Source: Bacillota bacterium (GTDB lineage: Bacteria > Bacillota > Dethiobacteria > DTU022). Taken from it: DNA of 64,000 bases. The stretch's first letter is position 1; each line of letters opens with the position of its first letter. A program made the position numbers and the translations under genes. Of this stretch, positions 1-64,000 are shown in pieces. A model generated the notes under the pieces. That model saw nothing but the letters and a program-made list of their open reading frames with translations. It was not told the origin of the DNA and searched no databases. Location: contig JAUWPV010000001.1 of NCBI GenBank assembly GCA_030611385.1, positions 98,299-162,298 of the forward strand, written 5' to 3'.

Positions 1-185
1 AGGGTTACCCCCAAACTGTAATAATAAACCTGATATTGACTTATATATATGACAGTTTCGGCCTTTTTCCTGATGGGTAAATATTGCCCTGATGTGTTTA
101 CTTCGCTCCTTTTAATGGGTAAAAATAGCATACAAAATAGCCTTTTGATGGTTGTATATGGCCTTCGTAAAACAATTGTTCCCTT

Positions 186-614
186 CTATTCTTGTTTGGT
201 GTTTGTGTGGCTCTTGCTTCGATTAAATTTTGGTCTATTCTTTACTTTGAAATCATTTGTTCCGTAATTATGCCACCTACTACTTAGCCCATAAATGTTA
301 CAAGCAGCAGAAAAGGGTCTATGTGTTACTAAATCTATTAGGCCTACTTCCATCAAATTATCCATTGATCTGGTAAACGTCTTCTTGCTCATTAGCTTTT
401 GCCCCTCCGCATAAGTAAAGGAAATATCGCTTTCGCTGCCGGGCTTCCCATTGTATTTTAGCTTCATATGCAAATATAGTGTTTGTTCAAAACAGTTTAA
501 TTGTTGCCATGCCGGAGAGTTGACCATATTTTTTGTAATTCTTGCGTATGGGCTATTTTCGGATCTCGATTCAAAAGGATGGAAATTTGCCTTTCTGATG
601 TTTTTTTGCCCCAT
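186..614 (-). CDS. Winged-helix/HTH replication- or element-associated protein
   Basis: 142-aa ORF; sequence style (SPAWQQLNCFEQTLYLHMKLKYNGK...FTRSMDNLMEVGLIDL) resembles HTH proteins of Firmicutes plasmids/ICEs; lies in integrative-element end. Confidence 0.55.
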   Translation of the reverse strand: MGQKNIRKANFHPFESRSENSPYARITKNMVNSPAWQQLNCFEQTLYLHMKLKYNGKPGSESDISFTYAEGQKLMSKKTFTRSMDNLMEVGLIDLVTHRPFSAACNIYGLSSRWHNYGTNDFKVKNRPKFNRSKSHTNTKQE

Positions 615-647
615 TTACACCCCCCCTAATAAAAATCGTTTTACATT

Positions 648-848
648 TTAATTTTCTTTGCGCCACCCATCACCTGGATAACCTTTGCCTCCTGATTTGA
701 TGAATTCATTTATCGCATCATCAGACCATCGCAGCATCCTGCCGATTCTAACCGAAGGGAGAATGCCCTCACGGGTCTTTGCGTATAACTGATATTCGGT
801 AATATCCAACTTTTCAGCAGCTTCACCTGACCTTAATAAAGTTGTCAA
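648..848 (-). CDS. Small MerR/excisionase-type HTH DNA-binding protein
   Basis: 66 aa; LLRSGEAAEKLDITEYQLYAKTREGILPSVRIGRMLRWSDDAINEFI is a typical helix_turn_helix_17/excisionase pattern. Confidence 0.75.
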   Translation of the reverse strand: MTTLLRSGEAAEKLDITEYQLYAKTREGILPSVRIGRMLRWSDDAINEFIKSGGKGYPGDGWRKEN

Positions 849-1175
849 ATTGCTTCACCTCCTTTCATGGGATTTACTCATTTAATTGTTTTAGGTTATA
901 GTTTAGGGTGTCCGTTTCCCCTCGATGGTTGTCGCTCCCTCATACCTGGGGCTGTCACCGTGTTTCTCTTTTAAAGCTACCAACAAACGCTCTGGCTTGC
1001 TGTCGCTCCCTCGGCTTTATCGCTTGCCGTTGCGCTCCCGGTCTCCCGGTCGGGTTATATTCAGCTATCAAATAGCAATCAACATATTGCTTGTTTAATT
1101 AACCTGTGTTAATCTTAAAACAATACAATAACGTTTACAACGTAAAAACCCGTTATGATAGTTAGGGGGATTAAT

Positions 1176-2186
1176 ATGGATATAGTACAAAACAGATTAT
1201 TTTCTGGTTCTGAATCAGGTGGTAGGTTTAGTGAATATGAAATATACACGGAGCAATATGAAGAAAAGAATCTTGAGGATTTAAATGTGGAATTAAAAAA
1301 AGCGGTAGAAGAAAAAGATCTTTATTACCGGGTACCGTGGAGACATGGTTACGAACCAAGATTATTTATTGTCCCCACAAAGGATGCCGTGTATCAGGCT
1401 TCGCCTGTAGACGTTTTTAATTATTATCCGAATATATTGCTTGACTTCATGGATATGGGGAGGAAGTTATATGATGAAAGCCCGGATTATCCGCAACTTA
1501 TTTTAAATTTTTGTAATAAATATGGTTTGTTTAATGTGTCAGGTCTTTATGCAAATGCTTTCGGGGAAGCAGAAGAAGTGGATTTCGATGGTGATAATTA
1601 CTATGCTTATAAATACGAGTGGGTTTTACTGAGCGAGGCCGGAATGTACGGTTTCAAAATTCCTGATTCTATAGCAAAACCCCAGATTCTCACCCATGAC
1701 TTCATCGATCAACTTATTCCTAGAACATGGTGGGGATTTAGAGAGTTTCTTGAAGACAAGGAAAATCTACATGTTAAGCTTTTTAATAACTATTATTGTG
1801 AGTCAATCGAACATCTTCATTTTGAAATTTGGAATCTCTACTCGAGAATTAGTAGATGGTATGAAAATATTGATGAGGAAGGCGATCCCACAACCCATAA
1901 GCAGAAGTTGTCAAAATACTTGACGACCTATCCGATCGCAGTTTCAATTGATCATGACAGGAGATGGAAATTAAAGTGGGTATATAAATCGTTAATTGAT
2001 GCTCTAAATATTATGTTTTTAAATAATATCGTAGAAACCAATGAGCAAATAAAGATTTGTGTAAACTGTAATACAGCTTTTATCGCCAGTAGGGAATTTC
2101 AAAGATATTGCAGCGAGAGATGCAGTAATGCGAACCGTCAAAGAGAATATTACCGTAAACACAAAAAGAAAAACCAGAAGGATTAA
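1176..2186 (+). CDS. Uncharacterised protein with C-terminal CxxC...CxxxC zinc-finger (CGNR-like)
   Basis: ORF 1155..2186; ATG at 1176 preceded by 'agggggatt'; C-terminus ICVNCNTAFIASREFQRYCSERCSNANRQREYYRKHKKK. Confidence 0.6.
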   Translation: MDIVQNRLFSGSESGGRFSEYEIYTEQYEEKNLEDLNVELKKAVEEKDLYYRVPWRHGYEPRLFIVPTKDAVYQASPVDVFNYYPNILLDFMDMGRKLYDESPDYPQLILNFCNKYGLFNVSGLYANAFGEAEEVDFDGDNYYAYKYEWVLLSEAGMYGFKIPDSIAKPQILTHDFIDQLIPRTWWGFREFLEDKENLHVKLFNNYYCESIEHLHFEIWNLYSRISRWYENIDEEGDPTTHKQKLSKYLTTYPIAVSIDHDRRWKLKWVYKSLIDALNIMFLNNIVETNEQIKICVNCNTAFIASREFQRYCSERCSNANRQREYYRKHKKKNQKD

Positions 2187-2356
2187 CCCTCCGGCTATAG
2201 TGCAACACTTAGTGCAACAAGTCTTTTATTTTCGGTCAATCTCAATTATTAACCCTTAACTATATATATCTCCGAAAGCTTATATTTAATAGTCTATCTT
2301 AACCTTTTACAAATTCTCTCAACCTTCTTCAACTTGCCCCAATCCCTCATTATAAA

Positions 2357-2403
2357 GACTACGAATCAGGAGGTCGCAGGTTCAAATCCTGCCGGGCGCA
2401 CCA
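2357..2403 (+). pseudogene. 3' half of tRNA-Arg(ACG): likely attachment-site copy
   Basis: GACTACGAATCAGG AGGTC GCAGGTTCAAATCCTGC CGGGCGC A CCA: anticodon loop CTACGAA, intact T-arm, 3' acceptor strand and CCA; no D-arm or 5' acceptor strand upstream. Confidence 0.85.
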
Positions 2404-2405
2404 GT

Positions 2406-2445
2406 AAAAAAGGCCTCGCCGGGAAAGTTACCGGCGAGGCCTTTT
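2406..2445 (+). terminator. Rho-independent terminator after tRNA-Arg fragment
   Basis: aaggcctcgccgg-gaaagtta-ccggcgaggcctttt stem-loop. Confidence 0.8.
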
Positions 2446-2494
2446 AGCGCTTTACTTTAATAATGTTTAAATTAAATTGTCGGGCAGTTGATTA

Positions 2495-3103
2495 TCAATT
2501 GCTAAAAGCCCCAGAATTGGTTGGCGATTCCATGTTATAAAACCAATCGCCGCTTCCAGGGGTACTGGAAGTGGATATTGTAATTCCATATTCACTTGTT
2601 GGGTTAATCCCAAGGTCATCGCAAACTTCGGAAATACCTGCTTTGAGCAAGGCAAATTCGTCACGGTCAGTGTCATTATTGGCTATGAATCTTTTATACC
2701 GAGCTACTTTTTCATCAAGCTGTATTTTTGAAATAAACTCCATTGTGCCTGGTTGTTGCCACCTTGGCACAGCACTTGAGCTGACGCTCACGGCAGGTTG
2801 CGATGCTGCCGGTGTTGGGCTGCTTGGTGTTGATTGGGCCGGTTCCGGCTCAGTAGATGAAGGGACAACATCCTCATCATTATCCACATCATCGGTGGGC
2901 AGATTATCAAGGTCATTCTGGTTATCTGTGCTGTCAGCGCTAAGGCTACGGTGATCTGCGAACAACCACTCGGGGAGCACTCCTTCCGGGCCGGCCGTTA
3001 TTTCAGGGTCGGTGTTGCTGGAAGTTTTTAATACGCAAACGAGTAAAGAAATGGAAAGTGCCATTACTAAGCCAATTGTTAGTAAGGTCTTAATCTTAGG
3101 CAT
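2495..3103 (-). CDS. Secreted/membrane-anchored protein of unknown function
   Basis: N-terminal hydrophobic segment (TIGLVMALSISLLVCVL), Ser/Pro/Thr/Asp-rich linker, C-terminal ~80-aa domain; RBS aaaggagg. Confidence 0.6.
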   Translation of the reverse strand: MPKIKTLLTIGLVMALSISLLVCVLKTSSNTDPEITAGPEGVLPEWLFADHRSLSADSTDNQNDLDNLPTDDVDNDEDVVPSSTEPEPAQSTPSSPTPAASQPAVSVSSSAVPRWQQPGTMEFISKIQLDEKVARYKRFIANNDTDRDEFALLKAGISEVCDDLGINPTSEYGITISTSSTPGSGDWFYNMESPTNSGAFSN

Positions 3104-3330
3104 ACAAGTTCCTCCTTTAAAGACCTTTTCGTAAAATTAAGCCCGTCTGATTTGCTATTTTCTTAGCAACGGGCTTACTTTGTGCATTATAACTGATCAG
3201 TATAGCAAATGCAAGAGGTGGTGGTTGTCACTTGATTGATTATGTTATAATGTAGTCTGCAGCTTGGAATGCACGAATAGGCTGCCCGTAAATTGTTTGC
3301 TAAATAGATTAAGCTTGGGAGGTAAAAAAT

Positions 3331-3987
3331 ATGGCTGACTTAAAAACCTGTCCGTTTTGTCTTGAGGAAATCCCGGTCAGGGCAATTAAATGTCGCTATT
3401 GCGAATCGATGATTAATGATGTTAAACCGACCGAAAGTGAAACGGTCAAACCCGCAAAGACCGAAGTTAAGGAAAAGAAAAAGAGAAGCGATACACCTCA
3501 GCAGGGTGTTTCTTGCCAGCCTGTTTCGAAAAAGAAAAGTTATAAAAGGTTTGTACTACCGCTGGGTATTGTTTTGGTTTTCCTGTTATTAATCGTAGCC
3601 GGTTACTGGTTATTGTTCGGCGGTGAAGGATCCCAGGTAACCGAAGGGAGCGCCGCGGGAGATCTGATTACAGAAGCATGGGGTACCGACAGCCCGGGTA
3701 GTGAACTCTATTTTCAGTTCTTGCCCAACGAAATTGTTGAAATTGCGGTGGTCCCCGAAGGCTATTGGTTCAGAACCCAGTATCGGGTCGTGAAAGCCGA
3801 GGAGAAGAGTTACCTGGAGCTTTACCACCGCGGACTGGCTGAATGGGAAAGAAACGCAGAGATAACCTTTAAAGATGCGGACACACTGATTATGACTGAT
3901 CTACTCGCAGGTGTGATCATCGAGCTCAAACGCATTACCGATTCAGAATTTCGGGAAGCAAGAAACGTGCTTCGCTTTGAAAGGTAG
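3331..3987 (+). CDS. Zinc-ribbon membrane protein of unknown function
   Basis: N-terminal CPFCLEEIPVRAIKCRYC zinc ribbon, Lys-rich linker, single TM helix, extracytoplasmic domain; RBS ggaggt. Confidence 0.7.
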   Translation: MADLKTCPFCLEEIPVRAIKCRYCESMINDVKPTESETVKPAKTEVKEKKKRSDTPQQGVSCQPVSKKKSYKRFVLPLGIVLVFLLLIVAGYWLLFGGEGSQVTEGSAAGDLITEAWGTDSPGSELYFQFLPNEIVEIAVVPEGYWFRTQYRVVKAEEKSYLELYHRGLAEWERNAEITFKDADTLIMTDLLAGVIIELKRITDSEFREARNVLRFER

Positions 3988-4022
3988 CATTATTCGTATA
4001 TAATATTAACATAATAGTGATT

Positions 4023-4057
4023 AACCAATATGCCCCCCATGGGGCATATTGGTTTTT
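4023..4057 (+). terminator. Rho-independent terminator
   Basis: aaccaatatgcccc-ccat-ggggcatattggttttt. Confidence 0.85.
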
Positions 4058-4097
4058 GTAAACATGATCGTGTTATAATGAAACCGGGGTTAAGGAT

Positions 4098-4550
4098 ATG
4101 CTGAATGATGAACAGTATATGGAATTGGCTCTCCGGCAGGCCGAAGATGCGGCAAACTGCGGCGAGGTACCGATCGGTGCGGTTTTGGTCAAAGACGATA
4201 TCGTGCTGGCTGCTGAACGTAACCGCCGTGAAGAACTGAAAGATGCTACTGCCCATGCTGAAATGCTGGCCATTCGCCGGGCGTGTGAATTGTTAGGCGG
4301 CTGGCGTTTAAGCGGCTGTACCCTCTATGTAACCCTTGAACCATGTCCGATGTGCGCAGGAGCCATGATCCAGGCCCGTATTGACAGGTTGGTATTCGGG
4401 GCTAATGATCCAAAAGGCGGGGCAGCCGGAACTTTGTACGATATTGTGCGTGATCAGCGCCTCAATCACCGACTGGAGGTTAGCAGTGGCATTCTGGAAG
4501 AAGAATGCGCCGTACTGCTGCAGCAATTCTTCCGGGAAAGGCGTGAGTAA
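4098..4550 (+). CDS. tadA: tRNA adenosine(34) deaminase
   Basis: HAEMLAIRRA and PCPMCAGAM deaminase motifs. Confidence 0.95.
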   Translation: MLNDEQYMELALRQAEDAANCGEVPIGAVLVKDDIVLAAERNRREELKDATAHAEMLAIRRACELLGGWRLSGCTLYVTLEPCPMCAGAMIQARIDRLVFGANDPKGGAAGTLYDIVRDQRLNHRLEVSSGILEEECAVLLQQFFRERRE

Positions 4551-4655
4551 AATATATTTACATAAACCATCCTCTACGCTGGCGTTTTTAAACCGTTAGT
4601 ATCAATGGGTGGCTTTACAAAGAGAGTTTACCTGCTATAATATTATTCAACAAAT

Positions 4656-4745
4656 GGAGAGATGGCCGAGTCCGGTTGAAGGCGCACGACTCGAAATCGT
4701 GTGTGCTGCAAGGCACCGTGGGTTCAAATCCCACTCTCTCCGCCA
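4656..4745 (+). tRNA. tRNA-Ser(CGA)
   Basis: GGAGAGA...ACGACTCGAAATCGT...long variable arm...GGGTTCAAATCCC ACTCTCTCCGCCA. Confidence 0.95.
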
Positions 4746-5027
4746 ACTCGAATTATAAGAAGAGCATAATTTATCCCAATAGCAACTGGGGCGCTTTCTG
4801 CATGTGTCTAGCAGTGTATGGCAAATTATTAAAGTTATTGTCTGCAGAATACTTTGCGCTTCATGCAGGGAAATTTAGCTGAATATTGAATAATAAACTT
4901 ATGTTAAAAATCATTAAAGAACCTTTTTCTGATGTATAATTAGATAATTGCTATGGAGGTGTTGCGAAATAGCGATAACTTTTCTGAGCCAGTTAGGTTT
5001 TTACATAATTTTAAGGGGGTTTACGTT

Positions 5028-6644
5028 TTGAAAAAATGGTTAAGTATTTTGGTTGTCCTGATAATCGGAGCAGCTTTGCTGACAGCCGGTTGCGGCGGTG
5101 GCGGCGAGGAAGTTGTTACGGAAGAAACGGTCATCCGCTATAATGTGGGGACCGAGCCTCAAACGTTGGATCCGGCCCTGATGACCGGGATTCCAGAATC
5201 GTCAATGCTGCTGCAGATGTATGACGGCCTGACCAGGCTGGATGCCGATAATAATCCGCAAGCGGCTATTGCTGAGAGTTGGGACATCAGTGACGACGGA
5301 ACCGAGTTTACTTTCCACTTGCGGGAGGATGCGGTTTGGGCTAACGGTGATCCACTGACGGCCGCTGATTTTGAATTTTCCTGGAAAAGGGCACTCGACC
5401 CGGCAATGGCCGGTGACTATGCCTATATGTTTTATCTGATTGAAGGAGCCGAAGCCTATAACGCAGGCGAAGGAAGCGCTGATGCTGTTGCCATTACGGC
5501 TGTAGATGACTATACACTAAAAGTTAAATTAGTCTCTGGAGCACCGTATTTCATTTCCCTGACTGCGTTTCCCACTTACTACCCATTGCACAGGGCTACT
5601 GTAGAAGCCGATAATGAAGGTTGGGCGCTCAGTGTGGATACGATGATTACCAACGGCCCCTATAAGATGGTCAAGTGGGCTGAAGGCCAGATTGAGTATG
5701 TTCCTAATGAGAGCTACTGGGATGCCGGTGCAATCAAGCTCGATCGCCTGGTCTTCACCATGGTGGAAGAACAGAGCACCGAGTTGACCATGTTTGAAAC
5801 CGGGGAAATTGATATGACGAATACTGTTCCTGGTCCGGAGATTCCCAGGCTCAAAGCAGAACGGCCTGACGAATTGCATATCTTCCCCTACCTGGGCACC
5901 TACTACTATATCTTCAATTGCGAACAAGCGCCTTTTGATGATGTTAATGTACGTAAAGCGCTGACCATGGCTATCGACCGGGTGGCGATTGTTGAAACGG
6001 TTACCCAGGGCGGTCAGCTGCCGGCTTTCGCTTTTGTTCCATTCGGTGTAGCTGATCTAGCTGAAGGGTCCGATTTTCGTGAAGCAGGCGGCGATTACTA
6101 CACAGATGATGTGACCGAAGCTAAAAGGCTACTGGCTGAAGCCGGTTACCCTGATGGGGTAGGCTTCCCACCCTTTGAAATCCTGCACAATACCTCGGAA
6201 ATGCATAAGATGATTGCCGAAGCGATCCAGGAGATGTGGACTGTAAATCTCGGTATTACCGGAGTCACCATCACGAACCAGGAATGGGGCGTTTATCTGG
6301 ATTCCCGGGATGAAGGTGCTTTTGATGTGGCCCGGGCCGGTTGGATTGGCGACTATGTCGAAGCGAATACCTTCCTCGATATGTGGAAGACCGGCGGAGG
6401 CAACAATAACGCTTTCTGGGGTGATGCCCGCTATGATCAGATCATTGCGGACCTGCTCCTTATTTCCGATCCCGCGGAGCGTATTCCTCTGCTGCACGAA
6501 CAGGAAGACATACTGATGGAAGCAATGCCGATTATGCCGATCTACTACTACACACTGCCCGCAATGGTCAGCACCAGGATCGATGGTTATGTCCAGTTAA
6601 CTATCGGTGGTGTCGACTTTAAAAACGCATACGTCGTTGAGTAG
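5028..6644 (+). CDS. oppA: Oligopeptide ABC transporter substrate-binding lipoprotein
   Basis: Start likely TTG 5028 after aaggggg; lipobox LLTAGC; SBP_bac_5 motifs (EPQTLDPALMTG, DGTEFTFHLREDAVWANGDPLTAADFEFSWKRALDP). Confidence 0.93.
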   Translation: MKKWLSILVVLIIGAALLTAGCGGGGEEVVTEETVIRYNVGTEPQTLDPALMTGIPESSMLLQMYDGLTRLDADNNPQAAIAESWDISDDGTEFTFHLREDAVWANGDPLTAADFEFSWKRALDPAMAGDYAYMFYLIEGAEAYNAGEGSADAVAITAVDDYTLKVKLVSGAPYFISLTAFPTYYPLHRATVEADNEGWALSVDTMITNGPYKMVKWAEGQIEYVPNESYWDAGAIKLDRLVFTMVEEQSTELTMFETGEIDMTNTVPGPEIPRLKAERPDELHIFPYLGTYYYIFNCEQAPFDDVNVRKALTMAIDRVAIVETVTQGGQLPAFAFVPFGVADLAEGSDFREAGGDYYTDDVTEAKRLLAEAGYPDGVGFPPFEILHNTSEMHKMIAEAIQEMWTVNLGITGVTITNQEWGVYLDSRDEGAFDVARAGWIGDYVEANTFLDMWKTGGGNNNAFWGDARYDQIIADLLLISDPAERIPLLHEQEDILMEAMPIMPIYYYTLPAMVSTRIDGYVQLTIGGVDFKNAYVVE

Positions 6645-6667
6645 ATATTCGGAAATGTAGTCTAAAG

Positions 6668-6714
6668 AAGAGGTATACCGGACCAACAGATGATGGTATA
6701 CCTCTTATTTTAAA
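6668..6714 (+). terminator. Intercistronic stem-loop between oppA and oppB
   Basis: aagaggtatacc ... ggtatacctctt attttaaa. Confidence 0.7.
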
Positions 6715-6734
6715 TAAAGGGGGCACTTAAGGAT

Positions 6735-7670
6735 TTGTTGAAGTATCTGTTGCGACGTTTCTTTTCCGTTATCCTGGCCCTTTGGATTGTGGTAACAGTA
6801 ACCTTTATCTTCATGCATATTATTCCCGGTGGTCCTTTTCAAAGAGAAAAGGCTCTCCCCCCGGCAATTAAAGCCAACATTGAGGCCAGATATAAACTGG
6901 ATCAACCCCTTCACATTCAGTATCTCGATTACCTTGGCTACCTGGTTAAAGGTGATCTGGGACCTTCGTTCAAATATCGGGGCAGAACAGTCAACGAGAT
7001 TATCGCCGAAAGGTTTCCGGTGTCCGCACAGTTAGGTAGTCTAGCGATCCTGATCGCGCTGGTTGTGGGAGTGCCGGCCGGTATTTTGGCAGCACTAAAT
7101 CAAAATAAGATTCCGGACTATCTGGTAATGTTTTTTAGCACCTTCGGCATCGCTATGCCCAGTTTTGTGATTGGAACTGCATTGATGTATTTTTTAGCTT
7201 ACAAGTGGGGTTTGCTGCCATCAGCATTGTGGGGCAGCCCCAGGCATATGATTATGCCGGCGATCGCCCTGGCCGGTCTGCCGACTGCGTTTATCGCCCG
7301 GTTGACCCGTTCCAGCATGCTGGACGTTTTGGGGCAAGACTATATGAAAACAGCAGTGGCTAAAGGGCTATCGCAGATGCGCGTGCTCTGGGTGCATGGA
7401 GTGAAGAATGCGATGATCCCGGTGGTCACCTACCTTGGCCCTCTGGTGGCCGGTGTTTTAACCGGGAGCTTTATAGTTGAAAATATCTTTGCTGTACCGG
7501 GATTGGGAAAACACTTTGTTACAAGCATCTATAACAGGGACTATACCGTCATTCTCGGCGTGACGGTTTTTTACTGTGTTCTGTTAATTTTAGCCAACCT
7601 GGTAGTTGACCTCATCTACCCCCTGATCGACCCGCGCATCAAGCTTGGCGGTAGAAAGGAATATGTTTAA
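6735..7670 (+). CDS. oppB: Oligopeptide ABC transporter permease
   Basis: MLKYLLRRFFSVILALWIVVTVTFIFMHIIPGGPF; BPD_transp_1 EAA-type loop. Confidence 0.93.
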   Translation: MLKYLLRRFFSVILALWIVVTVTFIFMHIIPGGPFQREKALPPAIKANIEARYKLDQPLHIQYLDYLGYLVKGDLGPSFKYRGRTVNEIIAERFPVSAQLGSLAILIALVVGVPAGILAALNQNKIPDYLVMFFSTFGIAMPSFVIGTALMYFLAYKWGLLPSALWGSPRHMIMPAIALAGLPTAFIARLTRSSMLDVLGQDYMKTAVAKGLSQMRVLWVHGVKNAMIPVVTYLGPLVAGVLTGSFIVENIFAVPGLGKHFVTSIYNRDYTVILGVTVFYCVLLILANLVVDLIYPLIDPRIKLGGRKEYV

Positions 7671-8600
7671 ATGAAACTATCAAAAGAGCTGTTCAGCTTT
7701 CTACAGTCAAAAGAAATACAGGTGGATATTGTAAGGCCGAGCACCACCTATTGGCAAGATGCCTGGAGACGGTTAAAGCAAAACCCGGTAGCCATAGCCA
7801 GTTTAATATTAATCGTTCTAATTATTTTAGTGGCGATTGTTGGTCCTCTCTTTTCGCCTTATTCTTATTCCGCCCAGAATTTTGACAGTACCAATCAGGG
7901 CCCCAGCGCTGAGCACTGGTTTGGTACGGATGGCTTGGGGCGCGATCTGTTTACCAGAGTTCTACACGGCGCCAGAATCTCACTCTCGATCGGTTTCGTT
8001 GCCAGCCTGTTAACGCTCGGAGTAGGGGTGCTCTACGGGGGGATTGCCGGCTTTGCCGGGGGTCGGGTTGACAATATCATGATGCGATTTGTCGATATTA
8101 TGTACAGTATCCCCTTTTTACTCTGGGTAATCATGATGATGGTTTACTTAAAAGAAATACTTCCTGAAAACGCCGGACTGATCAGCATATATATCGCTCT
8201 GGGACTGGTATTTTGGCTGCCCATGGCCAGGATTGTGCGCGGTCAAATCCTGAGTCTGAAAGAGCAGGAATTTATTCTGGCTGCTCATACCATCGGTGCG
8301 TCCAGATGGCGCATTTTAATACGTCACTTAATTCCCAATTGTGTCGGTCCGATTATCGTCACAGCTACTCTGGCAATTCCCGAGGCAATTTTTACCGAAG
8401 CTTTTTTAAGTTTTATTGGTCTTGGTGTATCTGCTCCCAAAGCCAGCTGGGGCATGCTTGCTTCCGATGCATTAACTTCTCTGAAATCATATCCTCATCT
8501 GTTGTTTTTCCCTGCCGGAGCTATCTGTATTACCTTATTGGCTTTTAACTTTTTAGGCGATGGCTTGCGAGATTCCCTTGATCCGAAGATGCGAAAGTAG
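7671..8600 (+). CDS. oppC: Oligopeptide ABC transporter permease
   Basis: HWFGTDGLGRDLFTRVLHGARISL...; ends GDGLRDSLDPKMRK. Confidence 0.93.
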   Translation: MKLSKELFSFLQSKEIQVDIVRPSTTYWQDAWRRLKQNPVAIASLILIVLIILVAIVGPLFSPYSYSAQNFDSTNQGPSAEHWFGTDGLGRDLFTRVLHGARISLSIGFVASLLTLGVGVLYGGIAGFAGGRVDNIMMRFVDIMYSIPFLLWVIMMMVYLKEILPENAGLISIYIALGLVFWLPMARIVRGQILSLKEQEFILAAHTIGASRWRILIRHLIPNCVGPIIVTATLAIPEAIFTEAFLSFIGLGVSAPKASWGMLASDALTSLKSYPHLLFFPAGAICITLLAFNFLGDGLRDSLDPKMRK

Positions 8601-8613
8601 GAGATTAAACGAA

Positions 8614-9612
8614 ATGGAACCTTTACTGCAAGTTAGCGAATTGGAAGTTCAGTTTGGCACATATGCCGGGATAGTAAAAGCGGTTCGGGGAGTTGATTTT
8701 AAAATCTTCCCGGGAGAAGTTGTGGCTATTGTTGGTGAATCCGGGTGCGGTAAAAGCGTCACTGCACAGACGATTATGCGCCTGATTCCCTCACCGCCAG
8801 GCAAAATAACCGGCGGTTCTGTGCAGTTTAACGGGGAAGAAATTTTTAAGAAATCTGAACGGCAGATGAGAAAGATTCGCGGAAATACCATCGGTATGAT
8901 CTTTCAGGATCCGATGACTTTTTTAAATCCGGTCTTGAATATCTCTACGCAGGTCACTGAAAACCTACGCGTGCACAAAGGCATGAGTATACATCAAGCC
9001 CGGGATCGGGCGGTGGAATTGTTCAACCTGGTTGGTATCCCGGAACCGAAGCTGCGCTTGAAACAGTATCCTCACCAGTTTAGTGGGGGAATGAGGCAGC
9101 GTGTTATGATTGCCATGGCTATTGGATGTGATCCTAAACTGCTGATTGCCGATGAACCGACCACCGCTCTGGATGTGACAATACAGGCTCAAATTTTGGA
9201 GTTGCTTAAGGAAATCAAGGAACGTCTGGATACGGCGATCATCCTGATTACCCATGATCTCGGAGTAGTAGCGGGTTTGGCCGAACGCGTCCTGGTGATG
9301 TACGCCGGCCAGATTATCGAAACTGGTACTATCGACGAGATTTTCAGTACTCCCGCTCACCCCTATACCTGGGGGCTGTTAAAGTCGATTCCACGCCTGA
9401 ACATGAAAAAGGGACAGAAATTAACCCCGATCTGGGGGCAGCCACCCGACCTGCTGTCTCAACTGGCCACTTGTCCATTTTTACCACGATGTGATTATGC
9501 CATGGAAATATGTACCCGGGAAATGCCGGAACCATTTGGGCGGAACCTGGTCAAATGCTGGCTGAAACACCCCCAGGCGCCGCATGTACAGTACAACCGG
9601 GAGGTCTCCTAG
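8614..9612 (+). CDS. oppD: Oligopeptide ABC transporter ATP-binding protein
   Basis: Walker A GESGCGKS, signature [20 protein letters not shown] 8614 more likely than upstream in-frame start. Confidence 0.93.
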
Positions 9613-9614
9613 CC

Positions 9615-10691
9615 ATGGCTCAATACTTGCACGATACTCCCATTCTGGAAGTAAAAAATCTGAAAAAATATTTCGGGCAAAGGGTGAGCACCGGAAAGAC
9701 TAAACATCCGCAGGATGAAACCCCGGATATGGCCAGTGGAGATAAACCGAAGATATTACCGGAAAAACAAAAACGTTTATTTGGCGCGGGCGGGGGGGCT
9801 GTAAAAGCGGTTGATGGAGTATCTTTTACAATTAAGACTGGCGAGACATTCGGCCTGGTTGGGGAAAGTGGTTGCGGTAAGACTACGATCGGCAGGACTT
9901 TGGTCGGTCTCTATAAACCTACTGAAGGTTCAGTCATATACAAAGGAGTGGATCTATCTAAAGCTACCGGCGCACTGCGTATCCGGAACCGCCGTCAGAT
10001 GCAGATGATCTTTCAGGATCCATACGCTTCTCTTAACCCCAGGATGACCGTTGGTGATATTGTCGGCGAGCCGATTGATATCCACGGTTTGGCCAGTAAT
10101 AAGAATGAACGTCAGGAAAGAATTCAGCAGATTTTGGATTTAGTCGGTTTAAACCCGGAGCATATAAACCGTTACCCACACGAGTTCAGTGGTGGCCAGC
10201 GCCAGCGAATAGGCATCGCCCGGGCATTGGCTGTAGAACCGGAATTGATTGTGTGTGATGAACCGGTATCGGCAGTAGATGTTTCCATTCAGGCTCAAAT
10301 TATCAATATGCTCGAACGCCTGCAGAATGAGTTAGACCTGACTTACATGATCATTGCGCATGATCTTTCGATGATCAAGTATGTATCCGACCGGGTTGCC
10401 GTGATGTATTTAGGAAAAATTGTTGAGCTTGTTTACAGCGAAAATTTATATGCCAATCCGCAGCATCCGTACACTAGAGCTCTTCTATCGGCAGTGCCGA
10501 TTGCCGATCCTGAAGTTGAGCGTAAACGTCAACGCATTATCCTCGAAGGCGATGTGCCTAGCCCGATTAACCCGCCAAGCGGCTGCTATTTTCATACCCG
10601 CTGCAGCAGTGCCCTGCCGATTTGTCGCGAGATAGAGCCCGAAAAAACAGATCTTGGAGATGGTCAGTGGGTTACCTGTCACAATCTGTAA
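9615..10691 (+). CDS. oppF: Oligopeptide ABC transporter ATP-binding protein
   Basis: Walker [29 protein letters not shown] 9615 after gggaggtctcct. Confidence 0.93.
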
Positions 10692-10828
10692 TCCCGGTAT
10701 TTTTTGAGAATTGACTTGTTCCAGATCGCTAAGGTGATGGAAATATACTTTGTATATGGTTGAATGGGCAGCTTTTTCATTGTATAATAATTAACGTTAA
10801 TAGACAGGCTGTTATTAACGTGCAGCGT

Positions 10829-10924
10829 GGAGAGATGGCTGAGCTGGTCGAAGGCGCTCGCCTGGAAAGCGAGTAGATGAGGCAAAACCTTGTCTCGAGG
10901 GTTCGAATCCCTCTCTCTCCGCCA
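10829..10924 (+). tRNA. tRNA-Ser(GGA)
   Basis: GGAGAGA...CTCGCCTGGAAAGCGAG...long variable arm...GGGTTCGAATCCC TCTCTCTCCGCCA. Confidence 0.95.
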
Positions 10925-10937
10925 TTATCTATAGTTT

Positions 10938-11206
10938 GGCCGCGCTAGACGGGGAGGTAGCGGTGCCCTGAACCCGCAATCCGCTATAGCGGGGTTTAAT
11001 TCCTGCCCCCGGCCGCGCATTCTTAGGGTCAGCACCTGGCAAGTGGTGTCGAAGGCCCGGTCCTGTGCGGCGTAATCTCATGAATCCCGTCAGGTCCGGA
11101 AGGAAGCAGCGGTAAGTGAGTATTTCGGGTGCTACGGGAGCGCCGGGCTGGAGCTAACTGTCTGGCAAGCGCCTGGGAGTGCCGGTCAAAGGTAGGTGCG
11201 CGGCCT
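10938..11206 (+). ncRNA. ffs: Signal recognition particle RNA (long, Alu-domain-containing form)
   Basis: Core GTCAGGTCCGGAAGGAAGCAGCGGTAA; terminal ggccgcgc...gcgcggcc pairing; ~268 nt. Confidence 0.93.
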
Positions 11207-11216
11207 TAATATTGCG

Positions 11217-11600
11217 ATGAAAAAACTAACTTTAAGTATTCTGCATGAGAAACTGGGTATTTGCCGCCTGGAAAGCAGTTCACCTTTGCCTGACTGGGTA
11301 GGTGGCAGTAAAAACTTCTATGCAATTACCGGCACAGCTGATGAAACGTCAATAGTTTGCCGGGAAGATTTGATCCCCACTGATCTTCTGTCTGAAAAAA
11401 ATTTCCGGGCTCTGAAAGTCAATGGGCCTCTCGACTTTTCACTGACCGGTATTTTGGCTTCAATTTTAAATCCCCTGGCTGCTGCCGGTATCGGTGTGTT
11501 TGCTATCTCTACTTATGATACCGACTATATCCTGATTAAAGAGAAGAATCTGGAGCAAGCGATCGGTTTGTTAAGCGCTACCATGACTATTAGGCGATGA
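11217..11600 (+). CDS. ACT-domain-containing protein (CASTOR/ACT_7-like)
   Basis: LDFSLTGILASILNPLAAAGIGVFAISTYDTDYILIKEKNLEQAI; ATG 11217 avoids overlap with SRP RNA. Confidence 0.85.
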   Translation: MKKLTLSILHEKLGICRLESSSPLPDWVGGSKNFYAITGTADETSIVCREDLIPTDLLSEKNFRALKVNGPLDFSLTGILASILNPLAAAGIGVFAISTYDTDYILIKEKNLEQAIGLLSATMTIRR

Positions 11601-11622
11601 AGGATAGAGGTGTTTCTATAAC

Positions 11623-13323
11623 GTGGCTTCCCTGAGTTTATACCGGCGCTGTCGCCCGCTGACATTTGGTGACATGACGGGACAGGAACATATAACCCGC
11701 ACCCTGAGCAATGCCCTGCTCTCCGACCGATTGGCACATGCCTACCTGTTTTGCGGGCCTCGCGGTACCGGAAAAACCACGGCGGCCAAGATCCTGGCCA
11801 GAGCTATGAACTGCAAGCAATATCCTGTTTCTGAACCATGCGGTCAGTGTCTACCATGTCAGAATATTGCATCCGGAGTTTCCATGGATGTTATTGAAAT
11901 GGATGCCGCTTCAAACCGGGGTATCGATGAAATACGCGAGCTGCGTGAGAGATCCCGCTTTGCCAGCGGCGAAAGCCGCTTTAAAGTTTATATTATTGAT
12001 GAAGCGCACATGCTGACCACCGAGGCCTGCAACGCTTTTCTGAAAACTCTGGAAGAGCCACCGCAGAATGTAGTTTTCATTCTGGCCACAACCGATCCTT
12101 CCCGCCTGCCCTCGACTATAGTATCGCGCTGCCAGCGTTTTGATTTCCACCTGCTTAATATTGATCAAATCAGGCAGCGGTTGGATCAAGTCCTCACAAA
12201 AGAAGGCTGGCACTCTGACAATGAAGCAGTTAATTTGATTGCCCGGCTTGCTGATGGGTCTCTACGCGATGCCCTGGGTATTCTTGAGCAGTGTTCTACG
12301 TATGGCGAAGGACAAATTACTGCCGATCAAGTTCGTATCGTGACCGGTGCGACCCGGCTGGAAACTATCGGTGCCCTGGTCAAAGCCACCGTGGAAAATG
12401 ATTTGGATTCCGCTATAGCGGTTATTGAACAGATGATTTTCAGTGGACGCGATCTTAATTTATTTTTGCGTGATTTTACTTTCGTATTTACCCGTCTGCT
12501 TCTTGAAAGTGGTGCGGGAATAGAAAAATCCTCAACCAAACTTCACGGCTTTGAAGAGCTGATTGCTGTTTATCATGGTAAGATAGCGCATGCTCTGTTA
12601 CTGGATGCCGTCGAGCTTTTACATGAACTCAGCGGAGAACTGCGTCATGCACACTTTCCCCAGTACATCCTGGAGGTGGCTTTTATTCGTCTGTTCAGGC
12701 TGCTGCATGGCCGCTTGAAACCGGCTGCCGGTTTACAGCCACAGCAGGTTGAGTTACCGGTAAAAGATGCCCGGCCTGACCGATTGCCGGCTGCATCAAG
12801 GAGCCTGAAAGATACGGCAGTACCGCTGCTGTCCGCCGAAGCTGTGAAAGTGGATACGAACAGGCCAGAAGAAACTGCAACGATAGCACCTAAAGTAAGT
12901 CCGTCGCCCTCTACAGAAAGCATAACTGCGCTGAGAGAAGCTTGGCCACAGCTGCTGCAGCAGATCAAGAAACAGCAGAAGACGACCGCTGCTTGGCTCG
13001 AACCGGCAGTGATCAGCTATTGCCGGGGTCAGCTGGTCAGACTGACCTATGCACCGGAGTATGATATCCACCGGATCAGGATTATGGAGCAGAGCCACCG
13101 CAAGCTGGTTGAAAGCGTCCTCGCTGATTTCTTGCATGGCCCGATAGAACTCAAGACGGAGATCGGTGATGTTGAATATCCTTCCAACCAGGTTCTCGGG
13201 CCGGGTGAACCGGTTAGCCCCCGGCAGGGTGAAGATCTTAAGGTAGAAGATCAAAAGAAAAAAGTGTCGAATGTGGAAGAAGCGATGAAATTATTTGGTG
13301 GTAAGTTGATTGATTCAGAGTGA
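11623..13323 (+). CDS. dnaX: DNA polymerase III subunits gamma/tau
   Basis: YRRCRPLTFGDMTGQEHITRTLSNAL, Walker A GPRGTGKTT, four-Cys zinc motif. Confidence 0.97.
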   Translation: MASLSLYRRCRPLTFGDMTGQEHITRTLSNALLSDRLAHAYLFCGPRGTGKTTAAKILARAMNCKQYPVSEPCGQCLPCQNIASGVSMDVIEMDAASNRGIDEIRELRERSRFASGESRFKVYIIDEAHMLTTEACNAFLKTLEEPPQNVVFILATTDPSRLPSTIVSRCQRFDFHLLNIDQIRQRLDQVLTKEGWHSDNEAVNLIARLADGSLRDALGILEQCSTYGEGQITADQVRIVTGATRLETIGALVKATVENDLDSAIAVIEQMIFSGRDLNLFLRDFTFVFTRLLLESGAGIEKSSTKLHGFEELIAVYHGKIAHALLLDAVELLHELSGELRHAHFPQYILEVAFIRLFRLLHGRLKPAAGLQPQQVELPVKDARPDRLPAASRSLKDTAVPLLSAEAVKVDTNRPEETATIAPKVSPSPSTESITALREAWPQLLQQIKKQQKTTAAWLEPAVISYCRGQLVRLTYAPEYDIHRIRIMEQSHRKLVESVLADFLHGPIELKTEIGDVEYPSNQVLGPGEPVSPRQGEDLKVEDQKKKVSNVEEAMKLFGGKLIDSE

Positions 13324-13337
13324 AAGGAGTTTTGCCA

Positions 13338-13658
13338 ATGCCTAATGGAGGAATGGCGAAAATAATGAAACAGCTGCAGCAAGCCCAGACTGAAATGAGC
13401 CGCCTGCAGGAGGAACTTGGTGGAAAAACGGTCGAAAGTTCCAGCGGTGGTGGCGCAGTACGGGTTGTGGTTGACGGCCAAAAAAATCTGGTTTCCCTAC
13501 AAATTGATCCTGAGGTGATCAGTGAGGGTAATCGTGAAATGCTCGAAGACCTGATTATTGCAGCGGTAAATGAAGCTTTTCACCGCGTAGATGATATGAT
13601 TGCTGCAGAAATGCAAAAGCTTACCGGCGGTTTAAATCTTCCGCCGGGAATGTTTTAG
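13338..13658 (+). CDS. YbaB/EbfC nucleoid-associated protein
   Basis: Met/Gln-rich start, GGGAVRVVVDGQKNLVSLQIDPEVI; between dnaX and recR. Confidence 0.95.
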   Translation: MPNGGMAKIMKQLQQAQTEMSRLQEELGGKTVESSSGGGAVRVVVDGQKNLVSLQIDPEVISEGNREMLEDLIIAAVNEAFHRVDDMIAAEMQKLTGGLNLPPGMF

Positions 13659-13686
13659 ATCCTGAAGGAGGCGGCGGCAGAAATCT

Positions 13687-14283
13687 ATGGCTTATCCGGT
13701 ATCTCTTAAGAAATTAGTTGATGTATTATGTCGATTTCCTGGAATAGGGCAGAAGACTGCTCAGCGGCTTGCCTTTTACTTGCTTGGTTGCTCACGTGAG
13801 GATGTGATCGCTATCGCCAGAGCTATGGTGGAGGCAAAGGACAGGCTTACTTTTTGCGTGATTTGTGGCAGTCTTGCTGAAGCCGAAAGCTGTTCCTACT
13901 GTAGCGACCCGGGACGCGATCAGTCCTTGCTTTGTGTTGTCCAGGAACCGCGGGATGTCCTTGTCCTTGAGCGAACCGGGCAATACCGTGGTCTATACCA
14001 CGTATTACATGGTGCCCTCTCCCCTCTTGATGGTATCGGGCCGGAAGAGTTAAAGCTTGATCAATTGGTGCGGCGTGTTGAAGATAAGAATGTCGGGGAA
14101 GTGATTGTTGCGACTAACCCAAATGTTGAGGGTGATGCAACGGCAGCCTATATTGCCATGCTTTTAAAACCGCTTGCAAGCAGAGTTACCCGTATCGCTT
14201 TCGGGCTGCCTGTAGGAGGCGATATTGAATATGCCGACGACCTGACCCTTAGCCGGTCTCTTGAAGGACGCCGTGAAATTTAA
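13687..14283 (+). CDS. recR: Recombination protein RecR
   Basis: LVDVLCRFPGIGQKTAQRLAFYLL; C4 zinc finger; TOPRIM. Confidence 0.97.
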   Translation: MAYPVSLKKLVDVLCRFPGIGQKTAQRLAFYLLGCSREDVIAIARAMVEAKDRLTFCVICGSLAEAESCSYCSDPGRDQSLLCVVQEPRDVLVLERTGQYRGLYHVLHGALSPLDGIGPEELKLDQLVRRVEDKNVGEVIVATNPNVEGDATAAYIAMLLKPLASRVTRIAFGLPVGGDIEYADDLTLSRSLEGRREI

Positions 14284-14305
14284 TCTTCGCAATAAATACT
14301 GTCTC

Positions 14306-14929
14306 CTAAAGGCGCATATGTTCTTTCATCGCTCCGGTGACGATGGCCGGTAAGTGGGCATAATCCTCTGTCGGCAGGTAAGAATGCGCGGATCGATCAA
14401 AAAGGATGTTTGCCGAAGCGGGCATCTCTTCGTCTCCCGGCCAGATCGTAAAACAGATCGGTACTCTGGGCAATACCGGCACAACCATGCTGATACCGCT
14501 CAACACCAGCGGGTTACCGCCGAGGGCTTCTGCCGCTTTTTTAAATTCTTCAGGCCGATCGCCAAAGGTTTTGAGAAAAGGGGTTACCGCCCTCTTTTGA
14601 AAAGGTTCGCTATAGATATCCCCACCGGGCAGGTGACGGTAAGCGATCCACTGCCTGGCCAGCGGAGTGCCATCAGCAGTGATCAGATAATGAAGGATGA
14701 TGATTGTTAAATAAACCGAGGCAGTTTCTCCTTTCGCGGTCATTACTTTACCACTCGGGTGGTGCACCAGGTAGTTCTGATTGATAAAAGGGATCGCAAA
14801 GGTCTGATCTTCTTTAGTCAGGTCGACCCCGGCATTATGGGCGATCTTTCCCGGATCAAGGTCAGCGAAGTGTTCCACTGCTTTTTTCAGTGTTTCATCC
14901 AGGTTGAAGTAGCTGTGTTTCTTATCCAT
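14306..14929 (-). CDS. DUF3786-type putative protein
   Basis: Conserved corrinoid/Clostridial-like domain: IPFINQNYLVHHPSGKV...PVLPRVPICFTIWPGDEEMPASANILFD. Confidence 0.7.
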   Translation of the reverse strand: MDKKHSYFNLDETLKKAVEHFADLDPGKIAHNAGVDLTKEDQTFAIPFINQNYLVHHPSGKVMTAKGETASVYLTIIILHYLITADGTPLARQWIAYRHLPGGDIYSEPFQKRAVTPFLKTFGDRPEEFKKAAEALGGNPLVLSGISMVVPVLPRVPICFTIWPGDEEMPASANILFDRSAHSYLPTEDYAHLPAIVTGAMKEHMRL

Positions 14930-14982
14930 TGTCTTTCCTCCGGTATTCTTAACGCCGGTCTTTTAAAAAGCGACAGTGATCA

Positions 14983-15765
14983 TTACCCGGAGGCGAGATG
15001 CCCAATAAACTCGGCTATAGCCTGGTTAACGCTATCCGGTTTTTCCAGCATGACCATATGTCCGGCACCGGCGATTACCTCAACTTTCCCCAGTGGCAGC
15101 TTTTCTTCCAGATAGCGGCTATATTTGACCGGGGTAAGGAGATCTTCACTGCCGCAAATCATCAAGACCGGTTGACTGATCTGGGATACCTTTTCCATAA
15201 CATCAAACTTGTCGCACGCACATAAATCGGCATAGTAGGTTGCAGCGGCAGTGGATTCAACTTCTTCACGCCCCTTCTTCAGAAGATCATCGGAAGCTTC
15301 GGGGCCATAAAGATAATCTGCTAGAACGGTCGGAACGATACCTTTGCTGAGCTGTTCCAGGAAGGCAGGCAGTACCCGCAGCCGTCCACCGCTGCCTATT
15401 AGGATCAGACCGAGGACTTCGTCAGGGTAGTGCAGGGTATAATCGAGAGCAATTGCTCCTCCCATGGAGTGGCCGGCCGGCACAAACGGGCCAAGCTGTA
15501 CAGCCTGGGTGAAGCAATGCAGCCATTTCCGGCTAAGAGAGATATCTTCAGCTGGAGGACCTTCCGAGCGTTCATGCCCGGGTAGGTCTACTGCCAGGGG
15601 GTTTACTTTTCCCCGCAAACCTTTAAGCTGATAGTTCCAGTGGTGGTGCCCCCCGCCTGATCCGTGGCAGAATAAGACGGGGACACCTTCGCGATTGCTA
15701 TCGCCGGCGTAATAAACTTGTTTTCCGTTAAGCGTTATATAGGGCAAACCAATTCCCCCCCGCAT
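14983..15765 (-). CDS. Alpha/beta hydrolase
   Basis: FCHGSGGGHHHW, GHSMGGAIAL nucleophile elbow, C-terminal GAGHMVMLEKP. Confidence 0.9.
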   Translation of the reverse strand: MRGGIGLPYITLNGKQVYYAGDSNREGVPVLFCHGSGGGHHHWNYQLKGLRGKVNPLAVDLPGHERSEGPPAEDISLSRKWLHCFTQAVQLGPFVPAGHSMGGAIALDYTLHYPDEVLGLILIGSGGRLRVLPAFLEQLSKGIVPTVLADYLYGPEASDDLLKKGREEVESTAAATYYADLCACDKFDVMEKVSQISQPVLMICGSEDLLTPVKYSRYLEEKLPLGKVEVIAGAGHMVMLEKPDSVNQAIAEFIGHLASG

Positions 15766-15868
15766 AAATCTATTGATTGAATTCGTTTCTCATCGGCTGT
15801 AATCCTGCCGTAAAAGGGTTATTCTTTAAAAACAGGCAGATCGCAACTACGGTTTTTCGCTGCTTTAG

Positions 15869-17395
<1,527 letters not shown>

Positions 17396-17415
17396 TATTG
17401 TTTCAAATAACCCGG

Positions 17416-17448
17416 ATACCGCAGGCCGGTGTTGCCTGCGGTATTTTT
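17416..17448 (+). terminator. Rho-independent terminator
   Basis: ataccgcaggc-cggtgtt-gcctgcggtatttttag. Confidence 0.85.
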
Positions 17449-17471
17449 AGGCTCGAAATCTTAATAAAGAG

Positions 17472-18125
17472 GTGTTAAAAACGCGCGGTCTGCTGATAAC
17501 TCTGGAAGGGATTGACGGCTGCGGTAAGTCGACGCAAGCCGTAATATTGCAGCGTTATCTTGAAGAGAGCGGATTACCCCATGTTATGGTTAGGGAACCT
17601 GGTGGGACAGCCGTTGGAGAAGATATCAGGCAGGTTTTGCTCGATAATCATTACTCCCTTTCGTTACAGGCTGAACTGCTGCTGTATATGGCAGCACGTT
17701 CAGAACTGACCGAACAGGTTATCCTGCCGGCTCTTCAGGCTGGGAAAGTCGTATTGTGTGACCGCTTTACCGATTCTACACTGGCCTACCAGGGTTATGG
17801 CGGCGGAGCTGATTTGGGTCTGATCCGGTTGTTGAACCGAAAAGCAACTGGTGGGATTTCTCCTGATCTTACTGTCCTGCTTGATCTGGCGGTTGAAGAA
17901 GCAGCCGGTAGGCGCGGTGCAACAGCCGACCGTATGGAAAGTAAAGATTTTCGATATCATCAGCGGGTTCGTTGCGGTTACCTGGAAATTGCCCGGTGGG
18001 AACCGCAGAGAGTAAGTGTGGTTGACGCTTCCGGTGAAAAAGAAAAAAAGGGTCGGAATATCTGGCAGCTGGTTCAAAACTTGATCAACAGGCGCCTTTC
18101 AATGAGGACCACTGATGACTTTTAG
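17472..18125 (+). CDS. tmk: Thymidylate kinase
   Basis: LITLEGIDGCGKSTQ, DRFTDSTLAYQG. Confidence 0.95.
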   Translation: MLKTRGLLITLEGIDGCGKSTQAVILQRYLEESGLPHVMVREPGGTAVGEDIRQVLLDNHYSLSLQAELLLYMAARSELTEQVILPALQAGKVVLCDRFTDSTLAYQGYGGGADLGLIRLLNRKATGGISPDLTVLLDLAVEEAAGRRGATADRMESKDFRYHQRVRCGYLEIARWEPQRVSVVDASGEKEKKGRNIWQLVQNLINRRLSMRTTDDF

Positions 18126-19095
18126 CAGCCTGGCTGGACAGCAGGAACTGCGCCGTATGCTGACCGGAGCACTGGCTGCGGATAAACTAAGCCATGCTAT
18201 TGTACTGGCCGGTCCCTCCGGGAGCGGCAAAAAAAGTTGGGGAAAAGCCCTGTCACAGGCCATACTTTGCGCCAACCGCAGTGGAGCAGAACCCTGCATG
18301 CAGTGTTTCTCCTGCCACAGTTTCTGTAGCGGAAACCACTCTGATTATTTCTTTTTAGAACCGGATGGCCGTAGGATCAAGATAGCGCAGATCCGCTCGA
18401 TCAGAAATAACTTTTATTTGAGTGGAAGCAAAAAAGTATGTCTGATTGACCGTGCAGAAATGATGACTGCTGAAACTTCTTCGTCCCTGCTAAAAATTCT
18501 GGAAGAACCACCGGTCGGTCTTTATTTTATCCTGCTGGCGGAGCAGCCACTGTTGCTTTTTGACACAATATTATCGAGATGTCAGTGTTATATGCTGCAA
18601 CCGCTAAAGTATGCTGAAATAATAGAACTATTAACCAGGGAGAGGAATATGGCCATGGAACAGGCATCCCTTCTGGCCCATCTCAGTGGTGGGCTTCCTG
18701 GTAATGCTTTTAAACTGGCTGATGATGATCAGTTTGCAGATCGCTTTGCAGAAGCAAAAACAATGGCCGGCAACCTTGCTTCCGGACGTGATTCTGCACT
18801 ACAACTGCTTTCCCAGGCTGTTTCTCTGGCCGAGAGAGAAGACCTTATTCCTTTCCTCGAGTTAATCTGTCTCTTCTACCGTGATCGGTTGATTCAGAAC
18901 CTCTGCGGTAACTGCGAGCAGTTAATTAATCCAGATCAGCCATCAGCTTGGGTCGAAGTCGTTTCCCCTACCGGTCTGGAAGAAGCTGTGTTGATGATTA
19001 ATGCAGCTATATATGAGATCAAAGCTACGAATGCCAATCGTCGTTTATTACTGGAAAAGACGCTTATTATGCTGCAAAGGAGGTTGGCTAAATGA
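18115..19095 (+). CDS. holB: DNA polymerase III delta' subunit
   Basis: AAA+ clamp-loader motifs (GPSGSGKK, LIDRAEMMTAETSSSLLKILEEPP); overlaps tmk and ricT-like gene. Confidence 0.9.
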   Translation: MTFSSLAGQQELRRMLTGALAADKLSHAIVLAGPSGSGKKSWGKALSQAILCANRSGAEPCMQCFSCHSFCSGNHSDYFFLEPDGRRIKIAQIRSIRNNFYLSGSKKVCLIDRAEMMTAETSSSLLKILEEPPVGLYFILLAEQPLLLFDTILSRCQCYMLQPLKYAEIIELLTRERNMAMEQASLLAHLSGGLPGNAFKLADDDQFADRFAEAKTMAGNLASGRDSALQLLSQAVSLAEREDLIPFLELICLFYRDRLIQNLCGNCEQLINPDQPSAWVEVVSPTGLEEAVLMINAAIYEIKATNANRRLLLEKTLIMLQRRLAK

Positions 19096-19892
19096 CCAGA
19101 GTCGTCGGGGTTCGATTCAGACAGGCCGGGAAAACCTACTATTTTGAACACGGTTCAGATATATTAGCGCAGGGCGCACAGGTGATTGTGGAAACTGCGC
19201 GTGGTCAGGAAATCGGCATGGTGATTGTTCCCGAGAAGGAAGTAACAGAAAAAGAATTGGTTCTTCCATTGAAAAAGGTAATCCGTCTCGCCACCGAAGA
19301 TGATTGCTGTAAGGTTGAAGAAAACAAGCTTAAGGAGGCTGCAGCATTTGCCAGGTGCCGGGAAAAAATAAAGGAACACAGCCTGGATATGAAGCTGGTT
19401 AGTGTTGAATATACTTTTGATCGCAATAAGATCATCTTTTACTTTACCTCTGAGGAGAGAGTTGATTTTCGGGAACTGGTTAAAGATCTCGCTGCGATTT
19501 TTAAAACCAGAATCGAACTGCGCCAGATCGGGGTGCGCGATGAAGCCAAGTACAAGGGTGGAATCGGACCTTGTGGGCGGGTTTTCTGCTGCACCACCTT
19601 TCTTGAGGAGTTTGAGCCGGTTTCAATACGAATGGCCAAAGGTCAGAATTTATCGCTAAATCCCACTAAAATATCCGGAGTCTGCGGTCGCCTGATGTGC
19701 TGTCTTCGTTATGAAGCCAGCGCCTATGACGATGCACGGGAAGAAATGCCCAAGCCTGGTGAAGCAGTGATCACTCCGGACGGAGAAGGCCAGATTAAAG
19801 AAGTTAACTATCACAAAAAGACAGTATTAGTGAAGTTGCAGGATTCAGGTAATGTAAGGGTATTCCCACTGGAAGAGGTTGATCGGGTTTAA
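19092..19892 (+). CDS. ricT: PSP1-domain protein (YaaT/RicT family)
   Basis: RIELRQIGVRDEAKYKGGIGPCGRVFCC...GVCGRLMCCLRYE. Confidence 0.93.
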   Translation: MTRVVGVRFRQAGKTYYFEHGSDILAQGAQVIVETARGQEIGMVIVPEKEVTEKELVLPLKKVIRLATEDDCCKVEENKLKEAAAFARCREKIKEHSLDMKLVSVEYTFDRNKIIFYFTSEERVDFRELVKDLAAIFKTRIELRQIGVRDEAKYKGGIGPCGRVFCCTTFLEEFEPVSIRMAKGQNLSLNPTKISGVCGRLMCCLRYEASAYDDAREEMPKPGEAVITPDGEGQIKEVNYHKKTVLVKLQDSGNVRVFPLEEVDRV

Positions 19893-19935
19893 ACAACAGT
19901 GGGGGCACGGTATGCCCGTGCCCCCACTGTTGTTA
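19893..19935 (+). terminator. Strong (near-perfect) stem-loop terminator, probably bidirectional
   Basis: aacaacagtgggggcacgg-tatg-cccgtgcccccactgttgtt between convergent genes. Confidence 0.85.
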
Positions 19936-19953
19936 TACTAACCTTAGCAATGT

Positions 19954-20202
19954 TTAATCTTTGGCTAGCTTGCCGATACATTCCCGGCAGACAATGCGGT
20001 TGCCAAAGTGCTTAACATTGTCGGCGTTACCACAAAAGAGACAGGCTGGTTCATATTTCTTGAGGATGATTTTTTCAGCGTCAACGTAAATTTCAAGGGC
20101 GTCTTTTATAGCAATTCCCAGGGTACGCCTTAATTCTATTGGGATCACTATTCTTCCCAATTCATCTACTTTTCTTACAATTCCTGTTGATTTCAATAGC
20201 AT
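19954..20202 (-). CDS. abrB: AbrB-family transition-state regulator
   Basis: MLLKSTGIVRKVDELGRIVIPIELRRTLGI; C-terminal C4 motif; start at internal ATG with RBS aggagg. Confidence 0.9.
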   Translation of the reverse strand: MLLKSTGIVRKVDELGRIVIPIELRRTLGIAIKDALEIYVDAEKIILKKYEPACLFCGNADNVKHFGNRIVCRECIGKLAKD

Positions 20203-20341
20203 TTCCTCCTTTTTTCGTAATGAAGCAAGACTGGTTCCGCTATTATACCAGTAATTTACATGGAAAGTCAATAGTTATTTTCCCGAATTGCTCAAGTTTA
20301 CAAGAATATTACATGAGATTTCTTTCTTTGTAAGGCTAATC

Positions 20342-20369
20342 TTGACAGTAAGATCTGCTTTGATATAAT
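20342..20369 (+). promoter_or_regulatory. SigmaA-type promoter of metG
   Basis: TTGACA-16 nt-TATAAT exact consensus boxes. Confidence 0.8.
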
Positions 20370-20404
20370 TACGACATCTTTTACCGCATCGGGGAGGCCT
20401 AAAT

Positions 20405-22354
20405 TTGGCAGAAGAAAAAACTTTCTACATCACCACACCGATCTACTATCCAAGCAATAAGCTTCATGTTGGCAACTCTTATACTACGGTGGCTGCTGAT
20501 GCAATAGCCCGTTTTAAAAGAATGACCGGCTACCGCGTCTGGTTTCTTACCGGCACAGACGAACACGGTCAGAAAATTCAACGTCAGGCTGAAGCGGCCG
20601 GTAAGGCGCCTCGTGTATTTGTTGACGAGATCGTTGCCTGGATAAAAGAACTCTGGCAGGAACTCGATATTCAATATGATGATTTTATCCGTACCACCGA
20701 CCCCAGGCACAAAGAAAAAGTAGCCCAAATATTTACACGTTTTTATGAACAGGGTGATATCTATAAGGGAAAATATGAAGGATGGTATTGCACTCCCTGC
20801 GAAGCCTACTGGACGGAACGGCAGCTTGAAGATGGTAACTGCCCTGACTGCGGACGTGAAGTTGAGCTGATTGCTGAAGAGGCTTACTTCTTTAGGATGT
20901 CAAAATATGCAGAGCGACTGCTCGATCATATCGAAGCACACCCGGAATTCATCCAGCCGAATTCACGTAAAAATGAAATGATTAATAATTTCCTCAAGCC
21001 AGGGCTTGAGGATCTCTGTGTCTCGCGGACATCCTTTGACTGGGGTATTCCAGTGCCATTTGATCCTAAACATGTTATTTATGTCTGGCTCGATGCCCTG
21101 AGCAATTATATTACAGCTTTGGGTTACGGTGAAGAAGACAGTATTTTTAAGACATTCTGGCCGGCTGATGTTCAGCTGATTGGGAAAGATATCCTTCGTT
21201 TCCACACTATATATTGGCCGATATTCTTGATGGCGCTTGACCAACCCCTGCCGAAAACCGTATTCGGGCATGGCTGGTTGATGCTGCAGGAAGGTAAAAT
21301 GTCCAAGTCGAAAGGTAATGTGATTGACCCCCGGGTGTTGGCGAGTCGTTACAGTTCAGATGCACTGCGCTATTTCCTGTTGCGGGAGATTCCTTTTGGG
21401 CAGGATGGTATTTTTAGCCTGGAAAATTTTATAACCCGTATCAATACCGATCTGGCCAACGATCTGGGCAATCTTGTCAGCAGGGCCCTGACCATGGCTG
21501 AACGCTATTTTGATGGGATTCTTCAGGAACCACTGGCAGGGGATGAAAACAGTGATACTGAACTTAGATCCCTGGCCCTTGAAATCCCTGCCGCTGTTGA
21601 AACATATACCAATGATTTGAAAATCAGCGATGCCCTGGCAGAGTTGTGGAAACTGATCCGCCGCAGCAATAAATATATCGATGAGAATAAACCCTGGGAA
21701 CTGGCTAAAGATCCGGCAAATCGCGGACGCCTGGGAACAGTTATCTATAATTTGATTGAGAGTATCCGCTTTATTGCTGTTATGCTTCAGCCCTTTATGC
21801 CACGGACCCCGGAGAGTATCTGGCAGCAGATCGGTCTGAAAGATTGTCCCGAACTGCAGGGCTGGTCAAGCCTGCAGGAGTGGGGTGCGATCAAACCCGG
21901 GGTTGTAGTAGCGCGGGGGGACGATCTTTTCCCCCGGCTTAATCTGCAGGCTGAAATCAGAGAAATGCAGGAAAACAAGCCTGCCGGGAAAAGTACTCCT
22001 GAAGAGCAGGCAGAAATACAGGAAGGTCTAATCAGCCTTGATCAGTTTCAGCAGGTGGATCTGAGGGTGGCCGAGATCATTTCTGCTGAAAGAGTCCCCA
22101 AATCAGATAAATTATTGAAAATAGAGGTAGAAATTGGCAATAACATCAAACGGCAGGTTGTAGCCGGAATTGCCGGGCATTATCAACCAGATGAACTGAT
22201 TGGCAGGCAAGTGTTATTCGTTGCCAACTTGAAACCGGTTAAACTGCGTGGTGTGCTTTCCCAGGGTATGCTGCTAGCGGCGACTACCAAAGAAGGCCGT
22301 CTGGCCCTGACGACAGTTGATCGGGTTATTCCATCCGGAAGCAGGATCAGCTAA
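20405..22354 (+). CDS. metG: Methionyl-tRNA synthetase
   Basis: TTPIYYPSNKLHVGNSYT, KMSKSKGN, C-terminal tRNA-binding domain. Confidence 0.97.
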   Translation: MAEEKTFYITTPIYYPSNKLHVGNSYTTVAADAIARFKRMTGYRVWFLTGTDEHGQKIQRQAEAAGKAPRVFVDEIVAWIKELWQELDIQYDDFIRTTDPRHKEKVAQIFTRFYEQGDIYKGKYEGWYCTPCEAYWTERQLEDGNCPDCGREVELIAEEAYFFRMSKYAERLLDHIEAHPEFIQPNSRKNEMINNFLKPGLEDLCVSRTSFDWGIPVPFDPKHVIYVWLDALSNYITALGYGEEDSIFKTFWPADVQLIGKDILRFHTIYWPIFLMALDQPLPKTVFGHGWLMLQEGKMSKSKGNVIDPRVLASRYSSDALRYFLLREIPFGQDGIFSLENFITRINTDLANDLGNLVSRALTMAERYFDGILQEPLAGDENSDTELRSLALEIPAAVETYTNDLKISDALAELWKLIRRSNKYIDENKPWELAKDPANRGRLGTVIYNLIESIRFIAVMLQPFMPRTPESIWQQIGLKDCPELQGWSSLQEWGAIKPGVVVARGDDLFPRLNLQAEIREMQENKPAGKSTPEEQAEIQEGLISLDQFQQVDLRVAEIISAERVPKSDKLLKIEVEIGNNIKRQVVAGIAGHYQPDELIGRQVLFVANLKPVKLRGVLSQGMLLAATTKEGRLALTTVDRVIPSGSRIS

Positions 22355-22355
22355 T

Positions 22356-23144
22356 TTGACATTGTTGATTGATACCCATGCGCACCTTGATTGTCCCCAG
22401 TTTCAAAAAGATCTGGACCAGGTTCTTGATCGGGCCCGACAGTCCGGAGTTGTTGCAGTGATCAATGTCGGAACAGATATGCGCAGTTCTGAGCGGTCTG
22501 TTGAACTGAGCAGGAAGTATCCCTGGATTAGCGCTTCAGTTGGTATCCACCCGCATGGTGCATCCCATGTTCAGGAGAATTGGCTTGAAAAGTTGGAGAT
22601 ATTGGCACGGTCAGGTAATGTTCTTGCTATCGGTGAAACGGGGCTCGACTTTTACCGTAACCTCTCACCAAAGATAAACCAGGAAAAACTTTTTCGGGAG
22701 CACCTTCGCCTTGCCTGTAAAGTTGAGAAACCGGTAATTATCCACAGCCGTGAAGCTCACAGTCAGACGCTTGCAATTGTTAAAGAAGAAGATCTTCCCG
22801 CGAAGGTTGGAGTGATGCACTGTTTTTCCGGCGATCGTCACTGGGCTGAGGCTTTTTTAAATCTCGGTTTCTACATTTCAATTGCCGGCCCGGTAACTTA
22901 TCCCCGCTCTAATGACCTGCGGGATCTGCTTAAATTCATACCTGCAGACCGCCTGCTCTTGGAGACAGATGCACCGTATCTTCCTCCGCAGGCCTACCGC
23001 AGCCAGCGCAATGAGCCGGCCTATATCAGCCTTATCTATAACCGTGTCGCCCTGGCACTCGACCAGGATCTTGATGAACTGGCCAAACAGGTCTATCTAA
23101 ACGCTGTTCGCCTGTTCTCTGATACCCTTGTTGATCGAATATAA
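22356..23144 (+). CDS. tatD: TatD-family DNase
   Basis: IDTHAHLDC, GETGLDFYR, LETDAPYLPP. Confidence 0.95.
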   Translation: MTLLIDTHAHLDCPQFQKDLDQVLDRARQSGVVAVINVGTDMRSSERSVELSRKYPWISASVGIHPHGASHVQENWLEKLEILARSGNVLAIGETGLDFYRNLSPKINQEKLFREHLRLACKVEKPVIIHSREAHSQTLAIVKEEDLPAKVGVMHCFSGDRHWAEAFLNLGFYISIAGPVTYPRSNDLRDLLKFIPADRLLLETDAPYLPPQAYRSQRNEPAYISLIYNRVALALDQDLDELAKQVYLNAVRLFSDTLVDRI

Positions 23145-23221
23145 AATAAAAACAGCGCTTACTGTCCAGATGGAAAGAAAGCGCTGCTCATTATATGGTT
23201 CACTAAGGATTATTGGTACAG

Positions 23222-24046
23222 TCAAAAGGTAAAAAGTTCGATGCCGCCGGAAACATTCAATTCAATGCCCGAAATATAGTTAGCCTCTTCCGTAGCTAAA
23301 AAGACAATGGCGTGAGCAATATCGTCCGGCTCACCCGGTTTGCGGAAAGCCGTGCGGGCAATCATTCGCTCATTCATCTTCGGATTACCACTCTTCCAGG
23401 CTTCGGTTCCGATGATACCGGGAACGATTGCATTAACGGTTATATCATACCGCGCCCCCTCCAGGGCTAAGCTCTTAGTCAGGCCGATAACAGCAGCCTT
23501 GGTTGAAGAATAACTGGCCTGCCCGAATCCACCGAGAGTTCCGGCGACCGAGGCCATGTTAATAATTCTGCCCCACTGTTGTTCTTTCATGTAAGGCCAG
23601 ACCGCTTTGGAGCAGTTATAAGCTCCGGTTAAGTTGATTTTTAAATCACGCTCCCAGAGCTCATCACTCTGGTTTTCAATTGAAGCCACATGATCAAGAG
23701 CAGCGGCGTTATTAACCAGAATATCGATGTGTCCGAACCGGTCTTTTACTGCGGCCATAACTTCCCGGATCTGCTCACGGTCGGTGACATCCATTTTATA
23801 GACCGCTGAACGGCGATTTAGTTTTGTAATCTCTTCCGCAGTTTGCTCAGTGTAAACGACACCCCTGCGTTTCATCAACTGGGCCAGCGGTCCGTATTTT
23901 TCTGCACTGTCTGGCTGATCACTTTCCAGAAGGATATCGGTTATTATTACATCCGCACCGGCTCTTGCCAGGGCGAGAGCATCTGCTCTTCCCAGTCCGC
24001 GCGAGCCTCCGGTAACCAAGGCAACTTTACCCTCCAGACTAAACAC
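23222..24046 (-). CDS. SDR-family NAD(P)-dependent oxidoreductase
   Basis: TGGSRGLGRA, NNAA, YSSTKAAVIGLTKSLA. Confidence 0.95.
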   Translation of the reverse strand: MFSLEGKVALVTGGSRGLGRADALALARAGADVIITDILLESDQPDSAEKYGPLAQLMKRRGVVYTEQTAEEITKLNRRSAVYKMDVTDREQIREVMAAVKDRFGHIDILVNNAAALDHVASIENQSDELWERDLKINLTGAYNCSKAVWPYMKEQQWGRIINMASVAGTLGGFGQASYSSTKAAVIGLTKSLALEGARYDITVNAIVPGIIGTEAWKSGNPKMNERMIARTAFRKPGEPDDIAHAIVFLATEEANYISGIELNVSGGIELFTF

Positions 24047-24075
24047 GGGTTTCCATCCCCTTTAGCGGTTCCCGA

Positions 24076-24402
24076 TTAGCCAAGTAGGTTCTGTAGTTTC
24101 ATGGCCAGAGACATATCACCCTTGACTTTCAGTTTGCCGGCCATGAAAGCGGAAGTTGCATTAAGTTTACCTTCGAGCATTGCGTCAAAATCTTCTGCAG
24201 ACATAGTGATCGTTATATTTGGGCTGTCGTGTGAAGCTTCTACCACTGTTGCTTTGCCATCATCAACATTTGTATGGAAAACACCGCCATTATCTCCAGA
24301 GAGCTCAAACTGATATACTGCACTGACCCCTTTCATTTTTGCCGGATCAGCTGCTTCAATCTTTTTGTTAAGGTTGCCTAATATTCCTTTAAAGTCTGCC
24401 AT
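24076..24402 (-). CDS. SCP2 sterol-binding-domain protein
   Basis: ITMSAEDFDAMLEGKLNATSAFMAGKLKVKGDMSLAMKLQNLL. Confidence 0.9.
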   Translation of the reverse strand: MADFKGILGNLNKKIEAADPAKMKGVSAVYQFELSGDNGGVFHTNVDDGKATVVEASHDSPNITITMSAEDFDAMLEGKLNATSAFMAGKLKVKGDMSLAMKLQNLLG

Positions 24403-24687
24403 TTAATAGTACGCCTCCTTAAAGTGTTTTCAAATTAGGTGAAGCGGTAAGACAAACTTCTTAAGAAAAACAACCCCCCTTCTCGATATGAATTGCTTAA
24501 ACAGGTAAACTGTTACTATTGTAAAATACATTATAATGCATAATTGACCGTTTGTCATTATATTTTTGCGACAATTCGATTTGGGTCCGGTTTGCTTTTG
24601 ATTTATTATTAACTAATTTGACGCTGGCGGTATCCGGGAGGTACAATGAGTTGCCGGTAACCTAGATACCAGTGGAGGGTACTATAA

Positions 24688-25560
24688 ATGACCTGTATTC
24701 CGGATGTTACTTCACCACGGGAAGTTATGGTCCTGTTTGAGCGGTACGGTTTGCAGCCCCGCCGCCAGCTAGGCCAGAATTTCTTAATCGACGCCAATAT
24801 TGCCCGAAAGATAACTGCGGCGGCAGAAATTAAACCGGGTGATGCTGTAGTTGAAGTCGGACCGGGCGTAGGTGCTTTAACAGTCAAACTGGTTAGTTCG
24901 GGGGCAGACCTCGTTGCGCTTGAGATTGACCGGGGTCTGGCTGGACTGCTCGGGGATATACTTCAACCGTGGCCGGAAATAAGGATTCTTCATCAGGATG
25001 CTTTAAAGGTGAACTGGCCCGAGTTAATCAACAGCCACTTTGCGGCGGGTCGTCCCGTTAAACTGGTTTCAAATCTGCCTTATGTTATCTCCGGACCTTT
25101 TATGTATGCTCTCTTTAAAGCGGGTTTCCCTTTTCATTTAGCTATTCTAATGTTTCAGAAAGAGGTGGCTCGTCGCCTGGTTGCCAATCCCGGAGACAGG
25201 GATTATGGCGGACTTTCAGTGCTTAGCAGTTATTATACTACTGGGAAAGTGCTTTTTGACGTCTCTAATAATGTTTTTTGGCCCCGTCCCAAGGTAGGGT
25301 CGGCTGTACTGAAGCTGCAGCCGCGTCAGCGGATGCTTACATCCGCTGAGGAGCAGCATTTATGGTATCTGGTCCAGGGAGTATTTCAGCAGCGGCGTAA
25401 AACAATGCTCAACAATATGATCAGGCTTTTTCCCCGATCCCGCGATAAGCTGGTCGGATTATTGGAAGAAGCTTCGATAGATCCAGCTATCCGGCCGGAG
25501 CAGTTGACGGCGGATCAGTTTGCAAAGCTGACCCGAATCACTTATAATTACCATAATTAA
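24688..25560 (+). CDS. rsmA: 16S rRNA (adenine1518/1519-N6)-dimethyltransferase
   Basis: LGQNFLIDANIARKI, VVEVGPGVGALT, SNLPYVISGP. Confidence 0.96.
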   Translation: MTCIPDVTSPREVMVLFERYGLQPRRQLGQNFLIDANIARKITAAAEIKPGDAVVEVGPGVGALTVKLVSSGADLVALEIDRGLAGLLGDILQPWPEIRILHQDALKVNWPELINSHFAAGRPVKLVSNLPYVISGPFMYALFKAGFPFHLAILMFQKEVARRLVANPGDRDYGGLSVLSSYYTTGKVLFDVSNNVFWPRPKVGSAVLKLQPRQRMLTSAEEQHLWYLVQGVFQQRRKTMLNNMIRLFPRSRDKLVGLLEEASIDPAIRPEQLTADQFAKLTRITYNYHN

Positions 25561-25585
25561 ATCAAGCAGAAAGGTCGCCGGCGCG

Positions 25586-26062
25586 ATGCTTTTTACAAGC
25601 CCTTCAAGGGGTCAGGTATCTTTTCAGGAGATGTTTGATGATCTTGTAAACTATACCAACGAATTTCCCGATGATTCTTATAGATTGATTATTGGTACCG
25701 ATTCACACTCCTACCTAAATGATTCTGTCATATTTGTTACAGCCGTTGTCGTCCACCGTATTGGTAAGGGTGGACGCTTTTATTATCATAAGCAAAAAAC
25801 GCGCTATATGGAGAGCTTACGACAGCGGATTTACTACGAGACCTTCCATAGCCTCGAAGTGGCAACGCGTCTTACTGAGCAGCTTGCTCAAAACGTGGAT
25901 TGCAAATTAAACGTGGAAATTCATCTTGATGTTGGCGAAAAGGGTGAAACCAGGGCTATCATCAAAGAGGTTGTTGGTATGGTGATCGGCAGCGGATATC
26001 AGGCCTACATCAAACCCGATTCGTTTGGAGCAACTACTGTTGCTGATCGTTTTACCAAGTAG
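25586..26062 (+). CDS. YkuK-type ribonuclease H-like protein (DUF458)
   Basis: RLIIGTDSHSY...VVHRIGKGGRFYYHK...EIHLDVGEKGETR. Confidence 0.85.
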   Translation: MLFTSPSRGQVSFQEMFDDLVNYTNEFPDDSYRLIIGTDSHSYLNDSVIFVTAVVVHRIGKGGRFYYHKQKTRYMESLRQRIYYETFHSLEVATRLTEQLAQNVDCKLNVEIHLDVGEKGETRAIIKEVVGMVIGSGYQAYIKPDSFGATTVADRFTK

Positions 26063-26152
26063 CCGGTTTTTTGACTGGTCTTGTTAAATTTCAAGAGTGA
26101 CAATCATATTTGGCCTTCTGTTGCTTATTACCGCCTTATCTCGCAGTATTAC

Positions 26153-26182
26153 TTGACATAATGCCCGATATTGTGCTATAAT
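26153..26182 (+). promoter_or_regulatory. SigmaA-type promoter of veg
   Basis: TTGACA-18 nt-TATAAT. Confidence 0.75.
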
Positions 26183-26213
26183 TTCATCTAGAATATATAT
26201 AAGGTGGTTTTAA

Positions 26214-26480
26214 ATGGTGGCCAAAGATGTCCTATTTGAAATCCGCAAGAAGCTAGAATCACACCTCGGGGAAACGATTAAGCTGCGGGCAAACCGCGGT
26301 CGCCGCAAGACATACGAAAAAGAAGGCATTTTGGAAAGCACCTACCCTTCTATTTTCATCGTCCGGGTTGATGAAAATAGCTATTTCCAGAGGCTATCTT
26401 TCAGTTATGCTGATGTCCTGACGGAAACAGTGGAGCTTAGTTTTAACGAAGGAGATTTGCGCCGCACAGTAGGTTTATAA
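26214..26480 (+). CDS. veg: Veg family protein
   Basis: VLFEIRKKLESHLGETIKLRANRGRRKTYEKEGILESTYPSIFIV. Confidence 0.95.
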   Translation: MVAKDVLFEIRKKLESHLGETIKLRANRGRRKTYEKEGILESTYPSIFIVRVDENSYFQRLSFSYADVLTETVELSFNEGDLRRTVGL

Positions 26481-26565
26481 AAATATGGTGGAAGCAAATT
26501 GAAACAAAATATCTTGCCCGGAGAGACAGAACAGAAACTTGGCACTTTACTTAATAATAATGATG

Positions 26566-26596
26566 GCCGGATCTGAATAGATCCGGCTTTTGTTTT
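26566..26596 (+). terminator. Rho-independent terminator
   Basis: gccggatct-gaat-agatccggcttttgttttt. Confidence 0.85.
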
Positions 26597-26616
26597 TACT
26601 CTAAACAGGGGAGGTA

Positions 26617-27492
26617 GTGTTGATGAAAGTTGCTGATATCAGGAAAATCTGTGTTGTTGGTGCTGGTAATATGGGACACCAGATATCGATTCTGGCTGCG
26701 ATTTATGGTTATAAAGTTGGCTGTGTCGATGCCAGCCCGGAACAGCTTAAAAAAGCTGAGGATTTTATCGATAAATATTTACCAGCGCGGGTAGCCAAAG
26801 GCAAGCTTACTGCGGATCAGGCGACGTTGATACGTGGTAATCTTCACTTCACAACCAGTCTTGCTGAAGCTGCCCGGAATGCTGATTTTGCTGTTGAGGC
26901 GGCGACTGAAAAACTTGATTTGAAAAAAGAAATCTTTAAACAACTTGATCAACTGCTGCCTCCCCATGCCATACTTGTGACAAACAGCTCTTTCCTGGTT
27001 AGTTCGCTTCTGGCTGGAGTAACAAATCGACCGGAAAAAGTATGCAACATGCATTTTTTTAACCCCGCTCTGGTCATGAAGTGCGTAGAAGTAGTCAAAG
27101 GTCCCCATACTGCTGAAGAAACGGCACAGCTTACTGTGGAACTGGCCCGAAAACTGGGTAAAGAACCCGTCCTGCTCAACAAGGAAATCTACGGCTTCCT
27201 TGTTAACAGGGTTCTGGCTGCGATTAATAATGAGGCTCTTTTCCTACTCGAAGCCGGAGTAGCATCAGCTGAAGATATAGACAGTGCAGTGACCAATGCA
27301 CTGGGCCATCCACTTGGTCCCTTCCGCCTGATGGATCTCACCGGGATAGATCTCTCTTATCATATTACTATGGAGCGATATCAGGCTACTGGAAAAGCGG
27401 AAGATAAACCTTCACCGACTATTGTTGAAAAATATGTAAAAGGTGAATGGGGCCAGAAAACCGGGAAAGGATTTTATGAATACAAGGAATAA
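26617..27492 (+). CDS. 3-hydroxybutyryl-CoA dehydrogenase family protein
   Basis: CVVGAGNMGHQI, HFFNPALVMKCVEVVKG, GFLVNRVL. Confidence 0.92.
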   Translation: MLMKVADIRKICVVGAGNMGHQISILAAIYGYKVGCVDASPEQLKKAEDFIDKYLPARVAKGKLTADQATLIRGNLHFTTSLAEAARNADFAVEAATEKLDLKKEIFKQLDQLLPPHAILVTNSSFLVSSLLAGVTNRPEKVCNMHFFNPALVMKCVEVVKGPHTAEETAQLTVELARKLGKEPVLLNKEIYGFLVNRVLAAINNEALFLLEAGVASAEDIDSAVTNALGHPLGPFRLMDLTGIDLSYHITMERYQATGKAEDKPSPTIVEKYVKGEWGQKTGKGFYEYKE

Positions 27493-27607
27493 CTGGTTTC
27501 CTAAACTTCTGTGAAATAAAATAGTTGGGTGAAAGGGCAGGATTACGGCGGCTTGTGTAGAATAGCGGATACAGTTTAATAGTGCTTGATTTACGGGAGG
27601 CTTGTCT

Positions 27608-27736
27608 TTGAAAGCGCTGCTTGTTGTCGACATGCTGGTTGATTTTATTGATCCGAAGGGATCTCTCTACATTGGACCGATCGCTGAAGATCTGATTCCT
27701 GAGATCAAATCGCGGCTTATAAAATACCGTTTATAA
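27608..27736 (+). pseudogene. Truncated nicotinamidase/isochorismatase-family N-terminus
   Basis: TTG start after gggaggcttgtc; LKALLVVDMLVDFIDPKGSLYIGPIAEDLIPEIKSRLIKYRL then stop (42 aa). Confidence 0.7.
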
Positions 27737-27815
27737 GGAAGATTATCATATTGCTTTGAAGAAAATGGAGAAAACGCTCGGGGTTAATCTTACCTGGCCG
27801 GCCTGGAGGAATCAG

Positions 27816-28856
27816 ATGAAGACAACAGACTTTATAACGTTAAAAGATATCGCATCAATGGAGATCAGATCAGACGATCGCTTCTTTTCCGCCACAGGTC
27901 CTGAAATAGAACAGGGACTGACCAGTGACATTTATTTTGTGCGCACCAGAGATTTGCTTGATAAAATGGGGCTGGCCGACACTGAGGTTACCGCTGAAAT
28001 ATTTTCTTCCCGTGAAGGGGTTCTGGCTGGAATAGATGAAGCCATTTACCTGCTGCGCAATCGGGATCTTGAAATCTGGACGCTCCATGAAGGCGATGCA
28101 ATGGGTGACCGAGAAGTGGTCATGCGCATCCGGGGACGGTACAGTGACTTTGGTATCTTTGAGACTCCGTTGTTGGGTATATTGGCCAGTTCAAGCGGCT
28201 GGGCCACAGCAGCCAGAAGCTGTAAAGAGGCGGCAGCTGGTCGCAAGGTAATCTGCTATGGCGCAAGGCATCTCCATCCTGCAGTAGCGCCGGTCATGGA
28301 GCGTGCAGCGGTGATTGGTGGCGCAGATGCCTGCAGCTGCATTTTGGGAGCGCTGCTTCTCGGACGCTCACCGGTGGGAACGGTACCCCATGCAGCTTTT
28401 TTAATTGCCGGCGATACGGTCGAACTGGCTAAAGCCTATGACCAGTTTGTTCCACCAGATGCGCCGCGGATTATTCTTGTTGACACCTTTAAAGATGAAA
28501 CTGAAGAAGCTTTAAGGGTCGCTGAAGCTCTGGGCAAACACTTAAACGGGGTACGTCTCGATACTCCAGGTGAAAGAGGCGGCGTAACAACTGGCCTGGT
28601 AAGAGAAACTAGAGCCCGCCTTGACCAGGCAGGCTATAAGCATGTGCAGATCATAGTTTCGGGAGGTTTAGACCTCGAGCGGATTGCAAGCCTGGTCGAA
28701 GCAGGTGCTGATGTTTTTGGCGTAGGCAGTTATATTTCCCGTGCACCGGCAATTGATATGACTATGGATTTAAAAGAAGTGCGTGGCAAAGCGCTGGCTA
28801 AAAGAGGCCGTATACCGGGCATTACCATTAATGAACGCCTGGTAAAGATAAACTGA
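27816..28856 (+). CDS. pncB: Nicotinate phosphoribosyltransferase
   Basis: Quinolinate/nicotinate PRTase fold motifs (GARHLHPAVAPVMERAAVIGGADACS, IIVSGGLDLERIASLVEAGADVFGVGSYI); RBS ggagg before ATG 27816. Confidence 0.88.
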   Translation: MKTTDFITLKDIASMEIRSDDRFFSATGPEIEQGLTSDIYFVRTRDLLDKMGLADTEVTAEIFSSREGVLAGIDEAIYLLRNRDLEIWTLHEGDAMGDREVVMRIRGRYSDFGIFETPLLGILASSSGWATAARSCKEAAAGRKVICYGARHLHPAVAPVMERAAVIGGADACSCILGALLLGRSPVGTVPHAAFLIAGDTVELAKAYDQFVPPDAPRIILVDTFKDETEEALRVAEALGKHLNGVRLDTPGERGGVTTGLVRETRARLDQAGYKHVQIIVSGGLDLERIASLVEAGADVFGVGSYISRAPAIDMTMDLKEVRGKALAKRGRIPGITINERLVKIN

Positions 28857-28858
28857 AT

Positions 28859-29752
28859 ATGCGCAGAGTTTTAACTGTCAGGGCTCCCGCTAAAATTAAT
28901 TTAGGGCTGACTGTCCTCGGACGCCGGCCGGACGGATATCATGAGATTGAATCGGTCATGCAACAGGTATCTCTGGCTGATATTCTTTTATTTGAACCAT
29001 CGCCGATGAAAGGATTGTGTTTTCTCTGTACCGATCCGGATCTTTCCGGGTATGATAACCTGGTCTGTCAGGCTGCTAAATTGCTCGAAGAGCAAACTAA
29101 TGAACCTTTGCCAGGCGTCAGGATAACCCTGGTTAAAAGAATACCGGTCGAGGCAGGTTTGGCCGGTGGCAGCAGTGATGCCGCAGCGGTATTGCTTACA
29201 TTGAACAGTTATTGGCAGTTGGGGTTGTCAAAAACGGATTTGCTAAAAATTGGCGCTGCTTTGGGATCAGATGTGCCATTCTGCTTGCAGGGTGGAACTT
29301 CCCTGGTTCGGGGGCGGGGTGAAAAACTTGAGCAGCTCCCTCCGCTTCCTTTTTTTTGGGTGGTTCTGGCGCTACCTCACGGAGTTAAAATATCGACAGC
29401 GTTAGCTTATCGCTCTTTCGACTCAAGCCTGATCGGGAAGCCTTCGCTTATTCCCCTGCTAAAAGCAATCAGGTTAGAAAACAGAAAAGAGATAACCGAC
29501 TGGTTAAGCGGTGGTTTAACCAACACTCTTGAAACAGCGATTCTACCGGGTTCCGATTTACTGGGTAGCCTAAAAAAAAGGCTTCAGTTTCTTGGGCTTA
29601 AGCCGATTCTGTCCGGAAGCGGCCCAACGTTATTTATACTGACGGAAAATTATTCCCTGGCGCGCAGTGCTGCAAGAGCCGTTGAAAATGAAGGCGGCAG
29701 AGCCTACCTATGCTGGACACTGGCCGGGAGCAAGGAGTGGTCAAATGTTTGA
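28859..29752 (+). CDS. ispE: 4-(cytidine 5'-diphospho)-2-C-methyl-D-erythritol kinase
   Basis: APAKINLGLTVLGRRPDGYHEIESVMQ, EAGLAGGSSDAAA. Confidence 0.96.
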   Translation: MRRVLTVRAPAKINLGLTVLGRRPDGYHEIESVMQQVSLADILLFEPSPMKGLCFLCTDPDLSGYDNLVCQAAKLLEEQTNEPLPGVRITLVKRIPVEAGLAGGSSDAAAVLLTLNSYWQLGLSKTDLLKIGAALGSDVPFCLQGGTSLVRGRGEKLEQLPPLPFFWVVLALPHGVKISTALAYRSFDSSLIGKPSLIPLLKAIRLENRKEITDWLSGGLTNTLETAILPGSDLLGSLKKRLQFLGLKPILSGSGPTLFILTENYSLARSAARAVENEGGRAYLCWTLAGSKEWSNV

Positions 29753-30497
29753 TGCTGTTGTTATGGCCGGTGGAGGAAAACCGGAGCCGTTAACCGAGTT
29801 GGAGGGTGTATCCAATAAAGCTTTTATTATGTTGCACGGCAGGCCACTTCTTGCCTATATTTTGCAAGCGCTTCGGGAAGCGCCATCAGTTGATCGTGTT
29901 GTGGTGGTTGGCCCAAAAAGTGAACTTGAGATGCTGCGCCAGGAGGGTTATGATTTCGAGATTGTACCGGAAAAGGAAAGTATGCTTGATAACGTGGCTG
30001 CCTGCTTTGAATCTGCAGATCAAAACCGTCTTTGCCTCGTTGTCAGTGGTGACATTCCCCTGCTTGATGCCGGGGTTATTGAAGAATTTTTAAAATTATG
30101 TGCTCCATATAATCATGATTTTTATTATCCCATCCTGAACCGCGAGACATGTCAACTTCGTTTTCCGGAAACAGAGCGCACCTATGTCCGCCTGAAAGAA
30201 GGGCATATAACCGGCGGAAATATAGGCCTGATTAATACTGGCTGGTTCCTCAGCAATCGTGACCGCCTGGAGATGTTTATCTCTTACCGGAAAAAACCGC
30301 TGAAACTGCTGCGGATTTTACCGCTTTCTTTAATCATCAAGTATCTGTTGAAAAGACTTTCTGTAACCGATCTGGAGCGCTCTATCTCCCGGCTGCTCTG
30401 TTTCAAAGCCCGGGCAGTTCCCTGTGATTGCGTTGAAATTGGTATTGATGTAGATAAAATCAGCGATCTTGAATTGGTCAGAAAAACTTTACAATGA
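29745..30497 (+). CDS. Nucleotidyltransferase family protein (MobA-like)
   Basis: MFDAVVMAGGGKPEPLTELEGVSNKAFIMLHGRPLLAYILQAL; overlaps ispE end. Confidence 0.88.
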   Translation: MFDAVVMAGGGKPEPLTELEGVSNKAFIMLHGRPLLAYILQALREAPSVDRVVVVGPKSELEMLRQEGYDFEIVPEKESMLDNVAACFESADQNRLCLVVSGDIPLLDAGVIEEFLKLCAPYNHDFYYPILNRETCQLRFPETERTYVRLKEGHITGGNIGLINTGWFLSNRDRLEMFISYRKKPLKLLRILPLSLIIKYLLKRLSVTDLERSISRLLCFKARAVPCDCVEIGIDVDKISDLELVRKTLQ

Positions 30498-30528
30498 CAG
30501 TAGATAAGTTTTTGCAGGAGGGCAATTA

Positions 30529-31536
30529 ATGGCTCAGTTGTATGCTGTTGTGTTAGCGGCAGGAGAAGGCAAAAGAATGCGCTCAAAGCTGCCCAAAGTT
30601 CTTCATCCCCTTTGCGGCAGGCCGATGCTCAGTTACATTCTGGAAAGTGCTGCTGAACTGACAGACCATATTCTGGTTGTTGTTGGTCACGGCGCTTTCC
30701 AGATCAAGGCTGTTTTCGGCGAAAAACGGCATTATGTTTTACAAAAAAAGCTATTGGGCACAGGACACGCTGTAATGCAGGCTTTAAAAGATTTGCCGCC
30801 GGAGGGGGCACTGCTGGTGTTGTGCGGAGATACTCCGCTTCTGGAAGCCGGGCATTTGCATAAGCTGCTGGATCACCATGAACGGAAAACCGTTAAGGTG
30901 TTGACAACCATTCTGCCGGATCCTACAGGGTATGGGAGGATTATTCGAGGTCCAAACAATCTGATCGAAAGGATTGTAGAAGAAAGAGATGCGTCAGCCC
31001 GGGAAAGAGAAATCTGCGAGATCAACACCGGTACATACTTTTTTGATCTTGGGTTACTTAATCACTACCTGCCTCTCCTAACGACTGAGAATGCGCAGAG
31101 AGAATATTATTTAACCGATATTATTGCTTTAATGAGTCAGGATGGCCATAAGGTCGGAGCATATCTGATTGATGATTACCGGGTAAGTTTGGGTATTAAT
31201 AACCGCATTCAGCTGGCAGAAGCAGGATCACTGATGCGAAAACGAATTAATCAATCCCTGATGTTGAAAGGGGTGACCATTGTGGATCCTGATTCAGCCT
31301 ACATCGATTATGATGTCCAAATTGGTCCCGATACTGAGATCAGACCAAATTGTGTTCTGGAGAGCGGGACTACAATCGGCTCGGGATGCCAAATTGGTCC
31401 AAATACGCACCTTCGCCAGGCTGTGATCAAAGATCTTGCCGTCGTTCAGCATTCGGTCATTATCGGTAACACTATTGAGCGTGAGCAGAAAATAGGCCCT
31501 TTTGCGTATAGCAGGTTTGGAAAAATGGAAAAGTAA
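30529..31536 (+). CDS. glmU: UDP-N-acetylglucosamine pyrophosphorylase; GlmU lacking most of the C-terminal acetyltransferase domain
   Basis: VLAAGEGKRMRSKLPKVLHPLCGRPM; LbH repeats begin but ORF stops at 335 aa. Confidence 0.9.
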   Translation: MAQLYAVVLAAGEGKRMRSKLPKVLHPLCGRPMLSYILESAAELTDHILVVVGHGAFQIKAVFGEKRHYVLQKKLLGTGHAVMQALKDLPPEGALLVLCGDTPLLEAGHLHKLLDHHERKTVKVLTTILPDPTGYGRIIRGPNNLIERIVEERDASAREREICEINTGTYFFDLGLLNHYLPLLTTENAQREYYLTDIIALMSQDGHKVGAYLIDDYRVSLGINNRIQLAEAGSLMRKRINQSLMLKGVTIVDPDSAYIDYDVQIGPDTEIRPNCVLESGTTIGSGCQIGPNTHLRQAVIKDLAVVQHSVIIGNTIEREQKIGPFAYSRFGKMEK

Positions 31537-31694
31537 GTATTAAAGAATTATGGTTTTTACAAAAGAAAATAACTGTCCGGCAGGAAAAGCAGAACCAGGA
31601 AGAGAACAAAACAGGCGGTCTGTTTTTTTATTGTCTGTTTAAGCTGGCCGGGCTAGGTAATAATTTGCATAGAGCATCAATGGGAGGGCTAAAG

Positions 31695-32651
31695 TTGGTA
31701 AATGGAGAAGAACTGAAGATATTTTGCGGCAGCGCAAATCGGGGTTTAGCTGAGGAGATTGCTGATCATATCGGTGTTCCCCTGGGCGATTGCGAGGTCA
31801 ATCGTTTTAGTGATGGGGAAATAGCAATCAGCATCGGGGAAAGTGTTCGTGGTACTAATTCTTTTCTGATTCAACCGCTTTGCGGCCCGATCAATGAGAG
31901 TATTATGGAGCTGCTGATTATTATTGATGCACTCAGGCGGGCTTCGGTCAAATCGGTCAATGCGGTTATCCCCTATTATGCGTACGCCCGACAGGATCGC
32001 AAAACTAAGGCCCGTGATCCGATTACTGCCAAACTGCTGGCTGATCTGATCACGGCAGCCGGTGCTAACCGGGTTGTAGCCATGGATTTGCATGCCGGGC
32101 AGATCCAGGGCTTTTTTAATATCCCTCTCGATCACCTGACCGCTTTACCAATACTGGCCAAGTATATTAAGCAGAAGGAGATTAAAAACGGAGTCGTTGT
32201 TTCTCCCGATCTGGGTGGAGTAACCAGAGCGCGTGATCTTGCTAACCGCCTGGGCATGCCGATCGCCATTATCGACAAAAAGCGCCCAGCTCCCAACAAA
32301 GCTGAGATCATGCATATTATCGGTGATGTTGAAGGTAAAACAGCGATCTTTATTGACGATATGATCGATACAGCCGGAACGATAACACTGGGAGCAGAGG
32401 CGCTGATCAGGGAAGGAGCGCAGGATGTGTATGCCTGTTGCACTCATCCGGTTTTTTCCGATTCGGCGTTTAAGCGCTTAAGCGAATCATGTATAACTGA
32501 AGTGATCTATACAAATACTATTCCGGTTGATGAAGGATCATTAAAGGGACTGCGGGGGAACTGTTTTAAAGAGCTTTCAGTAGCCCCGCTGATTGGTGAA
32601 GCTATTATGCGCATTCAAAATAAAGTTTCTGTAAGTGCACTTTTTGATTGA
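31695..32651 (+). CDS. prs: Ribose-phosphate pyrophosphokinase
   Basis: FCGSANRGLAEEIADHIGVPLGDCEVNRFSDGEI, DLHAGQIQGFF; TTG start after gggaggg. Confidence 0.96.
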   Translation: MVNGEELKIFCGSANRGLAEEIADHIGVPLGDCEVNRFSDGEIAISIGESVRGTNSFLIQPLCGPINESIMELLIIIDALRRASVKSVNAVIPYYAYARQDRKTKARDPITAKLLADLITAAGANRVVAMDLHAGQIQGFFNIPLDHLTALPILAKYIKQKEIKNGVVVSPDLGGVTRARDLANRLGMPIAIIDKKRPAPNKAEIMHIIGDVEGKTAIFIDDMIDTAGTITLGAEALIREGAQDVYACCTHPVFSDSAFKRLSESCITEVIYTNTIPVDEGSLKGLRGNCFKELSVAPLIGEAIMRIQNKVSVSALFD

Positions 32652-32704
32652 GTTGATCTTCACCGCTTCCTGAAGTATACTATTGCAGAAGGAGGCTGGA
32701 ATGA

Positions 32705-33382
32705 ATGGATCGAATGGTTTTAGAAGCACAAACTCGTCCGGCAATGACCAAGGGGAAGCGTAACCAGTTGCGTAATGACAATAAGGTCCCGGCGGTTCTA
32801 TACGGCAGAGGTGAAGATAATTTACCCCTTGCTGTAGATGGACGCACCTTAAGGCAGGTTTTAATTACCGGAGGAAGTAACGTTCTTGTTGATCTCGCGG
32901 TAAAGGCAAAAGGGAAAAAAACACGTCAGGAAACAGTGATGTTCAAAGAGATTCAGCGGGACATCCTCTATCAGGAGAGTATTTTGCACGTTGACTTTAT
33001 CCGCATCTCAATGACCGATAAGATCGAGGTATCTGTACATCTGAACTTTATTGGGGAACCGGTTGGCGCAGTAGCAGGTGGTGTGTTGTCGATGGTTAAC
33101 CGTGAGGTTTCCGTTAAATGCTTACCCGGCGACATTCCCGAACAATTCGACTTAGATATCTCGGGTTTGAACATAGGTGATAGCATTTCCGTCGAAAGCC
33201 TTGTTCTCGAGGAGGATATTGAATTGATTACTCCTCTGGATACTACGCTGGCTCAGGTTCTGGCGCCAATTGCCGAAGAAGTAATTGAACCGGCTGCCGA
33301 AGAACTTGAAGAAGGCGAAGAAGCTGTCTCTGAAGAAGCAACTGAAGAAACACAGGCGACCGAGAAAGAGACAAAGGAATAA
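32705..33382 (+). CDS. rplY: 50S ribosomal protein L25/general stress protein Ctc
   Basis: L25 N-domain and TL5 C-domain with acidic tail. Confidence 0.95.
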   Translation: MDRMVLEAQTRPAMTKGKRNQLRNDNKVPAVLYGRGEDNLPLAVDGRTLRQVLITGGSNVLVDLAVKAKGKKTRQETVMFKEIQRDILYQESILHVDFIRISMTDKIEVSVHLNFIGEPVGAVAGGVLSMVNREVSVKCLPGDIPEQFDLDISGLNIGDSISVESLVLEEDIELITPLDTTLAQVLAPIAEEVIEPAAEELEEGEEAVSEEATEETQATEKETKE

Positions 33383-33468
33383 GGGTAGTAATAAGGAGTT
33401 ATTTTGTGATGCCCCTTCTCGGAGGGGTATCGATTTTTTAAGGTATGTTGTCACATGGGAGTGGTTAA

Positions 33469-34047
33469 ATGCACCTTATTGTCGGTCTCGGCAACCCCGG
33501 AAGAGAATATGCCGGCAGCAGACACAACCTCGGATTTCAGGTGGTGGAAGCACTTTCACGCCGCTTAAAGGCCGCAAAACCGATCCAGAAGCACTGGTCT
33601 TTGTGTGCCGTTGCCGATTATAAGGGAAAACAGGTTATGCTTGCCCAACCGCTTACCTATATGAACCTCAGTGGCCGTGCTGTTATTGAGTTAATGCGCA
33701 ATAACAATGTTGATCTTCTTAATCTGCTGTTTGTTTACGACGATCTGGATCTGCCACAGGGTTCAATCCGCATGCGTAAAAAAGGAGGAAGCGCCGGGCA
33801 CCGGGGTATTCAATCGATTATCGATACCCTTGGTTCCGCTGATTTTCCACGCCTGCGTATCGGTATCGGAAAACCGCCTGATGGTATGGAAGGTAGCGAT
33901 TATGTCCTTCAAGTTATTGATCCCGGGGAATTGGTTTTGATCAACGAAGCTTTAAACAAAGCAGTAGAAGCAATCCTTCTATTTGTAGATGAAGGATTGG
34001 AAGCAGCAATGAATAATTTTAACCAGGGATTGCTCTCTTCCGACTAA
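33469..34047 (+). CDS. pth: Peptidyl-tRNA hydrolase
   Basis: MHLIVGLGNPGREYAGSRHNLGFQVV, GSAGHRGIQSI. Confidence 0.97.
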   Translation: MHLIVGLGNPGREYAGSRHNLGFQVVEALSRRLKAAKPIQKHWSLCAVADYKGKQVMLAQPLTYMNLSGRAVIELMRNNNVDLLNLLFVYDDLDLPQGSIRMRKKGGSAGHRGIQSIIDTLGSADFPRLRIGIGKPPDGMEGSDYVLQVIDPGELVLINEALNKAVEAILLFVDEGLEAAMNNFNQGLLSSD

Positions 34048-35549
34048 TCCGGCACTGTAGGTTTGCGAGTTTTTTGCAGGTGATAACGCAGGGCCCGGGG
34101 AGTAATGAATAGAAGGCGGGCAGCTTGAACCTGGTTATTGTAGGTATCTTCCAAGGCGTTTTCGATGATTTTAGTGATCAGTGAATCGCGCCATTGACCG
34201 ATCTCTTTGCTGAACTGTTCAAAATTGAATCCTTCCCTGATATTAATTACCTCGAAGAGGGTTTGCTCAAAACGATTAAGCAGATCGGTCAGTTTTGCTG
34301 CTTCTCCGGTAACTTGTGAAAAAAGAATTCTATGATCGGGGTTTAAAGCGTCATAATCATCTGTGTTTGTCGGTATTTCAGTATTATCTTTGCGAATTCT
34401 ATCCGGAAGATCCTCAATATCAATTTGATCTCCTTTGCTCAATAGGAGTACCCGGGCGACCGTGTTTGAAAGCTCCCGGATATTACCCGGCCATTCATGC
34501 CGTTTGATCAAGAGCATGGCCTGGTCTGTAAACCGTTTGATAGGAATCTTTTTGGCAGCAGATTCTTTTTTCAGGAAATAATCGACAAACAATTCAATAT
34601 CTTCGAGTCGCTGCCTTAAAGGGGGAATTTGCAGCGAAGCGACATCCAGTCGATAGAATAGATCTTCCCGGAACTTGTTGGCGGCCACTTTATCGGCAAG
34701 ATTAGTGTTTGTAGCGGTAATAATGCGCACGTCCACCTTACACATTTCCTCACCACCAACTCGCAGGAATTCACCTGTCTCCAAAACGCGCAGCAGTTTA
34801 ATCTGACTAGCCTGACTGGCTGAGTCGATCTCATCCAGAAACAGGGTAGCCTTGTGAGCCATTTCGAAAATCCCTTTTTTCTTGTGACTGGCTCCGGTAA
34901 AAGAACCTTTTTCATGGCCGAATAGTTCGCTTTCCAGTAGGGTTTCGGTAAAAGCCCCGCAGTTAAATGCCAGAAAAGGGCGGTCACAGCGGTGGCTTAC
35001 GGAATGAAGATAGCGGGCCAATACCTCTTTGCCGGTTCCTGTCTCACCTTGGATCAGGACAGTTATATTTTTTTTAGCAATTTTCTGGGCGGCGGAAACC
35101 AAACTGATCATCTTTTGGTTGCGTCCAATCAAAAAACCAAGTTCTTGTTGAGCCAAAGATAGTTCTTCTGTTTCAGCCTTAACGTTTAGAGATCGATCGA
35201 GCAGCAGCTCCATTTCATTAATATCAACAAACGGTTTTTCCACATAATCGAAAGCGCCCAACTGGATAGCTTCAACGGCGGATTTGACCGTTGAATACCC
35301 GGTGATGATAATAACTTCACACTCGGGCTGCACACTTTTGATCTCTTTTAATATATCCAGTCCGTTGGCATCAGGAAGTTTCAGGTCAACCAGAGCAGTA
35401 GCAAAGGTATAATTCGTTAGTTTTTCAGAAGCTTCCGCACCAGTATTAGCGGTAACGGCTTTATACCCTTTTTGTCTCAGGAGATAGCTAAAAAAATTAC
35501 AAACTTCTTGTTCGTCATCAACAACCAGAAAAACGGCCTCTTTAAGCAT
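34044..35549 (-). CDS. NtrC-family sigma54-dependent response regulator
   Basis: Receiver (VVDDEQEV, VDLKLPDANGLD), AAA+ GETGTGKE and ELFGHEKGSFTGA (sigma54 contact loop), C-terminal Fis-type HTH. Confidence 0.96.
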   Translation of the reverse strand: MLKEAVFLVVDDEQEVCNFFSYLLRQKGYKAVTANTGAEASEKLTNYTFATALVDLKLPDANGLDILKEIKSVQPECEVIIITGYSTVKSAVEAIQLGAFDYVEKPFVDINEMELLLDRSLNVKAETEELSLAQQELGFLIGRNQKMISLVSAAQKIAKKNITVLIQGETGTGKEVLARYLHSVSHRCDRPFLAFNCGAFTETLLESELFGHEKGSFTGASHKKKGIFEMAHKATLFLDEIDSASQASQIKLLRVLETGEFLRVGGEEMCKVDVRIITATNTNLADKVAANKFREDLFYRLDVASLQIPPLRQRLEDIELFVDYFLKKESAAKKIPIKRFTDQAMLLIKRHEWPGNIRELSNTVARVLLLSKGDQIDIEDLPDRIRKDNTEIPTNTDDYDALNPDHRILFSQVTGEAAKLTDLLNRFEQTLFEVINIREGFNFEQFSKEIGQWRDSLITKIIENALEDTYNNQVQAARLLFITPRALRYHLQKTRKPTVPD

Positions 35550-35591
35550 GATCTCTTCCTCCAACCAAATAATTTCCAGGCTTAAAACCGG

Positions 35592-36785
35592 CTAATTATT
35601 CTCTTTCACTGTGGGTTCCGTATCTGTTTCTTTTTTATGCAGGGGCAGAATCAGGCTGAAAGTGCTTCCCATACCGATATTTGTGTCGAGATCAATGAAT
35701 CCCCCGTGGGCCTGAGCAATACCGAGACTTACGGATAAGCCTAATCCAGTTCCCTTTCCGTTTTGCTTGGTTGTATAGAAAGGATTGAAAATTTGGGGAA
35801 CATGTTCCTGTTTAATTCCACAGCCATTATCAGAAATGTCAACTATGGCCAGTTCACCTTCAGGATGGACTCTGGTTTCGATAGTGATAACTCCTTTTTG
35901 ACTGTCTCCGGCTGCTCTTGTCTTATCTTCGACAGCATCCTTGGCATTTAGAAGGAGATTGACTATAATCTGTTCTATTCCGTTTGCACTGCCTGATAAT
36001 TTTGGCACATGCGGATTTTGTTTTACTATAAGATCGATATTACTCTTTTCGATCTGGTAAGCCGCCAGGGAAAGAGCGCTGTCGACAATCTCGTTCAGGT
36101 CAACCTCTTCAAAGGTAAATTCGTCTTGCCTGGAAAAGGTAAGCAAATTCTTGATAATTCTCTGACAGCGGATGCCGCTGCTGTGAATATCTTTTATTAA
36201 CTGGTGCTGCGGATTGTCAGTTGATGTTTCTCTTAGCAGCAGCTGCGAGTTGCCGACTATGGCTGTCAGCGGGCTGTTCAGCTCATGGGCAACACCGGCG
36301 GACATTTCCCCCATCGAGACCAGTTTTATTGAATCCATCAGCTGGGTTACGTCTTTGGCGTAATAAGTAACACCATACGGTTCTTTTTGCTCTGTGAAAG
36401 CGGGGTAGGCAAAAATATCGAGTACCCGGTTATAGCGAGTCCTGGATTGCAGATACGCTGTTTTTTGAGAGCGTAAAACCTGGTCGCCAATACAGGGACT
36501 GCACTTTGTCTCTCTTCCGTAAAACAAGTGGTAGCATTTCGAACTCAGAATCTCTTTTTCCGGCATTGTGAAAAAATCGACAGCAGCCTGGTTTACCCGC
36601 TGTATCTCGTAGTCGCTATTGATAAAAACCAGTAGATCGGTAACTGCAGAAAATGTAACTTCCCATTCGCGCTTAATTTGCAGCAGTTCATCAATTTTTT
36701 TCTTTAAGGCGACATAATAAGATTTTTTTGAGCTGTGCACTCCGGTCAGTTTTTCGATCAGCATTCTTTTACTTTTTATAACCAT
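35592..36785 (-). CDS. PAS-domain sensor histidine kinase
   Basis: H-box GEMSAGVAHELNSPLTAIVGN, N-box NLLLNAKDAV, DNGCGI, GTGLGLSVS; Cys-containing PAS CYHLFYGRETKCSPC. Confidence 0.95.
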   Translation of the reverse strand: MVIKSKRMLIEKLTGVHSSKKSYYVALKKKIDELLQIKREWEVTFSAVTDLLVFINSDYEIQRVNQAAVDFFTMPEKEILSSKCYHLFYGRETKCSPCIGDQVLRSQKTAYLQSRTRYNRVLDIFAYPAFTEQKEPYGVTYYAKDVTQLMDSIKLVSMGEMSAGVAHELNSPLTAIVGNSQLLLRETSTDNPQHQLIKDIHSSGIRCQRIIKNLLTFSRQDEFTFEEVDLNEIVDSALSLAAYQIEKSNIDLIVKQNPHVPKLSGSANGIEQIIVNLLLNAKDAVEDKTRAAGDSQKGVITIETRVHPEGELAIVDISDNGCGIKQEHVPQIFNPFYTTKQNGKGTGLGLSVSLGIAQAHGGFIDLDTNIGMGSTFSLILPLHKKETDTEPTVKENN

Positions 36786-36787
36786 GA

Positions 36788-37954
36788 TTATTGATCACCT
36801 GACGCTTCAAGGGCGGAGCGAAAGATATTGTTAATATCCTCGACATCGGCATCCCGTGGATTTGTAATAAAACAGGCATCTTTTATAGCATTTCTACTTA
36901 GCGCGGGTATCGATTCTTCAGGCAGTCCGATTTCGGCCAGACTGGATGGAATACCGACGTCGCGAGCCAGCTCCTGAACCATTTCAATGGCTTTTTCAGC
37001 CGCTTCACGTGCGGATAAATGCTCGGTCTGTGCTCCCATCGCTGCAGCAATAGCAGCATATTTGTTGACACAGGCAATTAGATTATAACGCATAACATAT
37101 GGCAGTAATACGGCGCTGATTGTTCCAATCGGCAGATCCAGCAAACCGCCGACCTGGTGAGTCATGGCATGGGCAAGGCCAAGTATTGCATTGGAAAAAG
37201 CTATCCCGGCGTGCAGGCAGGCTTTGGCCATGGCGATTTTAGCCGCTTCATCAACCTGACTGGCGACTGAAGACCTTAGATTTGCTGAAACCAATTTAAT
37301 GGCATGCAGGGCATGAATATCAGTCATATCGGTAGCTGCCAGGGAAAGGTAAGCTTCAATGGCATGGCTGAGTGCCTCCATGCCGGTATGGGCAGTTACT
37401 TTGCTGTTGATTGTAGAAAGGATTAACGGATCGGATACAGCAATATCGGGCACCAGTGATTTTGAGATAATGGTCATTTTAATCTTACGGTTACTGTCAG
37501 ATATGATCGCAAACTGGGATACTTCGGAGCCAGATCCGGCAGTGGAAGGAACTACAATCAGCGGTGGTAAAGGTTCCGTTATCATATCGATACCTTCAAA
37601 ATCGTGGATTCTGCCTTTGTTGGTAGAAAGGGTAGCCACTGCCTTTGCAGCGTCAACAGCGCTGCCGCCGCCAACTGCCAGGATTGCATCACAGCCGGTG
37701 CTGGCATATAGTAAAGCGCCCGCTTCAACTTCATAGTCACGTGGGTTGGCCGAAAAACTAGTCCAAAGTTGGTATTCCAGGTTGGCTTGTTCAATAAAAG
37801 CGGTTGCTTTTTCAATCCATCCGCATTGCAGCACTCCCTGATCGGCAACTAAGAAAACCATTGATGAACCCAAACGACTGCAGCATTCTCCAACTTGATT
37901 CAGCGAACCGGTACCGAAGATTATTTCCGGGGTCACGAATTTGCTGATATACAT
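36788..37954 (-). CDS. Iron-containing alcohol dehydrogenase (group III)
   Basis: TPEIIFGTGSLNQVG, AVGGGSAVDAAKA, GSGSEVSQFAII, AHTGMEALSHAIEAYLS, NAILGLAHAMTHQVGG. Confidence 0.95.
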   Translation of the reverse strand: MYISKFVTPEIIFGTGSLNQVGECCSRLGSSMVFLVADQGVLQCGWIEKATAFIEQANLEYQLWTSFSANPRDYEVEAGALLYASTGCDAILAVGGGSAVDAAKAVATLSTNKGRIHDFEGIDMITEPLPPLIVVPSTAGSGSEVSQFAIISDSNRKIKMTIISKSLVPDIAVSDPLILSTINSKVTAHTGMEALSHAIEAYLSLAATDMTDIHALHAIKLVSANLRSSVASQVDEAAKIAMAKACLHAGIAFSNAILGLAHAMTHQVGGLLDLPIGTISAVLLPYVMRYNLIACVNKYAAIAAAMGAQTEHLSAREAAEKAIEMVQELARDVGIPSSLAEIGLPEESIPALSRNAIKDACFITNPRDADVEDINNIFRSALEASGDQ

Positions 37955-38120
37955 ATTTGAACCCGCCTTTTGTCGAAGTCTTACCTTACTGCCCTATTAT
38001 TCAGTACTCAGTAGCGTAAATCCTTTATTAGATCATAGACAAGAAGATAGACGCTCTTGTATCGATTTAGGAGCGCCTAAGGTTAACTCATATACTCTCT
38101 TTGCTCAAAAACTGGTGCTT

Positions 38121-38384
38121 TCATCGGCCTGGTGTTAAGGCAGGGTCTCGCTCAGTTCTTTTTTCTTTCACCAGCACTTCCTTATATATTTCCGGAACTA
38201 ATCCGAAGCCGACATTGTGTTCCATAAGTTTTTTACATTTGCTTTTCTGTACTAAAGTGCAGCCACAGCTTCTGGCTTCCTCTGCCGTTAATTTTTTTCC
38301 GTATGCACCGGCGCTGCAGAACATGACCCAGCCGTTAAGGCTCTGATATTCCTTCCAGTTTGGACAACCCACCAATTTTTTCAT
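38121..38384 (-). CDS. Small Cys-rich protein, paralogue of N-terminal domain of the adjacent FNT channel
   Basis: MKKLVGCPNWKEYQSLNGWVMFCSAGAYGKK...CGCTLVQKSKCKKLMEHNVGFGLVPE; RBS aaggag. Confidence 0.8.
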   Translation of the reverse strand: MKKLVGCPNWKEYQSLNGWVMFCSAGAYGKKLTAEEARSCGCTLVQKSKCKKLMEHNVGFGLVPEIYKEVLVKEKRTERDPALTPGR

Positions 38385-38436
38385 AAATCTCACTCCTTTA
38401 TGAATTTCCTAAACAGTTTCCCACTTTTCTCCGAGT

Positions 38437-39528
38437 CTAAAATTTTCCGTTGACAATGATCCTTCTGGTCATGGTCGGACGCAGGTAGCAGGTCCAGTAT
38501 GCTATGGCAACAAAGACCACGCCTCCGATAATGTTACCGATTGTGACCGGGATCAGGTTGTTGATGAAGAACGCCTGCCAGGTGATGCTCTGAAGCACTG
38601 ACGGCGAGAAGAGCCCCTGGGCCATGGCGCTGTTTTTCAGAAGGATACCCATTGGCACGAAGTACATGTTAGCGATTGAGTGTTCGAATCCGGCAGCTAC
38701 GAATGCTGTTATCGGAATCATAATCGCCAGGATTTTGCTGATAGCATCTTTACCAGCCAAGGAGAGCCATACAGCCAGGCAAACCAGCCAGTTGCAGAGG
38801 ATGCCTCTGAAAAGTGCTTCGCTCCAGCTCAGGCTTACTTTTACATAGGCGATATTCACTACTCTCAAAGTAATTCCTCCAGCGTTGGCTTTCCAGATGC
38901 CGGAGTAGTAGAAGAGTGCCACTACAATCAGAGCACCTACAAAGTTGAAGAGGTAAACCCATAACCAGTTATGCAGAACCTGTTTACCAGTGACTTTTTT
39001 GTCCAGGTAACCGGCGGCCAACAGGCTGTTGCCGGTAAAAAGCTCTGCTCCGCCGAGAATGACCAGGATCAGCCCGAGGGAGAAAGCGACTCCTCCGACC
39101 AAGCGACTCAGTCCGTCGCCGATATAGACGGAGAGGTCATTAGTGATAATTGTGAACATCACGGCTCCTAAGGCGATATAAGCGCCAGCAAGTATGGCCA
39201 GTATGACCAGTGAAGAAGTAGCGGTGGCTGTCTTCTTCTGGGCAACCCCAACCACTGTTTTAGCGATTTCCGCAGGCGGATCACAGGATAACACCGCAAC
39301 TGCAGAGGTAACTGCAACGGGTTGCAAAGCAGGCAGTTCCTCCGGAACAAGACCGACTCCTACTGCATACTCCATGCATTTCATACATTCTTTCCGTTTC
39401 TCAGGCAAACAACCGATTGCCTGCAGGAATTGAGGGTTAACCGGCCGGTTGAAAGCAGCCAGTTCGCAGTAACAAACATGTCCCGCGATTGAATCATACT
39501 CATTCCAGAATGCGCACTTCTCAGACAT
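38437..39528 (-). CDS. Formate/nitrite transporter (FNT/FocA family) with N-terminal Cys-rich domain
   Basis: FNT motifs GGAELFTGNSLL, GFEHSIANMYFVPMG; extra ~70-aa N-terminal Cys-rich segment. Confidence 0.92.
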   Translation of the reverse strand: MSEKCAFWNEYDSIAGHVCYCELAAFNRPVNPQFLQAIGCLPEKRKECMKCMEYAVGVGLVPEELPALQPVAVTSAVAVLSCDPPAEIAKTVVGVAQKKTATATSSLVILAILAGAYIALGAVMFTIITNDLSVYIGDGLSRLVGGVAFSLGLILVILGGAELFTGNSLLAAGYLDKKVTGKQVLHNWLWVYLFNFVGALIVVALFYYSGIWKANAGGITLRVVNIAYVKVSLSWSEALFRGILCNWLVCLAVWLSLAGKDAISKILAIMIPITAFVAAGFEHSIANMYFVPMGILLKNSAMAQGLFSPSVLQSITWQAFFINNLIPVTIGNIIGGVVFVAIAYWTCYLRPTMTRRIIVNGKF

Positions 39529-39578
39529 GATTATCTTCTCCTTCTATATTCCGTAATTCTTGCTCTGCTATTTATTAA

Positions 39579-39595
39579 AGCAATCTTCGTGCCAA
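39579..39595 (-). promoter_or_regulatory. Sigma54 (-24/-12) promoter upstream of the FNT gene
   Basis: Reverse complement TTGGCACGAAGATTGCT; GG and GC separated by 10 nt; ~50 nt before ATG. Confidence 0.88.
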
Positions 39596-39688
39596 CTATT
39601 ATTTTGCTTCTGTATTAATGATTATGAGTAATGGACTCAGTAATAATGTAAAAGGAGATTGTTCTTAGTAGCAGAAATGACGCAAATA

Positions 39689-39704
39689 GGTCACTTTGTT
39701 GACC
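39689..39704. promoter_or_regulatory. Candidate enhancer (UAS) for the NtrC-type regulator
   Basis: Inverted repeat GGTCA-ctttgt-TGACC ~100 bp upstream of the -24/-12 element; extra GGTCA half-site at 39706. Confidence 0.45.
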
Positions 39705-39821
39705 CGGTCAGGTAATTATAAGGAAGTAATTGTCTTTCAGCACAAAGTTGACGGAGCAGGCAAGGAAAGATATAATTTGTCTCACTATGTATGGGGGGAT
39801 GTACGCTAATTCCCCTCTCTT

Positions 39822-42800
39822 TTGGTGTACCTGGCTGACCCAATTATCCCGGAGGTGGCTTTATTGTTGTTAAAAGATTTATTGGACCTTTGGTCCGGTG
39901 ATCAATCATTTCTGAAAATCATTGCCAATATCAATAAATTGCCGGATTACCGTGCTGCGATTACCGGTTTGGACGGCAGCGCCCGTGTTTACTTTATGGC
40001 CGCACTCGCACATTTCTGCTGCCGACCGACCCTGATCATTGCTGGGGATATGCTAAAAGCAGAAAAAATATATTCGGACATGCAGGCTTTTTTACCAGGT
40101 CAGGTTAACCTGCTTCCTTCCAGAGAGTTTTTTATGAGTACGCAGGTTATCTCACGGAGCGATGAGTACCAACAGTTGCGTTTGCAGTTTATGGAATGGC
40201 TGCAATCTAAAGGTAAAGGAATCTACGTAGCGCCTTTGGCAGCCATTATATCGAAAGTATTGCCCCCTGATCTGTGGAGGAAGCTGATCATTGATGTCGG
40301 GGTTGGCAAACAGATTGATCGCCAGGAGCTGCTCACTCGACTGATTGAGATAGGTTATGAAAGGGCAACATTAACTGAAACCGCCGGTCAGTTCAGCGCA
40401 CGTGGAGATATCGTTGACATCTTTCCACCAGGTAGGCAGGAGCCGATTCGCCTTGCATTTTTTGAGGATGTTCTAGAATCGATCCGCTGTTATAATTCCG
40501 GTAACCAGCGGTCTACTGAAGAGCTGCAGCATTTGAATATTCTGCCGGCGCGAGAGCTGGTTCTGACCAGGGATGCTTACAATCGTGGCGAAAATAAGAT
40601 TCAATCTACGCTGGAAGCAGCCCTCTCAAAAATGGGTAGGCGTGGTGAAAATGATTTAGCAGGCAGATTGAAACAGCAGATCCACAGGCATCTGGAAAGG
40701 TTGTCCCAACCGGATGGGATTGATCTTCTGAGCAGTTATTTCCCTTTTTTCTATGGAGAGGGAGCCTCATTACTCGATTATTTGTCGCCTGATTTCATGG
40801 TCATCATTGAAGAGCCGGCGACAGTGGCTGATAAAGGAACTGTTCTCCGCCGGGAGTTTGAAGATTATAGCAGCAGTGCAATAATCGAGGGTGACCTGCT
40901 TGCACCCACCCATAATTTACTGTGGAAAGAAGATGAAATTTTTTTCCGTTTACCCTGTCCGTTGATCGGTTGTGCACTTTTTACCGGAACAGGTGGAGTT
41001 TATCAGGCGGCAGAGTCCTTCAGTATCGAATCAAAAAACGCCCCTTACTACCACGGACAATGGGAGCTTTTTAAAAGTGATTACCGGGTTTGGTTGAATA
41101 GTGGTCAAAAGGTTTACCTTCTGGCTGGCTCTGAGCAGCGTGGTCAGGGCTTGCTGGATCTAATATTTGAGCAGGATGTACCTGCGAAGGATGCAGTTGA
41201 AAAAAAATCAGGCAACTCTTTATCGCCAATGCCGCTTCTTAATGGCAGTCTTGAAGAAGGTTTTATTCTTCCCGATTTACAGTTGACAGTTATTGTTGAG
41301 CAGAATATGCTTCCGTGGCGAAAGAAAAAAAAGCGTTTAAGACAACGCGAGGGAGTTCAGCTCAGCGATTACCGCGAGCTTACAACCGGAGATTATGTGG
41401 TTCATGAACAGCATGGCATCGGTCAGTATAATGGAATAAATACTCTTGAAATCAGCGGAATCAAGCGTGATTACCTGCTGCTTAAATATAGAGGTACCGA
41501 TAAACTATATATTCCAATTGATCAGGTTGGGTTGATCCAAAAATATTCAGGTGGTGAGGGTCCGGCACCCCGCCTGCACAGCCTCGGTGGAGGAGAATGG
41601 CAACGTCTGAAGAACAGGGTTAGCCGTTCGGTTGAAGATCTTGCCCGGGAGCTGCTTGCGCTGTATGCAGCACGGCAGGCAGTTGAAGGTTATAGCTTTG
41701 GGCCGGATCATTCCTGGCAGCAGGAATTCGAGGCTCATTTTTCTTTCGAGGAGACTCCCGACCAGTTAAAAGCAGTTGATGAAGTCAAAGCTGATTTGGA
41801 AAAGAAACATCCGATGGATCGTTTAATCTGTGGTGATGTCGGTTATGGAAAAACTGAAGTGGCGATGAGGGCAGCTTTCAAAGTGGTTATGGAAGGGAAA
41901 CAGGTTGCCGTTCTGGTGCCGACCACTGTTCTGGCGCAACAGCATTACCGCACCTTCCAGGAACGGTTTAATGGTTTTCCGGTCAGAGTGGCTCAACTAA
42001 GCCGCTTTGTCACACAGGCGAAGCAGAAAGAACTGATTAAAGAAATTGCAGCCGGAAAAATAGATATTGTCATTAGCACCCACCGTCTTTTGTCAAGGGA
42101 TGTTAAATTTCAAGATCTCGGACTGTTGGTCATCGATGAGGAACAGCGTTTTGGTGTTCGTCAAAAAGAAAAGATGAAACAACTGCGCTTGGACGTTGAT
42201 ACTCTGGCTATGACGGCGACACCGATTCCCAGGACACTGCATCTATCTTTAGCCGGAGCCCGAGATTTAAGTATTATCGATACTCCACCCGAAAACCGCT
42301 ATCCAGTTCAGACTTATGTCCTCGAATATTCCGAGAACCTTGTGCGGGAAGCGATTCAGCGTGAGTTAACCCGCCAGGGTCAGATCTATCTTGTTTTCAA
42401 CCGGGTGGATCGCATCGATGCTTTTGCCGAGCGTATCCAGAAGCTCTTTCCCGATGTCTCGGTTGCAGTCGGGCACGGGCAGCTGCCGGAAGCTGCTCTC
42501 GAGCGAATTATGACTGAATTTCAGGATGGTCAGCATCAAATACTGGTCAGCACCACGATCATTGAATCAGGTCTCGATATTTCCAATGTCAATACTCTAA
42601 TCGTTTATGAAGCAGACCGGTTTGGTCTTGCCCAGCTTTACCAGATCAGGGGTCGGGTTGGACGTTCAAATCGACTGGCTTATGCGTACCTTACTTACCG
42701 TAAAGATAAAGTGGTATCGGAAACTGCCCAAAAGCGTTTACGTGCAATTAAAGAATTCACTGAACTTGGGTCAGGGTTCAAAATCGCTCTCCGTGATCTT

Positions 42801-43409
42801 GAGATCCGGGGAGCCGGCAATATATTAGGAGCAGAGCAGCATGGTTTTATTACCGTTGTCGGTTTTGATCTGTTTGTCAAACTTCTGGATCAGGCAGTGG
42901 CCGAGCTGAAAAATGAAAAGCACGAACAAAAGATCAAACCGCGTCTTGATCTTCAGATCAGTGCTTACCTCCCCGCTGATTATATTTCAGCCCAGGATCA
43001 AAAATTTGATTTTTATCAACGTATTTACAATGCCCTGACAAGCGAGGAACTTCAAGAAATCGGTGAGGAACTGTCCGATCGTTACGGTTCTTCGCCTGAA
43101 CCGGTCAGGGTTCTTTTAAAAGCTGCCGAGCTGCGTGTTTTAGCGGCAGACTTGGATGTAGAGCTGATTCAGGAGCAGAAGAAGCATACTATCCTAAGAT
43201 TTTATTCTGGGTCCTGCATTAATGTTGATCAGCTTCAGAAAATAGCCGGTTTCGCTAAAGATCGAATTACTGTGTCATCTCATAAACCCCTGACTCTAAA
43301 AATTTACGGAACCGGTAAAGCAGGTCTCCTGCTTGACGATCTGAACCTTCTGCTGAGATCGATCAGTACATGCCGGAAGACTTCAGTCAACAGCTGCCAA
43401 GCTGTCTAA
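39822..43409 (+). CDS. mfd: Transcription-repair coupling factor
   Basis: UvrB-like N-domain, CarD-like RID, helicase motifs GDVGYGKTEVAMRA, DEEQRFGV. Confidence 0.97.
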   Translation: MVYLADPIIPEVALLLLKDLLDLWSGDQSFLKIIANINKLPDYRAAITGLDGSARVYFMAALAHFCCRPTLIIAGDMLKAEKIYSDMQAFLPGQVNLLPSREFFMSTQVISRSDEYQQLRLQFMEWLQSKGKGIYVAPLAAIISKVLPPDLWRKLIIDVGVGKQIDRQELLTRLIEIGYERATLTETAGQFSARGDIVDIFPPGRQEPIRLAFFEDVLESIRCYNSGNQRSTEELQHLNILPARELVLTRDAYNRGENKIQSTLEAALSKMGRRGENDLAGRLKQQIHRHLERLSQPDGIDLLSSYFPFFYGEGASLLDYLSPDFMVIIEEPATVADKGTVLRREFEDYSSSAIIEGDLLAPTHNLLWKEDEIFFRLPCPLIGCALFTGTGGVYQAAESFSIESKNAPYYHGQWELFKSDYRVWLNSGQKVYLLAGSEQRGQGLLDLIFEQDVPAKDAVEKKSGNSLSPMPLLNGSLEEGFILPDLQLTVIVEQNMLPWRKKKKRLRQREGVQLSDYRELTTGDYVVHEQHGIGQYNGINTLEISGIKRDYLLLKYRGTDKLYIPIDQVGLIQKYSGGEGPAPRLHSLGGGEWQRLKNRVSRSVEDLARELLALYAARQAVEGYSFGPDHSWQQEFEAHFSFEETPDQLKAVDEVKADLEKKHPMDRLICGDVGYGKTEVAMRAAFKVVMEGKQVAVLVPTTVLAQQHYRTFQERFNGFPVRVAQLSRFVTQAKQKELIKEIAAGKIDIVISTHRLLSRDVKFQDLGLLVIDEEQRFGVRQKEKMKQLRLDVDTLAMTATPIPRTLHLSLAGARDLSIIDTPPENRYPVQTYVLEYSENLVREAIQRELTRQGQIYLVFNRVDRIDAFAERIQKLFPDVSVAVGHGQLPEAALERIMTEFQDGQHQILVSTTIIESGLDISNVNTLIVYEADRFGLAQLYQIRGRVGRSNRLAYAYLTYRKDKVVSETAQKRLRAIKEFTELGSGFKIALRDLEIRGAGNILGAEQHGFITVVGFDLFVKLLDQAVAELKNEKHEQKIKPRLDLQISAYLPADYISAQDQKFDFYQRIYNALTSEELQEIGEELSDRYGSSPEPVRVLLKAAELRVLAADLDVELIQEQKKHTILRFYSGSCINVDQLQKIAGFAKDRITVSSHKPLTLKIYGTGKAGLLLDDLNLLLRSISTCRKTSVNSCQAV

Positions 43410-43455
43410 CTATGTTATAATATACTTACATAAATAGTAAAGAAGGTTTGTAAAA

Positions 43456-45087
43456 TTGTTCAGCAGTAACTCCTCCTTTGTCAAGGGAGCAGCAATTCTG
43501 GCCGTTGCCGGTATTTCGGCCCGGGTCATCGGGGCCGGTTTCCGCATTGTCCTGGCAGCTATTCTTGGGGACGAAGGGATCGGTCTTTACCAGTATGCTT
43601 ATCCGATCTACACCACCCTTCTGGTTATATCAACTGCCGGTATACCGGTTGCACTTTCGAAAATTATGGCAGAGAAGATTGCCCTTAAAGATTACCGTGA
43701 AGCGTTCAGGGTTTTTCGAATCGCTTTTTTTCTTCTCACCCTGAGTGGTCTGGTGATTACCCTGATACTTTTTTGGGGAGCAGAGTATATTGCTCTGTCA
43801 GTAGTCAAAGATCTCAAAGCAGTTTATCCGATCATGGCTATAGCACCGGCTATATTTTTTGTAACGGTTATGGCCTCGCTTCGTGGGTTCTTCCAGGGAC
43901 AGCAGAATATGGCGCCGACTGCGGCTTCGCAGTTACTTGAACAGCTGGCCAGGGTTGGTATTTCGATTTACCTGGTGGTTACCCTGCTGCCGGCAGGGCT
44001 TGAGTTTGCTGCTGCCGGAGCGACATCCGGGGCTGCGGCGGGGGGATTGGCCGGCTTGTTAATGCTGGCTCTTCTTTACTGGCGGAAACGGTACCAGTTT
44101 AAAAGTTTGGCCGCACAGCAACAGGAACACAATCCTGACCCGATCGGTCGCATCATCGGTCGTATCTTCAGTCTGGCCATACCGGTGACCATCGGCGGCC
44201 TGGTCATTCCGCTGATTACCCTGATTGACCTGGCGGTGGTACCGCGGCAACTGCAGGCCGCCGGTTTCGACCTGGAAACAGCACGGGCGCTTTACGGGCA
44301 GCTGACCGGCATGGCTGGTTCGGTTGTCTATTTTCCCAATGTTATTGCGCTTGCTTTAAGTATAAGCCTGGTTCCGGCGATCTCTGAAGCCTTTGCTCTA
44401 CAGAACAAAATTCTGATCCAAAGTAGAGCTGCTATCGCTATAAAACTGACTGTTCTCTTTTCTCTCCCTTCTGCTCTTGGCCTCTTCCTGCTGGCTGAGC
44501 CAATCACGGTCCTTCTCTTTAACAATGCTGCCGCCGGTTATTCTCTGGCTTACATGTCCTGGTCGGTAATTCCGCTTTGTCTATATGTGACTACGACCGG
44601 TCTAATCCAGGGCCTGGGCAGGCCAATCACCCCGGCCCTGAATATGTTCTACGGTGGTCTAGTCAAGACTATTCTGGCCTGGTTCCTGACCGCTATCCCT
44701 GAATTAAATGTTGGTGGCGCTGCTTTGGCCTCGGTTGTAGGCATCGGAGTGGCAGCGGCTTTAAATCTTTATCATGTTTCACGTTTTACCGACTGGCGTG
44801 GAGGTCTTCGTGAACTGATTTTATTACCCGGTTTGGCTGTAGCGGCTATGTCAGTTGTTGTTTATTTAACTTATGAAGTGGTTAGCCGTTTTACCGAATC
44901 CTATCTATCTGCAGGCCGTCAAAACGGCCTGGCTACCCTGACAGCAATACTTATTGGTATACTTATTTACGGAGTGGTTCTTCTCTTATCAGGTGGATTG
45001 CAAAGAAGTGAACTGCTCATGATTCCGGTATTAGGCCCGCGCCTGGCAAACCTTGCCGGACGCATCAGGTTGAATCGTATCTCTTAG
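43456..45087 (+). CDS. Polysaccharide biosynthesis/MATE-like flippase (SpoVB/MurJ-type)
   Basis: FVKGAAILAVAGISARVIGAGFRIVLAAILGDEGIGLYQYAYPIY; syntenic with yabM. Confidence 0.9.
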   Translation: MFSSNSSFVKGAAILAVAGISARVIGAGFRIVLAAILGDEGIGLYQYAYPIYTTLLVISTAGIPVALSKIMAEKIALKDYREAFRVFRIAFFLLTLSGLVITLILFWGAEYIALSVVKDLKAVYPIMAIAPAIFFVTVMASLRGFFQGQQNMAPTAASQLLEQLARVGISIYLVVTLLPAGLEFAAAGATSGAAAGGLAGLLMLALLYWRKRYQFKSLAAQQQEHNPDPIGRIIGRIFSLAIPVTIGGLVIPLITLIDLAVVPRQLQAAGFDLETARALYGQLTGMAGSVVYFPNVIALALSISLVPAISEAFALQNKILIQSRAAIAIKLTVLFSLPSALGLFLLAEPITVLLFNNAAAGYSLAYMSWSVIPLCLYVTTTGLIQGLGRPITPALNMFYGGLVKTILAWFLTAIPELNVGGAALASVVGIGVAAALNLYHVSRFTDWRGGLRELILLPGLAVAAMSVVVYLTYEVVSRFTESYLSAGRQNGLATLTAILIGILIYGVVLLLSGGLQRSELLMIPVLGPRLANLAGRIRLNRIS

Positions 45088-45102
45088 GGACAGGGAGAAC
45101 AG

Positions 45103-46557
45103 ATGAGTAAAATTATAGTTATAGGGCTCGGGCCCGGTAGCCCGAAACATGTAACCAGCGAAGCGCTGCGGCACCTGAGCGCTAAACGACCGATATTCTT
45201 TCGCACCATGAAACATCCGGCTGCTCGCTATTATGCCGCCGTCTGCAAAAAAACTTATTCGTTTGATCACCTCTATGAGCAGAGTAGTGATTTTGAGCAG
45301 GTTTACCGAACCATTATCATAAAACTGACCAGAGCAGCTAAACATTATGGCACGGTTTGCTATGCTGTTCCCGGTCATCCGTCTGTCGGTGAAGCGACAG
45401 TGGAGCGGCTTGGTAATATATGCCCCCGGCTCGGGATTCAGCTGCAGATCGTTGAAGGATTAAGTTTCCTTGAACCCATGCTCAGTTTTCTGAAGATAGA
45501 TCTCCTGGACGGAGTAACAGTTTACGATGCCCTCATTCTTGATCGCTTAAAAGAACCATGTCGTAATCATCTGGTGATTGCCCAGGTTTACAACCGTTTT
45601 TTGGCTTCCCGGGTTAAATTGAAGCTACTGGAGCTTTATGATTCGGATTATCCGGTTATTGCGGTAAGAGCAGCCGGAATGCCACAGCAGCTCACCATGG
45701 AAGTACCCCTTCATGCCCTTGATCACAGGGCATTCTTTAATCACTATACAACGATCTATCTGCCACCATCGAAGGCTGGTAGTATCGGCGACTTGATCGA
45801 GATCATGGCTAAATTGCGCTCCACATATGGTTGCCCCTGGGACAGAGAGCAGACGCACCAGAGTTTGAGACAGTACCTGATTGAAGAAGCCTATGAGGTT
45901 GTTGCCGCTATTGACTCAGTGAGCGATAGTTCACTTCGTGAAGAGTTGGGTGATCTGTTGCTGCAGGTCATTTTTCACAGCCAGATTGCCGGGGAGGAAA
46001 ACCGTTTTGACTTTACCGGTGTTGTCGATACCCTTAAGGAGAAATTAATTCGGCGACATCCCCATGTTTTTGGAAACGAGAAGGCAGTTGATGCATCTCA
46101 GGTTAAGGTGCTTTGGGAACAGATCAAAGCGGAGGAGAAAAATGAAGAGAATAATTCAGCTGTACTTTCTGTTGATTATACGCTTCCTGCCCTGCTCAGG
46201 GCATATAAACTTCAGAAAAGCGCAGCTGGGGTCGGTTTTGATTGGCCTTGTATAAAGGGACCTTTGGATAAGGCCAGGGAAGAGTTGCTAGAGCTTGAGG
46301 AGGCCTGTATGAATGAAGACCGGATGTCAATTGAAGAAGAATTTGGGGATTACCTTTTTACCGTGGTCAATTTGGCCCGATTCCTGGGAGTTAATCCTGA
46401 AATGGCTCTTGGTAAAGCAATATTGAAATTTATTGATCGCTTTCAATATATAACGAGACAGGTTGAACAAACCGGTCGTCCGTTTTCTTCATTTTCACTT
46501 GGAGAATTGGATCAGTGGTGGGAAGAAGCTAAAAAAATAAGGAAAATAAGCAAATAA
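45103..46557 (+). CDS. mazG: Tetrapyrrole-methylase/MazG fusion nucleotide pyrophosphohydrolase (YabN-type)
   Basis: GLGPGSPKHVT; LRSTYGCPWDREQTHQSLRQYLIEEAYEV. Confidence 0.95.
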   Translation: MSKIIVIGLGPGSPKHVTSEALRHLSAKRPIFFRTMKHPAARYYAAVCKKTYSFDHLYEQSSDFEQVYRTIIIKLTRAAKHYGTVCYAVPGHPSVGEATVERLGNICPRLGIQLQIVEGLSFLEPMLSFLKIDLLDGVTVYDALILDRLKEPCRNHLVIAQVYNRFLASRVKLKLLELYDSDYPVIAVRAAGMPQQLTMEVPLHALDHRAFFNHYTTIYLPPSKAGSIGDLIEIMAKLRSTYGCPWDREQTHQSLRQYLIEEAYEVVAAIDSVSDSSLREELGDLLLQVIFHSQIAGEENRFDFTGVVDTLKEKLIRRHPHVFGNEKAVDASQVKVLWEQIKAEEKNEENNSAVLSVDYTLPALLRAYKLQKSAAGVGFDWPCIKGPLDKAREELLELEEACMNEDRMSIEEEFGDYLFTVVNLARFLGVNPEMALGKAILKFIDRFQYITRQVEQTGRPFSSFSLGELDQWWEEAKKIRKISK

Positions 46558-46635
46558 AGAAGGAATCTTCAAAACAAAAGCGAATAGGTCAAACTATCAA
46601 GAGTGTCAAATCAATTATGAGGAGGATTTTGCGCA

Positions 46636-46908
46636 GTGAATAAGTCTGAATTGTTAGATCTGGTTGCCGAGAAGACGGGAATGTCTAAAAAAGATAGTGA
46701 TCAGGCAGTAAAAGCAGTTCTGGAAAGCATTACTGATGGCTTGGTTCGTGGCGATAAGGTTCAATTAGTTGGTTTCGGTACTTTTGAAGTTCGCAACCGT
46801 AAGGCAAGAGAAGGACGCAACCCAGCTACAGGAGAGAAAATAAAAATTAATGCTCTTAGATGCCCGGCATTTAAACCAGGAAAAGCGCTTAAAGAGAAAG
46901 TAAAATAA
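46636..46908 (+). CDS. hup: HU family DNA-binding protein
   Basis: MNKSELLDLVAEKTGMSKKDSDQAV...GRNPATGEKIKI. Confidence 0.97.
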   Translation: MNKSELLDLVAEKTGMSKKDSDQAVKAVLESITDGLVRGDKVQLVGFGTFEVRNRKAREGRNPATGEKIKINALRCPAFKPGKALKEKVK

Positions 46909-46960
46909 AACAAGTTCATTAAAGACCATAATTACCATGGAAATTTCTTATATTCCTCGT

Positions 46961-46983
46961 CCCCTCGCTAAGGGGATTTTTTT
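46961..46983 (+). terminator. Rho-independent terminator after hup
   Basis: cccct-cgcta-aggggatttttttt. Confidence 0.65.
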
Positions 46984-47052
46984 CCAGGCAGAGGGATGAG
47001 GTTCAGCTACAGAAAATTTAACATAATTGAATTATCCTTGATTGTTGTGGTT

Positions 47053-47391
47053 ATGATGAAAAATAAATATCAGCAACGAAAAGATGTGATTTCAAGTTTC
47101 CCCCGGCGCCGCCGAAGGGCTAGTTATGATGTGTACAGATTGGTGAGTGCGATTGGTGGTTTATTTATCTGTGGCCTGCTGGTAATCATCGGTGCCCAGT
47201 ATCTTCAACAGATTCGGACAAAACAGGAACTGGCAGATTTCGAAACCCGGATCTTGAAAAATAAAGCCCGCCAGGTATCTATCGAAGCGGAACTCGATCG
47301 GTTGCAAGATCCAGACTATATTGAGATAATGGCCCGGGAGAGGCTCGGTCTGGTAAAACCAGGTGAAATTATCTTTCAGATAGAGGATTGA
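47053..47391 (+). CDS. divIC: Septum formation initiator (DivIC/FtsL-type)
   Basis: One TM helix plus coiled coil; DPDYIEIMARERLGLVKPGEIIFQ. Confidence 0.88.
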   Translation: MMKNKYQQRKDVISSFPRRRRRASYDVYRLVSAIGGLFICGLLVIIGAQYLQQIRTKQELADFETRILKNKARQVSIEAELDRLQDPDYIEIMARERLGLVKPGEIIFQIED

Positions 47392-47415
47392 CAATAATAC
47401 TATAAAAGCTATAAT
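47388..47415 (+). promoter_or_regulatory. SigmaA-type promoter
   Basis: TTGACA-16 nt-TATAAT, overlapping the end of divIC. Confidence 0.75.
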
Positions 47416-47430
47416 ATCATTAGTCTCGAA

Positions 47431-47871
47431 GTGATTTTACTCAAGGAGGAGTTTTTCATCAAGAAAGAGGTTGTGGTTGGTAGTATTTTGGAGGGAGTGA
47501 TTACCGGCATCACAAAATTCGGAGCTTTTGTCGAGTTGCCAGGAGGAATTACGGGACTCGTGCATATATCCGAGATTGCGGATGAGTATGTAAAAGATAT
47601 TCATGATTTATTTAAGAAAGCAGATCAGGTTAAGGTCAAGGTTCTCACTGTTGAAAATAACGGTAAAATCGGTCTTTCTATCCGTCAGGCTGTTGAAGGG
47701 TTCTCTCCTAATAAGAGAGGTAGCAATCACAAGATGGTGGCAGTGAATAAAGCTTCTTTTGAAGATAAAATGAATCGCTTCCTCAAAGACAGTGATGAGC
47801 GGTTGCTTGATCTAAAGCGTAATACAGAATCTAAAAGAGGCGGCCGCGGTTCTTTTCGTGAAGCTTTTTAG
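47431..47871 (+). CDS. S1 RNA-binding-domain protein (YabR-type)
   Basis: VVGSILEGVITGITKFGAFVELPGGITGLVHISEIADEYVKDI; exact start codon uncertain. Confidence 0.92.
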   Translation: MILLKEEFFIKKEVVVGSILEGVITGITKFGAFVELPGGITGLVHISEIADEYVKDIHDLFKKADQVKVKVLTVENNGKIGLSIRQAVEGFSPNKRGSNHKMVAVNKASFEDKMNRFLKDSDERLLDLKRNTESKRGGRGSFREAF

Positions 47872-47903
47872 ATAAAGGCTATCGCAATATTATTGATCGA
47901 AAG

Positions 47904-47928
47904 GCACTCTGGTTCAGGGTGTTTTTTT
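47904..47928 (+). terminator. Rho-independent terminator
   Basis: gcactctg-gtt-cagggtgttttttt. Confidence 0.7.
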
Positions 47929-47961
47929 ATCTTTATTCTGTTCAGGTTGTGATTACTGCCG

Positions 47962-49383
47962 ATGCAGCTGGAAAAAGTAAGACATTTTATAATAAAGAAC
48001 CGCCTCTTCAAGAATGGAGACGCGATTGTTGTTGCTGTGTCCGGCGGTCCAGACTCGTTGTGCTTGCTACACTTGCTCCATACATTGTCGGTCGAATTTA
48101 AGTTTAAGCTGGTAGTGGCTCACTTAAATCACTGCCTCCGACCGGAAGCCCAACAGGAAGCGATCGGAGTTGGTAAGATTGCCTCGGCATGGTCACTGCC
48201 ATTTGAAACAAAGGCAGTGGATATTCGAAGCTATAAAAAAGAATATGGGCTCTCGGAAGAGGAAGCCGGGCGCCGGGCACGATATTGTTTTCTGTTCGAC
48301 ATTGCCCGTAAATACAGGGCTACCAGGATAGCTCTCGGCCATCATCTCGATGATCAAGCGGAAACGGTCTTGCTAAATGTACTTCGGGGTACCGGTGTCG
48401 ATGGTCTGGCCGGCATGTTGCCTGAGAGTACCCGGGGTGGGATTAAGTTGGTCAGGCCGTTGCTTTGCCTGAGACGTTCCGAAATTGAGGCGTACTGTTT
48501 TGATAATAACGTTCACCCTTTTACAGACAGCAGCAACCTGGAAACCGATTATACCCGAAATAAGCTGCGACTCGATCTGATTCCGCAGTTGGAGCAAAGC
48601 TATAATCCACGGATCAGAGAGGCACTGTTTAGCCTGGCTTCGCTAGCGGCTGATGATCGAATATTTTTAAAAAGTCTGGCCAAAACGATATTTTTTAACA
48701 TAGCCCGTGTCGGCAGAAAAGAAACGCATCTGGATCAACAGCTTTTAGTGACGTTACCCCCGGCTTTGCGCGGAAGGGTTTTACGGTTTGCTCTGAAAAA
48801 ATATATTTCGGTAAATAAAATCAACCGCCTGCATATTGATCAACTGCTTGATTTGGCAGAAAAAGGCCAGACCGGGAAACAGCTTACTCTACCCGGTAGT
48901 GTAAGGGCCTACTGCTCTTATGGTCGCTTGTTTTTAACCGGTCAGCTGCGCTGGCCGGAGCATAAAGAGATTGCAGTTAGACCAATAAAAATTCCCGGTA
49001 AGACCTTACTGCCGGGCGGAACCTGTATTACTGCCCGTATTATCAAGACAACGGAATTGAATTGGCCACCTTCTTCATACCAAGCCTGCATCGATTATGA
49101 TTTAATTCCTTCAGGTTCTCTATCATATCGCTTTCGTTGGACGGGAGCCCGATTTTATCCGCAGGGAGCGCCAGGCAGTAAAAAGCTAAAAGAGTTTTTA
49201 ATTGATCAAAAAGTTCCGTATTGCCGTCGTGATACGCTGCCTCTGGTAACGGTGGGTACAGAGATTATCTGGGTTACCGGAATAAGAGCTGCCCATCCTT
49301 ACCGTGTAACTGACCAAACCAGGCAGGTCTTACTCCTGGAATACAAAGTTCGTAAACGCAAGACTACAGCATACGGCAAATAG
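47962..49383 (+). CDS. tilS: tRNA(Ile)-lysidine synthase
   Basis: VVAVSGGPDSLCLLHLL PP-loop; C-terminal TilS domain. Confidence 0.95.
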   Translation: MQLEKVRHFIIKNRLFKNGDAIVVAVSGGPDSLCLLHLLHTLSVEFKFKLVVAHLNHCLRPEAQQEAIGVGKIASAWSLPFETKAVDIRSYKKEYGLSEEEAGRRARYCFLFDIARKYRATRIALGHHLDDQAETVLLNVLRGTGVDGLAGMLPESTRGGIKLVRPLLCLRRSEIEAYCFDNNVHPFTDSSNLETDYTRNKLRLDLIPQLEQSYNPRIREALFSLASLAADDRIFLKSLAKTIFFNIARVGRKETHLDQQLLVTLPPALRGRVLRFALKKYISVNKINRLHIDQLLDLAEKGQTGKQLTLPGSVRAYCSYGRLFLTGQLRWPEHKEIAVRPIKIPGKTLLPGGTCITARIIKTTELNWPPSSYQACIDYDLIPSGSLSYRFRWTGARFYPQGAPGSKKLKEFLIDQKVPYCRRDTLPLVTVGTEIIWVTGIRAAHPYRVTDQTRQVLLLEYKVRKRKTTAYGK

Positions 49384-49420
49384 TTTCCAGGGGATATTAA
49401 ATAGATGGAGGTGGTCCATA

Positions 49421-49945
49421 ATGACAGATGAAAAACTTGAAGTTATGCTTACAGCTGAACAGATTGGAAACAGAATCAGGGAACTGGCCGCACAAATCTC
49501 TAAAGATTATCAAGGTAAAAATCCTTTGTTAATCGGTGTGCTGAAGGGAGCGGTTATATTTTTAAGTGATTTGATCCGTCAAATCGAAGTGCCGGTGGAG
49601 ATTGACTTTATGGCTGTTTCCAGCTATGGTGTCGATACCGACTCCTCAGGTGTGGTTCGTATTCTGAAAGATCTCGAACAGAGTATTCAGGGTAAAGATG
49701 TATTGATAGTTGAAGATATTGTAGATACCGGGCTGACTTTAAACTATCTTCGCGAAAACCTGATCACCCGCCAACCGAAGACCCTAAAAGTAATTACCCT
49801 GCTAGACAAACCTGATCGCCGAAAGGTGCCATTTGAACCTGATTACTGTGGTTTTATAATTCCGGATCGCTTTGTAATCGGTTACGGTCTGGATTACGGT
49901 GAAGACTATCGCCATCTGGCTGATTTATGTATCCTCAATCCATAA
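49421..49945 (+). CDS. hpt: Hypoxanthine phosphoribosyltransferase
   Basis: VLIVEDIVDTGLTL PRPP motif. Confidence 0.96.
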   Translation: MTDEKLEVMLTAEQIGNRIRELAAQISKDYQGKNPLLIGVLKGAVIFLSDLIRQIEVPVEIDFMAVSSYGVDTDSSGVVRILKDLEQSIQGKDVLIVEDIVDTGLTLNYLRENLITRQPKTLKVITLLDKPDRRKVPFEPDYCGFIIPDRFVIGYGLDYGEDYRHLADLCILNP

Positions 49946-50084
49946 CAGATCGCAGATAGATGAAATATTCCTGGGAACCGACCCTGTGCTTTTTGAATAC
50001 AGCCCGGTTATATTGCTTAAGCCTTTACTGTATGTTAGAATTAGCTTCAGGTTTTAAGGGTTATAATGGAGAGGAGGAAACTAC

Positions 50085-52094
<2,010 letters not shown>

Positions 52095-52095
52095 A

Positions 52096-52117
52096 GGAGC
52101 CTGCGGGCTCTTTTTTT
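52096..52117 (+). terminator. Rho-independent terminator after ftsH
   Basis: gagcc-tgcg-ggctcttttttt. Confidence 0.75.
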
Positions 52118-52123
52118 ATAATA

Positions 52124-52951
52124 TTAACCACTTATTCTGGCCAGAAAACGAGCGGCGTTGTCGTAAAAGAATTTTTTGTAGATATCGCCGGGGAGCTCCA
52201 AATCAAGAATACGGCTGATGCCATTTTGCAAAGGTTCGAGGATGAAGGGAAAATCACTGCCGTAGATTATCCGGTCGGGATAAGCAAGGATTGTGCGGAC
52301 AATATCATCCAGGGGAGTAGTGACAATCTGGTTCTGAAAGATAAAAGCGGTATCGAGGAAGAGGCCTTCGTATTCATTGAGCAGTTCACTGTAAGCAGGA
52401 AGATCGTTTAATCCTAGGTGCGGGATGATCAAGTTTAAATCGGGGAAACGTTTCAGCAGGTTGGCCACATAATTGACCCCGAGATGTTCTTTAGCAGGCT
52501 GAGGAAAACTGCCGGAGTGAATGATAATTCCCTTTGAGCGTTCAGTCAATGCTTTATAAAGGGGATCTAGTCTTTTGTCGTCAGGACGGCATTGCTGAAC
52601 CAGGCAGTGCAATTTCATTCCTAAAAATCCGAATTGGTCAAGGCACTCGGTTATCACGTGTTCGAGGTCTTGATCCAAGGGATGGATTGCTCCAAATGGT
52701 ATAAGCAGGGGGTGTTTTGTGCAATAATCGGCCAGCCAGCAATTAAGCGATCGTGAGAGGCCGGGTTTGTGAGTGTAAGCCAGAGTGAACGCCCGATCTA
52801 CTCCCTGTTCTTTCAGTTTTTGGAGTAAGCGGTCCGGATTGGTTGGAAAAGACAGTGCCCAACCGTAGTGCTTCGCGAAATAGGTGAAGATAGCCTTCAT
52901 CATCTTTTCCGGAAAAATATGAACATGACTGTCGATAAAAAGAGCGGGCAT
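52124..52951 (-). CDS. Amidohydrolase-family (TIM-barrel) protein
   Basis: FIDSHVHIFP, IIPHLGLNDLPAYSELL, IIYGSDFPFI. Confidence 0.88.
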   Translation of the reverse strand: MPALFIDSHVHIFPEKMMKAIFTYFAKHYGWALSFPTNPDRLLQKLKEQGVDRAFTLAYTHKPGLSRSLNCWLADYCTKHPLLIPFGAIHPLDQDLEHVITECLDQFGFLGMKLHCLVQQCRPDDKRLDPLYKALTERSKGIIIHSGSFPQPAKEHLGVNYVANLLKRFPDLNLIIPHLGLNDLPAYSELLNEYEGLFLDTAFIFQNQIVTTPLDDIVRTILAYPDRIIYGSDFPFILEPLQNGISRILDLELPGDIYKKFFYDNAARFLARISG

Positions 52952-53075
52952 ATTAGATGAGTTTATCAGAGTGGTGGTAATCCTTTCGTTTTGCTTTTTT
53001 AACCTACGACTACTTTATTCTGACTTATGGACATAATCCTTAGTTAAATTATATCAGGTAGGAGAGTGAACGGCT

Positions 53076-54035
53076 ATGGTTTCTGGTTTAACTGATATCC
53101 AGGGTATCAAGGTCGGAATTGCCACTAACCTGAAGGCCGTTACCGGCGTAACTGTAGTCCTGGCTGAAGACGGTGCACGTGCTGGAATCGAGGTGCGTGG
53201 TTCAGCTCCGGGTACCAGGGAAACTGATTTGCTGCGTCCAGGCCAGCTGGTTGAGGAAGTTCAGGCAATTGTTCTTGCCGGCGGGAGCGCCTTTGGTCTT
53301 GATGCCGCATCCGGTGTGGTCAAATATCTTGAGGAAAAAAGCTGTGGTTTTTCAGTTGGTCATTTTACAGTGCCGATCGTACCAGCAGCCGTTTTATTCG
53401 ACCTCTTTATCGGTGACGGTTGCATCCGCCCCGATGCGGCAATGGGTTACCAGGCCTGTCTTGCTGCTTCAGCAGGTCCTGTTCCCGAAGGCTCGGTTGG
53501 CGCTGGCTGCGGGGCTGTTGTAGGTAAAATCCGTGGTATGATGCAGGCTGTTAAATCAGGCCAGGGTTCGGCAGCCTTATGCAAGGGCGATCTGATAGTT
53601 GCTGCCCTGGTAGTGGTAAATGCGTTTGGCGATATTTTCGATCGCGAAGGCAGTCTGCTATCCGGGCCGCGTAATCCAGAAACAGGGTTAATGGAGAAAA
53701 CAGCAGAGTTGCTGTTAGAAAATAATCTTACCGGATTCTCTGGTAATACAACATTAGGAGTGGTAGCTACAAATGCTGGTTTAAATAGCACAGCCTTGAC
53801 CAAGGTTTGCCAGCTTGCTCATGATGGTCTGGCCCGCTCAATCTGGCCCGTGCATACCATGTGGGATGGAGACACTATCTTTGCCCTGTCAAAGGGTAAT
53901 GTGCAAGCTGACATTAATCTTATCGGCTTGATGGCGGCAGAAGTGGTGGCTTTGGCGGTGGAAAGGGCAGCCCTGACAGCAAATTCTCTTGGCGGTATTC
54001 CGGCTGCCAGAGATCTGGAGATAAAAAATAAGTGA
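53076..54035 (+). CDS. P1 (DmpA-like) family peptidase
   Basis: GTRETDLLRPGQLVEEVQAIVLAGGSAFGLDAASGV; VGAGCGAVVGK; NTTLGVVATNA. Confidence 0.93.
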   Translation: MVSGLTDIQGIKVGIATNLKAVTGVTVVLAEDGARAGIEVRGSAPGTRETDLLRPGQLVEEVQAIVLAGGSAFGLDAASGVVKYLEEKSCGFSVGHFTVPIVPAAVLFDLFIGDGCIRPDAAMGYQACLAASAGPVPEGSVGAGCGAVVGKIRGMMQAVKSGQGSAALCKGDLIVAALVVVNAFGDIFDREGSLLSGPRNPETGLMEKTAELLLENNLTGFSGNTTLGVVATNAGLNSTALTKVCQLAHDGLARSIWPVHTMWDGDTIFALSKGNVQADINLIGLMAAEVVALAVERAALTANSLGGIPAARDLEIKNK

Positions 54036-54147
54036 AAATTTGAACATTACTGCAGGAATTAGATCATTTGTGTTGAAGGAAATAATTTGTCTGCGTAAAA
54101 ATGTAGGAAGTTAGGATAATTTTTAAAATATTAAGGAGGTAGTATTA

Positions 54148-55911
54148 ATGCCGCTAGATCCAACCAAATACGCTGACTGGGAGATAGCTGAAGCTGCTGA
54201 GACAAATATGAAGCAGGTATACCAGTTAGCAGAGGAGTTAAAACTTGAGAAGGAAGAACTCCTGCCCCATGGCCATTATGTGGCCAAAGTTGACTACAAG
54301 AAAGTGCTCGAAAGACTGAAAGACAAGCCTGATGGTAAGTATATCGACGTTACGGCAATCACCCCCACTCCGCTTGGTGAGGGTAAATCGACTTCTACTA
54401 TGGGTCTGACCCAGGGCATGGGTAAACTTGGCAAGAATGTTATTGCTACTATCCGCCAGCCTTCCGGAGGCCCGACTATGAATGTTAAGGGTTCCGCTGC
54501 CGGGGGTGGGTTGGCCCAGTGTATTCCCCTTACGCCCTTCTCCCTCGGTTTAACCGGGGATATCAATGCAATCATGAATGCCCATAACCTGGCCATGGTG
54601 GCGCTGACTTCCCGTATCCAACATGAATTCAACTCTACAGACGCGTTTTTGGAGCGCAGCGGTTTGAAGAGACTGAATATCGATCCGCGTAATGTCGAAA
54701 TGAAGTGGATCATCGACTTCTGTGCCCAGGCTCTGCGTAACATCACCATCGGGCTGGGTGGCCGGAAAGATGGATTCATGATGAATTCAAACTTTGCTAT
54801 AGCTGTTTCTTCCGAAGTCATGGCAATTTTAGCCGTGGCCAAGGATTTAAAAGATATGCGCGAGCGTATGGGTAAGATTATTGTAGCCTATGACAAGAAG
54901 GGTAATCCCGTCACTACCGGCGATCTCGATGTTGCCGGCGCCATGACAGCCTGGATGGTTGGAGCGATCAACCCGAACCTGCTGCAGACCCTGGAAGGGC
55001 AACCGGTATTTGTGCATGCCGGTCCTTTTGCCAATATTGCTATCGGGCAGTCTTCGATTATCGCTGACCGTATTGCTTTAAAATTAAGTGACTACGTGAT
55101 TACTGAATCCGGTTTTGCTGCCGATATCGGTTTCGAGAAATTCTGGAACCTGAAGTGCCGCATGTCCGGCCTGACTCCGCACTGTGCGGTGGTCGTCGTG
55201 ACCATTCGCGCCCTGAAGTGCCACGGCGGTGCACCGTTGCCGCTGCCCGGCCAGCCGCTTGATCCGGTTTACAGTCAGGAAAACATTGAGTGGGTTGAAA
55301 AGGGCTGTGAAAACCTGATCCACCATATAAATACCGTTAAAAAAGCCGGTATAAACCCGGTAGTCTGTATCAACCACTTCTTCACCGATACCGATAATGA
55401 AGTAAAAATAGTTCGGCGTCTGGCTGAAGCTGTGGGCGCGAGAGTTGCGCTTGCCAAGCACTGGCAGTACGGTGGTGAAGGGGCAATTGAATTCGCCGAA
55501 GCCGTTATCGAAGCCTGCAACGAGCCGAGTAAAATTAAGTTTTTATACGAATTGGAAACCCCGCTGCGTCAGCGCATCGAGCTGATTGCCAAAGAGGTTT
55601 ACGGAGCAGATGGTGTAGAATATTCCCCGGAAGCTCTTGCTAAAGCGAAGAGAATGGAAACAGACCCCAAGTTTCAGAAGATGGGTACCTGCATGGTTAA
55701 GACTCACCTCAGCCTTACTGATAACCCGATGCTGAAGGGTGTTCCGAAGGGCTGGAGACTTAACATTCGGGACATTCTTACCTATGGTGGAGCCGACTTC
55801 GTGGTTCCGGTTGCCGGAACTATATCCCTGATGCCCGGAACAGCTGCAAATCCCGCTTACCGCAGGGTTGACGTTGATGTTGAAACCGGAAAAGTACAGG
55901 GTCTTTTCTAG
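54148..55911 (+). CDS. fhs: Formate-tetrahydrofolate ligase
   Basis: [39 protein letters not shown]. Confidence 0.97.
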
Positions 55912-55948
55912 AAGCGCTTTTGTTCTGATAAAGCAGATTACATTAATT

Positions 55949-55982
55949 ACAAAGGGACGCTGTAACTGCGTCCCTTTGTAAT
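55949..55982. terminator. Stem-loop terminator between fhs and folK (convergent)
   Basis: acaaagggacgc-tgtaact-gcgtccctttgtaattt. Confidence 0.85.
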
Positions 55983-55996
55983 TTGATTGAATGTAT

Positions 55997-56521
55997 TTAC
56001 TTGATAGTGTACCAGCTTGACGGCTGAAACAGCTTAACTTCCTCAGCAGGCCTTCGGGCTGAAAGCGCTTTGCTGATAGTTATGTCTATGCCCGGAATTA
56101 ACAGATCAGGATTGATATCAGCCATGGGAACGAGGACAAAATTGCGCTCGGCAATAAGCGGATGAGGCAGCTTGAAGATAGGAGTGTTCATCATTACTCC
56201 TTCATAGATCAACAGGTCGAGGTCGATATTCCGCGGACCCCACCGCTCCTCCCTTACCCGTCCCATTTTATCTTCGATTTCGAACATTTTAAGCAATAGC
56301 ATTGTCGGTGAAAGTGTGGTGGCGAGGGCCGCACAGGCATTAAGAAACGGGTCCTGTTCCGGTCCGCCAACCGGATCGGTTTCATAGATGGCTGAAACGG
56401 ACTGCACTGAGATCTCTCTTTCAACTGAAAGCATCTCCAGTGAGCGCTTCAAATTATCCAGCCGATCACCTAAATTCGATCCAATTCCGATATAGGCAGT
56501 TTTCAAACGGTCATCCTCCAT
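55997..56521 (-). CDS. folK: 6-hydroxymethyl-7,8-dihydropterin pyrophosphokinase
   Basis: YIGIGSNLGDR, RWGPRNIDLDLLIYEG, PHPLIAERNFVLVPM. Confidence 0.96.
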   Translation of the reverse strand: MEDDRLKTAYIGIGSNLGDRLDNLKRSLEMLSVEREISVQSVSAIYETDPVGGPEQDPFLNACAALATTLSPTMLLLKMFEIEDKMGRVREERWGPRNIDLDLLIYEGVMMNTPIFKLPHPLIAERNFVLVPMADINPDLLIPGIDITISKALSARRPAEEVKLFQPSSWYTIK

Positions 56522-56888
56522 TTATCCGTGTAGGTTACTATGTGTATATAACTTATTACTCCAATTAAATTTTTGTTGACTAATAATTAGTGATGTATAA
56601 CTATGGGATTCTCAAACCTACCTTATGCTGCTACTGTAAGCCTGAAGCGAACATAAAGCGAATAACTCAGAATTGACGGCGAAACAAGGGTTTGAGCAGG
56701 TTTCAGTCCTCAAAAAAAAGTTACCACTTCAGTATTATTGAGGGCTGAACCGAGAACAGAAGGCTGAGTGCTTCGTTTCGAGGTCGTTTGCGAAAGCCAT
56801 CAGGTGAGCTATGGCAATCCTACATGAGCGATTAGAGAGCAAAGGTTTCAGTAACAGCTAAAAAGCAACTGTATTTATTAAGTGCCGA

Positions 56889-57242
56889 TCACTTGCTGCG
56901 TGTAACCACTATGCTTACACCGCCCTGAACGCCCGGGATGGGTGGGTTTGGTTTGCGTACTTCAACAACCACTTCAAACACACCGGCCAGGGCTAAAAGC
57001 TTATCGGCAATCCTACAGGCCAGGGTTTCGAGCAGTTGGCATGATTGACCGCATATTACCTGTTCCACCATCTGCACCGCTGCCCGGTAATCTGGCACAC
57101 GATTGATGTGATCATCTTCATGCCCGGATAGGTCAAGGCCCAGCTCGAGGCTGACTTGAAATTCCTGTCCCAGGGTTTGCTCTTCCAAAAGCACTCCATG
57201 ATATCCATAGCAAACGATTCTTTCAACGATAATTCGATCCAA
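56889..57242 (-). CDS. folB: Dihydroneopterin aldolase
   Basis: CYGYHGVLLEEQTLGQEFQVSLEL; LLETLACRIADKLL; VRKPNPPIPGVQGGVSIVV. Confidence 0.95.
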   Translation of the reverse strand: MDRIIVERIVCYGYHGVLLEEQTLGQEFQVSLELGLDLSGHEDDHINRVPDYRAAVQMVEQVICGQSCQLLETLACRIADKLLALAGVFEVVVEVRKPNPPIPGVQGGVSIVVTRSK

Positions 57243-57249
57243 AACAATC

Positions 57250-58422
57250 TCACCTCCGGATCATGGCGTCAGTCATGACCGCTACATTGCGCATCTGCAG
57301 AACATCATGGACCCTGATAATATCGGCGCCTGCGCTGATACCGTAAGCGACGGTAGCAGCAGTTCCTTCAAGGCGCTTTTCTACGGGCAGGTCAAGGGTT
57401 TTACCGATCATCGACTTTCGGGAAGTTCCGAGCAGCAGGGGATAGCCAAGATTGCAGAAATCGCGTAAATGAAGCATAACTTCTAAGTTCTGCTGAAGAT
57501 CTTTTCCGAAACCGATGCCCGGGTCGATAATGATTCGGTCATCCTTAATGCCTGCCAGGTGAGCCAGTTCAATTGATTCCTCAAGTTCGCTAAGAATATC
57601 AGGGATCAGGTCTTCATAAGTAGTGCTGCGCCGATTGTGCATCAGGCAAATTGGAACCTGAAAGCGGGCTGCCACCCGGCCCAGTGAGCTGTCTCCTTTG
57701 AGGCCCCAGACATCATTAAGCATTTCCACACCGGCTTCCAGGGCAGCTTCAGCGACAACGGCTTTGTAGGTGTCAATAGATAGGGGTAGTTTAAAAGAAC
57801 GATCCTTTTTCAGGGCTGTAATTACCGGTATAACCCGTTTTAACTCTTCTTCTACTGGAACCTGTTCATGCCCGGGGCGTGTTGATTCCCCGCCGATATC
57901 GATTATATCAGCGCCTTCTTCCGCCATTTTATAAGCCTGGGCCAAGGCATTATCAATCTGATCAAACCTGCCTCCATCAGAAAAGGAGTCCGGTGTAATG
58001 TTCAGGATACCCATAAGCAGAGTCCGCTTACCCAGGGGTAGAATTCTGTTGCCAAGAGACAGATCAGTTGGTATCTTTTTATGAAATCTTTCCAGAATCC
58101 GGCTAATGATTTGTCCGACCAGGGCCGGGTCTCCCTCATTATTTTTAAGGACAGAGCATATAGCGGAGAGTTCAGCTTCAGAACCGGCAATAATTGCATC
58201 GATACAGCCGTTTTCATACTGTTTAGGTAGAGAGAGCAATAATTGAGCCTTGCGAGTCAAGGCGGTATTTTCCAGTAAAAGCACGACTGATTCAGGAATT
58301 CGGTGCAGTTTAATCAGATGGCAGATTGCCTGTTTTCTAAAAAGGTCAATAGCCTCACAGCTTAAACCGAATGATGTGAGTTCTTTTTCAATCAAATCCA
58401 GGTTCAGATGGCTAGCCTGCAT
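57250..58422 (-). CDS. folP: Dihydropteroate synthase
   Basis: LMGILNITPDSFSDGGRF, DIGGESTRPGHE, IDPGIGFGK. Confidence 0.95.
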   Translation of the reverse strand: MQASHLNLDLIEKELTSFGLSCEAIDLFRKQAICHLIKLHRIPESVVLLLENTALTRKAQLLLSLPKQYENGCIDAIIAGSEAELSAICSVLKNNEGDPALVGQIISRILERFHKKIPTDLSLGNRILPLGKRTLLMGILNITPDSFSDGGRFDQIDNALAQAYKMAEEGADIIDIGGESTRPGHEQVPVEEELKRVIPVITALKKDRSFKLPLSIDTYKAVVAEAALEAGVEMLNDVWGLKGDSSLGRVAARFQVPICLMHNRRSTTYEDLIPDILSELEESIELAHLAGIKDDRIIIDPGIGFGKDLQQNLEVMLHLRDFCNLGYPLLLGTSRKSMIGKTLDLPVEKRLEGTAATVAYGISAGADIIRVHDVLQMRNVAVMTDAMIRR

Positions 58423-58543
58423 TTTTTATCCTTTCCCCTGTCAATATAGCAAACTCTGGCGAGGCGGATGCTCCGGCTTGCTGCAACGGCTGTGGGCATC
58501 GCAGCTTAATCGATCTTGCCCATTTACAATTCACCGGTATTGG

Positions 58544-59110
58544 CTATAGTTTTCCCTTGATCAGGCTGAAAACTTCAATCCTGGAACTGGGGTTGCGCCT
58601 GAACAGTCCACGCACGGCGGAAGTAACCGTAATTGACCCGGGTTTGCTGACCCCACGAATGCTCATGCAGAGGTGTTCGGCTTCTATGACTACGACAACC
58701 CCTTTTGGTTTAAGCTCTTCAGTAATAATATTTGCAACGTTACTGGTCAGGCGTTCTTGAAGCTGTGGGCGCCTTGAGAGGGTTTCGATAACCCTGACCA
58801 ATTTACTCAAGCCAACAATTCTGCCACCGGCGGGAAGGTAAGCAATATGGGCTTTTCCGTAAAACGGCAGCAAATGGTGTTCGCACATCGAATAAAATGA
58901 AATATCTTTAACCAGTACAATTTCATCATGGCCATCTTCTACAAAGCAGGTTTGTAGATGGGTGCGCGGATCCCTTTGTAAACCGCCAAAAAGTTCTGCG
59001 TACATATTGGCCACACGCTGGGGGGTGCCGCGCAAACCTTCCCTGTTCTTATCTTCTCCAATGGCATCCAGGATCATTTCTACGGCCTCGATGATTTTAT
59101 CTTTATCCAA
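58544..59110 (-). CDS. folE: GTP cyclohydrolase I
   Basis: [32 protein letters not shown]. Confidence 0.97.
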
Positions 59111-59128
59111 TGCTATACCGCCTTTCTG

Positions 59129-60445
59129 CTAAAAAAGAATAATACCGGGCAGCCAGAGAACCAGACTATGCATAAGCGCACATGCGAGAATATTTTCTGT
59201 GCGCAGGTAAACATAACCGAGAAGGGCAGCCGTACCCGGTACAAGAACCGCCAGCTCCAGATAAGTGTACGGATAAGCAATCATCCAGGGAGCTGTCGCC
59301 ATTAAATAAACAAATCGAACAATGGCAGCAATAAAAATCATAGCAAGCAGTCCCCTGGTCGGATCCAGCTGACGGCTTAATACAGTTTGGATGTAACCAC
59401 GCCAAATCATTTCCTGCGGCAATGCGATCACTAAAAAAATTACCGGCAAACGGAGAACCGCTGAAAATATTTCATTACTAATGCCAACGGGTATGCCCCG
59501 GGTTATTCCGATCAATAGTGCTGCAGATAGGCTAGCTAACAAATAACCGTGTCTGATTCTGTCTCGGCGAAGGCCGAAATCAAGATAATCTATTTTACCG
59601 TATCTGGAAGATAAAATCAGTAACAATATAGCTGTTACGTAGCCAAAAGCCGCATAATATCCAGACCAGCCGTTCGCTTTTATACTAATATCGCCAATTA
59701 GGACCAAAACGGCAATCAGGGGTATTATGGCCAGGCTGATAACACCCGGAGGGGTCTTACCCAAATGAAGCCAGTACCGGGAATAGTGGTGATCTGATGA
59801 AAAAATGGCAATGACGAAAAGGATAATCACAATAATCAGAAAGTAGATTAATACCGATACCAAAACTTGGGCGGTACTGCCGTTGATCTCGGGAGGCAGG
59901 ATGGGTCCGCCTTCTGCAGACAAGAAGTAGTAATAGATCAGGCCTTCTGTTGCATGAAATGTAAGTGGTATCGTCTCGTCCCAAACTGCCGGCATACCGG
60001 TTTGCTGATTAAAAATTGCTTCAACATAACTCAATAATACTGTATCTTCTACCGGCATAAAGATATTATTTCCCCGTATTTTCTCAAAAAGACTGTGGTC
60101 TAAAACCATAAAGAGACCACCGGTATTCAGGGTGTTTAATTTCAATCCATTCTGCTCATAAGATCCTTCCCCTAATAGCATAACGCTTCTTTTATGGTCA
60201 CTGTCGTTAACAGTAACAATAACCCCACCCTGTGGAAGGCTGACCTTCAAGCCGTCGATTTCAAATGACCACGGTTCAAACTCACAAACAGTGCTTATTT
60301 CGTAATTATAAGGGCTGTGGCCCAGGGCATCCGGGAAAAAAGCAGTCAGGATAAAAGTCGAAATAACCAGTAAAGCAGTAATTACCATTAATATTAACAT
60401 TACGACGAAATAGTTCTTGGCCCCCATTTTTTTAAGCAGCAACAA
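59129..60445 (-). CDS. CPBP-family intramembrane metalloprotease
   Basis: Multi-TM; LPQEMIWRGYIQTVL (EExxxR-like); ORF extends to 60544 but TTG near 60445 has gaggagga RBS. Confidence 0.8.
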   Translation of the reverse strand: MLLLKKMGAKNYFVVMLILMVITALLVISTFILTAFFPDALGHSPYNYEISTVCEFEPWSFEIDGLKVSLPQGGVIVTVNDSDHKRSVMLLGEGSYEQNGLKLNTLNTGGLFMVLDHSLFEKIRGNNIFMPVEDTVLLSYVEAIFNQQTGMPAVWDETIPLTFHATEGLIYYYFLSAEGGPILPPEINGSTAQVLVSVLIYFLIIVIILFVIAIFSSDHHYSRYWLHLGKTPPGVISLAIIPLIAVLVLIGDISIKANGWSGYYAAFGYVTAILLLILSSRYGKIDYLDFGLRRDRIRHGYLLASLSAALLIGITRGIPVGISNEIFSAVLRLPVIFLVIALPQEMIWRGYIQTVLSRQLDPTRGLLAMIFIAAIVRFVYLMATAPWMIAYPYTYLELAVLVPGTAALLGYVYLRTENILACALMHSLVLWLPGIILF

Positions 60446-60633
60446 GTATTCCTCCTCAGACCAGTCTGGTTGTCGTTGTATTTGAATTCGCACTGCCTGA
60501 TTAAATGGCTTACTCTCCAACGTTATATAAAACCGTGCATGCACGGGGTCTTCTTTTCAAAACAAACCCGATCTGCTATAGTGTATATGTTTAAAGCATC
60601 ACTAACAATGTTTATTCAACCGGGGTGAATTAA

Positions 60634-61398
60634 TTGTTACTGGCCATTGACGTTGGCAATACCCATATTATGCTTGGTGTCTACAGGGAAGATCAGATCC
60701 TGATCTACTGGCGGCTGGCCACCCGAAAAGAAAGCACCGAAGATGAGCTGGGAATAGTCGTTAAGAATCTTCTTCATAACAGTCACCTCAAACTAAGTGA
60801 TATCAAAGCAATCGCCATATCTTCTGTTGTTCCTCCCCTGATGTACTCTTTGGAGCGGATGTCTAATAAGTATTTTGAAATTGATCCTCTGGTGATCGGT
60901 CCCGGTATTAAAACCGGTTTAAACATTGTAACAGATAATCCGCGAGAAGTGGGAGCCGATCGGATAGTAAATGCAGTTGCCGCTTATAATTTATATGGCG
61001 GTCCGCTCATTATCGTCGATTTCGGAACAGCGACTACTTTTTGTGCAATATCGGAATCAGGTGACTACCTGGGCGGAGCCATCGCTCCCGGAATAGGTAT
61101 TTCGATGGAAGCTCTTTTTGAGCGGGCAGCCAAACTGCCCCGCGTAGAAATAGTGAGGCCCGAACAGGTCATCGGTAAAGATACTATTAGCAGTATGCAA
61201 TCGGGTATTATCTTTGGTTTTGCCGGTCAGGTAGACGGCATCGTTCGCCGAATGGTTGAAGAACTAAAAGCCAGGCCATTGATTATCGCCACTGGAGGCT
61301 TTGCCTCCCTGATTGCCCGTGAATCGGAAACAATCGGCAAGGTTAATCCACTCCTAACTCTTGAAGGATTGCGTATTATTAATAACCTGAACACTTAA
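60634..61398 (+). CDS. coaX: Type III pantothenate kinase
   Basis: LLAIDVGNTHIMLGVY, VDFGTATTF, GGAIAPGI. Confidence 0.96.
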   Translation: MLLAIDVGNTHIMLGVYREDQILIYWRLATRKESTEDELGIVVKNLLHNSHLKLSDIKAIAISSVVPPLMYSLERMSNKYFEIDPLVIGPGIKTGLNIVTDNPREVGADRIVNAVAAYNLYGGPLIIVDFGTATTFCAISESGDYLGGAIAPGIGISMEALFERAAKLPRVEIVRPEQVIGKDTISSMQSGIIFGFAGQVDGIVRRMVEELKARPLIIATGGFASLIARESETIGKVNPLLTLEGLRIINNLNT

Positions 61399-61428
61399 AT
61401 CAAATGTCTACTGGGGGTTGAGTAGATC

Positions 61429-62250
61429 ATGAGAATCGGTTTAGCCCTAAGCGGTGGTGCGGCAAGAGGGATCGCTCATATTGGTGTTCTTCAGTATCTG
61501 GAAGAACGTGGCGTTAAAGCTTGCCGTGTGGCTGGAACCAGTGCAGGTAGTATTGTAGGCGCTTTGTATTGTGCCGGCAGAAATGTCGAGGAAATAAAAA
61601 AGATTGTAGAGACGATGTCTTGGAAAAATCTGGTCAAACTCTCTATCCCCCGCAAAGGCTTGATCGATTCCTCTCGCCTACTGTATATACTAAAGGAACA
61701 TATTGATGAAATAACCTTTGAAGAGCTGAAAATACCGCTTATTGTCAACGCCATCGATTTATTAAGCGGTGAAGAAATTGTTTTTGGGGAAGGTTCTGTT
61801 GCAGAAGCTGTTCAGGCCAGCTGTGCTATACCCGGTATTTTCACCCCGGTAATGTGGAATAAGCGCCTGTTAGTTGACGGCGGCCTGCTTGACAACGTGC
61901 CGGTGGCCCTGATCAAGAGCAGGGATATAGACTATATCATTGCTGTTAATGTGGGAACTCAGAAGCCATTACAAAAAGAGCCGGATAATATATTTGAGAT
62001 TTTAATCCAATCTTTTGACATTATTCGCCGGCACCGGGAGATACCTGCTTATGAATTTGCTGATATACTTATAGAGCCCGACCTCGGCGATATCTCCTTC
62101 TGGGATAACAGCAAAGCAAATCTTCTGATCGAACGGGGTTATGAATCAGCCAAGAAGGCTCTGGATGGGGTTAATCTTGTGAAGAAACGGGGCCACCTAT
62201 CCCGTTGGGTTAGCAGACGTAAGTACAAAACGGAGGTAAAAATGAGATGA
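61429..62250 (+). CDS. Patatin-like phospholipase (RssA-type)
   Basis: ALSGGAARGIAHIGVLQYL, GTSAGSIVG, VDGGLLDNVP. Confidence 0.94.
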   Translation: MRIGLALSGGAARGIAHIGVLQYLEERGVKACRVAGTSAGSIVGALYCAGRNVEEIKKIVETMSWKNLVKLSIPRKGLIDSSRLLYILKEHIDEITFEELKIPLIVNAIDLLSGEEIVFGEGSVAEAVQASCAIPGIFTPVMWNKRLLVDGGLLDNVPVALIKSRDIDYIIAVNVGTQKPLQKEPDNIFEILIQSFDIIRRHREIPAYEFADILIEPDLGDISFWDNSKANLLIERGYESAKKALDGVNLVKKRGHLSRWVSRRKYKTEVKMR

Positions 62251-62864
62251 ATATAAGCTGCCATGAAGCAATTAAAAGCCGCCGCAGTATCAGGAAGTTT
62301 GAATGCCGTAATATTTCCACTGAGGATCTGGAGCACATTATTGAGGCAGCAAGGCTTGCACCATCGGGAACCAACCGCCAGCCATGGCGCTTTGTACTGC
62401 TGATCAGCAAAGAAGAAAAAGAAAAAATTGCCGGAGCAGTGGTACAACCTTTTGTTGTTGCAGCACCGGCTGTATTTGTCTGCTGCCTCGATCGTAGGGC
62501 TTATGTGCGCCAGCTGGTTGAAGAAAGAATGAAAGAACTGGTTCAGGCTGATGTGATCAGTGTAGAGGCGGCCGGATATATTTATCAAAGAAAATTGCCG
62601 GAGCAGGTAGAAGATGTCGTCATTCCTGCTTCTGCTTATCTCGATCTCGGTATTGCTGTTGAAAATATGGCCTTGATGGCTACCGCTCTTGGTCTGGGCA
62701 GCTGTTGGGTACGTCTGTTTAATCAACAGCAGGTGCATGAAGCGCTCGGTCTGTCACCGGAAATTGAAGTAGTGGCTCTGCTGCCGATCGGTTATCCGAT
62801 GCAATCGCCTTCCCCCCGTCCCCGACTTAGTCGGGATGAGATTATTATTAAGCTTTCAAATTAG
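62247..62864 (+). CDS. Nitroreductase-family protein
   Basis: AIKSRRSIRKFECRNISTEDLEHIIEAARLAPSGTNRQPWRFV. Confidence 0.94.
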   Translation: MNISCHEAIKSRRSIRKFECRNISTEDLEHIIEAARLAPSGTNRQPWRFVLLISKEEKEKIAGAVVQPFVVAAPAVFVCCLDRRAYVRQLVEERMKELVQADVISVEAAGYIYQRKLPEQVEDVVIPASAYLDLGIAVENMALMATALGLGSCWVRLFNQQQVHEALGLSPEIEVVALLPIGYPMQSPSPRPRLSRDEIIIKLSN

Positions 62865-62867
62865 TAA

Positions 62868-62900
62868 AAGGAGGCGTATGTTTCCTGCGCCTCCTCAATT
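62868..62900. terminator. Stem-loop terminator between convergent genes
   Basis: ggaggcg-tatgtttcctg-cgcctcctcaattttt. Confidence 0.75.
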
Positions 62901-62961
62901 TTTGCACTTGTTCCGCATACTGGTTCCTGTTTACTGATAGCATATTGCTGCGGTAGGTTGC

Positions 62962-64000
62962 TTAAACCTCAGCAATATTATCTGTTTCGGACAGCTGGCG
63001 GTACAGTTTCAATCTCTCTTTAGCTATCTTTTCTGCTTTATCAAAAAGCATGTCGGCCCGTTCGGGGAATTCCTTCTTTAGAGCGCGAAAACGTACTTCG
63101 TTCATCATAAAGGTGCGCAGGGCTTCTTTCGGTTCCTTTGAGTCGAGCATGAAAGGATTCTTGCCTTCCCTGGCCAGCAGCGGATTAAAACGGTAAAGTG
63201 GCCAGTAACCCGATTCCACAGCCAGTTTCCCCTCCCGTTGGCTTTTGCTCATATCAATGCCGTGGGCGATACAGGGCGAATAGGCAATTATCAGTGACGG
63301 GCCCGGGTAAGTTTCTGCTTCAATTAGGGCTTTGAGTAGCTGGGTCTTACTGGCTCCCATAGAAACCATGGCCACGTAGACATAACCATAGGTGGTTGCC
63401 ATCAGCCCCAAGTCTTTCTTACGCATTTCTTTACCGGCGGCGGCAAACTTGGCGATTGCTCCTGTCGGTGTTGCTTTGGAGGACTGTCCGCCGGTATTGG
63501 AATAAACCTCTGTATCGAGAACCAGGATATTAACATCGGCCCCACTGGCGATGACATGATCGAGGCCACCGAAGCCGATGTCGTAAGCCCAGCCGTCACC
63601 ACCGAAAATCCAGATTGAACGTTTCGGCAGCAGGCTCGCTTTTTCGCGAATCTGGTTGAGCAATTCTTTATTATCAGACTGCTCTTTCTCCGTTTTCAAC
63701 AGCTCACGCACATTATCGGAAGCTTTTAAGGAAGCCGCTCCCTCGTCTTTTAGATCCAGCCAGTTTTGCAGCGCTTCTTTGAATGACGCCGAAATATTCG
63801 TCAGCATGGTTTGATTAACCAGGTCGATCAGTTTAGCCCTTTGCTGGGTTACCGCTAACGAGTAGCCATAGCCAAATTCAGCATTATCTTCAAACAGTGA
63901 ACTAGCCCAAGCCGGACCGTGGCCTCTGCTGTCAACGGTATAAGGCACAGTTGATGCATTGCCGCCATAAATAGAAGAACAGCCGGTGGCGTTGGCAATA
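62962..64000 (-). CDS. nifJ: Pyruvate:ferredoxin (flavodoxin) oxidoreductase, C-terminal part (5' end outside window)
   Basis: IFGGDGWAYDIGFGGLDHVIASGADVNILVLDTEVYSNTGGQSSKATPTGAIAKFAAAGK; frame stays open to window edge (IANATGCSSIYGGNASTVPYT). Confidence 0.95.
   Translation of the reverse strand, partial: IANATGCSSIYGGNASTVPYTVDSRGHGPAWASSLFEDNAEFGYGYSLAVTQQRAKLIDLVNQTMLTNISASFKEALQNWLDLKDEGAASLKASDNVRELLKTEKEQSDNKELLNQIREKASLLPKRSIWIFGGDGWAYDIGFGGLDHVIASGADVNILVLDTEVYSNTGGQSSKATPTGAIAKFAAAGKEMRKKDLGLMATTYGYVYVAMVSMGASKTQLLKALIEAETYPGPSLIIAYSPCIAHGIDMSKSQREGKLAVESGYWPLYRFNPLLAREGKNPFMLDSKEPKEALRTFMMNEVRFRALKKEFPERADMLFDKAEKIAKERLKLYRQLSETDNIAEV

Follow-up and report, generated by a model that had tools for sequence, protein, structure and literature searches.

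Layout and conservation of the cassette

The window, a 64,000-nucleotide stretch of a Bacillota genome, carries five minus-strand genes between pth and mfd, in the order FNT, Cys, ADH, HK and NtrC. The first (38437..39528, minus strand) encodes a FocA-like channel of the FNT family, 363 aa long and with an N-terminal Cys domain, as identified by Pfam, NCBIfam and PDB matches. The second (38121..38384, minus strand) was recognised in the Cys-family alignment as an 87-aa stand-alone Cys-domain protein. These are followed by an ErcA-like homologue of Fe-alcohol dehydrogenases (Fe-ADHs), which NCBIfam matches and a comparison of metal ligands lead us to predict to be a pseudo-dehydrogenase (36788..37954, minus strand), by a sensor histidine kinase with PAS, HisKA and HATPase domains from Pfam (35592..36785, minus strand), and by an NtrC-type response regulator with receiver, sigma54-activator AAA+ and Fis HTH domains, starting at the ATG at 35549 (34044..35549, minus strand). 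The gene positions and identities agree with those in the earlier note on this DNA, as do its spacings of 2 bp between ADH and HK and of about 50 bp between FNT and Cys, which we measured as 2 and 52 bp; the Cys-ADH and HK-NtrC gaps are 166 and 42 bp.

By tblastn against fetched loci, the same order was found some two dozen times, in families f1, f5 and f7 of the class; the nearest named relatives are MAGs labelled Syntrophomonadaceae or Bacillota bacterium. In L042, L044 and L046, Cys and ADH are separated by a second FNT gene. The Cys domain is present in 32 of 98 genomes, and the co-occurrence that the earlier note had left to be checked is found in 31 of the 32 Cys-domain genomes of the class, where the domain is accompanied by a kinase orthologue (Fisher p about 3e-23 across the 98 genomes, a value that treats related genomes as independent and ignores shared ancestry). 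The exceptions are contig edges: the G015 sequence ends inside ADH, and the G028 contig starts inside the kinase gene. We reject chance clustering of the five genes because their order recurs in so many loci with the sigma54 site kept, and kinase and Cys domain occur together. The pth and mfd flanks are as here in some cassette loci and absent in others; since many loci have other flanks, these two genes are also rejected as parts of the system. At L045:3624-3911, an ADH-like start (MHISKFVTPE) runs into a channel fragment, either by gene conversion or as an assembly artefact.

A sigma54 promoter and enhancer confined to Cys-domain genes

A sigma54 promoter had been placed before the first gene by the earlier note, and a perfect -24/-12 match (TGGCACGAAGATTGCT, TGGCAC-N5-TTGCT; 39579..39594, minus strand) indeed lies 50 bp before the FNT start. 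It is the sole perfect match in the 1.76 Mb genome, which encodes one RpoN and three clear sigma54 activators. Wherever upstream sequence is available, a cassette has such a site, with 0-1 mismatch, 36-66 bp before its first FNT gene, and orphan Cys genes have one 36-41 bp upstream; none was found before the second FNT gene of cassettes. The channel's Cys domain and the stand-alone copy are both encoded downstream of one sigma54 promoter with a conserved enhancer. Inside the cassette, including the 166-bp Cys-ADH gap, no terminator-like site was found on the minus strand; the RNA structure of this gap is ordinary (z=-0.16), and no Rfam elements were found near the cassette. Given the gap, ADH, HK and NtrC may or may not share the sigma54 transcript.

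The enhancer, GTGACC-TATTTG-CGTCAT (39677..39694, minus strand), is a copy of a conserved inverted repeat, GTGACG-N6-CGTCAC, centred 91 bp upstream of the -24 box. Palindrome enumeration recovered the core TGACG-N6-CGTCA in 10 upstream sequences, against a shuffle maximum of 3. The full repeat is matched at 9 or more of its 12 positions in 22 of 24 cassettes and at 11 or more in all five orphan Cys genes, where shuffled sequence reaches 10/12 in 0.6% of trials. A genome-wide scan allowing at most one mismatch returned 15 distinct sites in 13 of the 98 genomes (control hits, four), and the window's own genome has no other site at this stringency than the one at 39677-39694. Because each of the 15 precedes either a gene for a Cys-domain channel or an orphan Cys gene, the predicted regulon is dedicated to Cys-domain genes. 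With the -24/-12 consensus conserved in relatives and an enhancer upstream, the sequence evidence speaks against independence from sigma54 and strongly supports the earlier note's view of the cassette as self-regulated.

We infer that the cassette's own regulator binds the repeat. It is an NtrC-type activator by its receiver, its AAA+ domain with a GSFTGA/GAFTGA loop and its Fis HTH, and its C-terminal helix, ITPRALRY, does not vary among cassettes and differs in related regulators. The PAS domain of the kinase contains Cys; the window kinase lacks the GAF domain (PF01590) that relatives beyond its own subgroup carry after residue 33. In family f35 the Cys-FNT genes keep the sigma54 site and lack the repeat, and the best kinase match in these genomes is only 42-44% identical and located elsewhere. 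Some f35 channel genes adjoin corrinoid-protein-like and methyltransferase-like genes, identified by eye.

A four-cysteine domain in channels, adaptors and regulators

Residues 1-64 of the channel (39337..39528, minus strand) are homologous to the stand-alone protein (E=3.7e-9). Four cysteines, C7, C23, C42 and C50 in stand-alone numbering, are invariant in 34 sequences together with G18, A27 and G41. The stand-alone protein has no Pfam match, and the domain returned nothing above threshold from Pfam, NCBIfam or PDB sequences; the sole Pfam lead, DUF2769 (PF10967), stays below its cut-off (14.5 vs 22.8 bits, E=0.05). An AlphaFold2 model of medium confidence (pLDDT 73.9) consists of a beta-hairpin and helices, and a fold search with it against the PDB gave no match at E<=0.001. 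To our knowledge the spacing of the cysteines fits no recognised metal or Fe-S module. As judged from these comparisons, this is a previously unnamed four-cysteine domain. Plasmids and viral contigs gave no match to it.

Outside the class, families f18, f45 and f60 have a stand-alone Cys copy and a fusion of the domain to an XRE-type HTH. At L160:8048-12652, both lie directly upstream of a selenocysteine formate dehydrogenase (CARLUHSATV), and L161-L163 have the same layout by ORF pattern. The stand-alone copies of L045 and L095 bear a C-terminal HTH-like extension, which we read as a putative excisionase-like HTH. Two lone Cys-domain genes of family f11 (L164:7703-7951 and L165:8198-8449) have no clear formate neighbour.

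With four invariant cysteines and no homology to a known sensor, the domain could have no sensing role and instead serve structure or metal binding (Zn or Fe-S), giving the channel stability or offering a docking point for a partner such as formate dehydrogenase. However, its recurrent fusion to DNA-binding domains and its dedicated regulon suggest a role in signalling, and we consider the purely structural alternative unlikely.

Channels that have lost the domain were seen in G043, where a remnant reads MANRCRFWQ, and in G088. Because both channels also occur without a sigma54 site and without a kinase orthologue, these two cases, the only ones, suggest that the Cys domain and its regulation are kept or lost together.

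The channel is probably a formate channel

The match of channel residues 87-345 to PF01226 (E=1.5e-79; 267 bits against a cut-off of 34.6) places the protein in the FNT family. Residues 85-351 (38476..39276, minus strand) align with residues 12-281 of E. coli FocA (3kcu, E=4.8e-52), including the EHSIANM stretch, and the structure model of this part is helical. The FocA equivalog TIGR04060 is the best NCBIfam model, yet its score of 258.6 bits falls below the cut-off of 290.1, so that formate is the likely substrate rather than a settled one.

The FNT family is promiscuous in substrate, and this, with the score below the equivalog cut-off, would allow a channel for another small anion or weak acid (hydrosulfide, nitrite, lactate or acetate) whose Cys domain senses sulfide or oxidative stress. 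We regard this as improbable, as the best NCBIfam model and the best PDB matches are FocA, the latter far above NirC, the Cys domain is also linked to a selenocysteine formate dehydrogenase, and a domain-less homologue in G099 adjoins FdhA-like genes. Where the earlier note spoke of formate or small-anion transport, formate is made plausible by the FocA residues and by the link to formate dehydrogenase.

A dehydrogenase homologue with an incomplete metal site

The label Fe-alcohol dehydrogenase in the earlier note holds as a statement of homology, since the overall Pfam family match is strong, and is overstated as a name because two conserved metal ligands are missing. The Asp ligand is replaced by Glu193 (codon 37376..37378, minus strand) and a His ligand by Ile276 (codon 37127..37129, minus strand). 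Glu and Ile stand at these positions in 22/22 cassette copies, against Asp and His in 9/9 other Fe-ADHs, of which four are kinase-linked, at or near aldehyde-oxidoreductase-type loci in L179 and L213, and two are linked to MadS kinases in actinobacteria. Two of the four conserved metal ligands (Asp, His, His, His) are therefore replaced, while His197, His266 and the nucleotide-binding GGGS motif are kept. We tentatively take the third ligand to be His262, not His266, by counting back from the PHG motif on the pattern of the FucO site; this position is Gln in L033, whose copy appears to lose the third ligand too. In a tree with other Fe-ADHs, a branch supported at 100/98 separates the cassette proteins from the rest.

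The best NCBIfam model is ErcA (NF041833), at 462.2 bits against a cut-off of 550. The gene context is that of ErcA, with a sensor kinase 2 bp away and the order conserved. Because the two ligands are lost in all 22 cassette copies and kept in kinase-linked ErcA-like relatives, the protein is better read as a putative regulatory pseudo-dehydrogenase derived from an ErcA-like partner, probably a sensor rather than an enzyme of alcohol metabolism. Some residual activity is possible, as Glu and two His could suffice to bind a metal.

L179:3475-7890, L213:5283-9505, L209:2887-7239 and L180 each combine an ErcA-like ADH with intact ligands, a GAF/PAS kinase and an NtrC-type regulator. The L179 triple adjoins genes for aldehyde ferredoxin oxidoreductase (AOR) and a tungsten maturase, and the L213 triple adjoins AOR-like and ADH genes with sigma54-like sites. 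Other related kinase/NtrC pairs adjoin NuoEF-like or xanthine/CO-dehydrogenase-like genes, these two identified by eye, the AOR and tungsten maturase being confirmed. We propose that the cassette may have adopted its kinase system from alcohol/aldehyde or Mo/W-enzyme loci.

Several further pairs were noted. A ThiF-like gene precedes the pair in L207, L208, L210 and L212; in all of these but L210, the pair is followed by an AOR-like operon that has a sigma54-like site in front. The pairs in L177, L178, L214 and L215 sit beside xanthine/CO-dehydrogenase-like genes and have no ADH partner. In the window's own genome, L190 (C21:62000-70000) carries genes for NuoE/NuoF-like subunits and an FdhA-like gene that a probable Sec codon splits in two, in a region adjoining genes that resemble the glycine cleavage system.

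A working dehydrogenase in a regulon that couples formate transport with alcohol or aldehyde metabolism is very improbable, since the strong family match and the AOR, tungsten maturase and intact ADH genes beside related triples stand against the two ligands replaced in every cassette copy (and apparently a third in L033), the lack of a conserved alcohol or aldehyde enzyme in the cassette, and an enhancer found before Cys-domain genes only. The earlier note's joint induction of formate transport and alcohol/aldehyde metabolism is not supported, in view of the ligand losses and an enhancer found only before FNT and Cys genes.

Proposed mechanism and implications

Syntrophic and one-carbon metabolism rely on formate as a main electron carrier, and the control of its flux across the membrane in anaerobes is, as far as we know, poorly understood. 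We consider it fairly probable that the five genes form a self-regulated formate-channel cassette with a kinase-linked pseudo-dehydrogenase and gating by the Cys domain. The two-component switch apparently activates only Cys-domain genes, with the disabled ADH apparently its sensor part. The pseudo-dehydrogenase, GGGS motif kept and metal site incomplete, would inform the kinase together with the Cys-containing PAS domain; the kinase would phosphorylate the NtrC-type regulator, which on GTGACG-N6-CGTCAC would drive sigma54 transcription of the channel and stand-alone Cys protein and, in some relatives, of the orphan Cys genes. The cytoplasmic Cys domain may then gate the channel in response to the redox state, the metal/Fe-S state or a formate-linked ligand, with the stand-alone protein as a partner or a competitor for the same site. 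Overall, the cassette would adjust formate export or import to the one-carbon and redox state of the cell.

More tentatively, the four-Cys domain could be a new sensor of formate metabolism common to channels, transcription factors and stand-alone adaptors, and the degenerate dehydrogenase the kinase's metabolite-sensing subunit, in a regulon not described before; we hold this broader reading to be possible rather than probable. In papers treating formate transporters together with sigma54 or with aldehyde oxidoreductase loci, we did not find the cassette described. Class IV ADH and formate dehydrogenases are sigma54 targets in passages of a sigma54 regulon survey (PMC12316311), and a formate channel is not mentioned among the targets in those passages.

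The cassette offers a defined regulon with operator, promoter, regulator and targets, and a new Cys domain that is associated with formate genes in two contexts independent of each other. The kinase-partner dehydrogenases form a natural series from ligand-intact to ligand-lost, and the cassette makes testable how a dehydrogenase homologue turns into a signalling part.

Comparison with known systems

The channel resembles E. coli FocA (3kcu) across the whole channel part (E=4.8e-52), EHSIANM included. The N-terminus of FocA is cytoplasmic and regulatory. Unlike FocA, the cassette channel has a 64-residue four-Cys domain and a linker in front, stands under its own two-component sigma54 system and scores below the FocA equivalog cut-off.

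The XRE-Cys regulator loci L160-L163 share with the cassette a Cys domain in a formate context, whereas they have neither a channel fusion nor an adjacent sigma54 site. The triples in L179, L213, L209 and L180 have the same three signalling genes, with ADHs 58-60% identical to that of the cassette; in contrast to it, their metal ligands are intact and they have no FNT or Cys domain. Finally, ErcA/ErcS in the regulation of ethanol oxidation in Pseudomonas (described in PMC12997753, citing Hempel 2013) likewise pairs an Fe-ADH homologue with an adjoining sensor kinase. The cassette differs in that its ADH lies below the 550-bit cut-off and has lost metal ligands, and in that its output, instead of ethanol oxidation, is an NtrC-type regulator and a formate-type channel.
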